Positions 1-64,000 are shown, numbered from the stretch's first letter. The stretch: 64,000 nucleotides of DNA from Fibrobacter sp. UWR2 (GCF_002210285.1 NZ_MWQE01000007.1:1-64000), one strand, 5' to 3'. Notes: generated by a model not told the origin, from the sequence alone. Translations and numbers: made by a program.

Positions 1-1473
1 GTAGTCCACGGAACCCGATGCATTGCCACCGGCTTCGGTCATGAGCATCACTTCGGTCACGTTACCGAACTTGAGCGATGCAGAGCCACCGCCCTTGGAG
101 CCGCGGAGCTGCTTGGTCTGGCCGGTGAAGAGTTCGTCCCACTTCTTGAAGTGGGCGGAGATATCGATGTGGCCGCACTGACGCGGAGTCTCGCGGATGC
201 TGAAGAACTGCACGAACGTGGAAGTACCCGACTTGGAGGGTTCCTGCTGGCGGAGGAACGCGTGAATGGTGTACTTGGCACCATCGACGGTGATTTCGCC
301 GAACTTCTCGCCGACGTACTGTTCGCTCGGCTTGCTGTACCAGTCATCCACGATGTAGTATTCGGTTTCCGGATTCTTGGTCCAGCCGTAGACACCAATG
401 TAACCGTAAGAAGCGTTACCGGTCTTGGTGTACTTGTAGTCAACGGCGAAGTTCTTGGTCTTGTGATCAATGCCGTTGCCATTGTACTGGTAGCCCACGC
501 GGGTCAGGTAGTCGCTGGAGCCACTCCAGTTGGCCTTGAACGTACCGTTGCTGTAGTAGGTCATCGAGGCGTTACCACCCTGGTACCACTGCTCGTAGCC
601 CCACGGCGTTCCACTGATGGAACCGACCTTGTTGCCGCTCACCTGAGAGCCGTTGCCGGAATGGCCCATGTCAGCCTTGCAGGCATCGACAGTACCACCC
701 GTAGAGCCACCACCCTGAGAAGAGCTGGACTTGGCCACGGAGCTGCTGGACTTAGCGCTGGAAGAACTATTCGGCGTCGACGAGGCATTGTCAACCATGT
801 TGAAGTAGGAGTAGTCCACGGAACCCGATGCATTGCCACCGGCTTCGGTCATGAGCATCACTTCGGTCACGTTACCGAACTTGAGCGATGCAGAGCCACC
901 GCCCTTGGAGCCGCGGAGCTGCTTGGTCTGGCCGGTGAAGAGTTCGTCCCACTTCTTGAAGTGGGCGGAGATATCGATGTGGCCGCACTGACGCGGAGTC
1001 TCGCGGATGCTGAAGAACTGCACGAACGTGGAAGTACCCGACTTGGAGGGTTCCTGCTGGCGGAGGAACGCGTGAATGGTGTACTTGGCACCATCGACGG
1101 TGATTTCGCCGAACTTCTCGCCGACGTACTGTTCGCTCGGCTTGCTGTACCAGTCATCCACGATGTAGTATTCGGTTTCCGGATTCTTGGTCCAGCCGTA
1201 GACACCAATGTAACCGTAAGAAGCGTTACCGGTCTTGGTGTACTTGTAGTCAACGGCGAAGTTCTTGGTCTTGTGATCAATGCCGTTGCCATTGTACTGG
1301 TAGCCCACGCGGGTCAGGTAGTCGCTGGAGCCACTCCAGTTGGCCTTGAACGTACCGTTGCTGTAGTAGGTCATCGAGGCGTTGCCACCCTGATACCACT
1401 GCTCGTAGCCCCACGGTGTTCCACTGATGGAACCGACCTTGTTGCCGCTCACCTGAGAGCCATTGCCGGAATG
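1..1473. repeat. 810-bp-period tandem duplication inside the GH11 gene
   Basis: Bases 1-572 match 811-1382 with no difference found by eye. The match continues to about 663/1473 with only four or five substitutions, then diverges at the signal peptide/linker junction. The unit is one GH11 catalytic module. Confidence 0.93.
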
Positions 1474-1569
1474 ACCCATATTGTCATTGCAAGCATCTGC
1501 AGCGAAGGCAGACGTCGCAAGACCCATAACTAAGGTTAGGCCCATAACAGCCAAATAACTTTTCTTCAT
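1..1569 (-). CDS. Secreted endo-1,4-beta-xylanase with two tandem GH11 domains (3' end beyond window)
   Basis: Reading leftward from the ATG at 1567-1569, the frame stays open to the window edge (523 codons). It starts with a Sec signal peptide (MKKSYLAVMGLTL..., cleavage near SAFA-AD), then a GH11 module (residues about 24-250) with the nucleophile Glu in ETEYYIV and the acid/base Glu in LMTEAGGNASG. A Ser/Gly-rich linker with SSSSAKSSSS follows (about 255-285), then a second GH11 module that begins DACKADMGHSG and runs off the window. Each module would cleave internal xylan bonds outside the cell. Two GH11 modules in one chain match the layout known for XynC of Fibrobacter succinogenes. The modules are nearly identical at DNA level with an 810-bp period, which is unusual. 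The true C-terminus is not visible. Confidence 0.93.
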   Translation of the reverse strand, partial: MKKSYLAVMGLTLVMGLATSAFAADACNDNMGHSGNGSQVSGNKVGSISGTPWGYEQWYQGGNASMTYYSNGTFKANWSGSSDYLTRVGYQYNGNGIDHKTKNFAVDYKYTKTGNASYGYIGVYGWTKNPETEYYIVDDWYSKPSEQYVGEKFGEITVDGAKYTIHAFLRQQEPSKSGTSTFVQFFSIRETPRQCGHIDISAHFKKWDELFTGQTKQLRGSKGGGSASLKFGNVTEVMLMTEAGGNASGSVDYSYFNMVDNASSTPNSSSSAKSSSSVAKSSSSQGGGSTGGTVDACKADMGHSGNGSQVSGNKVGSISGTPWGYEQWYQGGNASMTYYSNGTFKANWSGSSDYLTRVGYQYNGNGIDHKTKNFAVDYKYTKTGNASYGYIGVYGWTKNPETEYYIVDDWYSKPSEQYVGEKFGEITVDGAKYTIHAFLRQQEPSKSGTSTFVQFFSIRETPRQCGHIDISAHFKKWDELFTGQTKQLRGSKGGGSASLKFGNVTEVMLMTEAGGNASGSVDY

Positions 1570-1720
1570 AATAACTCCTATGAAGGAATCTACACGATCC
1601 CTTACCCCTAATTTATATCCGCATAAGCGAATTATTTTACAACAGGAATACAATCCGTTGTTGTAAATATCAACGTTCAATGCGAGCAAAAAAAGCCGTT
1701 TTTTGTAAACTTTCTGCACA
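1570..1720 (-). promoter_or_regulatory. Upstream region of the xylanase gene with a small inverted repeat
   Basis: The gap between the xylanase start and the gyrA terminator is AT-rich. It contains CGTTG (1656-1660) and CAACG (1671-1675) as inverted arms 10 bp apart, around TTGTAAATAT. An operator role is only inferred from position. The ribosome site AGGAGTT lies directly upstream of the ATG. Confidence 0.35.
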
Positions 1721-1763
1721 AAAAAAGAAAAGACCCTCCAGCAAGAGAGTCTTTTCCTTTTTA
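1721..1763 (-). terminator. Rho-independent terminator downstream of gyrA
   Basis: GAAAAGAC (1727-1734) pairs with GTCTTTTC (1749-1756), extended by CTC/GAG around a CAGCAA loop. On the minus strand the stem is followed by a T-run (the A-run at 1721-1726 on plus). A weaker T-run on the plus side means it may work in both directions. Confidence 0.75.
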
Positions 1764-1807
1764 CAAGTATATATAAGTTAGCTAGTCTACGTAACCTTCA
1801 GGAAACG

Positions 1808-4492
1808 CTAGACGTCGTCTCCGGCAGGAACGTCGCTCTCGGCGGGTTCGACCTTCTCGACGGAATCGTCGTCGACTTCCACGCCCTGCACATGCTCGAA
1901 GGTTTCCTTCGCATCGGCGCTATCCTGCTCGATGTCTTCCACGCTCGGGAGCGCGGTGGCATCTTGCACCATGTCGCCGTCACGCAGGCTAATCGCCTTC
2001 ACGCCCTGGGCATTGCGGCCCGTAAGGCGGATGGAATCGGCCTTGATGCGGATAACCTGGCCTTCCTTACTCGTGATAATCAGGTCGTAGTCATCGGCAA
2101 CGCTGTCGACAAACACGGCCGGGCCGATCTTGTCGGTAACGTTCAGATTCTTAACTCCCTTGCTTCCACGGCGGGTGACGCGGTAAGTACCCGGTTCGGA
2201 GCGCTTACCATAGCCCTTTTCGGTAATGGTGAGCACCTTGTTGCCTTCCTTGAGCCACAGGAGCGAAATCACCTCGTCGCCTTCGGCAAGCTTGATGCCA
2301 CGCACGCCGTGAGTGCCACGACCCATCGGGCGGAAGCACGTAATCGGGAACGTGACGGCCTGGCCATTGCGGGTAGCAAGCATGAGCAGGTCCTTCGCAA
2401 TCGGGCGCGCTTCGAGATCATCGCCTTCTTCGCCTTCAACTTCCGGAGCATCGGCGGCTTCGGTTTCGGGCGCGTTGTCATCACCTTCACCGGCGTTCAG
2501 AGAGGCCTTGTATTCCTCTTCGGACATGCCCACGAGCTGAACCTTCACGAGTTCGTCTCCCTCGTCGAGGGTAATCGCGTTCACGCCAGCCTTGCGCGGG
2601 CGGCTGAACAGCGTGAGGTCCATCTTGTTGATGATGCCCTTCTTGGTCGCAAACACGAGGCAGAAGTAGCCGCCGAACTTGCGCACGGGCACAATCGCCT
2701 GAACCTTTTCGCCTTCGGTAAGGCCGACAAAGTTCACGATCGGGCGGCCCTTGCCGTTGCGTGTGCCTTCGGGCAGGCGGTACACCTTAGTCCAGTAGGC
2801 ACGTCCCTTGTTCGTGAACACCAGCAGGTAGCTGTGCGTGCTCGCGGTAAAGATCTGGTCGACGTCGTCTTCTTCCTTGAGGCCGGCACCGATAATGCCC
2901 TTGCCGCCACGGCTCTGGGTCTTGAAGGTGTCAATCGGGAGGCGCTTGATGTAGCCTTCCTTGCTCAAGGTAATCACCTGTTCCTCTTCGGCAATCAGGT
3001 CTTCGTAATCGCTGTCGTCGACGGATTCGCCGATGGTGGTGCGGCGTTCGTCGCCAAACTTGTCCACGATTTCGTCGAGGCGCTTGAGGATAATCGCAAT
3101 GCGGCGTTCGCGCTTGGCGAGGATATCTTCCAAGTCGGCGACAGTCACGATGAGTTCGTTGTACTCGGCTTCCAACTTTTCGAGGTTGAGGCCCGTGAGC
3201 TGGGAGAGTCGCATGTCGACAATCGCCTGCGACTGGATTTCGTCGAGGCTGAAGCGATCCTGCAAGTTCTGCTTCGCGATTTCGGTCGTCTTGCTCGACT
3301 TGATAATCTGAACGACCTCGTCAATGTTCTGGGTCGCAATGCGCAGGCCTTCGATGATATGGAGGCGAGCCTTCGCCTTCTTCAAGTCGAACTGCGTAGC
3401 GCGAGTCACCACGTCGAGGCGGTGGTCAATGTAAATCTGAACCAAGTCCTTGAGGGTCAAGAGCTTAGGCAGGTTATTCACGAGTGCCAGGTTGTAGATA
3501 CTGAACGTCGTCTGCAACTGCGTGTACTTGAACAAATTATTCAGGACAACTTCACCCACAGCATCGCGACGCAGTTCAATCACGATGCGGATATCCTTCG
3601 CCGATTCGTCGCGGATATCGGTGATGCCGTCAACGCGCTTCTCGCGCACGAGTTCCGCAATCTTCTTGCAGAGTTCGGACTTGTTCACCATGTAGGGGAT
3701 TTCGGTCACGATGATGCGCGGCTTGCCCTTGGAATCGACTTCGATGTCGGTACGGGCACGCACGCGGACGCGGCCGTGGCCCGTGAGGTAGGCATCGCGG
3801 ATACCCGCACGCCCGCAAATGATGGCGCCGGTCGGGAAGTCCGGGCCGGAGACATACTGCAAAAGTTCTTCACCCGAAATTTCAGGATTTTCGGCAACGG
3901 CATGGATAGCGGCGGCAATTTCACGCAGGTTGTGCGGAGCCATCGAAGTCGCCATACCCACGGCAATACCCGTCGTACCGTTCACCAGCATGTTCGGGAG
4001 CGCAGACGGAAGCACCAGCGGTTCGTCGAGGGTTTCGTCGAAGTTCGGACCCATGTCGACGGTGTCCTTCTCGAGTTCCTCGAGCATCAGGGCACCCACG
4101 TTGTTCATCTTCGCTTCGGTGTAACGCATGGCGGCAGCGCCGTCACCGTCGATGTTACCGAAGTTACCCTGGCCAAATACCAGCGGATAACGCAGCGAAA
4201 AATCCTGCGCCATACGCACGAGCGTTTCGTAGACCGCGGAGTCACCATGCGGGTGATACTTACCGATGACGTCACCCACGATACGGGCGCTCTTCACAGT
4301 CGACTTGTTGGGAACAACGCCCAACTTGTGCATACTGAACATCACGCGGCGATGCACCGGCTTGAAGCCGTCACGTGCATCAGGGAGAGCACGGGCGACA
4401 ATCACGCTCATGGAATAGCGAAGGTAGCTATCCTGCATGTCCTGTTCGATCAGGCTCTTGAACTGCGATCCTGGAACCAATTCTTCTGACAT
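1808..4492 (-). CDS. gyrA: DNA gyrase subunit A
   Basis: The 894-residue protein is the breakage-reunion subunit of DNA gyrase, which with GyrB introduces negative supercoils using ATP. The N-terminal winged-helix region contains the quinolone-determining stretch GDVIGKYHPHGDSAVYE and the catalytic tyrosine in AAAMRYTEAKM. A coiled-coil arm follows, then a C-terminal beta-pinwheel with a GyrA-box-like segment (QSRGGKG). An acidic insert near residues 665-695 (EGDDNAPETEAADAPEVEGEEGDD) and an acidic tail are visible. The start has an AGAGGA ribosome site and lies 10 bp downstream of surE, so both may be co-transcribed. Confidence 0.98.
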   Translation of the reverse strand: MSEELVPGSQFKSLIEQDMQDSYLRYSMSVIVARALPDARDGFKPVHRRVMFSMHKLGVVPNKSTVKSARIVGDVIGKYHPHGDSAVYETLVRMAQDFSLRYPLVFGQGNFGNIDGDGAAAMRYTEAKMNNVGALMLEELEKDTVDMGPNFDETLDEPLVLPSALPNMLVNGTTGIAVGMATSMAPHNLREIAAAIHAVAENPEISGEELLQYVSGPDFPTGAIICGRAGIRDAYLTGHGRVRVRARTDIEVDSKGKPRIIVTEIPYMVNKSELCKKIAELVREKRVDGITDIRDESAKDIRIVIELRRDAVGEVVLNNLFKYTQLQTTFSIYNLALVNNLPKLLTLKDLVQIYIDHRLDVVTRATQFDLKKAKARLHIIEGLRIATQNIDEVVQIIKSSKTTEIAKQNLQDRFSLDEIQSQAIVDMRLSQLTGLNLEKLEAEYNELIVTVADLEDILAKRERRIAIILKRLDEIVDKFGDERRTTIGESVDDSDYEDLIAEEEQVITLSKEGYIKRLPIDTFKTQSRGGKGIIGAGLKEEDDVDQIFTASTHSYLLVFTNKGRAYWTKVYRLPEGTRNGKGRPIVNFVGLTEGEKVQAIVPVRKFGGYFCLVFATKKGIINKMDLTLFSRPRKAGVNAITLDEGDELVKVQLVGMSEEEYKASLNAGEGDDNAPETEAADAPEVEGEEGDDLEARPIAKDLLMLATRNGQAVTFPITCFRPMGRGTHGVRGIKLAEGDEVISLLWLKEGNKVLTITEKGYGKRSEPGTYRVTRRGSKGVKNLNVTDKIGPAVFVDSVADDYDLIITSKEGQVIRIKADSIRLTGRNAQGVKAISLRDGDMVQDATALPSVEDIEQDSADAKETFEHVQGVEVDDDSVEKVEPAESDVPAGDDV

Positions 4493-4502
4493 TATTTTTC
4501 CT

Positions 4503-5309
4503 CTAATTATCCACCGGCGTTTCCGCCAGCATCTCGTTTATCATTTTCAAACTTTTCTCATCCGTCTGGTCGATGCGGTGCGGCGTAATCGTCGCGTACC
4601 CCTGATGCAACAGGTAGTCGTCGCTATCGGTCGGCTGTTTTTCCCAAAGCTTATCGCCGTCGAGTTGCCACATCTCGCCATCGTGCGCATAGTGGTCGGT
4701 AAACATCCCGAGCGCCATGCGGGTTGCCCTAAAGCCCTTGAAGGCATCTACTGTAGACTTCGGAAAATTCACATTCCAGAACACGCCCGCAGGGATTTTT
4801 TCGAACAGGCGCTCACGAACCACCTTCGCGGCAAAATCGATTGCAGGGCGGAGCATATCTTCTCCCGAGCCACGCAGCGAAAGCGCGATTCCCGGCACAC
4901 CCCAGAGGGCAGCCTCGCGGGCTCCGGCAACCGTGCCCGAGTAAAGCGAAGAGACTCCAGAATTTTCACCGGCATTTATGCCCGAAAAGCACACGTCAAA
5001 AGGTCCCGGACCAAGCCCCGAGGTATCTCCCAGGCCGTAAGCCGCATAATGGCCCAAGGCAAACTTGACACAATCGGCAGGGGTTCCATCAAGAGAAAAC
5101 GCCCTGAATCCCTCGTCGCAGGAAACTTCGTGCACCCGCAAAGGACGGCGCACCGTAAAGGCATGGGAAACCCCGCTCTGCTCCACTTCCGGGGCAAACA
5201 CAAAAACCTCACCCAACTGGGAGAGAGCGCCTGCGAGGGCGTGTAAGTTTGTGCTACCTACCCCATCGTCGTTTGCGACAAGGATGCGTGGCTTTCGAGG
5301 GCTTTGCAT
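4503..5309 (-). CDS. surE: 5'/3'-nucleotidase SurE
   Basis: SurE is a metal-dependent phosphatase that removes phosphate from nucleoside monophosphates and is linked to stationary-phase survival. The N-terminal ILVANDDG motif carries the two metal-binding aspartates, and SGINAGENSG is the second conserved block, with ALSLRG further on. I chose the ATG at 5307-5309 (MQSPRKPRILVANDDG); the nine extra residues upstream look untranslated, and a TATTCTATATTT promoter-like stretch overlaps them. It is followed closely by gyrA on the same strand. Confidence 0.93.
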   Translation of the reverse strand: MQSPRKPRILVANDDGVGSTNLHALAGALSQLGEVFVFAPEVEQSGVSHAFTVRRPLRVHEVSCDEGFRAFSLDGTPADCVKFALGHYAAYGLGDTSGLGPGPFDVCFSGINAGENSGVSSLYSGTVAGAREAALWGVPGIALSLRGSGEDMLRPAIDFAAKVVRERLFEKIPAGVFWNVNFPKSTVDAFKGFRATRMALGMFTDHYAHDGEMWQLDGDKLWEKQPTDSDDYLLHQGYATITPHRIDQTDEKSLKMINEMLAETPVDN

Positions 5310-5378
5310 ACAGCCGAAATATAGAATAATCGTCAAAAATTTAAGGAAAAAAACAGATTTCCGGACTGCGATTTCGGG

Positions 5379-8069
5379 CTATTTCCGAGCCGCCCTAAAC
5401 AGCGAATCGAGGCGTGTCGAAAGCTGCCTTGCGCCCTCGCGACTAAGGTGGTCTGTATTGAACGCCATACTCGAATCATAGTCGTGATATCCCATCTTGT
5501 TTTCATCGAGGAAAAGCACATCCAGTGTACGGGCCCACTCCAGAAGTTCCTGCGCCGCCGAGCGGCGCATGGAATAGATTCCGAACACACCTGTTTCTGC
5601 ATAGCCCGGATTTTGCGGCGGCACCAACAGCACGACCTGAACACCCCTTTCCCTTGCCGCATTGACAATATTTTGAAGTATTATCCTGTTTTTCTTGACC
5701 GAAGGCAAATCAAGAGTAAAGTACACCGAATCGTGAGCAATACTGGCCTCGCCCCAGCCAACTGCTGGGAGCATAAACTCGTCGAAACTGTAAGGTAGCA
5801 TCTGGCCCGGGCGCGTCTTGTAGGAATCCTCTACCAGCAAGACAAAACCCTTCGGCACGGAATCTACCCAGAAATCATGGGATTCATCGTACCTTATCCC
5901 AGGGGACATCACGTACATCGGAGCCCAGGAAACCTCCTCGGTGACCCACATGAAATCAGGAGAAAACTCGAGTACCAGGAACTTAAGCTGCGGCATATGG
6001 CGAAGCACATAGTTCATCGTCAGGTATTCCATCCCGTAAATATCACCCGATGAATAGCCCATGTTCAGCAGAGTTTCCGATTCGACAAAGGACTCGTTTA
6101 CGCCGAACATCACCCTCGAAGAACCCAGGACTACAGCGGTCACAGAATCGCGCAGTTTCCAGAATCTTTCCATCTTGACACGCAATTCAAGCGCATAATA
6201 ACCCATTTCGGGCGTGTAGTAGACACCCGCGCTATCAAGGTCCAGGTCCGGATCCACAAGGGAGTGATCCCGCTCGTTCATCCACACCGCCGGATGCCAA
6301 AGTTCCTCGCCCTGCAATATGTCGAGAACATCCCCCGTGAACGCATTCAGGAGAACAATCCTACGGTGGGCACCCTCGGCATCGACAAGCGTCGCCACGA
6401 CAAGGGAATCTGCATCGACGACCCATTCCGTATGGTCAAACGTATAGCCCGCAGGCGCCTTCTGCGAACGTACGAGCACTCCCGTACTATCGGCAAAAAG
6501 CAGCACCTCATGGATGGCGTAGTCTTCGCCGACAAATGCGCGTCCCGTACTCCCAGCAAAATCAAGGAACAAAGTAGACTTTCCCCCATTCCTGTGAAGC
6601 GACACATTGCACGCCTGTTCCCCGTTATACCAAAGCGAATCTACACCCGATACGTGCGTACGCAAGAGTCTTGCGCCCGTCACGGCCAAGGAATTATCCC
6701 GGCTCACGCCGCCATGGTAGGCGCCATCAAGAAGTTTCGTAGGCGAGCCGAACTTTCCACCGGAAAAGCGGACCTGCCATGTACTTGCCCGCATAAAGGC
6801 GGATTCATCCCTATTGTTCCCCGCATCCGTAACATAGACAATCACGGTGTCGCCATTGGCAAGCACACGCCAGCGCGGGATTGCCGCATTCTCCACATCG
6901 AGCCTTACCAGGCCAGACCCAGCCGAATCAAGCATACGAACATAGACACTTGACTTTCCGCTCACACCTTCTAGCCCCGTACAGAAAGCCACCCAATTGC
7001 CATCCGGCGAAATATCTGGGTGATAGACATCAATCGTATCATCTATTTCAACAACACTTGAAATATCGTCGGAATAATCTACAAAGGACAAATTCCCTGT
7101 TTCGTCATCACGGAACGCAACCTTTACTTTATTTGTATTCAGTTCACGTCGCATATCCATTGAATTCGCAAGAACCGAAACAATGGAATTCTTCTGCTCA
7201 CCATCACCACTCAACCACAAAGGGTTCGCTATTGCGCCAAATGCAAGCCTAAATCCCAGATAATCCGATTTAGAGACAGAAGTGACCATGTAAATGTCAC
7301 CTCGGGAATAAAGACGCATCTCCGATGCGGAATTTCTGAAGCTACTTCCCTTCAGAACCCGCTCTCCCTGCGGTCCTCCGTCAACTCCCCCAATATAATT
7401 TGCTACAGAACCGCTCCGGAAAGGCACATACCAGTCGTTAACCCATTCCGCCACATTACCCGCCATGTCACATATTCCGAGGCTGTCCACATACGCGCTG
7501 CAAACCCGGTGCGTGCGGTAATCTGAATTCTCGGCGTTCCATCCGGAATCCGGTGCCCAGCCTAGGTTGGCCGCATAGACCCATTCCGCCTCGGTCGGCA
7601 GGCGATACGCCCGCACACCCGGTAAGAACAGAAGATTGTCCATGCCCACACACGAACCTTCTTCATCATACGTAAGCCCAATGTAGGTATAAGCCGTATC
7701 AAAACCTTCGGCAACGCTCCGTTTGTTGGCATACAGGATGGCATCGAAATAGGTAACATTTACCGCAGGCAAGGAATCTTCGCACGAAAAGCCCATTTCG
7801 GCACACGTCACCTCGTGTTTACCGATAAAGTAATCATAATCAAAAGAAACTTTCATCGAGGGTTTAGCATGCGAACTAGTTTTCGCGCTATTCGTCCCCA
7901 GTGTCACATTCTTCCCGAACGAAGGAACGGGAATCATATCTTTCAGGTCGAGGGAATCCAGTACAGATATTCGTTCGCCTTCCTTCTTTTCATAGGCTCC
8001 CGTGGAATTTGAACAGCCATTCAAATTCGCCAACAAAAAAAAGAGCACTAGGGCGCCGAATATTTTCAT
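5379..8069 (-). CDS. TIGR02171-type lipoprotein: FGE-like + TolB-like propeller + SGNH-like domain
   Basis: The 896-residue product starts at the ATG 8067-8069 with a lipoprotein signal (MKIFGALVLFFLLANLNGCS). Residues about 75-300 resemble the formylglycine-generating-enzyme/SUMF1 fold (YRLPTEAEW, MAGNVAEWVNDWY, YLGFRLAF) but lack the catalytic cysteine pair, so it probably binds rather than oxidises. A TolB/PD40-like propeller follows (HPDISPDGNWVAF), then a C-terminal part with a GSSR motif and a late NTDHLSREGA motif, as in SGNH hydrolases. It matches the F. succinogenes paralogous family TIGR02171, whose function is unknown. A TATATT box ends about 8 nt before the ATG, so the mRNA may be nearly leaderless. 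A paralogue lies at 11.7-14.5 kb. Confidence 0.9.
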   Translation of the reverse strand: MKIFGALVLFFLLANLNGCSNSTGAYEKKEGERISVLDSLDLKDMIPVPSFGKNVTLGTNSAKTSSHAKPSMKVSFDYDYFIGKHEVTCAEMGFSCEDSLPAVNVTYFDAILYANKRSVAEGFDTAYTYIGLTYDEEGSCVGMDNLLFLPGVRAYRLPTEAEWVYAANLGWAPDSGWNAENSDYRTHRVCSAYVDSLGICDMAGNVAEWVNDWYVPFRSGSVANYIGGVDGGPQGERVLKGSSFRNSASEMRLYSRGDIYMVTSVSKSDYLGFRLAFGAIANPLWLSGDGEQKNSIVSVLANSMDMRRELNTNKVKVAFRDDETGNLSFVDYSDDISSVVEIDDTIDVYHPDISPDGNWVAFCTGLEGVSGKSSVYVRMLDSAGSGLVRLDVENAAIPRWRVLANGDTVIVYVTDAGNNRDESAFMRASTWQVRFSGGKFGSPTKLLDGAYHGGVSRDNSLAVTGARLLRTHVSGVDSLWYNGEQACNVSLHRNGGKSTLFLDFAGSTGRAFVGEDYAIHEVLLFADSTGVLVRSQKAPAGYTFDHTEWVVDADSLVVATLVDAEGAHRRIVLLNAFTGDVLDILQGEELWHPAVWMNERDHSLVDPDLDLDSAGVYYTPEMGYYALELRVKMERFWKLRDSVTAVVLGSSRVMFGVNESFVESETLLNMGYSSGDIYGMEYLTMNYVLRHMPQLKFLVLEFSPDFMWVTEEVSWAPMYVMSPGIRYDESHDFWVDSVPKGFVLLVEDSYKTRPGQMLPYSFDEFMLPAVGWGEASIAHDSVYFTLDLPSVKKNRIILQNIVNAARERGVQVVLLVPPQNPGYAETGVFGIYSMRRSAAQELLEWARTLDVLFLDENKMGYHDYDSSMAFNTDHLSREGARQLSTRLDSLFRAARK

Positions 8070-8106
8070 GACCCGCAATATACATTTTTCTACATTCTTG
8101 GGCACT

Positions 8107-8862
8107 ATGTATTCTGAAAACAAGTTCTTAGCAATGAAGGAGACTTCCAAGGCCAAGCGCATGGCGGAACTCCTGCGCGTCATCATATTGCAGCTGGGCG
8201 ACGACGTGCCCCGCGCCAAGCGAGAATTCGAGACGTATGCCGGCTGGATGAAGTTGCCCGAAGAAGAGCGCCTTACCGGCAAGAACCAGGCTCAGATGAT
8301 AGACCTGTACAAGACATTCCGCACGCGGGCGGGCCTCGGGTTCGAACGGGATGTCTATCTGGAGCAGGAACCGGGGGACCGCGAAACCCCGAATGAAAAA
8401 CCAATTTCTTTTGCCGTGCTGGTACATAACCTACGGAGCGCCTTCAACGTGGGTTCCATCATCAGGAGCACGGACTGCTTCGGGCTCGAAGGAGTCCACC
8501 TGAGCGGATACAGCTGCGGACCCGACCACGTGACCGTCAAGAGCGCCGCCCGCGGGTGCCAGGAGTGGATCCCTATCAAGCGTTGGGAAAGCCCGTTCGA
8601 ATGCATCCGCTGGCACAAGGAGAACGGCTACGAGATTATCGCGCTCGAGACCGGCGAAGATATCCCGAGCATAAACAACGTGGAATGGCCCGCGAAGGGC
8701 CTGATTGTACTCGGAAACGAGGAACTAGGAATCGCCCCCGAGATTATGGCGGAGGCGACAATGAAGGTGACCATACCAATGGCTGGCCGCAAGGCGAGCA
8801 TGAACGTCGCCGGAGCCTTCGCGATTATGGCATTCTGCCTAAGGAGCAGTTGCGGGCGTTGA
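8107..8862 (+). CDS. TrmH/SpoU-family RNA 2'-O-methyltransferase
   Basis: The protein (about 251 residues) has the three SpoU/TrmH motifs: motif 1 LVHNLRSAFNVGSIIRS, motif 2 LIVLGNEELGIAPEI, and motif 3 IPMAGRKASMNVAGAFAIM, which form the knotted SAM-binding site. It should transfer a methyl group to a ribose 2'-OH of tRNA or rRNA; the target cannot be read from sequence. The N-terminal 90 residues form a charged helical extension. ATG 8107 was chosen because upstream sequence belongs to the divergent promoter; ATG 8134 (MKETSK) is an alternative. Its last 24 bp overlap the convergent propeller gene. Confidence 0.88.
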   Translation: MYSENKFLAMKETSKAKRMAELLRVIILQLGDDVPRAKREFETYAGWMKLPEEERLTGKNQAQMIDLYKTFRTRAGLGFERDVYLEQEPGDRETPNEKPISFAVLVHNLRSAFNVGSIIRSTDCFGLEGVHLSGYSCGPDHVTVKSAARGCQEWIPIKRWESPFECIRWHKENGYEIIALETGEDIPSINNVEWPAKGLIVLGNEELGIAPEIMAEATMKVTIPMAGRKASMNVAGAFAIMAFCLRSSCGR

Positions 8863-10068
8863 CGCCTTCTCGCCGGAGAGCGCCTTTACCGCATCCGTCA
8901 AACGATTGATGGCCTGGATGAGTTCATCCATCTTGGCTTCGCTCACGCCACCTGCAACAGCAGCTCCGACCGCCGCCTGGGCAGCCTCGACAGCCTTCAC
9001 GGGAGTTTCCTTAACGGGGACCTTGCCAAGCCAGATATCCGGCCAGCGGTCGTTACCCGTGTGGTAAGTAATGCGGGTTGCCGTTTCTACCGGCTCGCCA
9101 ATCTTCCAAATGTAGAGTTCGTAGTCAAAGATATCGTGATCGTGCCCCTTGTCGGTCGCACCCCACACCAGCCACTTGCCATCAGGAGAGAGGCGCGGGA
9201 AGTATTCGTGGCTACGGCGGCCAGGCAAATCCATCAGTTTCACGTTCTTCGGGATGCCAAAAAATCCCACCTTCTCAATCTGCTTGCCATCCTTGGCACT
9301 GAACCACAGGATTTCACTCGGGGCAGCCGTACCGCCGTTACCCGTCGGGTTTACGCGGTAGAGCTTGCTGCCGTCGAAGTTCCAGTCAATCTGGCAACCG
9401 TCGCCGGACTTGGTCCACTGGGACTTTTCCAAGTCCCATACGCCCGTCTCGCGCATGGAACCGCGAAGCGTAATCGCCAGGTGTTTGCCGTCAGGGCTCA
9501 TGTTGGGTTCCTGCAGGATTACGCCACTCTTGTTGAAGGCCTTTTCGCCATCGAGAACCATCTTCTCGGCCTTGCTCGAAAGGTCCATCGTAAAAACCTT
9601 CCCCGCACGGCTGAACACGATAGACTTGCCGTCGGGGCGCCAAGTACCCCACGTAGCGTTGTCCACGACCTTGCGGGCATTCTCGCCCGTAATATCGACC
9701 ATCCACAAGTCCCACTTTTCAGGGTAGTTCGCATCGTTCTCGGGAACCCAGCCGCCCTTGCTACGGTTAAACAGCACCGTGGAGCCATCCGGAGAAATCC
9801 TCGGGAACCAGTCCACATTGTCGCCGCTCGTGAGTGCACGGGCATTCGTGCCGTCAGCGTTCATAATCCAGATATCGTGATGCGAATTTGCACGGCTCGT
9901 CGCCCAGACAATCGCGCCCTCAAGTTTTCCCTTGAAGGCAGAAAGGGCCTTCTGTTCGTCGGCAGTCGGGTCGACGGCGGCACCGGTAGGCGCTCCCTGC
10001 TGGGCAAAGACGGTAGACGCAGAAGCGACCAGCAACAGGCCAAACAACGGTTTTAGCAAATTCTTCAT
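8839..10068 (-). CDS. Secreted TolB-like beta-propeller protein with C-terminal helix
   Basis: The start ATG (10066-10068) gives a classical signal peptide (MKNLLKPLFGLLLVASASTVFAQ). The body carries repeated PD40/TolB-like blades (DIWIMNADGTNARALTSG, RISPDGSTVLF, WRPDGKSIVFS, PNMSPDGKHLAIT, RLSPDGKWLVWG). The C-terminus is Ala-rich and then helical with heptad character (MDELIQAINRLTDAVKAL). No catalytic residue is evident, and a periplasmic or surface binding role is inferred. No partner gene (Pal, TolA) is nearby. It is convergent with the methyltransferase gene, sharing 24 bp. Confidence 0.85.
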   Translation of the reverse strand: MKNLLKPLFGLLLVASASTVFAQQGAPTGAAVDPTADEQKALSAFKGKLEGAIVWATSRANSHHDIWIMNADGTNARALTSGDNVDWFPRISPDGSTVLFNRSKGGWVPENDANYPEKWDLWMVDITGENARKVVDNATWGTWRPDGKSIVFSRAGKVFTMDLSSKAEKMVLDGEKAFNKSGVILQEPNMSPDGKHLAITLRGSMRETGVWDLEKSQWTKSGDGCQIDWNFDGSKLYRVNPTGNGGTAAPSEILWFSAKDGKQIEKVGFFGIPKNVKLMDLPGRRSHEYFPRLSPDGKWLVWGATDKGHDHDIFDYELYIWKIGEPVETATRITYHTGNDRWPDIWLGKVPVKETPVKAVEAAQAAVGAAVAGGVSEAKMDELIQAINRLTDAVKALSGEKASTPATAP

Positions 10069-10097
10069 AAAAATCCTCATTTATTGAAACCAATATA

Positions 10098-10131
10098 AAA
10101 AAAGTCTGCGTGGTCAACCCACACAGGCTTC
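10098..10131 (-). terminator. Terminator downstream of the GH8 gene
   Basis: AAGTCTGCGTGG (10102-10113) pairs, with two weak positions, with CCACACAGGCTT (10119-10130). The A-run just to the left becomes a T-run on the minus strand. Confidence 0.6.
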
Positions 10132-10157
10132 TCTTATATAGGCAATACGTAAAAACT

Positions 10158-11660
10158 TTACCGCACGTTAATCTTGCGCACGATAGTCTCGCCCAGAACT
10201 TTCGCCTTCACGACATAGAGCCCGCTCGGGATTCCCTCGAGAGAGACCTTCACGGAACCACCGGTCTTGCCTTCCCACAGGGTACCGACGGCAGCCCCAG
10301 ATACGGAGAACAGATCAATACGGGCAATTTCGGATCCGGCAATTTCGAGAGTGCGGCCATGCAGGGAAACAACTGGTGCAGCAACATGCCCCATATGGAG
10401 AGCGACGGTCGAACTGGAGCTCTGTTCCGGGCCCACGACACTGCTAGAAGACTGTGGAGGAACAACAGAAGAACTGGACTGCGGCGGATTCTCGGCAGAC
10501 GAACTCGAACTCTGCGAGGTAGACACGGGTTTCGAGAGGTCCGGCATGTTGCCCGAGACCAAGAGGCCATTCAAGAGTTTGAGCGACTGGTTGAAGTAGT
10601 TCTCGTCGCCAAGCGCCACGGCTTCCTTCCAGTATTCATCGAGTTTGCTCTGGTACTTGGCATCCGAAATGAGTGCCGTCATCAAGGAAGTCACAAACGT
10701 ACTGTTGTGGTCATTGCCAAGGCTACCCGAAGAACGTTTAATCGGGCCCTTCATATTGGACGCTGGGATATTCGATACGAATTCAGCCATTTTCTTGTCG
10801 ATAGCGAGCGCACGCTGGTCACCATGCCAGCACACGGCCTTCGCATTGCGCCACGGGGCGCGGGGCGCATCGTAGTTATACACGTCATCTTCACTCTTGC
10901 CGTTCTTGTCGGTCCAATCATCGACAAGGCCCGTGCTAACTTCAGCGGAACTCGTCTCATACAACTTCATGTTCGCATCGTATGCGGTCGTACTCCAGAA
11001 TTCAGCATTCTCCGTATCGATAGACGCAAACAAAGGCATGTAGGCAGGGTCAAAATATCCCGGATTCTTACGATTAAGGCCCGCATCCCCCCATGTATCA
11101 CCGGGCAAATGGAGTCCATTGCTTTCAAACTCATAGTTTTTTATGGACTGGATAAGTTTCTTGGCATCTTCCTTGTACTTCTCGTCACCGAACTGGTAGT
11201 ATGCCATCACGAGAGCGGCAGCAGCATCAACATCGCCATCAAGTGCGGCGCCCTTTTCGCCCCAAGTTTCAGTGAAATTGCCAACCTTCCAAATCATCAA
11301 GCCGTGTTCATTCATCATCTTCTTGTAGAAGTTCCAAATCTTGTCGAACTGGCTCTGGTAACTCGTGGTATTGTCACTGAAATAGACCATCAGGAGCATG
11401 CCGTAGCCGACACCTTCCGAAAAATAGGCGTCGGATCCCGGATCAGAACGTACACCGGCGACATCGCCCTTTTCGTTGTACATGTCCCTCATCCAAGACT
11501 GGAACTGCTTCTTGAGATCCTCGGAGGCCTGAGCCTTGTTACTCAAAAGCGTCGCGTTTCCACCGTAATCCGACATCTGCGGGAACGGAAAGTTCACGGC
11601 TGCCTGAGCAAGACCGAACGCGAAGAGGCCTGCAAGCCCCATCTTTGCCAAACTATTCAT
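10158..11660 (-). CDS. Secreted GH8 glycoside hydrolase with type IX-like C-terminal sorting domain
   Basis: The start at 11658-11660 (MNSLAKMGLAGLFAFGLAQA) sits 7 nt after AAGGAGA; the upstream ATG at 11664-11666 abuts the ribosome site and is less likely. The catalytic part resembles glycoside hydrolase family 8: acid Glu82 in SEGVGYGM, the DGDVD block at 141-145, and WHGDQRALAIDKK later. GH8 enzymes cut beta-1,4-glucan, xylan or chitosan; the substrate here is not decidable. A Ser-rich linker (about 380-425) leads to a beta-rich end with IDLFSVSGAAVGTL and GLYVVKAKVLGETIVRKINVR-like geometry, as in type A sorting domains of the type IX secretion system. Confidence 0.88.
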   Translation of the reverse strand: MNSLAKMGLAGLFAFGLAQAAVNFPFPQMSDYGGNATLLSNKAQASEDLKKQFQSWMRDMYNEKGDVAGVRSDPGSDAYFSEGVGYGMLLMVYFSDNTTSYQSQFDKIWNFYKKMMNEHGLMIWKVGNFTETWGEKGAALDGDVDAAAALVMAYYQFGDEKYKEDAKKLIQSIKNYEFESNGLHLPGDTWGDAGLNRKNPGYFDPAYMPLFASIDTENAEFWSTTAYDANMKLYETSSAEVSTGLVDDWTDKNGKSEDDVYNYDAPRAPWRNAKAVCWHGDQRALAIDKKMAEFVSNIPASNMKGPIKRSSGSLGNDHNSTFVTSLMTALISDAKYQSKLDEYWKEAVALGDENYFNQSLKLLNGLLVSGNMPDLSKPVSTSQSSSSSAENPPQSSSSVVPPQSSSSVVGPEQSSSSTVALHMGHVAAPVVSLHGRTLEIAGSEIARIDLFSVSGAAVGTLWEGKTGGSVKVSLEGIPSGLYVVKAKVLGETIVRKINVR

Positions 11661-11727
11661 ACACACATCTCCTTGTGCCTAAAAGGCGTATCAAACAATT
11701 CAAAGATATATTTTTATCGGCAAGAAA

Positions 11728-14514
11728 TTACCACTTTAAGGTTTTCAGCACGGAATCTAGGCGTGCGGTCAACTGCGCAGCCCCGATGTTGCTCAGGTGA
11801 TCACGATTATAGGCCATTTCATCGGTATAATCGTGGTCCCCCATCTTGTTTTCGTCCATCAGGACAAAGTACTTGTTTTCCTTGCTCAGCAAATCCAGAG
11901 AGTCAATCAGCTTCTTCGCGACACTGCGCTGCAATCCATACAGCCCCAGAGCGTTTGTCTCTTTGTACTGCGGAGCCTGCGGGAAAATAATCCCGATGAC
12001 ATAGATGTTCTTTTTCGCCGCGATATCGATTATCGATTTCAGTTCGTCAATCCGCGCATGGAGGTAATTCATCTGCTCTTCGGTGAACACGGTATCGAAC
12101 AGCACATCCACAGGTTCAGAATCCCAACTGCGAGCTATTCCCCAGGAACCACCACGGTCCGTAATCTGCGCCCTGATATCGATTTCTGCAGGGTACGAAT
12201 TTTCGACAGCCTCGAGGAATGCCCCGGGGATGCTGTCCACCCAGAAATTGTGGTCCGCATCATACTGGTATCCGGGGGTCGTATAGAGCATATAGTGCAA
12301 GAAATCTTCCGACCCTCGCCAGTTATCCAAATCGATGGAGATGGCAAGCGCCTTCAGGTGTTCCGAATGGTTCAACCCGTAATTCTTCGCGAAGTACATG
12401 TCGCGGGCCGGGTCAATTCCCGGTACAGCCAGGTTCAGCATATTCCATTCCGGGAACATGTCCGGATTCACGCCCATCTCCATTCTGGAACTACCGACAA
12501 GCAACACGTTGTTCTTTTCCAGATTCTTCCAGAAAAGTTCCATCTTCACGCGGTGCTTGGACTGCATGGCTACATGCTCTTCCGTAAGGTACACGCCGGC
12601 ACTATCCAGGTTCAGCCAGTTTCCTTCCGCAAAATGGCGCTTGTTCACCCACAGGCTCGGGTGCCAGAGTTCATCACCCTCGGCAAGATCGATAAGGCTG
12701 CTGTCGGAGAAATTCACCAGAGATATAACCTGGTGCGAGCCGTTCATATTTGCAAGCGTCACAACGGCGAGGTTGTTGTTAGAGACCCATTCGCTATGGT
12801 CAAACGAGTAACCCGAAGGGGCGGCTACAGACTGGACTAGAGCCCCCGTGCTGTCGACAACGAGCAAGCGTTCGTGAGTATCGTATTGCGTCCCGACAAA
12901 TGCGCGGCCAGTCTCTCCACCAAAATCGAGGAACAGAGTGCGCTTGCTACGGTCTTTTGCTAGCGACGCATTACAGGCCTGTTCTCCATCGTACCACACG
13001 GTATCCGTAGCCGATTTCATCACCGTAGAGCCAGCATCTGCGACACGCGCACGCAAGAGCCTGGCCCCCGTAACGGCAAGGGTTCCGTCTTCGCTGATAC
13101 CACCATGATAAGCTCCATCAAACAGTTTCTCGGGTTGGCCAAATGTGCCTTTCTTGAAAACGACCTGCCAGGTAGACGACGCCAAGAAGGAGGTTTCTTC
13201 CTTGTTGTTCCCCGCACTAGTCACGTAGACAATCGCCGTGTCGCCGTTTTCAAGCACACGCCAGCGCGGAATTGCGGCAACCTCCACGTCAAGTTTCACA
13301 AGATTCGTCCCATCTGCATTCAGGTCGCGCACGTAGACCGCCGACTTTCCAGAGACACCCTCAAGTCCTGTGCAGAACGCGACCTTTTCTCCATCCGGAG
13401 AAATTTCCGGATGGAAAACTTCAAGCGTATCCGGAATTTCGACAACCGACAGGACTCCACTCGAGTAATCGATATAGGTAAGATTCCCGGTGAGGTCACT
13501 GCGGAAGGCCAGTTTCATCTTGTACGTTTTTGTCAAGGAGTAAAGTGTCGATGCCTTGGCAAGCGGGACCACGCGCGACTGGGTTGCCCTTCCGTTGGAG
13601 CCCATCCACACGGCATTCGGGATGTGCCCGAAGGCAAGGCGGAAGCCTACATAATCGGCACGCGTAGATGAGGTCACCGTATACACGTCCCCACGGCCAT
13701 ACAAGGTAATTGCCGAAGCCGCATTGCGGTAACTACCGCCCTTCACGACGCGTTCACCAAGCGTACCTCCATCGGGGGCGCCTACGTAGTTTATCAAGGT
13801 CGTATCGCGGAAGAACCCCATCCAGTCGTTCACCCACTCCATCGCATTGCCTGCCATATCGCAGGGTTTATCTTCTTCTTGGGATATGGTACAGACATCG
13901 TGCAATCTATAATCCGAATTCTTAGCATTCCAGCCACCAGAGGGGCTCCAGTTCAGGCTGGCCGCCAGCACCCATTCCGCCTCGGTCGGCAGGCGATAAG
14001 CGTTCTTTTCGGGGTGGAACGCGAAACCTTCCAGATTCGTGCAGTGTTTCTCGGCATCCAGCACCACACCTGTGTAGGAATATGCAGAATCAAAACCTTC
14101 CGAGTGGCTACGCGCATTCGCAAAAAGGACCGCATCGTAATAAGTCAAGTTCGTAGCAGGCAGCTTACCATTGTCGCAATCCAGGACAAGCCCAGTTTCA
14201 TCCTTCATCAGCGCGTTGAATTCCTTGCACGTCACCTCGTGCCGCCCCACCGAGAAGGAGTAATCTATCGCAACTTTCATCTTCGGGCGTTCGTTCTGCC
14301 GCGCCTGCTCATCTGCCGTACCTAGGACAACTTCAGCCTTGCCAACCGTAACTCGCAGCATGCCTTGCAGCGAATCAGCCGTTATTTCCACATCAATGGA
14401 CTGGTTTTCGCCCGATGAAATACTTTGCGAATTCGAGCACGAAAAAACTAGGGGCAAGCATGCCAAGGCTCCCAGTAACAAAATCACCGATTTGAGATTT
14501 TTCATCCGTTTCAT
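11728..14514 (-). CDS. TIGR02171-type lipoprotein, second copy
   Basis: This is a paralogue of the 5.4-8.1 kb gene with the same order: lipoprotein signal (…LGALACLPLVFSCSN), FGE/SUMF1-like domain (YRLPTEAEW, MAGNAMEWVNDW, KGGSYRNAAS, YVGFRLAF), TolB-like propeller (HPEISPDGEKVAF), and SGNH-like end (LLVGSSRMEMGV, then MAYNRDHLSNIGAAQL). The FGE catalytic cysteines are missing here too. Three in-frame ATGs (14520, 14514, 14505) are possible starts and none has a clear ribosome site; 14514 is a middle choice. A TATATTA box lies just upstream. The role is unknown; surface polysaccharide modification is a guess from the SGNH-like end. Confidence 0.88.
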   Translation of the reverse strand: MKRMKNLKSVILLLGALACLPLVFSCSNSQSISSGENQSIDVEITADSLQGMLRVTVGKAEVVLGTADEQARQNERPKMKVAIDYSFSVGRHEVTCKEFNALMKDETGLVLDCDNGKLPATNLTYYDAVLFANARSHSEGFDSAYSYTGVVLDAEKHCTNLEGFAFHPEKNAYRLPTEAEWVLAASLNWSPSGGWNAKNSDYRLHDVCTISQEEDKPCDMAGNAMEWVNDWMGFFRDTTLINYVGAPDGGTLGERVVKGGSYRNAASAITLYGRGDVYTVTSSTRADYVGFRLAFGHIPNAVWMGSNGRATQSRVVPLAKASTLYSLTKTYKMKLAFRSDLTGNLTYIDYSSGVLSVVEIPDTLEVFHPEISPDGEKVAFCTGLEGVSGKSAVYVRDLNADGTNLVKLDVEVAAIPRWRVLENGDTAIVYVTSAGNNKEETSFLASSTWQVVFKKGTFGQPEKLFDGAYHGGISEDGTLAVTGARLLRARVADAGSTVMKSATDTVWYDGEQACNASLAKDRSKRTLFLDFGGETGRAFVGTQYDTHERLLVVDSTGALVQSVAAPSGYSFDHSEWVSNNNLAVVTLANMNGSHQVISLVNFSDSSLIDLAEGDELWHPSLWVNKRHFAEGNWLNLDSAGVYLTEEHVAMQSKHRVKMELFWKNLEKNNVLLVGSSRMEMGVNPDMFPEWNMLNLAVPGIDPARDMYFAKNYGLNHSEHLKALAISIDLDNWRGSEDFLHYMLYTTPGYQYDADHNFWVDSIPGAFLEAVENSYPAEIDIRAQITDRGGSWGIARSWDSEPVDVLFDTVFTEEQMNYLHARIDELKSIIDIAAKKNIYVIGIIFPQAPQYKETNALGLYGLQRSVAKKLIDSLDLLSKENKYFVLMDENKMGDHDYTDEMAYNRDHLSNIGAAQLTARLDSVLKTLKW

Positions 14515-14617
14515 AGTCATCACAAGCAATATAGCAACATCGCCTGAATAATATATGGCATTCTCCCCTTGGAATTTGCTAAATTCAGGGGGTACTAAAA
14601 GAGTCACAGGAGTCATT

Positions 14618-14809
14618 ATGCCCGCACAAGGTGAACACAACAAATGGATAGCGCTTGCCCTCTGCATTCTGCTAGGGTATCTTGGACTACACCGCTTCTA
14701 CGAAGGCAAAATCTGGACGGGAATCCTCTGGCTCTGCACGGCAGGCCTCTGCGGCGTAGGCGTCGTCGTTGACGCCATTCTCATCGTCATGAAGCCGGAA
14801 CACTACTAA
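14618..14809 (+). CDS. TM2-domain membrane protein
   Basis: This is a 63-residue protein with the TM2 pattern: two hydrophobic helices (WIALALCILLGYLGLHRFY and GILWLCTAGLCGVGVVVDAI) joined by a short turn holding the GxxGxHRFY motif. AGGAG (14608-14612) stands 5 nt before the ATG, which fixes the start. The biochemical role of TM2 proteins is not established. It lies 7 bp upstream of rdgB on the same strand. Confidence 0.88.
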   Translation: MPAQGEHNKWIALALCILLGYLGLHRFYEGKIWTGILWLCTAGLCGVGVVVDAILIVMKPEHY

Positions 14810-14816
14810 AAAAAAC

Positions 14817-15443
14817 ATGAAACACTTATTTGTCATTGCGACGGCAAGCGCCGGAAAAATCAGGGATTTCGCCCACATTCTGGGCACCGACCATTACGAA
14901 TTCAAGACCCTCAAGGACATCGGATTCGACGAGGAAATCATCGAAGACGGCAACTCGTTCGCCGAAAACGCCATCATCAAGTCGAACACGACCGCTCTGT
15001 GGCTTGCCAAGCGCGGCATTGAGGCGACCGTACTTGCCGACGACTCCGGCCTGGAAGTTTTCGCGCTCGGCGGAGCTCCCGGAATCTACAGCGCCCGCTA
15101 CAGCGGCATCCACGGCGCAGACGACGACAACAACACGCTGCTCCTGAAGAACCTCGCCGGCATCGAAGACCGCAAGGCCCGCTACTTTTGCGCCCTCTCG
15201 TACCAGACGGTTACTCCGGATGCAAGCGGCAAGTTCGTCGTAAGCGAACCGCAGATTTTCGAAGGCGAATGCCGCGGAAACATCAACTACGCTCCCGTTG
15301 GCGACATGGGTTTCGGCTACGACCCGCTCTTTGTCCCCGATGGTGAAACCCGCACCTTCGCGCAGATGGAACTCGAAGAGAAAAAAGCCATCAGCCACCG
15401 CGGAAACGCCATCCGCTCCCTGAAAAAAGCGCTGGGGAAATAA
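14817..15443 (+). CDS. rdgB: Non-canonical purine NTP pyrophosphatase (RdgB/HAM1 family)
   Basis: The 208-residue enzyme hydrolyses dITP, ITP and XTP to monophosphates and so keeps deaminated purines out of DNA and RNA. Family signatures are visible: N-terminal TASAGKIRDF, the EDGNSFAENA block, VLADDSGLEVFALGGAPGIYSARYSG, DMGFGYDPLFVPDG, and the terminal KKAISHRGNAI. Length and motif order are typical. It is the second gene of a plus-strand run (TM2, rdgB, dus, radical SAM). Confidence 0.95.
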   Translation: MKHLFVIATASAGKIRDFAHILGTDHYEFKTLKDIGFDEEIIEDGNSFAENAIIKSNTTALWLAKRGIEATVLADDSGLEVFALGGAPGIYSARYSGIHGADDDNNTLLLKNLAGIEDRKARYFCALSYQTVTPDASGKFVVSEPQIFEGECRGNINYAPVGDMGFGYDPLFVPDGETRTFAQMELEEKKAISHRGNAIRSLKKALGK

Positions 15444-15486
15444 GCCTAGCGGCGTCATTAAACTGCGCCTACAACGGAATCGCGCC

Positions 15487-16494
15487 ATGCAAGTCCTGTT
15501 CGCCCCGCTGCAAGGTTACACCACCGGCATCTACCGCAAGGTCCATGCCGAAATCTTCGGCGGCGTCGACGCTTATTACGCGCCCTTCCTGCGCATAGAG
15601 AACGGCCACCCCCGTGAAAAAGACTTGCGCGACCTCGACGGCGCCATCGATTGCAAACTCGATGGCGGGTTCGATTCGATTGGTGGCAATTGCAATTCGG
15701 TTGCACGTGCAAAAACCGTGCCGCAGATTATCGCGAACAGCGCAGGCGAATTCAAAGTTCTCGCCGACGCCATCCTGCAAAAAGGCTTCACCGAAATCGA
15801 CTTCAACATGGGATGCCCCTTCCCCATGCAGGTGAGCCGCCACCGCGGTGCGGGCCTCTTGAACGACACCCGAACCGTCCAGGAAATCATGGACGAAATC
15901 GCGCGGCTGTCCGCAGCGGGCACCGCAAGGTTTTCCGTCAAGATGCGGCTCGGGCAAGACTCCCCCGACGAGGCTTTCGCGCTGTTGCCCATTTTGAACG
16001 ACGCCCCGCTCACGCAAATCACGCTCCACCCGAGGCTCGGCAGGCAGCAATACAAGGGCGCCCTGGACATCCCTTCTTTCGAGAAGTTCTACAACGAATG
16101 CCGCCATCCGCTCATCTACAACGGCGACATCACGAGCGTTGGCCAGATACGCAAAATAGAATCGGGCTATCCCAAACTTGCCGGCATAATGATTGGCCGC
16201 GGGATGCTCGCCCGTCCAAGCCTCGCCGCAGAATACAAGGCCGCAACTGACGCAAACGCCGTCAGCGAAAACGAACTGCTAAGCAAAATCCTAAAGATGC
16301 ACGGCAAACTGTACGAACACGCGCGCAGCACTTACCAGGGCGACAGCCAGATCCTCTCGCACATCAGGAGTTTTTGGGATTATCTTGAGCCAAGCCTCCC
16401 CAAAAAAGTCTTCAAGAAAATCCAGAAGGCCGGAAAACTGAACGAATACGATGTGGCCATCCAGTCGCTCAACATGGAGCAAGCCGATGGATAG
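15487..16494 (+). CDS. tRNA-dihydrouridine synthase (Dus family)
   Basis: The 335-residue FMN-dependent TIM-barrel enzyme reduces uridine to dihydrouridine in tRNA. Visible are the N-terminal APLQGYTTGIYR, the catalytic-cysteine block FNMGCPFP, SVKMRLG, THE LHPR motif in ITLHPRLGRQQYKG, YNGDI, and GIMIGRGMLARP. The C-terminal helical domain is present. Which Dus subfamily it belongs to is not clear. The stop codon overlaps the start of the next gene by 8 bp, suggesting translational coupling. Confidence 0.92.
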   Translation: MQVLFAPLQGYTTGIYRKVHAEIFGGVDAYYAPFLRIENGHPREKDLRDLDGAIDCKLDGGFDSIGGNCNSVARAKTVPQIIANSAGEFKVLADAILQKGFTEIDFNMGCPFPMQVSRHRGAGLLNDTRTVQEIMDEIARLSAAGTARFSVKMRLGQDSPDEAFALLPILNDAPLTQITLHPRLGRQQYKGALDIPSFEKFYNECRHPLIYNGDITSVGQIRKIESGYPKLAGIMIGRGMLARPSLAAEYKAATDANAVSENELLSKILKMHGKLYEHARSTYQGDSQILSHIRSFWDYLEPSLPKKVFKKIQKAGKLNEYDVAIQSLNMEQADG

Positions 16495-17398
16495 CGTGTA
16501 CATCGAGATAACGAACGTCTGCAACCTGCGTTGCAGTTTTTGCCCCAGCAGTGATTGCAGGTACGAGGCCGGTTCGGGCAAACCGCACACATTCATGTCG
16601 AGCACGCTATTCAGGCAGTGTATCGCAGGCGCGGTAGACGCGGGAATCGAGAACGTCTACCTGCATGTGCTGGGCGAACCGACGCTACACCCGGGATTCG
16701 CGCTGTTCCTCAAGGATATAAAAGCCGCGGGCCTTACCGCCACGCTCACCACGAACGGCACGACTATCGCTCGGGCGGCACACCATATCTTGAACAGTCC
16801 CGCAGTGCGGCAAGTCAACTTCTCGACGCATGCGTATGCGGAACTCCCGCCAAGCGACGCCCGCGGGCATCTAGAAAACGTTCTCGATTTTTGCAGGATG
16901 GCGCTGGCCGCACGGCCCGACATGTACATCAATCTGCGGCTCTGGAACATCGGGGACTCGGAATCCGGCAATTGGAATAAACTAATGCTTGCCCGCGTGA
17001 ACGAAACTTTCGGCACGCAAGTCGCTCCGGGGAATTTCTGCAGCAGGCACAAGAGTTTCCCCATCGCAGGGAGGCTCTACCTGCACGAAGACTCACGATT
17101 CAAGTGGCCCAAGTTAGACGAAAGCACGGGCAATGCCCTACAGACGAAAGACGAAAGAAGCGCCGCAGGCACATGCCACGCCCTCGACACGCACGTAGCC
17201 ATACTCCACGACGGTCGCGTAGTTGCCTGCTGTCTCGATTACAGCGGGCAAATCACCCTCGGGAACATCGCCGACCAAAACCTCGCCGAAATTCTCGGCT
17301 CGCCCCTCGCCCGCAAACTGCGCGAAGGGTTCGAAAAGCACGAATTGCGCCACCCCTTCTGCCAAAAATGCTCCTTCTGCAAGCGCTTCGGCAAGTAA
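16487..17398 (+). CDS. Radical SAM/SPASM protein of unknown substrate
   Basis: The 303-residue protein carries the CxxxCxxC cluster motif (CNLRCSFC) at residues 11-18 for the SAM-cleaving 4Fe-4S centre. A SAM-binding segment (HVLGEPTLHPGF) follows. The C-terminal SPASM-like cysteines (CHAL, ACCLDYSG, CQKCSFC) could hold auxiliary clusters. SPASM enzymes modify peptides or act as heme/cofactor maturases, but no peptide precursor gene is evident nearby. The start ATG 16487 overlaps the dus stop and has GGAGC 7 nt upstream. Function is not assigned beyond the family. Confidence 0.9.
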   Translation: MDSVYIEITNVCNLRCSFCPSSDCRYEAGSGKPHTFMSSTLFRQCIAGAVDAGIENVYLHVLGEPTLHPGFALFLKDIKAAGLTATLTTNGTTIARAAHHILNSPAVRQVNFSTHAYAELPPSDARGHLENVLDFCRMALAARPDMYINLRLWNIGDSESGNWNKLMLARVNETFGTQVAPGNFCSRHKSFPIAGRLYLHEDSRFKWPKLDESTGNALQTKDERSAAGTCHALDTHVAILHDGRVVACCLDYSGQITLGNIADQNLAEILGSPLARKLREGFEKHELRHPFCQKCSFCKRFGK

Positions 17399-17450
17399 GT
17401 TCCAGACAAATTGCTATATATCCTGCTAGAAATAGAAAGGAGATTAAACC

Positions 17451-17864
17451 GTGAAAAAGTTGTTCTTTGCATTGACTGCATGCGCCGTTCTTTTTGCCGC
17501 ATGCGGAGACTCGACTTCCGCCCCCAATACAGCAAATTCTTCCGAATCAAGAGAGCCCGAATCTAGTTCTTCCATAGTGCAAGAATCAAGTTCTTCCATA
17601 GTGCAAGATTCCAGTTTTATCAAACAAATTTTCATTGAAAACGATTCCGCCCAAGCTGTTTTAGAAGCACAGATTCGTGTAGAAATGGCGATAATGTTTT
17701 CGGACACCCTGTCTGACCCTCGCGATTGCGTAAACCTCGGAAAAGCAATCCAGGATCCAACCGAAAACGAGATTCTCGGCTGCGAACGAAGGGTCTGTTC
17801 ACTACACCCCGAAATCAAGTGGGAAAACCAAGAACTTATGGAGCTTTGCAATAGCCTGCACTAA
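17451..17864 (+). CDS. Small Ser-rich lipoprotein, unknown
   Basis: The 137-residue product starts with a GTG codon after an AAGGAG ribosome site. It has a lipobox (MKKLFFALTACAVLFAAC), followed by two near-repeats of SSSSIVQ (residues about 38-52). The C-terminal half is acidic/helical with four cysteines (RDC, GCERRVC, LC) that may form disulfides. No family is recognised. A TATATA-type -10 box lies just upstream. Confidence 0.8.
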   Translation: MKKLFFALTACAVLFAACGDSTSAPNTANSSESREPESSSSIVQESSSSIVQDSSFIKQIFIENDSAQAVLEAQIRVEMAIMFSDTLSDPRDCVNLGKAIQDPTENEILGCERRVCSLHPEIKWENQELMELCNSLH

Positions 17865-17910
17865 GACAATAGTCCAGGACTTCACGGGAGTCTATGCCGA
17901 ACAGCCCTTT

Positions 17911-18627
17911 ATGCAGGAGCTGCGCGGGTACGATAATACCCGTTACATCGACTGCACCGACATTCCGGGCACGGACTGTTACTGCGACGACGAGGCCGTC
18001 GAAGCCATCCGCAGGCGCATTGCAGAGGCTGGCGTCACGGATGCAAGCGGCATTCACTTCTTCGACAACGGGAATTACCACTACATGAGCAAGATCTGGA
18101 CAGACATGGTCCAGGAACCGTTCTCGCTCGTGGTATTCGATCACCACCCCGACATGCAGGAACCGCGTTTCGGGAACATACTCAGTTGCGGAGGCTGGGT
18201 CAAGAAGGTGCTGGAAGAGAACAAGTTCGTGCAAAGCGTAACTCTCATTGGAGTTGCCGACCACCTGGCGGAGGAAATTCCGCCCCATGACAAAGTCATG
18301 ATTATCCGCGAAAGCGAAATTGTCACCCTGGAGGGGCGTAGCCCCGATAGGGTCCACGCATCTTCACACCCCCTTTACATCAGCATCGACAAGGACGCCC
18401 TCTCAACAGACTACGCCGCCACAAACTGGGACCAGGGCTCGCTCAGCCTTGAACACATGAAGGCGATTATCGAAGCCCTTGCACAAGGCAACAAGATTAT
18501 CGGCATCGACATCTGCGGGGAACGCGCGCGCGACTTTGCCGGCGACGAACATCACTCCGTCCAAGAAGCGGACGCACTGAACGACCGTACAAACCGCGAA
18601 TTGGTCGAATTTTTGCAGAATTTTTAA
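17911..18627 (+). CDS. Arginase/ureohydrolase-fold protein
   Basis: The 238-residue product has the ureohydrolase metal motifs: VFDHHPDMQ (D-x-H-x-D) and YISIDKDALSTDYAATNWDQG (Asp pair) followed by IIGIDICGE. It probably binds a dinuclear Mn centre and hydrolyses a guanidino- or acyl-amine-like substrate; the true substrate is unknown. The only in-frame ATG is 17911, but the sequence upstream of it in the same frame (TIVQDFTGVYAEQPF, from about 17866) reads like genuine protein with no ATG, GTG or TTG. The real N-terminus may therefore use a non-standard start or have been damaged. Confidence 0.82.
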   Translation: MQELRGYDNTRYIDCTDIPGTDCYCDDEAVEAIRRRIAEAGVTDASGIHFFDNGNYHYMSKIWTDMVQEPFSLVVFDHHPDMQEPRFGNILSCGGWVKKVLEENKFVQSVTLIGVADHLAEEIPPHDKVMIIRESEIVTLEGRSPDRVHASSHPLYISIDKDALSTDYAATNWDQGSLSLEHMKAIIEALAQGNKIIGIDICGERARDFAGDEHHSVQEADALNDRTNRELVEFLQNF

Positions 18628-18633
18628 CAGCTC

Positions 18634-18662
18634 TTGAAAATTGCCTGCCAATAGTCTATATT
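18634..18662 (+). promoter_or_regulatory. Sigma-70-type promoter for the transporter operon
   Basis: TTGAAA (18634-18639) and TATATT (18657-18662) are separated by exactly 17 bp. They lie in the gap between the arginase-fold gene and the transporter, ahead of the riboswitch-like leader. Confidence 0.75.
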
Positions 18663-18700
18663 TGGGCCGTTAGAATTCTGCGATGTTGCAGGATTTTTCC

Positions 18701-18734
18701 GGAAGTCATTGTCTAACCTTCCTAAAAAAACAAC
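18701..18734 (+). promoter_or_regulatory. PreQ1-I-like riboswitch in the leader of the queuosine-precursor transporter
   Basis: P1 is GGAAG (18701-18705) pairing with CTTCC (18718-18722) around a 12-nt loop. An A-rich tail TAAAAAAA follows, then ACAA (18730-18733), which is complementary to TTGT (18709-18712) in the loop, giving an H-type pseudoknot. The loop has C-U-A just after the pairing strand, as in preQ1-I aptamers, where that C recognises the ligand. The ATG begins 1 nt after the pseudoknot, so ligand binding could block initiation. The downstream gene is a COG1738 transporter, the expected target. Confidence 0.7.
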
Positions 18735-19487
18735 ATGAAAAGCTATATCCAGCGCGAATGGCAGGATCTGGTTGTCCTCCTCCGCAATATTCCCTCCCTC
18801 GTCGTCAGTTTCTTTATTCTCTCCGTCGTGTGCATGAACTTGCTCGCGAACAAGGAACTGGTCTCCTTCGAATACATGGCACTTGACTGCGGCTTTACGC
18901 TCAGCTGGTTCTCGTTCCTCTGCATGGACATGATATGCAAGCGGTTCGGGCCCAAGGCCGCCATGAAAGTCTCGGTAGTCGCCCTCTTCGTGAACCTGTG
19001 CACCTGCCTGTTCTTCAACATCCTTTCGCATGCGCCGGGAATGTGGGGCGAATTCTACAGCTACATCGACACGAATCCCGATGCGGCCAAGGTCGCAAAC
19101 GACGCCCTCAACGCCACGTTTGGCGGTTCCTGGTACGTGGTGCTGGGCTCTGCGCTCGCCATGTTCACTGCGTCTCTCGTCAACTCCGTCGTGAACTACG
19201 GCATGGGAAAATTCGCGAAAGGCAAGGATTTCAAGACGTTCGCCGCACGTTCCTACGTTTCGACGATGGTCGCGCAGTTTGTGGACAACATGATTTTCGC
19301 CCTTACGGTAAGCCACGTGTTCTTCGGCTGGACCATGAAGCAGGTCATCATCTGTTCGATTACGGGCGCCGTCATGGAACTCCTCTGCGAAGTCGTCTTC
19401 AGCCCAGTCGGCTACAGAATGGCCTGCAAGTGGGAAAAGGAAAACGTCGGTAGCGATTACCTCAAATTCAAGGCGGGGCAAGCATGA
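18735..19487 (+). CDS. Queuosine precursor transporter (COG1738/YhhQ family)
   Basis: The 250-residue integral membrane protein has about six hydrophobic segments and the VUT-superfamily signature blocks: an N-terminal helix ending in LLANKELVSF, and the late ARSYVSTMVAQFVDNMIFALTVS region with the conserved Gln-x-x-Asp. The family imports queuosine precursors such as preQ0/preQ1. The riboswitch-like leader directly upstream fits this. Compared with YhhQ it has a longer periplasmic loop (about residues 105-140). Its stop overlaps the next start (ATGA), so the SDR gene is translationally coupled. Confidence 0.88.
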   Translation: MKSYIQREWQDLVVLLRNIPSLVVSFFILSVVCMNLLANKELVSFEYMALDCGFTLSWFSFLCMDMICKRFGPKAAMKVSVVALFVNLCTCLFFNILSHAPGMWGEFYSYIDTNPDAAKVANDALNATFGGSWYVVLGSALAMFTASLVNSVVNYGMGKFAKGKDFKTFAARSYVSTMVAQFVDNMIFALTVSHVFFGWTMKQVIICSITGAVMELLCEVVFSPVGYRMACKWEKENVGSDYLKFKAGQA

Positions 19488-20143
19488 ACGTGTTTATCAG
19501 CGGAACGCACAGCGGCATCGGCCGAGCCATCGCGGAACTGTTCCTGAGCAGGGGCGCGCACGTTGTCGGTTTCGATATCCAGAAATCAACGATTGACCAC
19601 GCCGAATACGAGCATCATATTGCCGACGTCTCGGACAAGGCGTCTTTCCCAGAACTTTCGATGGCGGCAAACATCGTCGTGAGCAATGCAGGCGTACAGA
19701 ATTCCGGCCGCGACATCGAAATCAACTTGATGGGCGCGATGAACTTTGTCGAAAAATATGCCATCCAGCCCGAAATCAAGTCGGTGCTTTTCATTGCGTC
19801 TTCGAGCGCGCACACCGGCGACGAATTCCCCGAATACGCCGTTTCGAAGGGCGGGCTGTTGACCTACGTGAAGAACGTGGGCCGCCGAGTCGCCAAGTTC
19901 GGTGCCACATGCAACAGCATTTCGCCGGGTGGCGTCAAGACCAGCCTCAACAAACCCGTGATGGACGACCCTGCGCTCTGGAACCGCATCATGGACGTGA
20001 CCCCGCTCAGGCGCTGGGCCAAGCCCGAAGACATCGCGGAATGGGTCTGGTTCCTGACCGTCGTGAACAAGAACTGCACGGGCCAGGACATCCTCGTCGA
20101 CAACGGCGAGAAAGACTTGAACAGCACCTTCGTGTGGCCGTAA
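19484..20143 (+). CDS. Short-chain dehydrogenase/reductase (SDR)
   Basis: This 219-residue classical SDR has the nucleotide-binding GTHSGIGRA motif at residues 7-15, the NAGVQ block, catalytic Ser in IASSSAH, and YAVSK with catalytic Tyr and Lys. The C-terminal SPGGVKTSL loop is also typical. The substrate is unknown. The 4-bp ATGA overlap with the queuosine-precursor transporter means the two are made together, but a link to queuosine is only inferred. Confidence 0.9.
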   Translation: MNVFISGTHSGIGRAIAELFLSRGAHVVGFDIQKSTIDHAEYEHHIADVSDKASFPELSMAANIVVSNAGVQNSGRDIEINLMGAMNFVEKYAIQPEIKSVLFIASSSAHTGDEFPEYAVSKGGLLTYVKNVGRRVAKFGATCNSISPGGVKTSLNKPVMDDPALWNRIMDVTPLRRWAKPEDIAEWVWFLTVVNKNCTGQDILVDNGEKDLNSTFVWP

Positions 20144-20145
20144 TA

Positions 20146-20667
20146 CTAGCGAATATCCAGCTGAGTAAAAGATTTATAATGGCTGGACGTATAGTAGATA
20201 ACACAATCTGAAGCGTAGACAAGGCGCTTATTCCCTCGGTTGTCGCCAAAATAATCTACGTCAGCCTCATGATATGTGCCTTTGGGTAAAAGGCCCTCGT
20301 TGTTACCGAATTTGTCGCCACCAATCATCACACCAATCGTTGTCCACGGATTAAAATTCCATTTATCATCAAACGTGTTGCCTGTTTTCGATTCGTAAAG
20401 AGCAATACCCTCGTCCTTACCAACATAATTTGCAGGCAGTTTGTCGAACTTGCACAAGTACGCCGCCACAGAGTCCTTGGTAGTGTACAGGCCGGATTCC
20501 TCCACCGCCTCGTAAATGCTTTTTTCTGTTGCGCTAGATGATTCAGCAACACTGCTAGATGATGAATCGGCGTCATCTCCGTCGACAGGCTCCACTGACA
20601 CCGTACACGCCGCAAAGCAAACTGCGACGAGCCATGCCAGGAGGGTCTTTAAGGAAACATTTTTCAT
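20146..20667 (-). CDS. Barnase-like ribonuclease anchored as a lipoprotein
   Basis: The start at 20665-20667 gives a lipobox (…WLVAVCFAAC). A short SSSSS linker follows, then a domain of about 110 residues that aligns with barnase: AAYLCKFDKLPANYV, YHEADVDYFGDNRG, KRLVYASDCVIYYTSSHYKSFTQLDIR-like end. The catalytic trio Glu (HEAD), Arg (NKRL) and His (SSHYKSF) is retained, so it should cleave single-stranded RNA. Surface anchoring suggests nutrient scavenging or competition. No barstar-like inhibitor gene is adjacent. It converges with the SDR gene with a 2-bp gap. Confidence 0.9.
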   Translation of the reverse strand: MKNVSLKTLLAWLVAVCFAACTVSVEPVDGDDADSSSSSVAESSSATEKSIYEAVEESGLYTTKDSVAAYLCKFDKLPANYVGKDEGIALYESKTGNTFDDKWNFNPWTTIGVMIGGDKFGNNEGLLPKGTYHEADVDYFGDNRGNKRLVYASDCVIYYTSSHYKSFTQLDIR

Positions 20668-20768
20668 GCAATAAATATACATTAAACGGCCCAAGCACGC
20701 AAAACAGCAAAGCGACCGACGATAAAAGAACTATATTGTGGGCGATAACTAATAACTATTAACCATCA

Positions 20769-21890
20769 ATGGCAAAAAAAATGGACATTAACGAACTCGC
20801 ACAAAAGCACATCTTGAACCAGCCCCTCTACGTGACCGGCAAGCCCATCGCCTACACCGCCCGCGAATTCGGCCTCGACCCGAAAGACATCGACAAGCTC
20901 GCAAGCAACGAGAACCCGTTCGGCCCGAGCCCGAAGGGCATGGAAGAGGCCCGCAAGGCCCTGGAAGAAATCAACCTCTACCCGGATGGCGGTTCTTACG
21001 ACCTCATCGGAAAGATTGCAGAGTTCCGCGGCGTGAAGCGCGAACAGATTGCCGTGGGTAACGGCAGCAACGAGCTCCTGGACATGATTGCCCAGGTGTT
21101 CCTCGGCCCCGGCACCGAAGCCGTGATGGGCAAGCACAGTTTCGCCGTCTACAAGCTCGCCACCATGGCGATGAACGCAAAGATTATCGAAGTTGACATG
21201 CCGGCCCCGGCCTACAACTACGACCTCAAGGCCATGCGCGCCGCCGTGAACGAGAAGACCCGCATCGTGTTCCTCGCGAACCCGAACAACCCGACGGGCT
21301 CCGACCTCACCGCCAAGGAAATCATCGACTTCGCCGACAGCCTTCCGGAAACCTGCGTGCTGGTAATGGACGAAGCCTACACCGAATTCATTGAAGACAC
21401 GCCGGAACTCGTCCCGGATTTCAACAGCCGCATCGCCGAAGGCAGGAACATCATCTGCTGCCGTACCTTCAGCAAGATCTACGGTCTCGCCGGCCTCCGC
21501 GTGGGTTACTGCATCACCCGCCCCGAAATCGTGAACCTCATCAACCGCGTGCGTGAACCGTTCAACGTGAACAGCATCGCCCAGGCCGCCGCCATCGGCG
21601 CCATCGACGACCAGGAATACGTGAACAAGGTCCGCGAGCTCAACAAGAAGGGCCTCGACCAGCTCAAGGCCGGCTTCAAGGAATTGGGCCTCGCCTACGT
21701 GGACAGCCATGCGAACTTCATCGCCGTCAGCGGTTTCAAGGACCCGATGGACGCCTTCAAGTTCCTGCAGGCCAAGGGCACCATCATCCGTCCGCAGCCT
21801 GCCATGGGTGACGTGCTCCGCATTACCGTGGGTACCGAAGCGCAGAACGCAAAATGCCTCGCCAATATAAAGGCATACCTCGGCAAGTAA
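20769..21890 (+). CDS. hisC: Histidinol-phosphate aminotransferase (first copy)
   Basis: The 373-residue PLP enzyme converts imidazole-acetol phosphate and glutamate to histidinol phosphate. Class II aminotransferase blocks are visible: KLASNENPFGPSP, VGNGSNELLD, NPNNPTGS, VMDEAYTEF, and TFSKIYGLAGLRVGY with the PLP lysine. A TATATT box lies about 35 nt upstream. A second hisC is at 48.3-49.4 kb, next to a histidinol-phosphatase gene, so this copy could instead serve another substrate such as an aromatic oxo-acid. The last 37 bp overlap the next gene. Confidence 0.93.
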   Translation: MAKKMDINELAQKHILNQPLYVTGKPIAYTAREFGLDPKDIDKLASNENPFGPSPKGMEEARKALEEINLYPDGGSYDLIGKIAEFRGVKREQIAVGNGSNELLDMIAQVFLGPGTEAVMGKHSFAVYKLATMAMNAKIIEVDMPAPAYNYDLKAMRAAVNEKTRIVFLANPNNPTGSDLTAKEIIDFADSLPETCVLVMDEAYTEFIEDTPELVPDFNSRIAEGRNIICCRTFSKIYGLAGLRVGYCITRPEIVNLINRVREPFNVNSIAQAAAIGAIDDQEYVNKVRELNKKGLDQLKAGFKELGLAYVDSHANFIAVSGFKDPMDAFKFLQAKGTIIRPQPAMGDVLRITVGTEAQNAKCLANIKAYLGK

Positions 21891-22639
21891 ACCGCGAGGC
21901 GAAACCTCACGGGGTTGCACGCGTTATATCGAAGCGCGGCTTTTGCAGCCGTAGCATAGCAGAAAACCTGGTCCGCGAGGGCCGGGTTTCTTTGCGTGGT
22001 AAAATCGTACGCGATCCCGACACGCCCGCCTACGAGAACGACGAAATCACCGTAGACGGGAAACTTATCGAGGCCGCCCAGAAGTTCTACTTCGCGATGA
22101 ACAAGCCCCGCGGCATCGTCACCACCGCAAGCGACGAGAAAGGCCGCAGGACCGTAATGGACCTGTTCCGCGAGCAATACGCCAAACTGTTCCCCGGCAA
22201 GCCCGTACCGCACATATCGCCGGTGGGCCGCCTCGATGCCGCCAGCGAAGGATTGCTCCTGTTCACCAACGACACGCAATGGGCCGACGCATTGCTGGAC
22301 CCGCGCACCCCGAAAGCACACATCAAAATCTATCGCGTGCAGGTCGCAGGCAAACCTTCCGCAGCCGACCTTGCGAAAATGGAAGCAGGATTCAACGTCC
22401 CGCCCCGCGTATTCGGCGAAAGCGAGGAGTTCATGCACGCCGAACGCGCCGTTCTCCACAGCGAGGGCGAAAAGAACTGCTGGCTCGAAATCACGTTGTC
22501 CGAAGGCAAAAACCGCGAAATCCGCCGCATGCTCGCCCACCTGGGTTACGAAGTCATGCGTCTCGTGCGCATCCAGTTCGACAAGTACACACTCGATGAC
22601 CTAAAACCCGGCGAAATCCGCCCCCTGATTCTCCTCTAA
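21854..22639 (+). CDS. RsuA/RluB/RluE-type rRNA pseudouridine synthase
   Basis: The 261-residue product has an N-terminal S4 RNA-binding domain (RVISKRGFCSRSIAENLVREGRV), then the catalytic domain with Asp in VGRLDAASEGLLL, MNKPRGIVTT and KNREIRRMLAHLGY. It isomerises a specific uridine in rRNA. The ATG at 21854 lies inside hisC, giving a 37-bp overlap in another frame. No other in-frame ATG or GTG fits before the S4 domain, so the overlap appears real. Confidence 0.9.
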   Translation: MPRQYKGIPRQVNREAKPHGVARVISKRGFCSRSIAENLVREGRVSLRGKIVRDPDTPAYENDEITVDGKLIEAAQKFYFAMNKPRGIVTTASDEKGRRTVMDLFREQYAKLFPGKPVPHISPVGRLDAASEGLLLFTNDTQWADALLDPRTPKAHIKIYRVQVAGKPSAADLAKMEAGFNVPPRVFGESEEFMHAERAVLHSEGEKNCWLEITLSEGKNREIRRMLAHLGYEVMRLVRIQFDKYTLDDLKPGEIRPLILL

Positions 22640-22700
22640 AAATCAGATTCCTTACCTTTCAGCGTTATTTTATCCTATATTTCCTTCTAGGAGAAAACAT

Positions 22701-24275
22701 ATGAATTTCATCAAGCGAATCTATATTGCATCTATCGTCTTATCGCTTGCGTTCTTCGCAGCCTGCGGAGATTCCGAATCAAGCAACATCGCCAGACCCG
22801 ACGACCATTCAGGATCCGACATCACGAATTCGTCTGCCGTAGATAAGAACAGTTCTACAACCGACAAAAACAGTTCCTCTTCGGCCAAGAGTTCCTCGTC
22901 CACCAACGGTACTTCATCTAGTTCGGATAAGAATGGCGCATCCTCGTCAAGTTCGGGGAAAAACAACTCAACTTCATCAAGTTCCAGCATCAACGGCAGT
23001 GAAATAGCCGGAGGATGCTTCGTAAGCCTAGATCCTGTAGACTGGCGCATCATAGGTAAAGACACCGTATATATGCGTTACATTATTTCCTGCGACGGAG
23101 TCTCCTTGGGCTATATCTATAACGAAACCAATGAAAATCTCCCCATCGCAGCCGGTGGTCAAAAATGCACCTTGGACGACCACCTCGACGGTACTGTCGA
23201 TGTCACCTGCGGCACAAACACCTATACTGCAAACAAACCTAGCGACATGGGCGTAGGCCTTTTTTCTGCGCCCGAGCTCGTTTCTTGCAAGGACACGGAT
23301 TTATGGTGCCATAGCCCGATTATAGACGGAGCAGACAAGAGCCCCATCACTCAGATGATCTACAGAGAAAACGAAGGCTTTTTCTTCGCCAGCACAGGCA
23401 CTCACGACCTGACAGACTGGAACGGAATTTGCATCACCTATACATCCGATACTGCAGCATATCTTATCATGGACCTTGGCGAAGCAAAGAACCAGGAACT
23501 AAACAACAACCTGCCACAAGTTACGCTCAAGAACAAGGCTCCGCTCCCCACAGAAAGGTGTTTCGGTTGGAAAGCATTCAAGCAGCCTCGCTGGGCTAGC
23601 CCCGCCATATCGGGAAATGACGCCGCCAAAACCATCGCCAGTTTCAAAATCAATCAACCATCAGGAAGCAATTTCGACCTTATCCGCATAAGAGCGTATC
23701 GGAATGAAGATCATTCCTTTGATCGGACCTGCGGTGATATGTGGTGTGCCGAATATGCAGAAGAAACGGTCATTACCGACTGCGGCAACGAGCCTGTCGG
23801 AGACTGGAAATCCACGACAGACGCCACCTCATCCGTGATTTGGCCTGCAAAACTCGGGCACGAGTTTAACCCTATATCTCTACTTCCGGTTATTGATATT
23901 TATAACAGTGTAGCAGGAACTTTCACCTTGGGCAATGGGGAAAATCCCTATGCAAAGATTGGTTTCGACATGAACTACAATTCCGACAAAGATTTCGACA
24001 TCACCCAATGGGGTGGATTCTGCGTCACCTATAAATCCAGCCATGACTTCTTTGCGGAATTAACCCCGTCCAACGCAACCGAAGGCCAAGAGATTCCTAG
24101 AGTTCTAGTTCCCAGATCGCTGGAATACACGACCATCGACTTGCCCTGGTCTTCGTTCAGCCCGTCAGACGCTAGTACCGTAAACTTTGTCAACTTCGTG
24201 TTCAGCGAGCCCGCCGGAGCTACAGGCTATTTCGCCTTCTTCACCGTAGGCAAGCCGGGAACCTGCACAAAATAA
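22701..24275 (+). CDS. Surface lipoprotein with long Ser linker and two CBM-like repeats
   Basis: The 524-residue product has a lipobox (…SLAFFAACGDS), then a long Ser/Asn/Lys-rich linker (about 30-105). Residues about 190-335 and 370-523 look like two copies of a beta-jelly-roll (each holds a DLTDWNGICITYTS / DITQWGGFCVTYKS motif and later a F-x-F-x-hydrophobic strand), similar to CBM11/CIA30-type binding domains. No catalytic residues are seen, so glycan binding at the cell surface is inferred. TATATT and AGGAG precede the ATG. Confidence 0.82.
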   Translation: MNFIKRIYIASIVLSLAFFAACGDSESSNIARPDDHSGSDITNSSAVDKNSSTTDKNSSSSAKSSSSTNGTSSSSDKNGASSSSSGKNNSTSSSSSINGSEIAGGCFVSLDPVDWRIIGKDTVYMRYIISCDGVSLGYIYNETNENLPIAAGGQKCTLDDHLDGTVDVTCGTNTYTANKPSDMGVGLFSAPELVSCKDTDLWCHSPIIDGADKSPITQMIYRENEGFFFASTGTHDLTDWNGICITYTSDTAAYLIMDLGEAKNQELNNNLPQVTLKNKAPLPTERCFGWKAFKQPRWASPAISGNDAAKTIASFKINQPSGSNFDLIRIRAYRNEDHSFDRTCGDMWCAEYAEETVITDCGNEPVGDWKSTTDATSSVIWPAKLGHEFNPISLLPVIDIYNSVAGTFTLGNGENPYAKIGFDMNYNSDKDFDITQWGGFCVTYKSSHDFFAELTPSNATEGQEIPRVLVPRSLEYTTIDLPWSSFSPSDASTVNFVNFVFSEPAGATGYFAFFTVGKPGTCTK

Positions 24276-24279
24276 AGGA

Positions 24280-24822
24280 TTACTTCCCCATAAGGAGCTT
24301 GATATAATCATCTCCTTCTTCGCCAATCAACTGCAGGACCTTCAGGGACTTGTCAACAACAATTGTGCGCGGAAGGGAAATATTCTGGCCTTCCTTTACA
24401 AGCCCAAAGCCTTCAGTCAAGCGGCCATAAGGGTCAGTAACGGACGCGATTTTATCAGCAGAGAGTTTAGTAAGAAAATTCTTTACCTTGGCCGTCTCGC
24501 GCTCCCCCACATTCACGAGCACAATCGCCGTCCCCGCCTTCTCGATTTCTGCCTGGTGCGCAACAACCTGCTTTATACCCGCACGACACGGGATACACCA
24601 TGTAGCAAAATAGACCAGCGCCACACGGTCATTTTTTTGGGCTAGGCGCTGCAGGTGCACTCGCGTAAACGGAGCATTGTCATTCTGCAATTCACGTACA
24701 GCAAACCACGGGAGCGAATCCTTCATGGCCTCGGGTAACGGAAGTTTCTGCGAATCAGCGGCAAAAGCACTAGTAGAAAAGAATGTGACAATCGCAAAGA
24801 GTGCGACAAAAAGCTTTTTCAT
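24280..24822 (-). CDS. TlpA-like secreted thioredoxin-fold protein
   Basis: From the ATG at 24820-24822 the protein has a Sec signal (MKKLFVALFAIVTFFSTSAFA) and a thioredoxin fold with the redox pair in YFATWCIPCRAG and the cis-Pro region in LPRTIVVD. It would act on disulfides in the periplasm. Its start follows the stop of the upstream LPP20-like gene by one base (TAATATG), so the two are translationally coupled. Confidence 0.87.
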   Translation of the reverse strand: MKKLFVALFAIVTFFSTSAFAADSQKLPLPEAMKDSLPWFAVRELQNDNAPFTRVHLQRLAQKNDRVALVYFATWCIPCRAGIKQVVAHQAEIEKAGTAIVLVNVGERETAKVKNFLTKLSADKIASVTDPYGRLTEGFGLVKEGQNISLPRTIVVDKSLKVLQLIGEEGDDYIKLLMGK

Positions 24823-24823
24823 A

Positions 24824-25873
24824 TTACCTCGGAACCCATCGACCAAGTTCCTTAAACCAGTCGGCAAGTAAATTGCCCTTGTCTATACTGTTTACAATCT
24901 TGGACTTGGCCTCGGCCTCGTCAAACCTACCCGCGCCCTTGAGAGTTGCGCCTAGGGTAAAATACGTCTCGCCACTGCACGAACTGCCGTTCAGTGCCAC
25001 GACCTCGGTACAAATGACTCCCAGGCCGCCTTCCTTGCACTTGGGGTCAGAAAGTTCGAGACTCAGCACAAGCCCGACTTCGCAGGCAGTATCCTGATTC
25101 GTCTGCAGATAAATTTTTTTCGACAGTTCCTGGAAAATCTTGACACCCTCTTCGGCCTCGAGAACGCCTTCAAAGTAAACCTTGTAGCGGCTCTTGAAAT
25201 CGTTGTAATTTTCCTGGGCCTTAACGTAGTTCTCCTCGATGTCGCCATAACCGTCCTTGAAACCGAGCGATTCGAGAATCTGCACGGCAGATTTGTACGT
25301 GGCATAGGCCTCGACCATCTTGTCGTAGTTACTAAACTTTTCCAGCGGGTGGCTGGTCATCTGGAGAACAGCCATCGAAGACACAAGCGCATCTCGCGCC
25401 GTCTGGTAATCCTGGCGGTAAGGTTTTGCCGCATCTTCCCTATTCATACAGGCAACCACGCCCACAAGGCCGTCACGGGTAAGCGTCTTTTGCACATGTA
25501 CGTCCTGACGGTTGCGTAGCTGCGTTGTCACATTCGACTGGATTTCAAAACTCGACTCGATTTTTTCCTTGCCATCGGCACTCACCTGTTCGCGCTTGAC
25601 AGCCGTATTGCTCGCCGTAACGGAACTCTGGATCTGGGCTGCAATTTTCGTAATGGCAATATCTAGAGCTTGGTCATAATCCTCAGCGGTAGCGGTCCCC
25701 TGCAGGCTGCCTATGGGGCACTTCTGCATGCGCAGTTCCTCGGCCAGGGACAATGTCGGCTTAGGCGACGTAGAAGGGTTCGTCGCAGGCGTAGGTTCAC
25801 TCGAAGAACAGCCCAGGATAGCCAAAAAGGCCATAAGAGGCAAGGACATTCTCGAAAAAGGGACTCGTTTCAT
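24824..25873 (-). CDS. LPP20-like lipoprotein
   Basis: The lipobox lies in SLPLMAFLAILGCSSS after MKRVPFSRM. An LPP20-type domain spans roughly residues 40-160 (GTATAEDYDQALDIAITKIAAQI, SFEIQSNVTTQLRNRQDVHV), followed by a helical region rich in Tyr and Lys and a C-terminal part with four Cys. ATG 25873 or 25876 are equivalent starts. LPP20-family proteins often support assembly of surface structures; the role here is unknown. It is co-transcribed with the TlpA-like gene. Confidence 0.78.
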   Translation of the reverse strand: MKRVPFSRMSLPLMAFLAILGCSSSEPTPATNPSTSPKPTLSLAEELRMQKCPIGSLQGTATAEDYDQALDIAITKIAAQIQSSVTASNTAVKREQVSADGKEKIESSFEIQSNVTTQLRNRQDVHVQKTLTRDGLVGVVACMNREDAAKPYRQDYQTARDALVSSMAVLQMTSHPLEKFSNYDKMVEAYATYKSAVQILESLGFKDGYGDIEENYVKAQENYNDFKSRYKVYFEGVLEAEEGVKIFQELSKKIYLQTNQDTACEVGLVLSLELSDPKCKEGGLGVICTEVVALNGSSCSGETYFTLGATLKGAGRFDEAEAKSKIVNSIDKGNLLADWFKELGRWVPR

Positions 25874-26031
25874 CATCGTAAAGAAATCTAAATCTTCATA
25901 TTGCAAAAGTCAAGTAAGAACCTCACCGAAATCGCCCATTTGCCTTGTTTTTCAGGGAAAAGGCGACAATCCATACGAGAAAGTGCAGGCCTTTGTGAGG
26001 CCCGCACTTAACACAGAAGGAGAACTCTAAA

Positions 26032-29000
26032 CTAACGGAAATTCGCCGTAAGGGCATTGACTTGGCCCGGATTGAAGGTGCGGGTCGCTTCCATCACACC
26101 ATCGCTCCAGCCGGAGAATACGGCACCCGAAGTGGGTTCGGCAGTCACCGTCACGGGCAAATCCTGGAAGAACGAGACCTGCATCGGGTACGTGTCAATC
26201 GGCAGGTTGTGCACTAGAATACGGCCCGAGCCCTGCACTGACAAAGTAACAGGAACGTTCGAACCTAGGCAGAAGTACGACTGCATTTCGCTCATAATCG
26301 TCTGCTGGCGGCTCTGCGCATAGCTCTTTACCGTTTCAAGGTTGTTCGACATCGAAGACGTGTTGTAGCCCCAGAACTGCGCATCGCGGGCAATTTCGGG
26401 TTCCACCTGCGACTGCAATTCATCAATACGCTTCAGGAGCCGCTCGGCTGAGAAGTTCATGGATAGCAGGACGCTAAAGCGGTTGATGAACGCCTTCTTG
26501 AAGCCTTCGTTGCCGAGCAGGCGAATCATGAGAATCGTGTGGTCCGAGATAGAGCCCGTCGGCTGCTGATCCTGACAACCCTGCTGGCCACCTTGCTGGC
26601 CACCCATGCCCGGCATCATCATGCCACCACCGTTACCGGTGCCGTTGACATTGGTCACGTAGCTGAACACATTGCCGCGCTGCTGGTTGTAACTCACGCC
26701 AAAACCGAAGTCGGTATCGTACAGGAACCACCTCCACTTGCTCTTCTGGCTGGCGACACGCCACTTCTTCATATTGTTGTGCGGCCAGTCGCTATTGTTC
26801 AAGAACATTTCGGCTTGCATGTAGTTCATGAAGTTGTCGACATCTATCTGGTCGGCAATCTTCTTGTAGTTTGCTTCACTAGCGAGAGTATTGCTCTGGA
26901 GCCAGCTAAGCATCGACTTGTAATCGGCAGCGGAACCGGCAGAGGCCTCGTCAGCTCCACTAGCTGTCGTAGCAAGGAGATCGATGTCGTTGGGATCGTA
27001 ACCATACTTGGTTTCGTAATAGTACTCGTTGTTGCGTTCGCGCAAGTCGTGGATGCCATAATACTTGCCGTTGTAGTACACCACGACATAACGTCCTCGC
27101 TGGTAATCTACGTCAAGGCCTTCCGTCATCGAGGTTCCCAGGCGGTCGCGCACGTACTCGTCGCCGCTGTTGTTACCGAAGTTCCTGAGCGAGAACGCCT
27201 TAAATTTCTTGAGTTCCGGGTAATCCGGGAACAGCGGGTACTTGAGACGCTTGTTGCCGTATTCCTCACGCAGTGTCACGGCGAACGACTTTTTCTCCTT
27301 CGCGCGGCTGTACTGGCCCGAAATCTTGTAGTCGCCCATCACACCAAACGCAGGGGTCTTCGGGGAACCGGGTTCAAACATTTCCACATAAACAGGGAGT
27401 TCACGGTTACTCCAGAAGTTTGCACCCTTCTTCGGGTCCATCATGGAGGCTCCGTTACCCGTCATGTACAAGCCCGTATCGGGGCTGAACATCGAAAGCG
27501 GGTCGGTAGTCACGAAGATGGCAGCAAGGGTCGGCTGCTGTTCAAACACGTAGGTACGGATAAACTCTTCGCTCGGGAAACTCCCTTCGGCAAAGGTGCG
27601 GCAGCGCAACACGGTTGTGCTAGAGATGTTCAGGGACTGCACTACGGGAGAATTCATCGTAGGTTCGGTTCCGCCCTGTTCGCAGCGCGTTCCGGCCGGG
27701 AACGAGACTGAAACTGCAGAAGAATAGAACCCCGAAGGCGGAACGTTTACAGCATTGGACTGTGCCTGCACCGCAAACACCTCGCCCGCCGTATTGCCAT
27801 AAGGCGAAGGAGTAGCAAAGCCCCACTTGCCAGCAGCATCACGGGACCAGGAAGCCCCCGTCGGGAGAGCAGTATAGCTCACGGAATCAAGGATGGAATT
27901 GTTTTCGTCTACAAGGAAAAGAGTTCCCGAATTTTCGGCCTTGAAGGTCGTGTGCGGTTCGTGACCGCGCTTGCGGGCGATATACGACGTCACCATGAGG
28001 GTCGTCGTTTCGCTGCCCTGAGTTTCTGTAGCAAACGTAGTCGCCGAAACCTGCGAAAGATTGAGCGCTCTAGCATTGTCGCCAAGACGCACATAATAGA
28101 CGGCACTAGAATCGCCCGTACCGCGGAGGTTCTTGCCGCTCCAGCCGCTCATTTCAGAGCCTTCCTTGAAGTTCAGGCGAATCTTGTGGTTCTTGGTGAT
28201 GAACCCGCGTACCACGAGCTGGTCAGCACTGCTCGGCTTCGAGGCGGCATTGACCACCACGCGGGAATATTCACCTCCCTGGGCAACCTTCATCACGGCG
28301 CCCACAACATTACTGCCACCTTCGTTATAGCAGAGTGCGGATTTCCCAGGCAGATTCGTCACGTTGTCCGTAGAACCAGTCGCAGCGCCAGCACCGGCAC
28401 CTGCTCCGGCACCACCTGCTCCAGCGCCACCGCCAAAGTCAAAGGCGCCACCGCCAGGATTCATGCCGCCGCCCCAATCACCCATGCCGGGGAATGCGCC
28501 GAACCCGCCCGCAGACGCTTCGGAAGAGCAGTTCATACTGAGCATGTCCACAGAATCAGACGGAGCAACGTAATCGGCGTAGTTCTTGCCCGAAAGGAAC
28601 ACCACCATGTGGCTCTTTGCAGGGACCGTCGCATTGCCGAACACCCAGCGGCGCGGATATTTCGCGTCATTACTGAGGGCCACGCCCTTGAGGCTCACCG
28701 GAGCGTCACTCGTGTTGTAGAGTTCGAGCCAGCCCGGATCATTGCCGTCATTATCCTTGAAATTCGCATTCTCGGGCGAAACTTCGGAGAAAATAACCGG
28801 GAAGTTACCCGCGTAAGTGAGCGGAGTATCGACCGGGACCATCTGCGGGTCTTCGCCAGGGAGCGGTCCCTCGTGCGAACCGTCATCCTTCTTGGAAGAA
28901 GAGGACGCAATCGGCAAACCGCCCTGGGAAAGCGGAGTATCCCCGCCACCTGAAACACTGGAACCTGGTATCGGCTGGCCATCATCGCCAATAACAGCCG

Positions 29001-29127
29001 AAGATCCTCCCGGCAAATCGGCACCGGAATCTATATCCGGACTTGTTCCGGAATCATCTGAGCATGCCACCACGCATGCCAATCCTAAACATACCACACA
29101 CCAGAATGAATAACTCCTGATATGCAT
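26032..29127 (-). CDS. CotH-kinase-like lipoprotein with lamin-tail and Gly-rich segments
   Basis: The 1031-residue product has a lipobox (…LACVVACSDD), a Ser/Gly/Pro-rich spacer, and a lamin-tail domain (about 105-340: VIFSEVSPENANFKDNDG…WLELYN) interrupted by an extreme Gly/Ala-rich insert (about 205-255). A chitobiase-like C-terminal-type domain follows (about 460-545), then a CotH domain (about 590-900) with YYGIHDLRERNNEYY and NNSDWPHNNMKKW…WRWFLYDTDFGFG. A terminal Ig-like/Big-repeat strand ends in FSGWSDG. CotH proteins are atypical protein kinases in spore coats; a surface role is inferred here. Confidence 0.87.
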   Translation of the reverse strand: MHIRSYSFWCVVCLGLACVVACSDDSGTSPDIDSGADLPGGSSAVIGDDGQPIPGSSVSGGGDTPLSQGGLPIASSSSKKDDGSHEGPLPGEDPQMVPVDTPLTYAGNFPVIFSEVSPENANFKDNDGNDPGWLELYNTSDAPVSLKGVALSNDAKYPRRWVFGNATVPAKSHMVVFLSGKNYADYVAPSDSVDMLSMNCSSEASAGGFGAFPGMGDWGGGMNPGGGAFDFGGGAGAGGAGAGAGAGAATGSTDNVTNLPGKSALCYNEGGSNVVGAVMKVAQGGEYSRVVVNAASKPSSADQLVVRGFITKNHKIRLNFKEGSEMSGWSGKNLRGTGDSSAVYYVRLGDNARALNLSQVSATTFATETQGSETTTLMVTSYIARKRGHEPHTTFKAENSGTLFLVDENNSILDSVSYTALPTGASWSRDAAGKWGFATPSPYGNTAGEVFAVQAQSNAVNVPPSGFYSSAVSVSFPAGTRCEQGGTEPTMNSPVVQSLNISSTTVLRCRTFAEGSFPSEEFIRTYVFEQQPTLAAIFVTTDPLSMFSPDTGLYMTGNGASMMDPKKGANFWSNRELPVYVEMFEPGSPKTPAFGVMGDYKISGQYSRAKEKKSFAVTLREEYGNKRLKYPLFPDYPELKKFKAFSLRNFGNNSGDEYVRDRLGTSMTEGLDVDYQRGRYVVVYYNGKYYGIHDLRERNNEYYYETKYGYDPNDIDLLATTASGADEASAGSAADYKSMLSWLQSNTLASEANYKKIADQIDVDNFMNYMQAEMFLNNSDWPHNNMKKWRVASQKSKWRWFLYDTDFGFGVSYNQQRGNVFSYVTNVNGTGNGGGMMMPGMGGQQGGQQGCQDQQPTGSISDHTILMIRLLGNEGFKKAFINRFSVLLSMNFSAERLLKRIDELQSQVEPEIARDAQFWGYNTSSMSNNLETVKSYAQSRQQTIMSEMQSYFCLGSNVPVTLSVQGSGRILVHNLPIDTYPMQVSFFQDLPVTVTAEPTSGAVFSGWSDGVMEATRTFNPGQVNALTANFR

Positions 29128-29268
29128 ACTTCAATAATATCTTTAGAAATGCCGTTTTTCAAGAAAAAACGCGATTTACACGACAGATTCCGTTCATAAA
29201 AACGGGACATTTTTTCCCTTCTCGCTCATCATGGGACTATTCGCCCCAAAAAAGGGTATATTAGGAAC

Positions 29269-30468
29269 ATGAAGGCCTCTTTTCTCTCTTTTTTGACACT
29301 CGCGGGCTTTTGCGCCGCATGGGCAGCCCCCCTGTTTATCGGCTATTATCCCGACTGGGGAAAATGGCACAAACCCGCCTACACGGTAGACAAAGTCCCG
29401 TACGAAAAGTTGACGCACGTACTGTGGAGTTTCATTACGCCGAACACCGACGGTTCGCTCAAGGGCGATGCCGCAGACGACCCGACTGCACTCGATGAAA
29501 TGGTCTCGCTCGCGCACGCCGTAGGCACCAAGGTCATCGTCTCGCTCGGCGGTGGCGGACAGAGCGAAAACTTCGTGCCCGTCGCATCGAACGACGCGCT
29601 CCGCCAAAAGTTTATCACGAACCTCGTGCAGTTCCTCGCCGACCACAACCTGGACGGCCTTGACATGGACTGGGAATGGGAATACAATCCCGTACCCGAC
29701 GCAGACACCATCGCCTACAACAAGCTGCTCACCGAGCTCCGCGCAGCGCTCCCCGAAGGCAAGACTCTTTCGGCAGCACTCCCCTGCTCGCAGTATTACG
29801 GCAAATACTTCACGCCCGAAGTCCTCGTGAAAAACCTCGACTGGCTCGGGTTCATGACCTACGACATCACCGGCGACTGGGACGAAAAGGCCATGTTCGA
29901 TTCGCCGCTCTACCCGCACGAAGGCTACACCACCTGGTCGTGGGAACAGACCCGCGACTACTGGAAAAATCGCGGAGTCCCCACCGAAAAGATGGTCTTC
30001 GGCATTCCCTCCTTCGGGTTTGAATTCAAGGGCGCCACGGGCCCCGGCACCGATTTTACCAAGGGCACGGCAAAGCAGGTCCCGTACAAGGACATTGTCG
30101 CGAACACCGAATGGGAATACTTTTTCGACAGCGTCTCCGTGGAACCTTACGGCGTATCTTCGACCGGCTACGTGACCTTCGAAGATCCGCATTCCTCTGC
30201 CGTCAAGAGCCGCTGGGTCAAGGACAACGGCTACGCAGGCATCATGGTCTGGGAAGTCTCGCACGACTACATCGAAGGGGTCGGAAACCCGATCCTCGAC
30301 AGCATCGCGGTAGTTTTGCGCGATGGTTCCACCGACGCAATTCCATACGCCCGCAAGGTCCGCACCACATCGCAGCCCCGGGCGCAAGGCGTTACAGACA
30401 AGCAGGTGGACGCCCTCGGGAAGAGCGTGAAGGGCAAGCCGAAATTTATCCGTGTTTTCGAGCCGTAA
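29269..30468 (+). CDS. Secreted GH18 chitinase-like glycoside hydrolase
   Basis: The 399-residue product has a Sec signal (…LAGFCAAWA) and a GH18 TIM barrel: the DxxDxDxE catalytic motif in GLDMDWEWEY (near residues 131-140), the SLGGGG strand, MTYDITGDWD and the terminal IMVWEVSHD. GH18 enzymes hydrolyse chitin or related N-acetylglucosamine polymers by substrate-assisted catalysis. There is no carbohydrate-binding module. The C-terminal tail is Lys-rich. TATATT lies 13-18 nt before the ATG. Confidence 0.92.
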   Translation: MKASFLSFLTLAGFCAAWAAPLFIGYYPDWGKWHKPAYTVDKVPYEKLTHVLWSFITPNTDGSLKGDAADDPTALDEMVSLAHAVGTKVIVSLGGGGQSENFVPVASNDALRQKFITNLVQFLADHNLDGLDMDWEWEYNPVPDADTIAYNKLLTELRAALPEGKTLSAALPCSQYYGKYFTPEVLVKNLDWLGFMTYDITGDWDEKAMFDSPLYPHEGYTTWSWEQTRDYWKNRGVPTEKMVFGIPSFGFEFKGATGPGTDFTKGTAKQVPYKDIVANTEWEYFFDSVSVEPYGVSSTGYVTFEDPHSSAVKSRWVKDNGYAGIMVWEVSHDYIEGVGNPILDSIAVVLRDGSTDAIPYARKVRTTSQPRAQGVTDKQVDALGKSVKGKPKFIRVFEP

Positions 30469-30553
30469 AAAAATCATTTTTTTACTTGACTTTACGCAAA
30501 TTCTGTATTAGATTGACAACATCGGGTCTTTTCCCGAAAGGTGTGTGGATTAT
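30469..30553 (+). promoter_or_regulatory. Promoter region of the DUF4832-like gene
   Basis: TTGACT (30486-30491) is followed by a TTAGAT-like -10 (30508-30513) at 16 bp spacing. The gap is short and GH18 ends just before it. Confidence 0.45.
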
Positions 30554-32107
30554 ATGGTGAAAAAATATCTCGCGGGCGCCGCCCCCGTTATCACAACTGC
30601 GGCATTGGCAACAGGCATGCTTGCCGCAATGTCATTCGCGGCGGACCGTTCCGTCGCCCTCAACAAAGAAATCGAGACGCTCGAACCCATGAAGGGAATC
30701 GTGTTCTGGCCCGACCAGGCAAAAGACCAGAAGGACCTTCAAAAATCCATCTCGCTCGAATTCTCGTACTGCCTCCCCTGCGCCGTGGTGACAGGCAAGA
30801 CCGACGGCAAAATCAACTACGACTGGAGCAGTTTCGAGAAGATGCTCGACGACATCGCGAGCCGCGGGCACCAGGCTATCGTGCGGTTCCGCATCGAGTA
30901 CCCGAGCGCAACCATCACGAACGCATCGGGCTGCACCGAGAAGGTAAAGGGCGCCACCGCAGTCCCCAACTACATCAAGGCGAACAAGTCCTACACCGAG
31001 ACATATTCCGAAGACCCGGGCGGCGACGGCCCCACCTACTACGCCGACTGGAGAAGCGAAGAACTCAAGTGGTTCTACAAGCAGTTCTACACCGACTTCG
31101 CGGCCAAATACGATAAGGATCCGCGCATCGCCTTCGTGCAGGCCGGTTTCGGGCACTGGGCCGAATACCACATATACGGCACGACGCTCAAGCTGGACAC
31201 GAACTTCGCCGGCAAGGATTACCAGAGCGAATTCCTCAGGCATCTTGACACACTGTTTGCAGAGACTCCCTGGAGCATCTCCATTGACGCCGCCGACAAG
31301 AAATACACACCTATCGCAGGGAACAAGACCCTACTCGGGCTCAAATTCGGGCTGTTCGACGACTCCTTCATGCACAAGGAGCACGATATTGCGCAGGGTG
31401 ACGGCGACAACGAGAAAAACTGGCAGGCCATCGGCGAAAACCGCTGGCAAACATCGCCCGCCGGCGGTGAAATCAGCTACTACGAAGACAAGGACCAGCA
31501 CGAATTCCTGAACCCGGCAGGCCTCTACGGCGTCACCTGGGAAGATGCAGCCGCCAAGTACCACATGACGTACGTGATCGGCAACGACGCGCCCGAAGGC
31601 CAGTACGCCACCAAGGACCGCGTGTACGAGGCCAGTTCCTATGCGGGCTACAAGTTCGAAATCACGGGCTACGCAGTCAACAAGGTTTCGGCCGCCGTCC
31701 GCGTGAAGAATGTCGGCATCGCGCCGCTGTACCACAACGCCTACGTGACCGTGAAGGGAGTGCGCAGCAAGACTTCGCTCAAGGGACTTTTGCCCGGCAA
31801 AGAAGCCACCTACACCGTCGCAGGTCTCGAAATCGGCGACAGCGAATCGCCCGAAGTGACCATTACCGGCGACAAACTTCTGAAAGACGCGACCATCCCC
31901 TACAAGGCAAAACTCGACGGGAGCGCAGATGTCATCGAAGGGCTCGTCGACGAGAACGGAACCACAGCCATCGCGGGTGCGCGCATTTTAAGCCCCGACA
32001 AAGACAATCTCGACAAAACACGCACCAACAAGCTGACCGACCTCAAGGGCCGCAACGTTCCGGGCAAGGCCGCACACGGAGCGTATTACAAGGTCAAGGC
32101 GAAATAG
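30554..32107 (+). CDS. Secreted DUF4832-like (putative TIM-barrel) protein
   Basis: From ATG 30554 a long signal region (…ALATGMLAAMSFAAD) precedes a domain that looks like DUF4832/DUF4874 putative glycosidases: KGIVFWPDQ, AIVRFRIEYPS, YDKDPRIAFVQAGFGHWAEYH with a candidate acid residue, and SYYEDKDQHEF. The C-terminal 140 residues are beta-rich and end in a short TDLKGRNVPGK…GAYYKVKAK stretch that recalls the end of type IX sorting domains. GTG 30545 is another possible start. It follows the GH18 gene and may act on related polymers; the catalytic activity is not proven. Confidence 0.7.
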   Translation: MVKKYLAGAAPVITTAALATGMLAAMSFAADRSVALNKEIETLEPMKGIVFWPDQAKDQKDLQKSISLEFSYCLPCAVVTGKTDGKINYDWSSFEKMLDDIASRGHQAIVRFRIEYPSATITNASGCTEKVKGATAVPNYIKANKSYTETYSEDPGGDGPTYYADWRSEELKWFYKQFYTDFAAKYDKDPRIAFVQAGFGHWAEYHIYGTTLKLDTNFAGKDYQSEFLRHLDTLFAETPWSISIDAADKKYTPIAGNKTLLGLKFGLFDDSFMHKEHDIAQGDGDNEKNWQAIGENRWQTSPAGGEISYYEDKDQHEFLNPAGLYGVTWEDAAAKYHMTYVIGNDAPEGQYATKDRVYEASSYAGYKFEITGYAVNKVSAAVRVKNVGIAPLYHNAYVTVKGVRSKTSLKGLLPGKEATYTVAGLEIGDSESPEVTITGDKLLKDATIPYKAKLDGSADVIEGLVDENGTTAIAGARILSPDKDNLDKTRTNKLTDLKGRNVPGKAAHGAYYKVKAK

Positions 32108-32124
32108 TTTCGGTATGCCGCCCG

Positions 32125-33537
32125 CTAGTCCTTCACGCAGCGGACGGAAATGGCGTACATGTACTTCTCGTTAACCGAGATATGCGTCCCGGTCGCCCAG
32201 GAAGTATAGTCATCGTACATGATGAACATCCAGGCGTATTCCTCGGCATAGTCCAGCGACCAGAAGAACGCCTTCTCGCCGGCATTCTTGAATTCGTCAG
32301 AATCAAAAAGGTAGTAGCCGCCCGGCAACAGCGAAAAGCCGAAAATGTCGCTGCCGTAGGGCCACGCGGTAGCGCTCCTCAGCATGTTGGAAACGCGGTC
32401 GGGTTCGCCCTCGTCCACAACTTCGACTTTCGGCAAGAGCGCACTGGCCTGGTCCTCGACGTCGTGCATTTCCTTTGTCGTAGGCAGGTGCCAGCCATCC
32501 ATGCATATTCCCTGCACCTTCTCTAAATCCTTGCAATACGTTCCGTTGCCGCATGTGAGCGGATTTTCCGGGTCATTCGCAATAGCGACCGAGTCAATCG
32601 CGGCAGCCCACGTGTAAAGCCTGCCGTACTTGGTACAGCTATCCGCCTCGTTACCATAACACCAGCTTTTGCCAAGCAGGCTCGGCGTCGCATTGCTATC
32701 CGCATAGTTTAGATTTTCTGCCATCCACACCGCAGAATCCATCTGCACCGTCTTGTAAACTTGTCCGTCGCGCTCGTCCACGACTTCGCCATACTCGATA
32801 TCGGCATTCAGGTACTGCCAAGGCACCTTCCCTTCCAGGCCCATCTTTTTCGCAGTCGTATCCTTCGTCGAATTGATTCCCAACTCTTCTTCGCCACGCT
32901 TTTTCAAGTTCGCAGCCAAATTAGCCAGGTATTCTTCGGCGACAACCTTCGCGATAAACCTGCGCGTGCATACCAGGTGAAGTTCCGTACACGATTCTTG
33001 CCCGAGCTGGTCCACAAATTCACCATCAGCCTTTTCACAATCCTCCGCAAACGCATCGAAGTCCGCCCTACAGGCCGATTCATCGTCTTCCGCATAACTG
33101 TTGTCAAGCCTATCCGTGGTCACGGCGTACAGGGAATCTCGCGACAGAATCTGGGTCAGCGTCTTTTTCGTTTCACCCAAGGAGAGCGAAAGCCGGACGG
33201 CATTCTGTTTCTTGTAGATGTAGATACTCGAAGAATCCGCACCGGAATCTGCAGGCGCAAAGGCGTAATACCGTTCTCCATCCGAGTCAAAGTTCACCTC
33301 GTACCACGATATGGACGAATCGCCTTCCATCACAACCTTCGAAGAATCGACAGGCTCGGACTCCCACGTCGACAGGATCTTCATGTAGGCAACGGTATCC
33401 GTGATATTCTGCGCGTTTTCCTCTTCGGTCGTGCCATGCGCAAGATACTTCTCGTTTTCGGAACACGCCGCAACAACAGCCAAAAGAACCAAAAACGGAG
33501 AAATCCACAGAAGAAATACGGGTAGCAACTTGCGCAT
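32125..33537 (-). CDS. FISUMP-domain (TIGR02145) lipoprotein
   Basis: The 470-residue product has a lipobox (…LLAVVAACSEN). Residues about 255-470 are a Fibrobacter major-paralogous (FISUMP) domain: VYKTVQMDSAVWMAENLNY, CYGNEADSCTKYGRLYTWAAA, GWHLPTTKEM, FGFSLLPGGYY and FFWSLD. The N-terminal half contains a cysteine motif (C-x10-C-x3-DG-x-F-x-D near residues 155-180), also found in the lipoprotein at 63.3 kb. The FISUMP fold is related to formylglycine-generating enzymes but its role is unknown. It is convergent with the DUF4832-like gene (17-bp gap). Confidence 0.9.
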   Translation of the reverse strand: MRKLLPVFLLWISPFLVLLAVVAACSENEKYLAHGTTEEENAQNITDTVAYMKILSTWESEPVDSSKVVMEGDSSISWYEVNFDSDGERYYAFAPADSGADSSSIYIYKKQNAVRLSLSLGETKKTLTQILSRDSLYAVTTDRLDNSYAEDDESACRADFDAFAEDCEKADGEFVDQLGQESCTELHLVCTRRFIAKVVAEEYLANLAANLKKRGEEELGINSTKDTTAKKMGLEGKVPWQYLNADIEYGEVVDERDGQVYKTVQMDSAVWMAENLNYADSNATPSLLGKSWCYGNEADSCTKYGRLYTWAAAIDSVAIANDPENPLTCGNGTYCKDLEKVQGICMDGWHLPTTKEMHDVEDQASALLPKVEVVDEGEPDRVSNMLRSATAWPYGSDIFGFSLLPGGYYLFDSDEFKNAGEKAFFWSLDYAEEYAWMFIMYDDYTSWATGTHISVNEKYMYAISVRCVKD

Positions 33538-33566
33538 ATATGAGAAATATATAAAAGATTTTTGTC

Positions 33567-33643
33567 GGGGGAAGCCTCCCCCTCGCTCGCACTTCGTTGC
33601 TCCCTACCCCTTCGAGCGGGCCCTCAGTCGCCGGCCCGCAACG
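33567..33643. repeat. Left inverted flank of the accessory island
   Basis: This GC-rich element resembles the reverse complement of 39512-39624: the blocks GGAAGCCT-CCCCTCGCTC, CTACCCCTTCGAGCGGG and CTCA-TCGCCG-CCCGC occur in the same order. It lacks an inner ~45 bp palindromic part present in the right copy. It lies between the FISUMP start and the YhcG stop. Confidence 0.7.
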
Positions 33644-33748
33644 CCCCGGCTAATTATTTCAGCTTGGCAAGGTGGTCAAAATTTTTGACCACATCCTTTT
33701 TCTCACTTTTAATTGCGGCGAATTCGCCATAATTAAAGGCAAATTCAT
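33644..33748. other. Gap between left repeat and the YhcG gene
   Basis: The stretch is AT-rich and holds TTTTTGACCAC and an imperfect AATTGCGGCGAATT repeat. No gene or clear terminator is seen. Confidence 0.4.
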
Positions 33749-34891
33749 TTACAATCCCATCTCCTTCACTTCCTTAATCAAGAAGTTTTCTAACTGTTGC
33801 TTGTCGGGAAGTTGAAGTTTGTATGTCGAAACAAACAGCTTCTCGTCCATGCCATTTAACACGTACTGGACCATTTTCGGCCCTTTTTCCGTACAGAGCA
33901 AAATCCCGATCGGGGGATTATCCCCGTCCACCATCTCGCAATCCTTGAAATATGAGATGTAGGCATTCAATTGAGCCGCATGTTCGATGCGGAACTTACC
34001 GACCTTCAACTCCACAATCACATTGCAGTGCAGCAAACGGTTGTAAAGCACCAAATCGATAAAATTATACTCGTCGTCTATGATGATGCGTTTCTGCCGA
34101 GCCTCAAAGCAGAACCCTTTGCCCATCTCCAACAGGAACTCCTGCAAATGATCCATGATTGCTTGCTCCAATTCTGTTTCGGAAAAAGCATCCTTGGCAT
34201 CAAGGTCTAAAAAGTCGAGAGTATACGCATCCTTAACCGACAGAACTGCATCAGCACCGCCCTTTTCCACCCTTTGCAGTAGCAGTTCCGGCTTTTTGCT
34301 AATCCCGCTCCTGAAATAGAGCTTCGTGTCGATTTGCCGATGGAGTTCCCTCACGCTCCATGTGCCCTTGATACATTCAAGTTCATAGAAGAATCGCTCA
34401 ACAGGATCTTCGATAGGCATTATTTCTTTAATGTGCGAGAAAGAAAGTCGTGTTACAAGCAGTTCTGGCGGCGTTTCGAATTTGCGAGACACTGTCTCGC
34501 AAATTGAGCCACCGAGTTTTTTCTCAATAAAAGCCATTTTTCCGGGGAAAAAGTCTATTCCCCGCAATTTGTGAGACGCAGTCTCACAAATCTGTGGATA
34601 TTTCACGTAAAACATCCTGCATGCATTCAGCAACTGTCGGTCGAGTCCCTTGATGGACAACTTATCCGCCAAATTCTGCAATAGGCGAGCCCCGTACTTG
34701 GCTCGGTCGCACCCCTCTTGCTCATATTCGACTATATAGCAGCCGATGGCCCAATTTCGTATTGTCAGCAGCTGGTTTACAGCACCCTTGGCTACAGAAC
34801 TAGTCGCGTTATGGACGTTTTTTACTCGTTCTGCAAGGTTTTCAAAAGTTGTTCCGTCAGCCTTGCCGATAGGCGACACACGCTTATTCAT
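33749..34891 (-). CDS. YhcG-like PD-(D/E)XK nuclease (DUF1016)
   Basis: The 380-residue product matches the DUF1016/YhcG family: an N-terminal DUF1016_N helical region (IRNWAIGCYIVEYEQEG, YGARLLQNLADKLS) and a C-terminal PD-(D/E)XK nuclease (FIDLVLYNRLLHCNVIVELKVGKF, supplying the Asp and the E-x-K). The usual companions, type I restriction subunits, are absent here. It is divergent from the TPR-peptidase/MazG/helicase operon across a 438-bp gap that holds a structured RNA. A repeated ICETxSxK/KF phrase at residues 101 and 130 is odd. Confidence 0.88.
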   Translation of the reverse strand: MNKRVSPIGKADGTTFENLAERVKNVHNATSSVAKGAVNQLLTIRNWAIGCYIVEYEQEGCDRAKYGARLLQNLADKLSIKGLDRQLLNACRMFYVKYPQICETASHKLRGIDFFPGKMAFIEKKLGGSICETVSRKFETPPELLVTRLSFSHIKEIMPIEDPVERFFYELECIKGTWSVRELHRQIDTKLYFRSGISKKPELLLQRVEKGGADAVLSVKDAYTLDFLDLDAKDAFSETELEQAIMDHLQEFLLEMGKGFCFEARQKRIIIDDEYNFIDLVLYNRLLHCNVIVELKVGKFRIEHAAQLNAYISYFKDCEMVDGDNPPIGILLCTEKGPKMVQYVLNGMDEKLFVSTYKLQLPDKQQLENFLIKEVKEMGL

Positions 34892-35098
34892 CTTTTACTC
34901 CCTTCCCCGCAGACATGCGTAAAACAGCGGGGCTTTTTCGCTTCATTTTGCTCTTTTGAGCACTATAAATATAAACTTTCTAGGGGTGAATGTCAAGAGT
35001 TTTTTGAAAAATTCCACATTTTATACCATTCCAATAATCTATATTGCAGTTGACATAGCCCCGTACCGAATGGTTCGGAGCAACCGGAATTTTTGAGA
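34892..35098. promoter_or_regulatory. Divergent promoter gap of the island, start of the RNA leader
   Basis: A TATATT box (35040-35045) directs transcription to the right. A small hairpin CCGAA (35066-35070) / TTCGG (35074-35078) follows. The stretch reading towards YhcG is AT-rich. No protein gene is seen; the open minus-strand frame at 34980-35297 runs through RNA structure. Confidence 0.5.
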
Positions 35099-35262
35099 TT
35101 CGTCTCTTATTCTCGAACCTGAAACTACCACTTTCAATCAACACGAGAGTAAGACGAACGCTCACGTCCCAATTGGGGCGTGGGTCGTTTGTGCTTATTG
35201 TGTTGAAGGGTGTGGTAGCCCACAGGTTCGATAAGCACGCGAAACGACTCCACGCCTTTTTT
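35099..35262 (+). ncRNA. Structured RNA leader with terminator upstream of the TPR-peptidase/MazG/helicase operon
   Basis: Two stacked hairpins are visible. The first pairs TTCGTC (35099-35104) with GACGAA (35153-35158) and continues with TTA/TAA and TCTCG/CGAGA. The second pairs a 21-nt arm (35177-35197) with 35232-35256 through TAAGCAC, AAACGAC and CCACGCC blocks; its loop holds a smaller TGTGG-TAGC-CCACA hairpin. TTTTTTATTTT follows, so it ends like an intrinsic terminator. CCCAATTGGG separates the two. No known RNA family is recognised; it could be an attenuator, a separate small RNA, or the end of a mobile element. Confidence 0.6.
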
Positions 35263-35297
35263 ATTTTCAAATAATTGGTAGAGTTTTTCTTCTGCAA

Positions 35298-35332
35298 TAG
35301 GGACTTATCTCGCTGATAAGGATGCCCCTATG
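35298..35332 (+). promoter_or_regulatory. Hairpin hiding the ribosome site of the first island gene
   Basis: TAGGG (35298-35302) pairs with CCCTA (35326-35330), and CTTATC (35304-35309) pairs with GATAAG (35315-35320) around TCGCT. The Shine-Dalgarno AAGGA (35318-35322) sits 7 nt before ATG 35330 and is partly inside this stem, so translation could be blocked unless the stem opens. Confidence 0.55.
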
Positions 35333-37258
35333 GCAAAAATCGAAGTCATACAGACTGTTGACACATCAAATTTCAAGGCAGCCAATGCCGAAGAGCTGAA
35401 AAAGCAGATTGTACACTATTTTGCCGAAAAAGGATGTCCACCGACTGTTGAAATCATTTCCGACAATACAGTCAAAATCACTTTTGACACAGATAGCCTT
35501 GAATACGCTGAAAAGAATTTTCAGAAAGCGTCTTTAGCTTGCAGTGAGGGACGTTTCAATGCGGCAATGGATTTGCTGCATAAAGCAATCAAGGCCTGCC
35601 CTGGGTTTTCTGAAGCTCATCGCCTTCTAGGACAAGTTTTCTACCAGCAAGGTGAAATAGAGAAGGGCATGAACGAAGTCCTTGAGGCGCTTCTCATCGA
35701 CCCCAAAAATATGTGGGCACTCATCCTGATGGGCAACATCCTCGCCAACGGCAAGAATAATGCCGAAGCCGCAGACGGATATTACAAGAAAGTTTTGGAA
35801 TACTATCCCGATAATGCAATTGCTCTCAACAATGTGGCCGGGACACTGATCAAGAAAAAAGATTACGACGGGGCAATTCGCTACATGAAGCGAGCCCTTG
35901 AATTGGATAATACCTACACGAACAGCTATTACGGAATTGCTTTGGCATACTATCAAAAGGACGATTTGGACAACGCTTTTGAATATGCGAGTCAAGGTGC
36001 GCTGAAGGGAGTCAATCGCGCAGAAGATCCTGGCGTTCGTCAAGAACTTTTGAAACTGCTGCTGACCATTGCAAGAGATATTGCTCAATCTACAGATTAC
36101 GAATCCAAGGTTTTCGAATTTGCGCACAGCCTTGAAACCAAGTTTGATGTAGCAATCAAATTCGAGCGCGATGACGAGCAGGATACTTTAGCACATTTGG
36201 AATTCGCAGATTTCCATCATCGCAAGGATCACGTTGTCAAATACAAGAAAGATGGCAACTATTGCCACTACATGCTGCATGAATTGACTCACCTTGAAAT
36301 GATGTTATCCGCCCAAAGGAATGGCAAACTCCAGACCATCGGATTTACACAGAAAAATTTTGATGCTTTCTTGCAAGACTATAAACGCCATTTCGATGAA
36401 GTCAAGAAAAAAATAGGTGCAGTCCAATCGGAAAAATTGGCGAAGCACTTATTCCAAGGATTGTCATTACAGGTAATGAACGCTCCGTTAGATTTGTTCG
36501 TAGAACAGAATATCTATCAGAAGACGGTATTCAGGCCACTTCAATTGACATCGTTATTTGCAATGGAATCAAGCAACATCGATGCCGTGCGACAGACCGC
36601 GAATGTTGCTGAATTTCCGCAAATTATCAAGGACACGAATAAACTGTTAAACATGCTTCAATCCTTGCTTTTACGCAAGCTCTATGGATTGGATTTTGTC
36701 AATCAGTACAAGCCCTCGCAAAACATGCTGAACAGAGCAAAAGAGTTTTTCAAGGTATTTGAAGATACTCTTGCCACGTTCAATGCCGGCGACGAATACA
36801 CAGTCTTTGAAAAGGTTGCTACAGCACTTGGCCTAGTAAAGTATTTCACGCTTTCCGGCGTAGAAAAGAGCGAAATCAAAACAGAGACCGACAGAAAGCA
36901 GGACCAGTTCAACGAAACGCACAATCCTGCAAATGCAGATCCGATGATTGCCGTCATGATGTCCTCCTATATGGTCGGGGCTTTGGAATACTTTGAAGGA
37001 CTATTGCCAGAAGACATCGAGAAGATTGCCTTTGAATGCGCCATGGTTGGACAGAACGGAATCAGCCCGGCACAAAAGAGCGGATACAAACTGAACAACG
37101 TTCCTGAAAAAGACTTTAGCGGCTATGAACTGCTCGCTTATTACTATGCAAGCTGGGCAATTTCACATCCAGAAATGCTTGACAAGTTGCAATTGCCGTT
37201 TGCGGATGCCTACAACATGGCAAAACAGATGTTTGATTCCAGACGAGGTGAAAAATGA
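35330..37258 (+). CDS. TPR protein with HExxH zinc-peptidase-like domain
   Basis: The 642-residue product has an N-terminal region of tetratricopeptide repeats (about 50-230: EYAEKNFQKASLACSEGRFNAAMDLLHKAIKA…, NAIALNNVAGTLIKKKDYDGAIRYMKRALEL). After that comes HYMLHELTHLEMML, an HELTH zinc-binding motif at residues 317-321, so it may be a peptidase. The rest is helical and novel. It is the first gene of a three-gene operon; its stop overlaps the MazG start (ATGA). No signal peptide is present, so it acts in the cytoplasm. A peptidase triggered through TPR contacts is an inference. Confidence 0.85.
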   Translation: MAKIEVIQTVDTSNFKAANAEELKKQIVHYFAEKGCPPTVEIISDNTVKITFDTDSLEYAEKNFQKASLACSEGRFNAAMDLLHKAIKACPGFSEAHRLLGQVFYQQGEIEKGMNEVLEALLIDPKNMWALILMGNILANGKNNAEAADGYYKKVLEYYPDNAIALNNVAGTLIKKKDYDGAIRYMKRALELDNTYTNSYYGIALAYYQKDDLDNAFEYASQGALKGVNRAEDPGVRQELLKLLLTIARDIAQSTDYESKVFEFAHSLETKFDVAIKFERDDEQDTLAHLEFADFHHRKDHVVKYKKDGNYCHYMLHELTHLEMMLSAQRNGKLQTIGFTQKNFDAFLQDYKRHFDEVKKKIGAVQSEKLAKHLFQGLSLQVMNAPLDLFVEQNIYQKTVFRPLQLTSLFAMESSNIDAVRQTANVAEFPQIIKDTNKLLNMLQSLLLRKLYGLDFVNQYKPSQNMLNRAKEFFKVFEDTLATFNAGDEYTVFEKVATALGLVKYFTLSGVEKSEIKTETDRKQDQFNETHNPANADPMIAVMMSSYMVGALEYFEGLLPEDIEKIAFECAMVGQNGISPAQKSGYKLNNVPEKDFSGYELLAYYYASWAISHPEMLDKLQLPFADAYNMAKQMFDSRRGEK

Positions 37259-37584
37259 GCGACTTTGAAAAAATGAAGGCGAAGGTCAAGCAATTCACTA
37301 TTGACCGCGATTGGGATCAATTCCATAATGGCAAGGATCTCGCCATTGCTCTTTCGGGCGAAGCATCGGAACTTCTCAATGCGTTTCTCTGGAAGAAGCC
37401 CGAAGATGTAAAAATTGAGAAAGTCAAGGAAGAACTCGCAGACGTATTCAATTATGCATTCTTGATGGCCGACAAGTACAATCTCGACATTGAACAAATC
37501 ATGGATGAAAAACTGCGGATTAACGGAGAAAAGTATCCAGTTGATAAGGCTAAGGGATCCGCGAAGAAATATAACGAGTTGTAG
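37255..37584 (+). CDS. MazG-like nucleotide pyrophosphohydrolase
   Basis: The 109-residue protein has the MazG/RS21-C6 metal motifs: SGEASELLNAF and VKEELADVFNYAF, followed by LDIEQIMDEKLRINGEKYPV. Enzymes of this type split nucleoside triphosphates into monophosphate and pyrophosphate; the closest biochemical guess is dCTP-type pyrophosphohydrolase. It overlaps the first gene by 4 bp and precedes the helicase by 11 bp. Placed in a nuclease/helicase operon it may deplete nucleotides during phage attack. Confidence 0.9.
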   Translation: MSDFEKMKAKVKQFTIDRDWDQFHNGKDLAIALSGEASELLNAFLWKKPEDVKIEKVKEELADVFNYAFLMADKYNLDIEQIMDEKLRINGEKYPVDKAKGSAKKYNEL

Positions 37585-37595
37585 GGGTAAGAACA

Positions 37596-39473
37596 ATGAT
37601 TGTATATAGCGGTATAAAATCTGAATTTATGAATAGCGTTGTTAACGACACCATTGCCCTGGAAGTTCAAAACACTATTTGGCAAAAAATGGGAAGAGCT
37701 ACTCCACAGAATGAATTCCGTGCTTGGGAAAATTCCTTACAATATATGTTCAAAGTGTTGAGTGACGAAGAAATCCCTAGTAATGCAGGCATTGCCATTG
37801 AATACAACATTCCTCAGACAAGTAAGCGAGTCGACTTCATCATTTCTGGGTATAATGAAAAGAAAGAGTCAAATGCTGTTATTATTGAATTGAAACAGTG
37901 GGAAAAAATTGAGGCTATAAATTCTACTGATGCTTTAGTAAAAACATATGTCGGAGGAGCCAACAGACTTGTTGTTCATCCCTCTTATCAAGTATGGTCC
38001 TATACCAAAATGATTGAGGATTATAACCAAAATGTACAAGACTCAAAAATAACGTTGTCCCCATGTGCATATCTTCATAATTATACAAAAGTTGACAACG
38101 ACCCCATAGAGGCTCCACAATATAAAATCTATCTAGACGATGCACCCGCATTCGCCAAAGGCGACGTTCCTAAACTTAGGGACTTTATAAAAAAATGTAT
38201 CAAAAAGGGCGATAATCGCGAAATCCTCTATCATATAGATCACGGGAAAATAAGGCCCTCCAAGAGTCTTCAAAATGCCATTGGGCGAATGCTTCAAGGT
38301 AACAAAGAATTCACCTTAATAGACGAACAAAAGGTTATTTACGAGCAGATTTTAAAGTGGGCTCAAGAAGCACTAAAAAAAGAACAAAAGAAAACCATTA
38401 TTGTTGAAGGAGGGCCGGGCACAGGAAAGACCGTTCTTGCAATTAATCTTCTTGCGCAGCTAACAAAAATGGGTCAATTCGTCCAATATACATCAAAAAA
38501 TTCTGCCCCACGAAATGTTTATCTAGCTAAATTAAAAGGGTTATACACGAAAAGTAGCATAGACAACATGTTCAAAAGTTCTGGAACCTATGTTGAAGCT
38601 CCGACCAACTCTGTACACACTATACTTGCCGACGAATCTCATCGTCTTAATGCAAAATCAGGACTATATCAAAATTTAGGCGAAAATCAAATAAAAGAAA
38701 TAATCAATGCATCCTATTGCAATGTTTTTTTCATTGATGAAACCCAACGTGTGACCATTGATGATATTGGTTCCATTGACGAGATAAAAAAATGGGCAAA
38801 TCAACTAGGATCAACAATTGAACATGTGCAATTACAATCCCAATTTCGCTGTAACGGTTCAGATGGTTATCTAGCATGGTTAGATGATGTTTTGGAAATT
38901 AGGGAAACAGCAAATTATAATTTAGATGGCATAGACTACGATTTTAGAATTTTAGATAATCCTGAAGATGTTAGGACTCTAATTGTAGAAAGAAATAAAA
39001 TTAACAATCGTTCTCGTATTCTGGCTGGTTATTGTTGGGATTGGAAAAAAGATCAAAACAACAACACAAACTATCACGACATAAAAATCGACTCATTCGA
39101 AATTAGTTGGAATTTGAAGAACACTACGACATATGCAATAGATCCAGGATCCATTAAAGAGGCTGGTTGTATCCACACATCACAAGGTTTAGAGTTTGAT
39201 TATGTAGGTGTTATAATCGGCAAGGACATTCGTTACGAAAACGGAAAAATCGTTACAGATTTCACACAACGAGCAAGAACCGATAATTCATTAAAGGGAA
39301 TCAAGTCTATTTATAAAAAGAAACCTGCACAGGCTCTTCAAATAGCCGATAAAATCATCAAGAACACATACAAAACCCTTATGACCCGCGGAATGAAAGG
39401 TTGCTACGTATATTGCTGCGATAAGGCTTTAGCCGATTATCTGCGTAAAAGAATAGACATCAGTAATATATAA
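37596..39473 (+). CDS. PD-(D/E)XK nuclease fused to Schlafen-group-3/DUF2075 helicase
   Basis: The 625-residue product has an N-terminal PD-(D/E)XK-like nuclease core (RVDFIISGYNEKKES, then VIIELKQWE, residues about 75-102). A superfamily-1 type helicase follows (DUF2075/SLFN-g3): Walker A EGGPGTGKTV near 271-280, a DESHR motif, Walker B FFIDETQR near 378-386, QSQFRC (motif III-like), HTSQGLEFDYVGV and a terminal TRGMKGCYVYCCD. It should bind and probably degrade nucleic acid. Codon use is more AT-rich than the flanking core genes. It ends the operon; the downstream repeat begins about 40 bp later. Confidence 0.88.
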   Translation: MIVYSGIKSEFMNSVVNDTIALEVQNTIWQKMGRATPQNEFRAWENSLQYMFKVLSDEEIPSNAGIAIEYNIPQTSKRVDFIISGYNEKKESNAVIIELKQWEKIEAINSTDALVKTYVGGANRLVVHPSYQVWSYTKMIEDYNQNVQDSKITLSPCAYLHNYTKVDNDPIEAPQYKIYLDDAPAFAKGDVPKLRDFIKKCIKKGDNREILYHIDHGKIRPSKSLQNAIGRMLQGNKEFTLIDEQKVIYEQILKWAQEALKKEQKKTIIVEGGPGTGKTVLAINLLAQLTKMGQFVQYTSKNSAPRNVYLAKLKGLYTKSSIDNMFKSSGTYVEAPTNSVHTILADESHRLNAKSGLYQNLGENQIKEIINASYCNVFFIDETQRVTIDDIGSIDEIKKWANQLGSTIEHVQLQSQFRCNGSDGYLAWLDDVLEIRETANYNLDGIDYDFRILDNPEDVRTLIVERNKINNRSRILAGYCWDWKKDQNNNTNYHDIKIDSFEISWNLKNTTTYAIDPGSIKEAGCIHTSQGLEFDYVGVIIGKDIRYENGKIVTDFTQRARTDNSLKGIKSIYKKKPAQALQIADKIIKNTYKTLMTRGMKGCYVYCCDKALADYLRKRIDISNI

Positions 39474-39511
39474 GCTCTTTTTGGAAACTTGTGCTCCATC
39501 TATTCTCTATT

Positions 39512-39624
39512 AGCGGGGGCGGCGATTGAGCCCCCGCTCGAAAGGGTAGCGGATGATACGGCTAGATGGCGGGTCGCAGCCCGCCATGACGACGTAGCAG
39601 GAGCGAGGGGAAGGCTTTCCCCTC
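39512..39624. repeat. Right inverted flank of the accessory island
   Basis: This GC-rich element contains GCGGGGGC-GGCGATTGAG-CCCCCGC and a palindrome TGGCGGG-TCGCAG-CCCGCCA, and ends GAGCGAGGGGAAGGCTTTCCCCTC. Its reverse complement shares ordered blocks with 33567-33643. A mobile-element end or REP-type cluster is possible; no transposase is seen. Confidence 0.7.
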
Positions 39625-39650
39625 ATATAAAGGCCTTTTTTCGCAGAAAA

Positions 39651-39690
39651 ACAAGGAAGATTCCCGGTCAAGCCGGGAATGACAATGAAG
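39651..39690. repeat. REP-like palindrome upstream of valS
   Basis: TTCCCGG (39661-39667), TCAAG, CCGGGAA (39673-39679), followed by TGACAATGAAGG. It resembles palindromes at 50.15 kb and 57.3 kb that also carry GTCAT-C next to a GC stem. Confidence 0.6.
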
Positions 39691-39715
39691 GTATTTTACT
39701 ATCTTTGTGCCCACT

Positions 39716-42463
39716 ATGGAAACTCGTTATAACGCTAAAGATGTGGAGGCCCGCTGGCATAGCGCCTGGGCCGAAAAAAACAGTTTTGCACCCAGCGGAA
39801 AGGGCGAACCGTTCTCGGTCGTGATTCCGCCCCCGAACGTTACCGGCGCACTCCATTTGGGACATGCGCTGAACGATACGCTCCAGGACATTTTGGTACG
39901 CTACCGCCGCAAGACGGGCCGCGACACGCTGTGGATTCCGGGTACGGACCACGCCGGTATCGCCACGCAGGCAGTCGTCGAAAAGCGCCTTTTCCAGGAC
40001 GAACACAAGACCCGCCACGACATTGGCCGCGACGCCCTGGTGGAACGCATCTGGAAGTGGAAGGACGAATACGAAGCCCGCATCACGAAGCAGCTCAAGA
40101 GCCTGGGCGTCAGCTGCGACTGGAGCCGTCAGCGCTTCACGCTGGACCCGGTCTGCGCCAAGGCCGTGCGCCACGCCTTCTTCAACCTGTTCAAGAAGGG
40201 CCTCATTTACCGCGGCAAGCGCCTGGTGAACTGGGATACCAAGCTCCAGACCGCCGTTGCCGACGACGAAATCTACTACGAACATGTGAAGGGCCACTTC
40301 TGGACGTTCAAGTACCCCCTGGCCGACGGTTCGGGATTTATCCCCGTCTCGACGACCCGTCCGGAAACCATCATGGGCGATACCGCCCTCGCCGTGCACC
40401 CCAACGACGAACGCTACGCGCAGTTCATCGGCAAGATGCTCAAAGTGCCGTTCGTTGACCGCGAAATCCCGGTGATTGCCGATGCTATCTTGGTGGACAA
40501 GGACTTCGGTACGGGTTCCGTGAAGGTGACTCCGGCTCATGACCCGAACGACTATGCGACGGGTCTGCGCCACAAGCTCCCGATGATCAACATCATGAAC
40601 GATGACGGCAGCTTGAACGAAAACGCCGGCAAGTTCCAAGGCCTGAAGGGCCAGGCCGCCCGCGACGCCGTAGTGGCGGGTCTCGAAGAACTCGGACTTT
40701 TGATCAAGGTGGAAGACCACGAAATGGACGTGGGCCACTCCGACCGTTCCAAGACTGTGATTGAGCCGTACCTCAGCGACCAGTGGTTCGTGAAGATGGA
40801 CGTGCTCGCCGAAAACGCGATGAACGCCGTGAAGTCGGGCGAAATCAAGATTATCCCCGAACGTTACGCCAACAAGTACCTGGACTGGCTCGCCGAAAAG
40901 CGCGACTGGTGCATCAGCCGTCAGCTCTGGTGGGGCCACCGCATTCCTATCTGGCACACGGACGCTAGCGAAGACGAACTGAAGGCCGCATTTGCCGGCC
41001 GCGACGACATCTACTTCTACAAGGCCGAAAACGGCGGCTACCTCGTGTGCAGCCAGGAAGAAGACCTGAAGGAAGACGCAGTTCCGGGTCGCGTGCTCAA
41101 GCAGGAAGAAGACGTGCTCGACACGTGGTTCTCCAGTGGCTTGTGGCCGCACTCCACGATGGGCTGGCCGGAAAACACCGACACGCTCAAGCGCTACTAC
41201 CCCACCAGCGTGCTCGTGACTAGCCGCGACATCATTACGCTGTGGGTCGCCCGCATGGTGCTCTTCAGCCAGGAAAACATGGGCACGGTCCCGTTCCACA
41301 CGGTGTACATCCACCCGAAGATTCTCGACGGCAACGGACAGACCATGAGTAAGTCCAAGGGCAACGGCGTGGACCCGATGGATATCGAAGAGAAGTACGG
41401 TACCGACGCTCTGCGTTTTGTGATGGCAAGCCTCTGCACCGACAACCAGGACGTGCGCCTGCCGGTGAAGAAGGAAAAGCAGCCGGATGGCCGCGAAATC
41501 AACACCAGCGAAAAGTTCGAAATCGGCCGTAACTTCAGCAACAAGCTGTGGAACGCCTGCCGCTTCCTTTACCCGCAGCTCGAACAAGCCGGCGCTCTCG
41601 CTGCCGAGCTCCCGATGGACAAGAACTTGTTCGCGCTCGAAGACAAGTGGATTTTGAGCCGCCTGCAGACGACCATCAAGGACGCCACCCGCATGCTCGA
41701 AGAATACCACTTCGCCGAACTCGCCGGGTTCCTGTACCGCTTCGTGTGGGACGACGTTTGCTCCAGCTACTTGGAAATCAAGAAGGCCGTGATCAACAGC
41801 GAAACGCTCACCGCCGAAAAGAAGAACGCGATGGCCATCCTCAGCTACGTGCTGAAGAACGTGCTTGACCTGCTCCACCCGGTGATGCCGTTCATTACCG
41901 AAGAGCTCAACAGCATCCTGTTCCAGGGCAGTGAAATGGTCATCAGCCGCGCATGGCCCAAGGCCGACGAATCGCTCATCGACGCGAAGATCGAAGCCGC
42001 ATTCGACCAGGCATTCGCCGTGGTGGAAAGCGTGCGTGGCGTGCGTGGCCGCTACAACGTGAGCCCCGCTACCAAGCTTAGCGCCGTGGTGAGCGTCGAC
42101 GATGCCGCAACAGAAGCCAGCGTGAAGGACTGCATGGCAATCATCACCGAACTTTCGGGTCTTTCTGACCTGAGTGTCGCCGTGAAGGCCGCCAAGCCGA
42201 AATTCAGCGCGAGCGCCGTGGTTCCCGGCGGCGAACTCTACATCCCGCTCGAAGGTATCCTCGATCCGGCTGCAGAAATCGCCCGCTTGGAAAAGGAAAT
42301 CGAGAAGGCCAAGGCATTCGCTGCCAGCATCGAACGCAAGCTCGCGAACGAGAAGTTCGTCAGCGGCGCTCCCGAAGCTGTGGTAAACGCCGAACGCACC
42401 AAGCTCGCAACACAGCAAGACATTATCGCGAAGAACGAAGCTGCTCTGAAAGAACTGAAGTAG
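39716..42463 (+). CDS. valS: Valyl-tRNA synthetase
   Basis: The 915-residue class I synthetase charges tRNA-Val. The HIGH-like motif is in PNVTGALHLGHAL, the KMSKS motif is in QTMSKSKGN, and the editing domain holds VSTTRPETIMGD. A C-terminal coiled coil (about 850-915, AEIARLEKEIEKAKAFAASIERK) is present. GTG 39707 lies upstream, but ATG 39716 (METRYNAKDVEARW) is the best start. The gene follows the REP-like palindrome, and its TATTTTACTAT box lies only about 15-20 nt before the start. Confidence 0.98.
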   Translation: METRYNAKDVEARWHSAWAEKNSFAPSGKGEPFSVVIPPPNVTGALHLGHALNDTLQDILVRYRRKTGRDTLWIPGTDHAGIATQAVVEKRLFQDEHKTRHDIGRDALVERIWKWKDEYEARITKQLKSLGVSCDWSRQRFTLDPVCAKAVRHAFFNLFKKGLIYRGKRLVNWDTKLQTAVADDEIYYEHVKGHFWTFKYPLADGSGFIPVSTTRPETIMGDTALAVHPNDERYAQFIGKMLKVPFVDREIPVIADAILVDKDFGTGSVKVTPAHDPNDYATGLRHKLPMINIMNDDGSLNENAGKFQGLKGQAARDAVVAGLEELGLLIKVEDHEMDVGHSDRSKTVIEPYLSDQWFVKMDVLAENAMNAVKSGEIKIIPERYANKYLDWLAEKRDWCISRQLWWGHRIPIWHTDASEDELKAAFAGRDDIYFYKAENGGYLVCSQEEDLKEDAVPGRVLKQEEDVLDTWFSSGLWPHSTMGWPENTDTLKRYYPTSVLVTSRDIITLWVARMVLFSQENMGTVPFHTVYIHPKILDGNGQTMSKSKGNGVDPMDIEEKYGTDALRFVMASLCTDNQDVRLPVKKEKQPDGREINTSEKFEIGRNFSNKLWNACRFLYPQLEQAGALAAELPMDKNLFALEDKWILSRLQTTIKDATRMLEEYHFAELAGFLYRFVWDDVCSSYLEIKKAVINSETLTAEKKNAMAILSYVLKNVLDLLHPVMPFITEELNSILFQGSEMVISRAWPKADESLIDAKIEAAFDQAFAVVESVRGVRGRYNVSPATKLSAVVSVDDAATEASVKDCMAIITELSGLSDLSVAVKAAKPKFSASAVVPGGELYIPLEGILDPAAEIARLEKEIEKAKAFAASIERKLANEKFVSGAPEAVVNAERTKLATQQDIIAKNEAALKELK

Positions 42464-42483
42464 CGGCCGCGACAACCCAATTT

Positions 42484-42517
42484 AAAAGAGGTGTTCCAAC
42501 GGAGCACCTCTTTTTTT
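42484..42517 (+). terminator. Rho-independent terminator of valS
   Basis: AGAGGTGTTCC (42487-42497) pairs with GGAGCACCTCT (42501-42511) with one G-U pair and an AAC loop, followed by a run of seven or more T. Confidence 0.85.
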
Positions 42518-42531
42518 GATTTATCCCCCTT

Positions 42532-43053
42532 TTAGAATTCCGCTACGATTCCGAGGCCGACGGGGAACGACAACTTGTCGTTGTCAAGCGTTCCGTAGTC
42601 AGCATCGAAATTGGTATAATAGCCGCCATTGCCGGCATAAAACTCGAAGCCCATCTCAAAATACGCACCGAAATGCGTCAAGAACATATGCTGGTACCCA
42701 AAACCAAAAACCAGTCGCCAGTAATTGATGTCCCTCGTATGCTCGATGAGTTCAGAATTTTCCGAACCCACATTCGTTATCGTAAAGCCGTTCATTTCAC
42801 CGGTTATCCATTCCGAAGAATGGAAAGCATACGGGCCCGTCAAGCCCGTAAAGCGGTAGGCAATCCCGATGCCTCCCATAAAATCATAGTCGGAGTTGTA
42901 AGGAGCCATATGAACGTTTGTGGACAAATGCCCATCCAACATGGTGTACTCGACGCCAACCATTCCCCGAGATGGTCCAAATCCGAGTGAAACACCTATC
43001 TGGGCAAAACTAGCCCCGACAAAAAGGCAAAGAATCAAAAGAACTTTTTTCAC
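42532..43053 (-). CDS. Small outer-membrane beta-barrel-like protein
   Basis: The 173-residue product has a Sec signal (MKKVLLILCLFVGASFAQ), alternating beta-strand pattern rich in Gly/Tyr/Phe, and a terminal aromatic residue (FPVGLGIVAEF), typical of small beta-barrels. No family is recognised. A TATACTAG-like promoter lies at about 43.07 kb. It converges with valS. Confidence 0.8.
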   Translation of the reverse strand: MKKVLLILCLFVGASFAQIGVSLGFGPSRGMVGVEYTMLDGHLSTNVHMAPYNSDYDFMGGIGIAYRFTGLTGPYAFHSSEWITGEMNGFTITNVGSENSELIEHTRDINYWRLVFGFGYQHMFLTHFGAYFEMGFEFYAGNGGYYTNFDADYGTLDNDKLSFPVGLGIVAEF

Positions 43054-43162
43054 GTATATCCTCCTTATTTTATACTAGAATAAGTTTTACAACAAAATAA
43101 TCTTTTTCTTCAAAAAAAATCTGCACCAAATCACCCCAAATTGCACTTCATCGGAAAATTGA

Positions 43163-43699
43163 TTACTTGCCGCGGACGCTCTTGCGCCAGCGTTCGCGAA
43201 TCAATTGCAGGTCGTGCTGGTAGGGGTTACGCTTGAAGTCGTCAAACGCCCACGCCGTCGGGTGGAATTCGCCCTTCGCATACGTGAGGAGCATATCGAG
43301 CCAAACGCCCTCGCCCGCATACAGCTTGAAAGGCCCGCGCTTGTAACTCGGGAGCACAACCTTGTCCAGGTCCATGTAGCCGATGTCTATGTTCACGCAC
43401 CTATGTTCGGGGCTTGCATTTGCAAATGCAAGTTCAAACTCGTTGCTGCGAGCCTTCTCTTGCGCGATAGTCTCTGCCGGAATACATTTTTCGAAGGAAA
43501 GTACTCCGCGATAAAGGTCAGCGCCCATCTCGGGTTCGTAATAATCGGTCTTGTCGAAGGCAAAAAGTTTCCCCTTGTAGCGGATGGCGCCCCAAGTTTC
43601 TTCAAGTTTCCGGAGAAGCTCCTCATTCCATTCGGGCCCGCGCTGGAGCACGAAGGCAATCAACTGCACCGGTTCGCAAAACTGTTTCTTTTCGGCCAT
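43163..43699 (-). CDS. DUF4416-family protein
   Basis: The 178-residue protein has DUF4416 features: FDKTDYYEPEMG, VNIDIGYMDLDKVVLPSYKRGPFKLYAGEGVWLDMLLTY and the W-x-F-D-D-F-K end. No signal peptide is present. The function of the family is not known. It sits 10 bp downstream of the metzincin lipoprotein gene, so they may be co-transcribed. Confidence 0.85.
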   Translation of the reverse strand: MAEKKQFCEPVQLIAFVLQRGPEWNEELLRKLEETWGAIRYKGKLFAFDKTDYYEPEMGADLYRGVLSFEKCIPAETIAQEKARSNEFELAFANASPEHRCVNIDIGYMDLDKVVLPSYKRGPFKLYAGEGVWLDMLLTYAKGEFHPTAWAFDDFKRNPYQHDLQLIRERWRKSVRGK

Positions 43700-43709
43700 A
43701 AATCCTCAA

Positions 43710-44969
43710 TCAGTGCGGGAACAGCATCAGATTCTTGCGAACATGTTCGAGTTGCTGCTCGGTAAAGCCGTCCATGTAGTCGTTTCCCGCAGGGAACATC
43801 ATGTTGTTTGCATCCGGACAAGCGCCAACATCGAACACATCGTCCGATGTCGCGAAACGACCGCGCATCACAGGCATCCTGTAGTCAGCAGGAGGCTCCA
43901 CCTGCTTTTTCAGGAGCCCGGATTTCAGCAAATCTGGGCAGTATGGCGTATCGGTGAAGCCGTCCTCGTAATTCGAGAGGTCGAAATCCACCTCGAAATC
44001 AGCCTGCGTCGCCGTCGTGTGACGCAACCCGAAAAAGTGCCCTGTCTCGTGGATCGCAGTCGAGACCATCGAGGCAACAGAAAGCCCCGTTTCACCCGAA
44101 GGCGTCTTGTTGTAGGCGCCGATAACCACGGTACTCCCCTGTCCACCGTACAGGTTCCCACCATACATGAGCGAATACCCGAGTACCCAATCCATCTCAA
44201 TGCGGTGCACAAGCAAAATATCAAGTGCATTTTTCAATCCGGGTTCAGGCCAGCCGCCAAGTTCACTGACAAAGAAGTCGCTCGTCGTCCGGCCGGCAAG
44301 CCAGAGCTGGTCCGCCGGATACTTATCCCCCAAAGTCGGGTGTTCGTTCGCATAGCGTATATACAAAGTATCTATGACAATGGACGTATAGTATTTCCTG
44401 AAATTTCGCAGCATCTGGTCGGCAAAGAATTTCACGGTCACGGAAGAATCCAGAAAATCGATTTTGCCCACGACAATCAGATTAAGCGAAAGCGTATCGG
44501 AATAAAAGCCTTCGGCTTCCAACTTTGCGTGACGGGTCAGTCCCTTATAAAATTCACCATCAAGCACCAAAGTCGTCACCCAAATGTTGCGGTCACTTTC
44601 CTCGCATACGAACTTGTAGAGCAGCCGCCCATTCTCTTCGCGCGGTTCAAGCGTACGCACAAGGCTTGTCGAGACACGGCCGTCACCAAGATCCGAGCCT
44701 AGTCTAAAAAGTTGCAGTTCCGGCAATTCAGATATCGAGGAATCCCTGTCAAACGAAAGCGTATATGAGCCCTTCGGATGTACCAAAAGCTGCAATCCGT
44801 TCGCGACATGAGCCGATGCGGAATCGTTTGCCGCCACATCGTTTGGATACAGTGCATACATGGATACCATCTCGGGCAAGAGCACAGGCTCGCCCGAAGA
44901 TTCTTCGGTACAGTCTGCAAGAACAAGCAACAAGAGGATCCACAGTATGTAAAAAACTTTTTTAGTCAT
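43710..44969 (-). CDS. Metzincin-type zinc metalloprotease lipoprotein
   Basis: From the ATG 44967-44969, the signal MTKKVFYILWILLLLVLADC gives a lipoprotein. The zinc site HExxHxxGxxH (HETGHFFGLRH, His307, Glu308, His311, His317) marks a metzincin, and the Met-turn NNMMFP follows. A pro-like N-terminal domain covers about residues 20-190. The substrate is unknown; pappalysin-like enzymes process surface or matrix proteins. The gene is divergent from comEC across 66 bp and close to the DUF4416 gene on its other side. Confidence 0.9.
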   Translation of the reverse strand: MTKKVFYILWILLLLVLADCTEESSGEPVLLPEMVSMYALYPNDVAANDSASAHVANGLQLLVHPKGSYTLSFDRDSSISELPELQLFRLGSDLGDGRVSTSLVRTLEPREENGRLLYKFVCEESDRNIWVTTLVLDGEFYKGLTRHAKLEAEGFYSDTLSLNLIVVGKIDFLDSSVTVKFFADQMLRNFRKYYTSIVIDTLYIRYANEHPTLGDKYPADQLWLAGRTTSDFFVSELGGWPEPGLKNALDILLVHRIEMDWVLGYSLMYGGNLYGGQGSTVVIGAYNKTPSGETGLSVASMVSTAIHETGHFFGLRHTTATQADFEVDFDLSNYEDGFTDTPYCPDLLKSGLLKKQVEPPADYRMPVMRGRFATSDDVFDVGACPDANNMMFPAGNDYMDGFTEQQLEHVRKNLMLFPH

Positions 44970-45035
44970 GATTTGGCACATTTTGCGGTTTCAGCCGTCT
45001 TTATAGATAGAGGCCCTTTTTCCAAAGGTAAAAAA

Positions 45036-47447
45036 ATGATGCGAAGAAAACCAAGCCGGAAAGAAATGTTCTTGCAGAACATCCGCGATTTGACAAGCCC
45101 GATTGCCGGCAAGCCCGCTCTTGCCGCATCGTTAGCTGTCATAGCCGTATACGCAAGTCTTGACGCACCCCCCTATGCCCCCTTTTTACTTTTGCCTGTC
45201 GCACTCGCCGTACATTTTTTCCCGAGAAGCGTACAATGGTGTATCTTGGGGGCACTCGTAACCGCATGCGCCTGCCACACCCTGCTCCGTAATACGCACG
45301 ACGCACCATCCGGGGACTCCAGCGGGCAAACATTACCAGACGAAACTCCGGCAAAAGCGTGCGGGCACATCGAAGCCGTTCTACCCAGAGGGAACGGAAC
45401 CGCGTTTATCGTCACCATAGGCAAGAACGGCATCGCAGGCAAGGAAGGCGCGCCATATCGCGTAAGGATAACCGAAAAGCGCGAGCTGCCTGTACTGCCC
45501 GAACCGGGAGACAGCATCTGCTACGAAGCAAAATGGTACCCGGTAAACGACCCGACCGTACCTGGAGCTTTTAACACGCGGGAATGGCTCAGGAGCCAGG
45601 GTTTTGCGGCCTACGGAAAATTTGTCTGCTGGAATGCATGGAAAGGGGAATGGATTCCCGAAAGGAGTTTCTACGTATTCCGCAAGTGGATCAAGGGACG
45701 GTTCGAGGAATACCTGGAACCCGCAGAGACAGGGCTCCTGCTCGGGCTTTTAGCAGGCGACCGTAGCGGTATTCCCGAGGCACTCCGGAACGATTTCCAG
45801 CGCTCGGGGCTGGTACACGTTCTAGCCATTAGCGGGTTCCATGTCGTCTTGCTTGCAGGCATGCTCATGGTATTCCTGAAGGCGACGCGGCTCCCCCACA
45901 AGGCGGCAAGTATCATAGCGATAATCCTGCTGGCAATTTACGTGCCGGTAACCGGAGGCTCCCCTGCCGTGCAGCGCGCCGTACTGATGTTTGCCGTACC
46001 GCAGGTCGGCCTGCTTTTCGAAAGGCCCGCCAATACGCTCAACAGCCTGGGAGTCGCCCTCCTGTTCATATTGCTCCATTCGCCCTCCGAAATATGGAAT
46101 CCGGGTTTCCAGCTCTCGGCGGCGGCAACCGCCGGCATTCTCGTAGGCAACAGCCATAATCCGCTACGCAATCTCCCAGAATTCCTGAAGCGCAGTAAAG
46201 TCTGGAACTTCATCGAATCTTTCGCCATCTCACCCACATACGTCACCTTATGCGCAACTCTTGCCACATCGCCTTTCCTGATACATCACTTCAAGACACT
46301 TTCTCCATTCGCCTGGCTCGGGAACATCGTCGTCGTTCCTGCAATCTCGTGGGGCATGCAGGCAGGCCTATTTGCTCTCCTTTCGCCCATCGACTTTATG
46401 CGAGAGACATTCTGTTCGGCCGCCAGCTTCTTTCTGAGGCTAGCCTCGCTCCTGACACGCACTCTCTCCGATTCCTCGCAGGCATCCGTAACCGTCGGGC
46501 CGTTCAGTCCCGCAATCCTCCTGCTTCTGGGAGGAGTCTTCATCGCGCTCCCTGCCTGCCGCAAGAACGCCGTCGCTCGCTTCTTCTGCGTTGTAAGCCT
46601 GTGCGCATTCTCCGCTATTTTCTGCTTTCAGGGATACGAAAGGCTCTTTCACCCCACCTGGAGCATGACTGTCATCGATGTAGGGCAAGGAGACAGCATC
46701 CTGCTGCGCACTCCCGGAAACCGCTACATACTTGTCGATGCGGGCGACAAGAGCAGAACCGATTCCGGCAAGGACATTATCGTACCTTTCCTGCACCACA
46801 TAGGCGTGCAGCGGCTCGACGCGCTCGTAATAACGCACCCGCACCTGGACCACTTCGGGGGTGCAGCAAGTCTGTTGCGCATGTTCCCGGTGAACGAGGT
46901 ATGGACAAACGAGTGTTCCCGCACTGCCGATGGCGTGGAATGGCGCGATGTTATCGAGGAGGCGGTAGAGCGCAAGGTTCCCGTACGCGAAATCCGGCGC
47001 GGTTTCATATGGCGCGAGAACTTTTTTGAAGTGCGGGCAATCCACCCGAAAAAACTTACGGACGTAAGCAAGGAGTGCCGAGACCTGAACGAAGCAAGCA
47101 TAACGTTGCAGGCAAGCGGATTCGGGCATTCCGCCATCCTGACCGGCGACCTGACGGTCCCTGGCGAGAAGACGATACTCGGGTCTCTCGCCTACATAAG
47201 GAGCGACGTGCTGAAGGTAGGGCACCACGGGAGCAAGACATCGAGCAGCGAGGATTTCCTGAAGGCGGTTGGCCCACAGGTCGCCATCATCTCAAGCGGG
47301 CGCAGGAACAAGTTCCGCCACCCGCACAAGCAGGTAACCGAAAGGCTCGACGCGCTGGAAATTCCGTACCTGAATACGGCAAAGAGCGGAACCGTTACTG
47401 TAACGTTCTCAGAAGATTCCGTAAATGTAGAGACGATGATAAAATAG
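45036..47447 (+). CDS. comEC: ComEC/Rec2 DNA-uptake channel protein
   Basis: The 803-residue protein has an N-terminal OB-like/DUF4131 region, a competence membrane domain (GLVHVLAISGFHVVLLAG near residue 265), further helices, and a C-terminal metallo-beta-lactamase domain (VIDVGQGDSILL, THPHLDHFGG, KVGHHGSKTSSS). It carries DNA across the inner membrane in natural transformation. The ATG at 45036 follows AAAGG; ATG 45039 is an equal choice. It is divergent from the metzincin gene. Confidence 0.95.
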   Translation: MMRRKPSRKEMFLQNIRDLTSPIAGKPALAASLAVIAVYASLDAPPYAPFLLLPVALAVHFFPRSVQWCILGALVTACACHTLLRNTHDAPSGDSSGQTLPDETPAKACGHIEAVLPRGNGTAFIVTIGKNGIAGKEGAPYRVRITEKRELPVLPEPGDSICYEAKWYPVNDPTVPGAFNTREWLRSQGFAAYGKFVCWNAWKGEWIPERSFYVFRKWIKGRFEEYLEPAETGLLLGLLAGDRSGIPEALRNDFQRSGLVHVLAISGFHVVLLAGMLMVFLKATRLPHKAASIIAIILLAIYVPVTGGSPAVQRAVLMFAVPQVGLLFERPANTLNSLGVALLFILLHSPSEIWNPGFQLSAAATAGILVGNSHNPLRNLPEFLKRSKVWNFIESFAISPTYVTLCATLATSPFLIHHFKTLSPFAWLGNIVVVPAISWGMQAGLFALLSPIDFMRETFCSAASFFLRLASLLTRTLSDSSQASVTVGPFSPAILLLLGGVFIALPACRKNAVARFFCVVSLCAFSAIFCFQGYERLFHPTWSMTVIDVGQGDSILLRTPGNRYILVDAGDKSRTDSGKDIIVPFLHHIGVQRLDALVITHPHLDHFGGAASLLRMFPVNEVWTNECSRTADGVEWRDVIEEAVERKVPVREIRRGFIWRENFFEVRAIHPKKLTDVSKECRDLNEASITLQASGFGHSAILTGDLTVPGEKTILGSLAYIRSDVLKVGHHGSKTSSSEDFLKAVGPQVAIISSGRRNKFRHPHKQVTERLDALEIPYLNTAKSGTVTVTFSEDSVNVETMIK

Positions 47448-47458
47448 GCCCGGGCAGT

Positions 47459-48265
47459 TTATCGCTTCAGGCAGTCGAGTGCGATATCGTGCAGTTGCCC
47501 GTTTGTCGCGACACTCGAGAAACCTTCATAGATCGGGGCCACAGGCTTGCCATCCTTATCGAAGAGTTCTGCTTTCCCGTCGATGGTGCTGAACTTTCCG
47601 CCCGCTTCTGCAAACAGGAGCGGATACGGAGCGATATCCCAGAGGGAAACGACAGGATCTACCATCACTTCGGCGCGTCCCGCCGCCACAAGGTAATACC
47701 CGTAGCAGTCACCCCACCCGCGGTGGAGTTTGGCCCCGCGGCGGAGCTTCGCGAAACCTTCGCCGTAGCCCGAGGTTTCCATAGTGTTTACCGTACCTGA
47801 TAGCACGAGCGCCTCGTTCAACTGCGAAACGCCCGAAACACGGACTGCGCGGCCGTCCAGGAAGGCTCCCCCGCCGTTTACCGCCCAGACGGCAGTATTC
47901 ATCGCGGGAATGCGGATGAGCGAGCATACGGGAATGTTCTTCTTGTAGAGCGCGATAAGCGTGCCGAACAGCGGAACACCGTGAATGAAAGCCTTCGTAC
48001 CGTCAATCGGGTCTATGACCCACTGGTATTCCGCATCGGGGCTCTCGATCCCGAATTCCTCGCCAATCACGCCGAAACCCGGAGTCTCCTTCGCCCAGAA
48101 CTCGCGGCAAAGTTCTTCCGTGCTCTTGTCGGCAATCGTTACCGGCGTGTTGTCCTTTTTCCACTCGACACCGATACCGGACTGGAAATACTTCAGGATA
48201 TTTTCCTGGGCCATTTCCGCCGTCTTGAGCGCAATCTGCAGCAGGTCCTTGTATTCCTGAGCCAT
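47459..48265 (-). CDS. hisN: Histidinol-phosphatase-like inositol monophosphatase-family enzyme
   Basis: The 268-residue enzyme has IMPase-family metal motifs: GEEFG (about residue 67) and VIDPIDGTKAFIHG (about 83), and a C-terminal VSLWDIAPYPLLFAEAGG. HisN-type members remove phosphate from histidinol phosphate. Its start is one base after the hisC stop, and that pairing favours histidinol phosphatase over SuhB. Convergent with comEC. Confidence 0.85.
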   Translation of the reverse strand: MAQEYKDLLQIALKTAEMAQENILKYFQSGIGVEWKKDNTPVTIADKSTEELCREFWAKETPGFGVIGEEFGIESPDAEYQWVIDPIDGTKAFIHGVPLFGTLIALYKKNIPVCSLIRIPAMNTAVWAVNGGGAFLDGRAVRVSGVSQLNEALVLSGTVNTMETSGYGEGFAKLRRGAKLHRGWGDCYGYYLVAAGRAEVMVDPVVSLWDIAPYPLLFAEAGGKFSTIDGKAELFDKDGKPVAPIYEGFSSVATNGQLHDIALDCLKR

Positions 48266-48266
48266 A

Positions 48267-49355
48267 CTACGCCTCGCACCACTTTTTCACGAGTTCCATC
48301 AGGAACGCATTCTCTTCGGGCTTGCCTACGGTCACGCGGATGTATTCCGGCATACCGAAGCTCGTGAGCCCGCGGACAATCATGCCATTCTGTTCCAAAA
48401 AGGCAACAAGTTCCTTCGCACGTTCACCGATCTTTACGCAGATGAAGTTCGCCTGCGTCGGGAGCACCTTGAGTCCGAGTGCTTCAAATTCGCGGGTAAG
48501 GACATCAATGCCCTCGGTATTCATCTTGCGGGTCGCCTGCACGTGTTCCTTATCGCCTAGAGCGGCGATCGCCGCCACCTGGGCCGCCTGGTTCACGTCA
48601 AACGGAGGCTTCACCTTCCACAGGGCACGGATAACTTCGGCATTGCTGAAAGCATAGCCCACGCGGAGACCTGCCAGCCCGTAGATCTTGCTGAAGGTGC
48701 GGTTCACGAACAGGTTCGGGTACTCGCGGACAAACTTTGCCATGTTCGGGTAGTCCGGTGCCGTCGCGAACTCGGCATACGCCTCGTCCAGGAACACGAG
48801 CACATTCTGCGGGACCTTCTTCAAGAAGTCGCGAATCTCCGCTTCGGTGTAGTACGCACCCGTCGGGTTGTTCGGGTTGCAGATAAAGGCCACGCGGGTC
48901 TTGTCGTTCACCGCCTTTGCAAGGTCATCGAGCGATGCTCGCACCTCGCCCTCGCCCACACCGATAAAGTCGGCGCCGTTCGAAAGCGTCGTAAACTTGT
49001 ACACCGAGAAAGTCGGCGTAATGCCCACGCAGTTGTCGCCCTGGCGGATAAACGCCTTACCCACCATGTCGATAATCTCGTCCGAGCCATTACCGATAAC
49101 AATCTCGTTCGTAGCCACGCCATACATCTTGGCGATGGAATCAATCAGTTTCGGGGCATCGCCTCGCGGGTAAAGGTGCAGGCTGTCCGCAATCCCGTGA
49201 AACGCCTCGACCGCCTTCGGGGAAGCCCCGAGCGGATTTTCGTTAGACGCCAACTTGACAACTTTTGCAAGTCCAAAGCGCTCGCGGATTTCCTCGATGG
49301 ATTTTCCGGGCACATAATCAGAAAGTTTCGAAAGTTCTGGACGCGGTTCGACCAT
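48267..49355 (-). CDS. hisC: Histidinol-phosphate aminotransferase (second copy)
   Basis: The 362-residue PLP enzyme has the same blocks as the first hisC: VKLASNENPLGASP, IGNGSDEIIDM, NPNNPTGAYYT, FLDEAYAEF and TFSKIYGLAGLRVGYAF with the PLP lysine. It precedes hisN with a 1-bp gap, so this copy probably serves the histidine pathway. A TTGTCATGGG-ATTAAG region lies in the 58-bp gap to the divergent OM gene. Confidence 0.92.
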   Translation of the reverse strand: MVEPRPELSKLSDYVPGKSIEEIRERFGLAKVVKLASNENPLGASPKAVEAFHGIADSLHLYPRGDAPKLIDSIAKMYGVATNEIVIGNGSDEIIDMVGKAFIRQGDNCVGITPTFSVYKFTTLSNGADFIGVGEGEVRASLDDLAKAVNDKTRVAFICNPNNPTGAYYTEAEIRDFLKKVPQNVLVFLDEAYAEFATAPDYPNMAKFVREYPNLFVNRTFSKIYGLAGLRVGYAFSNAEVIRALWKVKPPFDVNQAAQVAAIAALGDKEHVQATRKMNTEGIDVLTREFEALGLKVLPTQANFICVKIGERAKELVAFLEQNGMIVRGLTSFGMPEYIRVTVGKPEENAFLMELVKKWCEA

Positions 49356-49413
49356 ATATACCTCTTTTCTACGTCAAATCTAGAATATTTGTCATGGGAT
49401 TAAGTTAAATTTT

Positions 49414-50118
49414 ATGCGTATGAACCGCTTCGTAGCCCTGTTGTTAGCAACCATGTGCGTAAACGCGTTTGCCGTTGACCGCATATGGGATATTCGCTAC
49501 ACCTTCGGGCCCGATACACGACCATCACCAAGATGGGCCGTCGGAATCGGCGCAATGAACAATTACGGTTCTGACATTCTATTCCCAGTCAACGTCACCA
49601 CGGCACTTTCCAAGGAATGGAACGCCGGCGGCAAAATCAACGTAAAAAGCATAGATAAATTTGACCAGGTCATCGTCTCGCTCGATATCGGCGGGCGCTA
49701 CCTTATTAACGAGAACAACTTCATCGAACTGGATGGCAACTTCGGCCTAAACCGCAACAACAGCACCGCAGTCGTGCTGACCTACGGCAACGAGCAGTTT
49801 ATCTCCAAGAACTTCGCCAACTTCTATGAAATTCGCGCCGGAGCACTGCAGGGCGTCACCGGCGAAGGCGGATACGTCAAATTCGCAGCCGGAATGACAC
49901 CAACGCTCTACTTTACGAGCTACTTCCGTACATTTATCGAAATCAACATGTCGGGCAGTATCGGCAACCTGACAGACGATTTCATGGTCGACATCATTCC
50001 TAAACTCGAACTATCGCTCAGCACATTCCGTATCCGTCTGGACTTTGATATCGGAGTGATGCAAGAAAAGAACAATGATGTTCAGACCATTGCTCTTTAC
50101 GTAATAAAGGCGCTGTAG
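49414..50118 (+). CDS. Putative outer-membrane beta-barrel protein
   Basis: The 234-residue product has a signal (MRMNRFVALLLATMCVNAFA) and an alternating aromatic beta pattern (IDIRYTFGPD…, FIELDGNFGLNR, AAGMTPTLYFTSYFRTFIEIN) typical of an outer-membrane barrel. No family is recognised. ATG 49420 is another start. Its 5' gap is shared with the divergent hisC. Confidence 0.78.
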   Translation: MRMNRFVALLLATMCVNAFAVDRIWDIRYTFGPDTRPSPRWAVGIGAMNNYGSDILFPVNVTTALSKEWNAGGKINVKSIDKFDQVIVSLDIGGRYLINENNFIELDGNFGLNRNNSTAVVLTYGNEQFISKNFANFYEIRAGALQGVTGEGGYVKFAAGMTPTLYFTSYFRTFIEINMSGSIGNLTDDFMVDIIPKLELSLSTFRIRLDFDIGVMQEKNNDVQTIALYVIKAL

Positions 50119-50126
50119 CGACTACT

Positions 50127-50180
50127 TCACCGTAAACGCAGCACCATTGTCATCCTCGCGAAGGCGAGGATCTTAACCAG
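50127..50180. repeat. REP-like palindrome between the OM gene and clpB
   Basis: ATCCTCGC (50152-50159) pairs with GCGAGGAT (50164-50171) around a GAAG loop, flanked on the left by CATTGTC and on the right by CTTAACCAGCATCTTCG. It could also serve as a terminator between the convergent genes. Confidence 0.6.
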
Positions 50181-50189
50181 CATCTTCGT

Positions 50190-52742
50190 TTATCTCACCA
50201 CAAATTTCTCGCCGTCGTAATCGATGACCACCGGCTTTGCGGCACTCACGTCTCCGGCGAGAATTGCATGGCTCAGCGGGCGTTCCACGTTCCGTTCCAG
50301 GTAACGCTGGATCGGCCGCGCGCCGAATTCCGGCTGGTAGGCACCGTCGGCAATCGCATCCAGGGCGGCGTCGGTCAGGGTCAACTGCAAATCCTGACGG
50401 GCGGCGCGTTCGGCGAGTCCCTTGAATTTGAGCCTTACGATGTCACGGATCTGCGGTTTCGTTAAGCTCTGGAACACCAGCACTTCGTCCAGACGGTTCA
50501 AGAATTCCGGACGGAAGAAGCCACGGAGTTCCGGCTCGATTTCCTTCAAGGTCACGGGCTTTGCATCACCCGCGCGGTTCTGGAAGTGAGCGGCACCCAG
50601 GTTCGACGTCATGAGAATCAAGGTGTTCTTGAAATTCACGGTACGGCCCTTGCCATCGGTCAGACGACCGTCGTCAAGCACCTGCAACAGCGTGTTGAAC
50701 ACGTCGGGGTGAGCCTTCTCGATTTCATCGAGCAGAATCACGCAGTACGGATGCGTACGCACGGCTTCGGTCAGCTGGCCGCCTTCTTCGTAGCCCACGT
50801 ATCCCGGAGGCGCACCGATCAAACGGCTCACGCTATGCTTTTCCATGTATTCGCTCATGTCGATACGCACGAGCGCGTTCTCGTCGTCGAACAGTTCCAC
50901 GGCAAGCGCCTTCGCAAGTTCCGTCTTGCCCACACCTGTGGGGCCCAGGAACAAGAAACTACCAATCGGTGCATTCTCGCGGCTAAGTCCGCTACGGTTA
51001 CGCAGAATCGCTTCCGAAACCGCCTCGACGGCTTCGTCCTGGCCAATCACGCGGGCATGCAGGCGTTCGTCCAGGTGCAACAACTTTGCCTTTTCGCCTT
51101 CGCAAAGCTTCGTGACAGGGATACCGGTCCAGCGGCTCACCACGAGAGCGATGGTTTCTTCGGTCACCTCTTCGCTCAGGTCGCCATCGCTTGCGGACTT
51201 CTTGATTTCTTCCGTCTTCGCGGCGATTTCACGCTCCAGGTTCACAATCTTGTTGTACTTGAGTTCGGCGGCACGGTTCAAGTCGTAGCGGGCTTCGGCC
51301 TGCTCCATCTCGTCCTTCGCCTGCTGCAAGGATTTCTTAAGCCCCTGCAACTCGGCATTTTTCGCACGGCGTTCCTGCCAGCGGTCCTGCATCAACTTGA
51401 CTGCAGCATCCGTTGTCGCGAGTTCTTCGCGCAACTCTTTCAGGCGCTTTACGCTGGTGTCGTCGGTTTCCTTCGCCAAGGCCTGCTCCTCGATTTTCAT
51501 CTGGAGTTCCTTACGCTGCAAAGTGTCCAAGGCTTCGGGCACGGTATCCATCTGCGTCTTCACAAGGCTTGCCGCCTCGTCAATCAGGTCAATGGCCTTG
51601 TCCGGCAAGAAACGGTCGCTGATGTAGCGGTTCGAAAGCTTCACCGCCGCCACAAGTGCGTTATCGTGCAGACGCACGCCGTGGTGCGCATCGAATCCGT
51701 CTTTGATGCCACGGAGAATAGAAATGGATTCCTCTTCGCTCGGCTCGTCGACCTGTACGGGCTGGAAACGGCGTTCCAATGCGGAATCCTTCTCGATGTA
51801 CTTGCGGTATTCCTGCGTGGTGGTGGCACCGATGCAGTGCAGTTCACCACGGGCGAGCTTCGGCTTGAGCATATTGCCCAAGTCCATGGAGCCTTCCGTC
51901 TTGCCCGCGCCCACGATGGTGTGGATTTCGTCGATGAACAGCAAGGTATTGCCGTCTTCTTCAAGGGCGTCCAGCACGGCTTTCAAACGTTCCTCAAAAT
52001 CGCCACGGTATTTTGCACCCGCCATCAACGCGGACAAATCCAGCGCAAACAACTTCTTGCCCTTCAGAGCATCAGGCACATCGCCGCGGTAAATACGCTC
52101 GGCGAGGCCTTCGACAATGGCGGTCTTACCCACGCCAGGTTCACCGACCAGGCACGGGTTGTTTTTCGTCTTTCGGCTCAAAATCAAGATGACGCGGCGG
52201 ATTTCTTCTTCACGGCCAATCACCGGCGAAAGCTTGCCGTCGGCGGCCATTTCTACAAGCTCACGGCCGTAGAGTTTCAGCGGAGACTGTTCCTCGGCAT
52301 TCGCGGCACCCGCAAACGGGTCCGAAAGCCAGGTTTCCACGACCTCGACGCTTCCCAACGCATCTTCGAACACCTTCGCAAGGCCACGGTCGCCCGAGAA
52401 CTTCATGAGGGCCACAAGCATATCGCCCGGAGTCACCATGCGGTTCACCTGACGCGCCGCCTGCACGGAAGCACGCAAAATACGGTTCAAGTCGTTATCG
52501 GGTTCCACGTCGGGGTTCACGCCTTCCATGCGCGGAATCTTCTGCACGAACGGCTCCAGCTTGCCGCGGAGTTCATTCGTCTTCGCGCCCTTCGACTTGT
52601 AGAGTTTCTTCAAGGTGGCATCCGGGCCTTCGACAAGGCCTACCGCCAAATGCGCCGCACCCAGGTAGGAATGCGAACAACGGTCGCGCAGGCTCTGTGC
52701 CTTCGCCAAAACCTTTTCTGCATCGTTATTGAAATCGGACAT
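50190..52742 (-). CDS. clpB: ClpB disaggregase
   Basis: The 850-residue AAA+ protein has an N-domain, two ATPase modules (Walker [10 protein letters not shown] near 203 and GPTGVGKTE near 595), a middle coiled-coil domain (about 405-525), and the [12 protein letters not shown] pore loop. ClpB works with DnaK to rescue aggregated proteins. The start has an AAGG site. A sigma-54-like promoter motif lies upstream (52778-52794). Confidence 0.97.
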
Positions 52743-52777
52743 AAACGAACCTTCTTTTTATTTTTACCGCTTTCCAG

Positions 52778-52794
52778 ATGCAAAACCCATGCCA
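52778..52794 (-). promoter_or_regulatory. Sigma-54-like -24/-12 promoter of clpB
   Basis: On the minus strand TGGCATG-N4-TTGCAT gives GG and GC at the exact 12-bp spacing of a -24/-12 promoter. The predicted transcript start is near 52768, about 26 nt before the clpB ATG. Confidence 0.5.
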
Positions 52795-52860
52795 AGGGCC
52801 TCGCTCGGCAAAAAAACGTCCAAAACTGCGTAAAAACGGCAATTTTCGCCATAAAAAAGC

Positions 52861-52892
52861 AAAAAATGTCGCATTTTTCAGCGACATTTTTT
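52861..52892 (-). terminator. Terminator of the lipoprotein operon upstream of clpB
   Basis: AAAAAATGTCGC (52861-52872) pairs with GCGACATTTTTT (52881-52892), a perfect 12-bp stem with an ATTTTTCA loop and flanking A/T runs. It ends transcription from the lipoprotein gene (minus strand) just before clpB. Confidence 0.85.
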
Positions 52893-52924
52893 CAAAATAA
52901 GACAGTCGGGTGTTTAAGACTGTG

Positions 52925-53833
52925 CTAAAACGCGATGTCGTCTATACTTTGAGTCGTAACGCAGCTTTCAATAATGCGCCGTCCATACTTTTCCCAATGG
53001 GGATCCTTGTAAGTCGGGATGCCCTCGGTAAAAGTTAGCGGGATGCTGCACGAAAGCTCAGTATACGTACGTCCCAAAATGCTTTCGGTCCAGTCCATCA
53101 TCTTGATTTCACCATTTTCAAGAGCGCAATCCTGCTTGAACTCTTCCTCTGTATCCGGGTCGAAATAAACCAAATTTTTTTCTAGAACAAAGCCAGAACC
53201 ATCACCGGCTTCATTCAAGGAAAGCGCATAACGATAATCCAGGGCCCCGCCATCCTGCCTGATATCCTCAATTTGTCTCAAGCAAACTACGCCGTGATAT
53301 CTTTCAGGGGAACCCACAGCCCCAAAATACGAACCGATTGGTCCATGGACCAGGCCTGCTTCATCTTTCATAACGATTTTGACTTCAGTATTCGTCTGGA
53401 AATTCAACCTATACTCCTTCAACGCAGTACTCCGGTTTTCGTCAGGAGGCATGTTCATGATATTTTCATATACAGAATCCACCCCCATAAAACGAACGGA
53501 ATCCGTTTCCAAAATAGAGTCGACGACACTCTCATAAACACCGGTTGCATCAACCGTATCCTTCCTATACGAACCGGATTCATCCATCGAAAAACGGATG
53601 GTCACGGCAACACCCTTGCCGACACTCTTAAGCAATGCCAGCGTTTCCTCGGGAATGAGGTCCAGTTCGCCAATCGAACTGGATGATTCCGGCTGGGCAG
53701 ACGAGCTGGAGTTCAAAGCCATCGTATTTTCATGTTCATCGGCACCAACCACCTTATCATCGGAACAAGCGGTCAAGGCGCCCATTACGCTCATGGCAGC
53801 GAGCGAAAGCGGGATAATTTTTTTGATTTCCAT
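52925..53833 (-). CDS. Lipoprotein paired with a TIGR02147 regulator (copy 1)
   Basis: The 302-residue product has a lipobox (MEIKKIIPLSLAAMSVMGALTAC), two short SSSS blocks (residues about 42-54), and a beta-rich body. Cysteines occur late (VVCLRQ, QDCALEN, LSCSIPL, SCVTT). No family is recognised. It starts 10 bp after the regulator stop and ends before a strong terminator, so both genes form a two-gene operon. Confidence 0.85.
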   Translation of the reverse strand: MEIKKIIPLSLAAMSVMGALTACSDDKVVGADEHENTMALNSSSSAQPESSSSIGELDLIPEETLALLKSVGKGVAVTIRFSMDESGSYRKDTVDATGVYESVVDSILETDSVRFMGVDSVYENIMNMPPDENRSTALKEYRLNFQTNTEVKIVMKDEAGLVHGPIGSYFGAVGSPERYHGVVCLRQIEDIRQDGGALDYRYALSLNEAGDGSGFVLEKNLVYFDPDTEEEFKQDCALENGEIKMMDWTESILGRTYTELSCSIPLTFTEGIPTYKDPHWEKYGRRIIESCVTTQSIDDIAF

Positions 53834-53843
53834 AAGATCCTCC

Positions 53844-54659
53844 TTATACTTTTTCCGAGAGCGGGAAAAACTGTAAATTTAAACGGTAAACTTGATTGAT
53901 TTTTTTAGATTCGCCTGCGATGGCGATAACTTGTTTGCGGAAATGGTTCACTTCCTCCAAGATGCGCTTGAACGCGGTCTCGTCCACACCAATCGTCACA
54001 CCAGAAATATTGCGTTCATCCGGTGCAACTTTTTCGAGGGCTTCGCGGGCAAGGTCAAGCATCTGGCCGTTCATAGAGCGAAGTGCAAGCGTCAGTGCCT
54101 CGCCGGAGCCCTTGATGACTTTATCCGTTTGCTCATAGGCATTTTCACCCAAGGCCTTGAGAATGTTCAGCTTGACCAAGAGCTTCAGCGAATCGCGGAC
54201 CTGCTGCGCCGTAAACTTGTGCTTGATTTTCTTGGCAATGTCACCCGGGAGCGCACCCGGCATAAGCGGGGCCAATTCACGAACGACGGAATTCACGGCA
54301 GACTCGTAGTAGTCGAAAGCTTCGGCATTCAAGACCCTAGCGCGCTGTTCGTTTGCAACCGCCTTCATTTTGAGGAAAGCCTCCTTTTTCTTTCCATCAT
54401 CACTGGCATTCGTGAAATCGACCATGTGCTTGAAATATTCAAACTCGCTGTCAGCCAGCCCCATAGCCGCGGCAACCTGCACAACGCCCACGCGGCTCAG
54501 CGAACTTTTGCCGTCACAAACGAGCTTCAAGTACGACGGCGACGCGAATCCGGCAATCTTCGAAAATTCCCTCCACGAAAAAACAGAACTCCTTTTGCGC
54601 CATTCAAAATAATCAAGCATGTACTTTCGATAATCTTGATATTCTGTTATCGGTTTCAT
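53844..54659 (-). CDS. TIGR02147/DUF4423-type regulator (copy 1)
   Basis: The 271-residue protein starts at ATG 54657-54659 after AAGGAGGT. The N-terminal part (residues about 1-75: YQDYRKYMLDYFEWRKRSSVFSWREFSKIAGFASPSYLKLVCDGKSSLS) looks like a helix-turn-helix DNA-binding module; the rest is a DUF4423-like helical domain (FTAQQVRDSLKLLVKLNILKALG, another winged-helix-like stretch). It has no signal peptide. The family is lineage-specific and untested. It is followed by a lipoprotein gene. Confidence 0.88.
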   Translation of the reverse strand: MKPITEYQDYRKYMLDYFEWRKRSSVFSWREFSKIAGFASPSYLKLVCDGKSSLSRVGVVQVAAAMGLADSEFEYFKHMVDFTNASDDGKKKEAFLKMKAVANEQRARVLNAEAFDYYESAVNSVVRELAPLMPGALPGDIAKKIKHKFTAQQVRDSLKLLVKLNILKALGENAYEQTDKVIKGSGEALTLALRSMNGQMLDLAREALEKVAPDERNISGVTIGVDETAFKRILEEVNHFRKQVIAIAGESKKINQVYRLNLQFFPLSEKV

Positions 54660-55100
54660 CTTTAACCTCCTTGTACGCAAAAATATCTCTTTTGAAACGC
54701 ATTTGCAATAGGTAGAATGATACAAAGTTTTCGATTTTTATTCAAAACGCGCAAATTTTGTAAATTCTGAAAATTTTAACTTTTTAATGAATCGCTCATG
54801 GTTACAGATGAATCACTGTAAACCTTTCGCAACAAACGACAGAAAAAGAGGCCCATCTAACCCTTTCCCCTGCAAATAAACCGCCTTTTTCGCATTAAAA
54901 CGGGACTTTGCGCCGTTGTAAACGTTGTAAGTGTTGTAAAGCGTTACAATGGAATTTAGTCCAAACTACTCCCCGATAGCCGTTTATGAATCTACATTAC
55001 TACATGTAATCCAAACATCCCATACACCAACAACGGCATCTCCTCGCGGGGTGCCGTTGTGGTTTATATAGGCTTTTTTGAGATTGTTGGGGGTAATCGA
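54660..55100. other. 441-bp gap with GTTGTAA direct repeats
   Basis: No gene is seen. The half near the regulator is AT-rich and should hold its promoter. GTTGTAA occurs at 54915-54921, 54924-54930 and 54933-54939 (9-bp period), followed by GTTACAA at 54943-54949. A short inverted motif GGCATCTCCTCGCGGGGTGCC (about 55035-55055) lies just before the tldD end and may be its terminator with the TTTTTTG run at 55073. Confidence 0.5.
54915..54949. repeat. Three GTTGTAA direct repeats plus GTTACAA
   Basis: The unit repeats every 9 bp and a degenerate fourth copy reads GTTACAA. The layout looks like an operator for an oligomeric binding protein; the target gene is uncertain. Confidence 0.6.
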
Positions 55101-56498
55101 CTAGCGGCCGCCAACGAGAATCTGGTCGACCTTTATGGAAGGCTGGCCAACCGTCACGGGAACGTGGCCCGAAGAGGCTCCGCATACGCCGGCAGCAACA
55201 TCCCAGTCGCTCCCGACCATGCTTATGCGCGGCATGATTTCGTGGCCCTTGCCAATGAGTGTTGCCCCACGGACAAGTTCACAAATCTTCCCGTTACGAA
55301 TAACATAACCTTCACCGACGGCAAAGTTGAATTCACCGGTCGCGGGGTTCACGGAACCGCCAGCCATGCGCGCGGCATAGAGCCCGTTATCCACGCTCGC
55401 GATCATCGATTCGAGCGTATCCTTGCCGGGCGCAATGAACGTATTGCGCATGCGGCTCACGGGCGCATACTTGTAATTTTCGCGACGGGCGCTACCCGTA
55501 AGGGCAATACCAACCTCGGCTGCACCAACGCGGTCGCTCATGTAGGTCTTCAATATGCCGTTTTCGATAAGCGTCGTACGCTGCGTCGGGGTTCCTTCGT
55601 CATCGTACTTGAGGCTGCCCCACATGCCTTCGATGGTGCCGTCGTCAATCGCGGTAAGGCAAGGCTGTCCAATCGCCTCGCCAATCTTTCCGCAGAACGG
55701 GCTTGCCTTACGGCGTACCGATTCCGTCTCGAGCGGGTGTCCGCAGGCCTCGTGGAAAATCACACCGCCAAAGCCGTTCCCCATCACCACAGGCATCTGG
55801 CCACCGGTAATGTAGCCCGCATCGAGCATGCGGAGCACGCGCTCGCCACATTCTACGGCAAGCGCCTCGGGGGAATAATTTTCAATAAGTTCATAGCCGC
55901 CAAGCGCACCGGGAGCTTCGTGGGTCGTAAGGCGTTCGCTGCCATCGGTTGCAGTCACATTCACGTTCACGCGCAGGCGCCCGCGGTTCATTTCCAGATG
56001 CAGGCCTTCGCTGTTCATGAGCGTGATGGTGCTGCAACTGTCCGTAACGCTCGCTCCCACCTGAGCAATCTTCGGGGAAAGCGCACGGGCAGCCTTGTCG
56101 GCGCGGAAAAGGAAATCCTGCTTGATGGCCTGCCCCAGCACACGCGGGTCCTGGTACGCAGCCGGATTGTAGTCGCAGACACGCTTCTCGGGCGCAAACT
56201 CGAAAGATTTCACCGCCGTTCCAGACAAATTCATTCCGGCGATACGCCCGAAGGCAAGAGTCTTGACCAGCTTTACGAGAGCTTCTTCGCTGTCGTCGCT
56301 CGTGAACCCGTACAGGACTTCCGTCCCATAGAGCAGGCGCACGCCTATGCCATATTCTGTGCCCGCGGTCGCCGTATCTATCTGGCGGTCCTTGAGCCCA
56401 AGGCTCGAACTGCGGGTTTCCTCTTCGAAAATTTCAACGAAGTCGGCACCGGCACTGCGGCCCGCCTCAAAAATCTTTACCGCGGTAGATGGATTCAC
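55101..56498 (-). CDS. tldD: TldD-type metalloprotease
   Basis: The 465-residue protein belongs to the TldD/PmbA family with zinc motif HExxxH in FHEACGHPLE (near residue 258). TldD with TldE/PmbA degrades unfolded peptides and matures some modified peptides. No tldE gene is in view. It begins one base after hisF on the same strand. Confidence 0.93.
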   Translation of the reverse strand: MNPSTAVKIFEAGRSAGADFVEIFEEETRSSSLGLKDRQIDTATAGTEYGIGVRLLYGTEVLYGFTSDDSEEALVKLVKTLAFGRIAGMNLSGTAVKSFEFAPEKRVCDYNPAAYQDPRVLGQAIKQDFLFRADKAARALSPKIAQVGASVTDSCSTITLMNSEGLHLEMNRGRLRVNVNVTATDGSERLTTHEAPGALGGYELIENYSPEALAVECGERVLRMLDAGYITGGQMPVVMGNGFGGVIFHEACGHPLETESVRRKASPFCGKIGEAIGQPCLTAIDDGTIEGMWGSLKYDDEGTPTQRTTLIENGILKTYMSDRVGAAEVGIALTGSARRENYKYAPVSRMRNTFIAPGKDTLESMIASVDNGLYAARMAGGSVNPATGEFNFAVGEGYVIRNGKICELVRGATLIGKGHEIMPRISMVGSDWDVAAGVCGASSGHVPVTVGQPSIKVDQILVGGR

Positions 56499-56499
56499 G

Positions 56500-57291
56500 C
56501 TATACCTCGCCGTTCATTTTCTTGCGCACGGGGATTCCCGCGGCAAGCATCTCGGACTTGATTCCGGGTACAGTGTAATCGCCAAAGTGCACCATCGACG
56601 CCACCAGTGCCGCATCGGCAGAGGTCTTGCGGAACAAGTCCACAATGTGCGCCGGAGTTCCCGCACCGCCACTGGCAATCACGGGCACCTGCACGGCCTT
56701 CGCAATCATGTCGGTAATCGTAAGTTCGTAACCGTTCTTCACGCCGTCGGTATCGATAGAGTTGAGGCAAATCTCGCCCACTCCCAGGTCTTCGGCCTTC
56801 TTGGCCCACTCGAGGGCATCGATGCCCATCGCCTGGCGGCCACCACGGATAAACACTTCGTAACCGCTCGGTATCTTGTCCGAAACGCCCACGAACTTCG
56901 CGTCCATGCCAAGCACCACGCACTGGCGCCCAAAAGCCTTCGCGCCGTCGGCAATGATTTCGGGGTGCAATACGGCGAGGCTGTTCACGCTCACTTTCTC
57001 GGCACCGGCCAACAAGGCCTCATGCATGTCGTCGAGATTGCGGATACCGCCGCCCACTGCAAACGGGATAAACACGCGCTTTGCAATCTGGCGGATCATC
57101 TCCATGTCGCACGGGCGGTTTTCGGCACTTGCCGTAATGTCATAAAAAACAAGTTCATCGACACCGTCGGCGCTATACTGCGCCCCCATCTCTACGGGGT
57201 CGCCGATATCGATATTACCCTTGAACTTGACGCCCTTCGTGACCTTGCGGTTACGGACGTCAAGACAGACTATCAAACGTTTTGTCAGCAT
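56500..57291 (-). CDS. hisF: Imidazole glycerol phosphate synthase subunit HisF
   Basis: The TIM-barrel subunit forms the imidazole ring from PRFAR and ammonia. Visible are KRLIVCLDV with catalytic Asp, FVPFAVGGGIR-type loop (IPFAVGGGIRNLDD), EICLNSIDTDGVKNGY with the second Asp, and VIASGGAGTPAH. The ATG 57289-57291 (MLTKRLIVCLDV) is chosen over the 12-residue longer version because the extra lies in a repeat-like stretch. No hisH is adjacent. Confidence 0.93.
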   Translation of the reverse strand: MLTKRLIVCLDVRNRKVTKGVKFKGNIDIGDPVEMGAQYSADGVDELVFYDITASAENRPCDMEMIRQIAKRVFIPFAVGGGIRNLDDMHEALLAGAEKVSVNSLAVLHPEIIADGAKAFGRQCVVLGMDAKFVGVSDKIPSGYEVFIRGGRQAMGIDALEWAKKAEDLGVGEICLNSIDTDGVKNGYELTITDMIAKAVQVPVIASGGAGTPAHIVDLFRKTSADAALVASMVHFGDYTVPGIKSEMLAAGIPVRKKMNGEV

Positions 57292-57356
57292 ACAAAAAAC
57301 AGGTCCGGCACCTTCACTACGCAACAAAGTTGCTCCGCTCAGGATGACGCTACAGG
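57292..57356. repeat. REP-like sequence between trxA and hisF
   Basis: Contains GCAACAAAGTTGC (inverted arms) and GCTCCGCTCAGGATGAC, whose reverse complement shares GTCATCCT with the other REP-like copies. No gene is seen. Confidence 0.5.
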
Positions 57357-57680
57357 TTACAGATTGCGGTCGATAACGCTCTTGACGGTCGCCTTGGGAA
57401 CGGCGCCCACTACGTTATCGACTTCCACGCCGTTCTTGAACAGTTTCATGTTCGGGATGTTCGTAATGCCGAAACGGGCGCAGATATCCTTCGCACCGTC
57501 ATCATCCACGTCCATCTTGGCGATAATGGCCTTGCCTTCGTATTCTGCGGCAAGTTCATCGATAATAGGGCCCATCATCATGCACGGACGGCACCAGGTG
57601 GCCCAGAAGTCCACGAATACCAGCTGGCCAGAGCTGATGGCCTTGTCAAAATTTTCTGCGGTCAGGTGAATTGCTGACAT
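57357..57680 (-). CDS. trxA: Thioredoxin
   Basis: The 107-residue cytoplasmic protein has the redox site in FWATWCRPCMMM (WCRPC instead of the usual WCGPC), the cis-Pro in TNIPNMKLF, and a standard length. It reduces protein disulfides. The start ATG is at 57678-57680. Minus-strand neighbour of hisF with a REP-like gap. Confidence 0.96.
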   Translation of the reverse strand: MSAIHLTAENFDKAISSGQLVFVDFWATWCRPCMMMGPIIDELAAEYEGKAIIAKMDVDDDGAKDICARFGITNIPNMKLFKNGVEVDNVVGAVPKATVKSVIDRNL

Positions 57681-57724
57681 AGAAATCTCCGTTTTTTTCC
57701 CTTAAAATAGCAAATTCCAGGGCA

Positions 57725-59548
57725 TCAGTAAAAGAGACGCATCTCGTCAACCCAAAGAGTCGCCCCAACCGTCCCCTTATAGAGGTTCCCGAGCGCACTG
57801 GAGGCCACAACGACGCGGATATGCGTCACGTCGAAATCGTCCGGGGAATCGGTCCGGACCATGTAATTGTTGATACCGGCGGAATTCTTGAGGGTCTTGT
57901 TAAAGACGCTGGAATTGAAAATCGGCGAGCCTTCCAGGGGTTCCCCGTACTTCAGGGCAAGGCGTATGGTCTTGTAACCCGAGCGCTTTGCATCGGTAAT
58001 GGAGACCACGTCCGGGTCGTCTTCGCTATTGACGGTCGTCGCGCGGTACCATGCAGAAGCGACCATCGTATTCACGTCGCTGGAACCCCTGTACTGGTTC
58101 TTGCCCTCGTTGCTCGTGCGGCTACGGTGTTCAAGAATCACATAGAGGTCGCAGGAATCCTTCTTGCCATCGTACTTCACGTCGAACTCCACAAACTTCG
58201 GGCGGCCATAGAACGGCCTGCCGAAATCGATGAGTTCGTTGCCGTCATCGTAGCCAGTCAACTTGAGCGTGCCTACGCCCTTGGGATTGAAATAGCCGAC
58301 AAACATGTTGCCACTCGCAAAGCGGCCTATGCCTAAAACAGTGGCATTTATCGACTCCATCTTGATAACTTCTTCATTCTCGTTCACAGTAAGCGTCTTG
58401 GTCGAAGATATGGCATCGTTGTTGCCATTGTCCCAGCCGTTGATGTCGTTCTTGTTGCCAAACGCATCCTTCACCCAGTGGTTGAAATCGCTGCCCGGAT
58501 ACTGGTAGCCAGCCTTCACGGTATAGGTCCGCTCGCCGCCATCGCTCGTAAGCGTCACCTTGTAGCCACGTGTAAAGTCGTAAGATTTCCCTTTCTGGAT
58601 ATTCACGCTGGCGCCTTCAGAAACTTCAAGGGTTTTTACCTCGAGGTCGCGGAGGTCCAAATCCGTCGCATAGTCCATATCCAAGAAGACCGTCCCTGCA
58701 TCCTGGTCTATGTTACCGACAACGTTGCCTTCACCCACCGATATCTTGAGGAGCTTCGGTGCATCTGCCGGAATTTCTGACGACGAAGATTCCGGTTCTT
58801 CGCCACCTGCCGAAGAACTGCTCTCGCTGCTTGCCGAATTATTATCGGAGCCCTTGCTGCTGCTGGAATCGCCGTCCTTGCCCGACGAAGACGACTTGGC
58901 CGAAGATGACGATTTGCCCGAGGATGACGATTTGCCCGAAGAAGAAGACTTGCCAGCATCCTTCGCAGAAGACGAACTAGACTCGGAATTCTTGCCTGCA
59001 GAGGACTTGCCGGTATCTTCGCCCGGATCATCCTCCGGATCTTCGCCCTCACTGCTACTCGAAGCTTCCGGTTTTTCAGGGATTTCGAAGGCGATCTGCC
59101 AAATAACAGGCAATCCGCTCTCCGAAACGACCACCACATAGACGACCCCGCTGGAGGGGATTCGAATCTTATCGCCCTCGTGCAAGCTACCCTTCGCATA
59201 CGAGACCTTTTCGGCAAGGGAATCCAGGGCAATGGAATCTTCAGGGAATTCCTTGAACTTGCTCGTCACCAGGTGGAGCGTCGCCATGGAACTTACGTCC
59301 AAGTTTCCGATGGTCACGGAATCCCACGTGTCGAGGCTATCGGGAATTTCTGCAAGAGATACGATAATCTTGTGTTCCGACTCGTACATGGACGGGTTGC
59401 CGTCCTGTTCTTCGAAGGCAATTTCGTTCAGTTTCCTGTAATCCGACGTACCGAACGTATCGTAGTCGGCAGTACAGCCCGCCAACACAAGCAAGGCCGT
59501 ACAAATGGCAAACAGGAATTCAAGAGGCAAAGCGGCAAACTTCTTCAT
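57725..59548 (-). CDS. PCMD-domain lipoprotein (copy 2 of operon)
   Basis: The 607-residue product has a lipobox (…CTALLVLAGCTAD), a long Ser-rich linker with repeated GKSSSS units (about 165-265), then a C-terminal PCMD domain (about 355-607): YPGSDFNHWV, WDNGNND, FGRPFYGRPKFVEFDVKYD, ATLWVDEMRLFY end. PCMD is a putative carbohydrate-metabolism domain of Bacteroidota-type lipoproteins. Its ATG follows the stop of the upstream PCMD gene without a gap (TAAATG). Confidence 0.88.
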   Translation of the reverse strand: MKKFAALPLEFLFAICTALLVLAGCTADYDTFGTSDYRKLNEIAFEEQDGNPSMYESEHKIIVSLAEIPDSLDTWDSVTIGNLDVSSMATLHLVTSKFKEFPEDSIALDSLAEKVSYAKGSLHEGDKIRIPSSGVVYVVVVSESGLPVIWQIAFEIPEKPEASSSSEGEDPEDDPGEDTGKSSAGKNSESSSSSAKDAGKSSSSGKSSSSGKSSSSAKSSSSGKDGDSSSSKGSDNNSASSESSSSAGGEEPESSSSEIPADAPKLLKISVGEGNVVGNIDQDAGTVFLDMDYATDLDLRDLEVKTLEVSEGASVNIQKGKSYDFTRGYKVTLTSDGGERTYTVKAGYQYPGSDFNHWVKDAFGNKNDINGWDNGNNDAISSTKTLTVNENEEVIKMESINATVLGIGRFASGNMFVGYFNPKGVGTLKLTGYDDGNELIDFGRPFYGRPKFVEFDVKYDGKKDSCDLYVILEHRSRTSNEGKNQYRGSSDVNTMVASAWYRATTVNSEDDPDVVSITDAKRSGYKTIRLALKYGEPLEGSPIFNSSVFNKTLKNSAGINNYMVRTDSPDDFDVTHIRVVVASSALGNLYKGTVGATLWVDEMRLFY

Positions 59549-61219
59549 TTATTCCTCCAAGTATTCCAGTTTAAAGTCATCGAGCACGAGCGCCGAATTT
59601 TCACCGCCACGGTATTTGCCCGAATTGCCCGCCGTCCCGCCACACACCACGTGCGCATAAGCCGAAGAGGCAAACATCACATGAATCGCGGTTACATCTT
59701 CGTCACCCTTACCGAGCGTAAGGCCTTCTGCCACCGCATAGCCGCCATCCAAAAGCCCGAACGGATCCTTGCCGTAAGAAAGTTTCACCCGGCGCGTCAC
59801 CATGTCGGCACTTTCACTGTCCGAGAAGGCGCCTGTCGCAACAACCTTGCCATTCTTGCCCACAAGCATCACATACACGAGGCTCTTCTGCGGGTATTGC
59901 GTAGACGTATTGGCTTTATGGATGTAGGAATACTTTACCGTGAAAGCTGTCGGGCGCGCCGTAAAGGGCTTGCCGAAGGTCATATCATTTGCGATGTAAG
60001 AATCGCCTGTCGAAGGAGTCCCGCTCGTATAGCCCTGTTCGTAAATATCCAGCGCCGTTTCGCCTGCGTATTCCCCGCTAAAGTAGAAGCCGCCCGCCAT
60101 CTTCCAGCTGCCGTCAATAATCACAAGCGATCCCTCGACTTCGCGGGTCGTTATTGTCGCCGTACCGCCGTCAAATTCAAGGTTCGCTGACGACGAGACC
60201 GTAATTGCCGCAGCAGTCTTCTTTGTCGCCATCGCATCGCTCGTGGTGGCCCAGAAATCGTCGCGGGCATTGAAATTCGAGCCTGGCAGTTGCACACCGG
60301 CAACCACACTGTAAGTGGCAACGGTACCTTCATCGTCCGCAAATTCCATTTCCACCGGGCGGCGCAAATCGTTCACCGTATCGAGGGGCAGCAAAGCCAC
60401 CTTCGAGAGGTCCGAACCATAAGGAACTTCCACGTAAACAAACGAATCCTTCACCGTAACCGTCCCCTTCGCGACAGAAAGTTCGGAAAGTTTCACGGCC
60501 ACATTCGCGCTAGATGCGGGAGTCTCGCTGCTAGAAGATTCTTCCACGCAGCTAGACGATTCCGCACTGCTGGACGATTCCTCGCTGCTCGAGGATTCTT
60601 CGGCAGAACTGGATTCGGGAATCTCGCTCGAAGACGATTCCGCCTCCTCGCTAGACAAAGGCTCTTCCGACGAACTTGATTCCTCTGACGAGCTCGATTC
60701 TTCAGATGAACTCGATTCCGCTGACGAAGAGGATTCCTCTTTCTTCGAGGACGAGGACTTCTCGGATGAAGACGACTTAGCCTTCGACGACGAAGACGAT
60801 TTTACGGACGAGGAAGACTCCTCGCGGGCAACAATCTGCCACACTTTCACAATCTGGCTATTGGAATCCAGCACAACGATGTTTACAAAGTCGCTACCGT
60901 CCAGGTCCAGTACAGTACCATCCTCAACAGGAGAATCCCAGTCAATCTCGGGGTCGACAAGATCGTTGTCCAGGGCCAGGTAGCACTGCGCACCGCCCAG
61001 TGACGACACATCCTCGATAACAAGGGAATCGAGCCCGGCAGGCACTTCTATTATCCCACTCTCAAAATCGGATTCCACACCCTTTCCATTCTCGAAAAGG
61101 CCAGACAAATCCGTATTGGGAACGACAATATCCGTATTGCCGCCATCGCAAGCGACAAAAGCGCCTACAACCAGGCATAGCGGCAGTGCACAAAGCAATC
61201 CTCGCAAAGTACTACGCAT
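59549..61219 (-). CDS. PCMD-domain lipoprotein (copy 1 of operon)
   Basis: The 556-residue product has a lipobox (…VVGAFVACDGG), a Ser/Glu-rich linker (about 135-225, with repeated ESSSSEES units), and a PCMD-like domain (LPGSNFNARDDFWATT, FGKPFTARPTAFTVKYSY, LVLDDFKLEYLEE). It starts 10 bp after the OM gene stop and is followed without a gap by a second PCMD gene. Confidence 0.88.
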   Translation of the reverse strand: MRSTLRGLLCALPLCLVVGAFVACDGGNTDIVVPNTDLSGLFENGKGVESDFESGIIEVPAGLDSLVIEDVSSLGGAQCYLALDNDLVDPEIDWDSPVEDGTVLDLDGSDFVNIVVLDSNSQIVKVWQIVAREESSSSVKSSSSSKAKSSSSEKSSSSKKEESSSSAESSSSEESSSSEESSSSEEPLSSEEAESSSSEIPESSSAEESSSSEESSSSAESSSCVEESSSSETPASSANVAVKLSELSVAKGTVTVKDSFVYVEVPYGSDLSKVALLPLDTVNDLRRPVEMEFADDEGTVATYSVVAGVQLPGSNFNARDDFWATTSDAMATKKTAAAITVSSSANLEFDGGTATITTREVEGSLVIIDGSWKMAGGFYFSGEYAGETALDIYEQGYTSGTPSTGDSYIANDMTFGKPFTARPTAFTVKYSYIHKANTSTQYPQKSLVYVMLVGKNGKVVATGAFSDSESADMVTRRVKLSYGKDPFGLLDGGYAVAEGLTLGKGDEDVTAIHVMFASSAYAHVVCGGTAGNSGKYRGGENSALVLDDFKLEYLEE

Positions 61220-61229
61220 TTACCGCCTC

Positions 61230-62135
61230 CTAGAAGAACATCACTAGCGAGAAATCTAGCGCCAGAAGGTTTATGGTGAAATTCACGACATTAAAGACGA
61301 ACCTGCTACTTGTTTCGCCGTTCTCTTCCACATCGACAATGCTAGAACTCAGGCCCAGCAAACCTACCGAAGTTTCGAAAGCAAAGCGGTTCAACACCAT
61401 CACACAAATGCCCGGGTTGATACCCGCCTTGATGGCCCAGCTCCTGTTGCGAGTCTTCTTCATATCCTCGCTATCATCCGTCTGCGAAATGCCGTACGAA
61501 TATTCCACCGAAACGGAGGTCTCGTTGAACAGATAAAACACGCGGGAATTCAGCACCTTCAGGTAGTTCTTCAAGAGCGGCTGCACAAAGAACCCGTTGC
61601 TCACGTACTTGCGCCGTTCCTTCAAGTCCATGAGGTCTTCCATGAGCGAGAAATCTATATCGAACCATGTACGCGAATACCCGGCACGCAAACCGAGCGC
61701 CATCGCGTCGCGGATAAAGTACCCACCAAAAGCTTCTACCGTAAATGTATAACCGTACGCCTCGTACACATCGCCAATCATGATGTTCAGCGCATCGTCC
61801 TCGGTATTCGCCTGTATAAGGGAAAGCGTCGCGCCCGCATAGAAATGCCTCTTCGCAATAGATTCGTCCGGCTCGACTGGGAAAAGTGCATCCAGAAGGC
61901 CCGATTTTTTTGCAGGCTGCGCGACAGCAACGGAATCGCTCACCGGAGCAGGCGTTTCAATTGCAGGTGCAGGCGTTTCTGCCTGCTGGACAGCAGCCAC
62001 AGTGTCCAGCGCAGATACTTCTACCAGCGAATCCTGCCCGGCAGGTGCCACCGGCACGGAATCCGGAGCCGCATCTTGCGCAAACGCAGGCAAAACGGCA
62101 AAAAGAAGGATTACAGAAAAAAGGAGTCTCCGCAT
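61230..62135 (-). CDS. Outer-membrane protein with Pro/Ala-rich N-terminus
   Basis: The product (about 301 residues from ATG 62135) has a Sec signal (MRRLLFSVILLFAVLPAFAQ), a Pro/Val/Ala-rich low-complexity stretch (about 22-80), then beta strands in a barrel-like pattern ending in LALDFSLVMFF. It heads a three-gene operon with two PCMD lipoproteins, so it may form their surface scaffold. ATG 62141 is an alternative start. Confidence 0.8.
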   Translation of the reverse strand: MRRLLFSVILLFAVLPAFAQDAAPDSVPVAPAGQDSLVEVSALDTVAAVQQAETPAPAIETPAPVSDSVAVAQPAKKSGLLDALFPVEPDESIAKRHFYAGATLSLIQANTEDDALNIMIGDVYEAYGYTFTVEAFGGYFIRDAMALGLRAGYSRTWFDIDFSLMEDLMDLKERRKYVSNGFFVQPLLKNYLKVLNSRVFYLFNETSVSVEYSYGISQTDDSEDMKKTRNRSWAIKAGINPGICVMVLNRFAFETSVGLLGLSSSIVDVEENGETSSRFVFNVVNFTINLLALDFSLVMFF

Positions 62136-62141
62136 ATACAC

Positions 62142-62443
62142 GAATTTACATTTTTATCGTACCCCTGCGGAATCCTACGTCACAAGCCTGTGAGGAATTT
62201 CAACAAATTGACCCTATTTCTTCTCTATATCCAATTTAATCCCCAGCGGAGATATTTTGTTTTTCGGCATCAAACAAAAGCCAGCACCCCAAAATCCAAA
62301 GTTTTACAACTTTCTCGGCAAACCGATTCCATATGCTACGAAGTGTAGTATAAAATTGGACAAAATTTAAAAAATCGTAAAAAAATTTCGTTTTTAGCGA
62401 AAATTCATTGATTTTGTAGCACACACGGTTTATATTTACGAAT
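62142..62443. promoter_or_regulatory. Divergent promoter gap of the OM-PCMD operon and the second regulator
   Basis: 302 bp, AT-rich on the right. TATATT (62431-62436) lies 7 nt before the regulator ATG 62444, so its mRNA would be almost leaderless. AAAGTTTTACAACTTT (62298-62313) is a near-palindrome. No gene is seen. Confidence 0.55.
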
Positions 62444-63274
62444 ATGAAATCCATATTCGAATTCTACGACTACAGGCTCTACATGCGAGCATTCTACGAA
62501 GAACGCAAGCGTACTTCAGCCTTCTCGTGGAGGCAATTCTCGAAACTCGCCGGTTTCTCTTCGCCAAACTACATGAAGGTCGTGTGCGACGGCAAAAGCC
62601 GCCTAAGCAAGGCGGGAACCGAGGCAGTCGCAAACGCGATGGGCCTTATAGAACACGAAAAAATCTATTTTCAGAAACTCGTCGAGTTGGACGAAGCCAA
62701 GAACGAATCAAGAAAAAAACAAGTTCTACAAGAGATTCGTGAAATGGCGAAAGAATACAAAATCAAAATGCTCGACGGCGACGCATTCATGTATTTCGAA
62801 TCGTGGCTAAATCCAGTTGTTCGCGAAATAGCCGCGCTGAACCCAGGCGCTAAACCACTCGCCCTATCCAAGCTCTGCATTCCTGAAACGAACGCAACCG
62901 AAATCAGGCGTTCCATAGATTTCCTGCTTTCCGCAGGTCTCCTGAAAAAGACAAGCAAAAACCATTACAGGCAAACGGAAAAGGTTGTTTCCGGCTCATC
63001 CGAAATCATGCCACTCGCACTTCGTTCCATGCACCGGCAAATGGCCGACCTGGCATGCAAATCCATCGATACCGTCCCAGTCTCCAAGCGCTATTTTTCT
63101 GGCCTAACGGCAACACTCTCCCAAGCGGAATACGACCAGATTGTAGAGGAACTGGAAAATTTCAGGCAAAGAATCGTCCGAATCGCAAGTGGAACTAAGA
63201 ACGGCAAAAAGGTCTACCGTCTCAACTTGCAGTTTTTCCCGTTGACAAAATCAAAGGAGGAAATTTATGAATAA
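62444..63274 (+). CDS. TIGR02147/DUF4423-type regulator (copy 2)
   Basis: The 276-residue paralogue of the 53.8 kb gene shares the N-terminal DNA-binding block (YDYRLYMRAFYEERKRTSAFSWRQFSKLAGFSSPNYMKVVCDGKSRLS), the central helical part, and the conserved end YRLNLQFFPL. Its stop overlaps the next gene by 8 bp (ATG 63267). The start is directly after a TATATT box. Confidence 0.9.
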   Translation: MKSIFEFYDYRLYMRAFYEERKRTSAFSWRQFSKLAGFSSPNYMKVVCDGKSRLSKAGTEAVANAMGLIEHEKIYFQKLVELDEAKNESRKKQVLQEIREMAKEYKIKMLDGDAFMYFESWLNPVVREIAALNPGAKPLALSKLCIPETNATEIRRSIDFLLSAGLLKKTSKNHYRQTEKVVSGSSEIMPLALRSMHRQMADLACKSIDTVPVSKRYFSGLTATLSQAEYDQIVEELENFRQRIVRIASGTKNGKKVYRLNLQFFPLTKSKEEIYE

Positions 63275-63968
63275 ACCGCTTTTCGTTTTCGCGGGATTAT
63301 TCCTGGCCCTACTTATGGCTTGCTCCGATACGGATTCCGGCAAAGCGGCTGGCGTGACGACCGAGCCGAATTCTTCGGCATGGCGAGATGTCCGCGACAG
63401 CGTTCTGGACGCACTCGCTGGAAAGCCAGGATACAATCAAGGAACAGCAGACACCGTCCCCACGACGTCTTCTTCAAAGGCTGATTACATGTTCACGACA
63501 GAGAAGACTCCCTACACCACAGCCCCAGATACCCGTTGCTATATCAACCTGTACAAGAGCAATCCCGAAAAGGAAATCGGGGTACAGATGCTCGGCGGCG
63601 ACAAGAAGGGTTCCTATTTCCTGACCAGCCTTGTCATGCCCGATGAAGGTATTCTATTGCAACTCATTTCCGTCGCCTATTTCGTAGGCTTGGCCCAATG
63701 CCAAGAAGATCTCGCCCTATTCCAGGAAGAATGCCTGCAAAACGACGGTATATTCCGGGACTTCGGAGACAACTGCATCAGGGGAAAGCAGGATGCCGCC
63801 TGTGCATTGCCGTGGCTGCCCGAGACCGACTGGTCACAGACCCTCGAAACCGAAGCAAAGAGATACGAGCTCTATTGCAATAGCACATTCGAGCCCGAGG
63901 AACCCGAATGCACGGTCATTTGCAAATTTGACGGGGAATCGCTCTGCGATACGACCTGCCCGGAATAA
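63267..63968 (+). CDS. Lipoprotein paired with a TIGR02147 regulator (copy 2)
   Basis: The 233-residue product has a lipobox (MNKPLFVFAGLFLALLMACSD) and a ribosome site AAAGGAGG. A Cys motif C-x10-C-x3-DG-x-F-x-D (near residues 145-167) is shared with the FISUMP lipoprotein at 32.1 kb, and more cysteines follow at the C-terminus. It is translationally coupled to the regulator. Confidence 0.87.
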   Translation: MNKPLFVFAGLFLALLMACSDTDSGKAAGVTTEPNSSAWRDVRDSVLDALAGKPGYNQGTADTVPTTSSSKADYMFTTEKTPYTTAPDTRCYINLYKSNPEKEIGVQMLGGDKKGSYFLTSLVMPDEGILLQLISVAYFVGLAQCQEDLALFQEECLQNDGIFRDFGDNCIRGKQDAACALPWLPETDWSQTLETEAKRYELYCNSTFEPEEPECTVICKFDGESLCDTTCPE

Positions 63969-63970
63969 AA

Positions 63971-64000
63971 CTATTTCTTCTTATACCTGAGGTACAGTCC
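63971..64000 (-). CDS. Possible C-terminal end of a gene beyond the window
   Basis: On the minus strand a TAG at 63971-63973 is preceded by codons for GLYLRYKKK, which looks like a natural protein end. Only nine codons are visible, so no product can be named. Confidence 0.35.
   Translation of the reverse strand, partial: GLYLRYKKK

Follow-up and report, generated by a model that had tools for sequence, protein, structure and literature searches.

Several described systems share parts with the locus reported here. SLFN-g3/DUF2075 helicases, to which AbiO, PDC-S41 and Nhi are the nearest PADLOC models, have the same SF1 helicase core and, in some of them, an N-terminal nuclease; here, the helicase belongs to an operon with a TPR protein carrying a zincin-like domain (TPR-zincin) and a MazG-like enzyme. 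The latter matches DCTPP1/RS21-C6 and the PF12643 family in length and catalytic residues, is coupled here to defence modules and would, like the dCTP deaminases and dGTPases of known anti-phage systems, remove a dNTP, although the enzyme family differs and MazG here belongs to a larger operon. Type I, III and IIG restriction-modification (RM), BREX and McrBC-like systems occupy an exchangeable position behind the TPR-zincin gene, and the front cassette is no described part of them; in a review on McrBC (PMC11090510), a TPR protein is named only in a figure legend. The leader of the operon resembles trp-type attenuators in its mutually exclusive hairpins and its intrinsic terminator before a gene, but it represents a new sequence family, heads RM and defence operons and has, as judged by eye, no conserved leader peptide. 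In line with the preliminary description of this DNA, whose author knew of no described system with this exact gene set, PADLOC 2023 has no model for the TPR or MazG protein, and none of its known defence systems had all core genes matched in the operon; the helicase gave weak partial matches (45-51 bits) to the nearest models, AbiO, PDC-S41 and Nhi. MazG figures as a predicted, unvalidated defence domain in DefensePredictor (PMC13092281). Neither the gene set nor the leader RNA was described in the openly licensed PMC papers searched, and a description elsewhere, e.g., in subscription papers, preprints or current DefenseFinder models, is possible.

The window, i.e., the whole 64,000-nt stretch of DNA analysed, belongs to contig 7 of the Fibrobacter sp. 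UWR2 genome (G000; G labels denote Fibrobacterota genomes and L labels loci). On its plus strand, the TPR-zincin gene (35330-37258) overlaps the MazG-like gene (37255-37584) by four nucleotides (ATGA), and the helicase gene (37596-39473), encoding a PD-(D/E)XK-like N-terminus and an SLFN-g3 SF1 helicase, follows after an 11-nt gap; a YhcG gene lies beside them on the minus strand (33749-34891). These reading frames and spacings agree with those first reported, as do the domain calls, for which Pfam returned TPR families, PF12643, PF09848 and, for YhcG, DUF1016_N with YhcG_C. An operon within an accessory island had been proposed, and both points are supported. GC content is 0.36-0.47 over 34-40 kb, against ~0.54 in the surroundings. 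The left-hand neighbours (29269-30468 and 30545-32107) and valS are kept in relatives, and the slot before valS that holds the operon is short or empty in close relatives (G100, G112, G067, G094, G092), in support of an accessory island. In other genomes it carries a type III RM system with YhcG (G074), a type IIG RM system (G062), two DUF262/SspE-like genes (G103) or ZacB with ZacC (G136). Judged by this gene content, the slot is a defence hotspot, and the defence context first suggested is upheld both by the known defence systems in the slots of sister genomes and by homologues that head RM, BREX and McrBC-like operons.

Among 168 Fibrobacterota genomes surveyed, full-length homologues of the TPR protein, near-identical to 80% identical, were found in six other members of the genus and a 62% identical one, with MazG and an SLFN-g3 helicase behind it, in G094, the three-gene order being kept in these seven Fibrobacter relatives. 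A further homologue is a contig-edge fragment (G133), and another, 41% identical, stands without MazG and SLFN-g3 helicase behind it (G070). Outside the phylum, 80 loci were obtained in a scan with a C-terminal alignment (A1); a few belong once more to Fibrobacter, and Bacteroidota, Chlorobi, Nitrospirota, an Opitutales MAG and a Leptospiraceae MAG are represented. When HMMs of the three proteins were applied to these loci, ~43 had MazG immediately after the TPR gene and 27 an SLFN helicase after the two, figures which are lower bounds since contig ends cut many loci; gaps were mostly -4 to +12 nt. The search for the three-gene order that had been proposed as a check indeed found the adjacency kept in Fibrobacter relatives, in Bacteroidota and in a Microcystis element, a record deposited as a phage yet carrying Rep3 and ParA, which has the full set. 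The full set, with broken reading frames, is also present on a Marivirga plasmid, and TPR-MazG followed by McrBC on a Hymenobacter plasmid. MazG is missing from about half of the TPR operons, and the TPR-zincin is solitary in Chlorobiaceae; MazG-DUF2075 occurs without the TPR gene on plasmids of the archaeon Halalkalicoccus and of Priestia, and a MazG-HNH pair in Nocardiopsis. About seven loci of Bacteroidota have an XRE-type regulator in front of the TPR gene. No relatives were found in the viral_contigs scan, and a related family of ~290 aa, which is present in many Fibrobacter and has lost HExxH, was left out of the analysis.

The composition of the operon was not constant behind its first two genes. 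Identity to the window's proteins is 91-94% for TPR and MazG of G098, G135, G081 and G073, and only 27-32% for the third gene. That gene is of PD-(D/E)XK-like type in G098 and in one G135 copy; weak GIY-YIG matches come from the G081 and G073 genes and from the second G135 copy. DNA homology with these four genomes extends from just before the leader RNA to the MazG stop, delimiting a front cassette (leader RNA, TPR-zincin and MazG) at about 35029-37587 on the plus strand. The same border was seen in a distant clade: a Pedobacter locus (L088) and L087 are 84% identical at the DNA level over 7071-9599 (MazG stop at 9598), past which one carries an AAA_5 + DUF2357/PDDEXK_7 module and the other an SLFN helicase. 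The swap at the MazG stop is thus found in two distant clades. In L091, where a type I RM system stands behind, homology to L088 ends ~130 nt past the TPR stop, in what is possibly a MazG remnant. Other modules behind the TPR gene include type III RM, SNF2 with a type IIG-like enzyme, BrxC and REase-like genes, so that Schlafen helicases of PD-(D/E)XK or GIY-YIG type and McrBC-like, type I, III, IIG and BREX modules are exchanged overall, and at least 17 module changes are needed on the TPR tree. These comparisons show a modular unit in which the front cassette is conserved and the following gene swapped. The TPR-zincin, often with MazG, thus serves many restriction-type systems as a front cassette.

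On balance, and with modest confidence, we read the locus as a candidate anti-phage operon in which a reusable front cassette is combined with an exchangeable module attacking nucleic acids, under the gating of an attenuator. From its domain content, the third protein (a nuclease joined to a helicase here; RM, BREX or McrBC-like elsewhere) would recognise and cut foreign nucleic acid. The helicase matches PF09848 (SLFN-g3) over residues 265-609 (1.9e-100; 337 bits for a cut-off of 24), and its nuclease N-terminus is assigned from the motif VDFII...IIELKQ and from relatives. Walker A is present in 33 of 34 SLFN proteins, whose N-termini are GIY-YIG-like in 9 (by eye) and PD-(D/E)XK-like in 25 (loose motif).

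The second protein matches Pfam PF12643 (1.5e-17) and dCTP pyrophosphatase 1, DCTPP1 (1.3e-15), along its whole length, and the alignment of catalytic residues places in it the ExxE...ExxD metal site and two Trp; the strict MazG motif is passed by 31 of 43 relatives and failed by 12. It resembles this pyrophosphatase more than an enzyme that drains NTPs in general. In the operon as we read it, MazG would, by analogy with its relatives, remove dCTP or modified dCTPs, so that the phage is starved or denied protective modified bases. DCTPP1 accepts 5-modified dCTPs, and the enzyme may accordingly serve to remove modified dCTPs (5-methyl, 5-hydroxymethyl), leaving phage DNA unmodified and cuttable by the module behind. 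In archaea and across several phyla, MazG is found paired with nucleases of restriction type, in line with this role, which we see as possible while leaning against it, a MazG operon with its own methylase module (L124) pointing the other way.

The TPR protein carries a C-terminal HExxH zincin-like domain, in which HELTH forms residues 317-321. Of 73 homologues, 72 retain H317, E318 and H321, a figure somewhat biased because part of the set was found with a pattern including HExxH; the residues N384/P386/D388/E392 (NxPxDxxxE) are conserved in at least 99%. The HELTH motif noticed at the outset is not due to chance, given this conservation, and HExxH is joined by a further conserved acidic ligand, as expected of a zincin. 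The AlphaFold2 model of the protein has a pLDDT of 90.4. No solved relative of the zincin-containing part was found by sequence; the isolated C-terminal domain gave no significant match in a PDB fold search, with weak ACE matches at E 5-9 only, and the full model matched TPR proteins only. The putative protease activity is thus motif-based, since the zincin domain has no significant fold match. One role for this activity, close to the reading first put forward, would be abortive infection, in which the nuclease-helicase would sense phage nucleic acid while MazG and the TPR-peptidase kill the cell by destroying dNTPs and a vital protein. Depletion of dNTPs and proteases are indeed known effector strategies, and the three genes are tightly coupled. 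We nevertheless consider this unlikely: the TPR-zincin likewise stands at the front of type I, III, IIG, BREX and McrBC-like systems, which do their own DNA cutting, so that a regulator common to all would be more natural than a common effector, and MazG is frequently missing. As the reused front part of many systems, the TPR-zincin may be a regulator, a role that fits at least as well as that of effector. In the attenuator-gated operon that we favour, mostly from this reuse across systems, it may dock on a protein through its TPR arm and work as a switch, with engagement or blockage of the module leading it to cleave a regulator or partner.

A structured RNA, absent from the preliminary description, lies at 35049-35265 on the plus strand (~217 nt), 64 nt upstream of the TPR start codon. 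The stretch 35020-35330 folds far better than its shuffles (z -5.75), and the leader is kept in nine of nine Fibrobacter cassettes. Its long hairpin (35115-35229), the predicted antiterminator form, and a small 5' hairpin show changes on both sides in 23 of 53 pairs, with a covariation of 0.358, compared with 0.148 after shuffling and no more than 0.104 after sliding. A 22-bp terminator hairpin with a T-run (35177-35262) occupies the 3' part and uses the same strand as the long hairpin. Its stem is at least 14 bp long in 62 of 66 copies and its T-run reaches at least 5 in all 66; compensatory stem changes were seen by eye in L263, L268, L281, L294, L301 and L303, while covariation is weak in the nine-sequence set because most of the terminator pairs never vary there. 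Two of the nine leaders (L032 and L039) miss 13-15 nt of the antiterminator arm. The predicted structures show two mutually exclusive folds, the long hairpin and the terminator, both conserved as in an attenuator. No Rfam 15 family matched, the best being isrC (21.6 bits for a gathering score of 39). Two further candidates were rejected, namely a leader peptide, whose short ORF MVRSxRxF is not kept in L035-L037 (by eye), and a local hairpin of the 5' half (P2), which is broken in L037 and in both deletion copies. From structure and context, transcription would normally halt at the terminator, and a signal linked to infection or transfer may favour the long hairpin, allowing the operon to be transcribed.

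A model of this RNA (R1) found it in 91 of the 168 Fibrobacterota genomes, with seven copies in G000. In a sample of 75 copies, chosen by score and not by gene content and including all G000 copies, 74 had a same-strand gene within 300 nt, mostly at 30-110 nt. These 74 genes comprise 31 N6_Mtase, 9 N6_N4_Mtase, 3 EcoRI methylase and 2 D12 methylase genes, the rest including UvrD, HsdR-type and SNF2 helicases; most of the high-scoring copies stand directly ahead of RM genes. Taken from the side of the methylases, 11 of 30 N6_Mtase genes in eight genomes are preceded by a same-strand copy of the RNA at no more than 1.5 kb, vs 0.06 expected (P ~5e-22, simple Poisson, relatedness ignored), and none of the 30 has it on the opposite strand or downstream. 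Among 20 weaker copies, ~12 lie before RM genes, for the most part those of cytosine-C5 methylases, and ~8 before genes that are unknown or encode lipoproteins (non-defence genes). The link between the RNA and RM genes is strong, not exclusive. Matches of R1 in whole Bacteroidota genomes are taken as chance, since they are weak and mostly away from defence genes; L061 and L090, where the RNA lies just upstream of TPR-zincin genes, are the only exceptions that look convincing. The element might also act as DNA, as a recombination site or mobile palindrome like attC that merely travels with defence cassettes, given that exchangeable cassettes have it at their 5' border and that two copies can stand in tandem. 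This is improbable in view of the sense-strand terminator with its T-run, the conserved G-U pairs, the position of 74 of 75 copies close upstream on the gene's strand and the constant orientation relative to N6_Mtase genes.

Beyond the attenuator-gated operon itself, we propose tentatively, and at somewhat less than even chances, that the cassette of TPR-protease, plus dCTPase, is a general plug-in able to join almost any restriction-type module as regulator or backup, and that the RNA forms a Fibrobacterota class of switches that time the expression of defence operons, among them those of type I, II, IIG and III RM. If so, one accessory cassette would serve many unrelated defence systems, as a common way of supervising restriction, for instance under blockage by a phage. 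RM operons as a group would have an RNA-based control element in the leader, and the old question of how RM expression is timed, so that the host is protected before cutting starts, would become directly testable. A predicted defence role of the three-gene operon is well supported, and a metabolic or stress operon without such a role, conceivable insofar as TPR, MazG and helicase domains also have housekeeping functions, is highly improbable, given that the genes are patchily distributed, are carried on plasmids, sit in a hotspot and pair with many types of RM.

The related inverted repeats noted on either side of the set do exist (34 nt, 85%, and 31 nt, 81% complementary), but they do not stand as its borders: the right-hand one has parts that recur at nine further sites of the genome and the left-hand one is found again elsewhere in relatives, so that they look like dispersed intergenic repeats, and they were rejected as ends of an element. 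Similarly, the divergent YhcG gene (PDC-S02) is present beside the operon as first described, but it was rejected as a member of the set, since it lies away from the operon in those relatives that were examined and occupies the G074 slot without it; by its gene neighbourhoods, YhcG moves independently of the operon.

Across Fibrobacterota, restriction-modification (RM) genes of types I, II, IIG and III were headed by members of a multi-copy leader RNA family, the structured element found at 35049-35265 upstream of the TPR-zincin gene in the window. Copies were located on contigs C2 and C11 of the Fibrobacter sp. UWR2 genome (G000), as well as at loci L244-L303 and L319-L338. A recurrent mini-operon, encoding proteins of about 224, 139 and 118 aa, was flanked by two such copies, 5' of RM genes (L252, L255, L263, L266, L273, L280 and L282); its first protein, of about 224 aa, had no Pfam match. 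Lipoprotein or unknown genes were found 3' of a weaker subset of copies, and weak copies at L270, L284 and L289 preceded genes of a single cluster, some of them with a nuclease domain of the bacterial EndoU toxin family.

The interval before valS, in which the three-gene operon sits (window 32107-39707; L185-L202), was a defence hotspot, its cargo differing from relative to relative. The operon was also present, together with Rep3 and ParA-like genes, in PP438423.1 (L049), a record deposited as Microcystis phage Mwe-JY31, which may be a plasmid. In a Marivirga plasmid (L048, NZ_CP129969.1, 4178-10518), a copy was broken into several reading frames, reflecting either decay or sequencing errors. 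A Hymenobacter plasmid (L047, NZ_CP114769.1) carried a defence-gene run comprising DUF2075 helicases, TPR-MazG, McrBC, phospholipase D-like genes and SIR2.

Outside the operon, a family of about 290 aa akin to the zincin part, having lost the HExxH motif, was widespread in Fibrobacter, with ordinary genes adjoining (L012-L026, L042-L046). In Chlorobiaceae (L083, L098 and L101), the TPR-zincin gene stood alone, followed on its 3' side by convergent genes, one of them UmuC-like.
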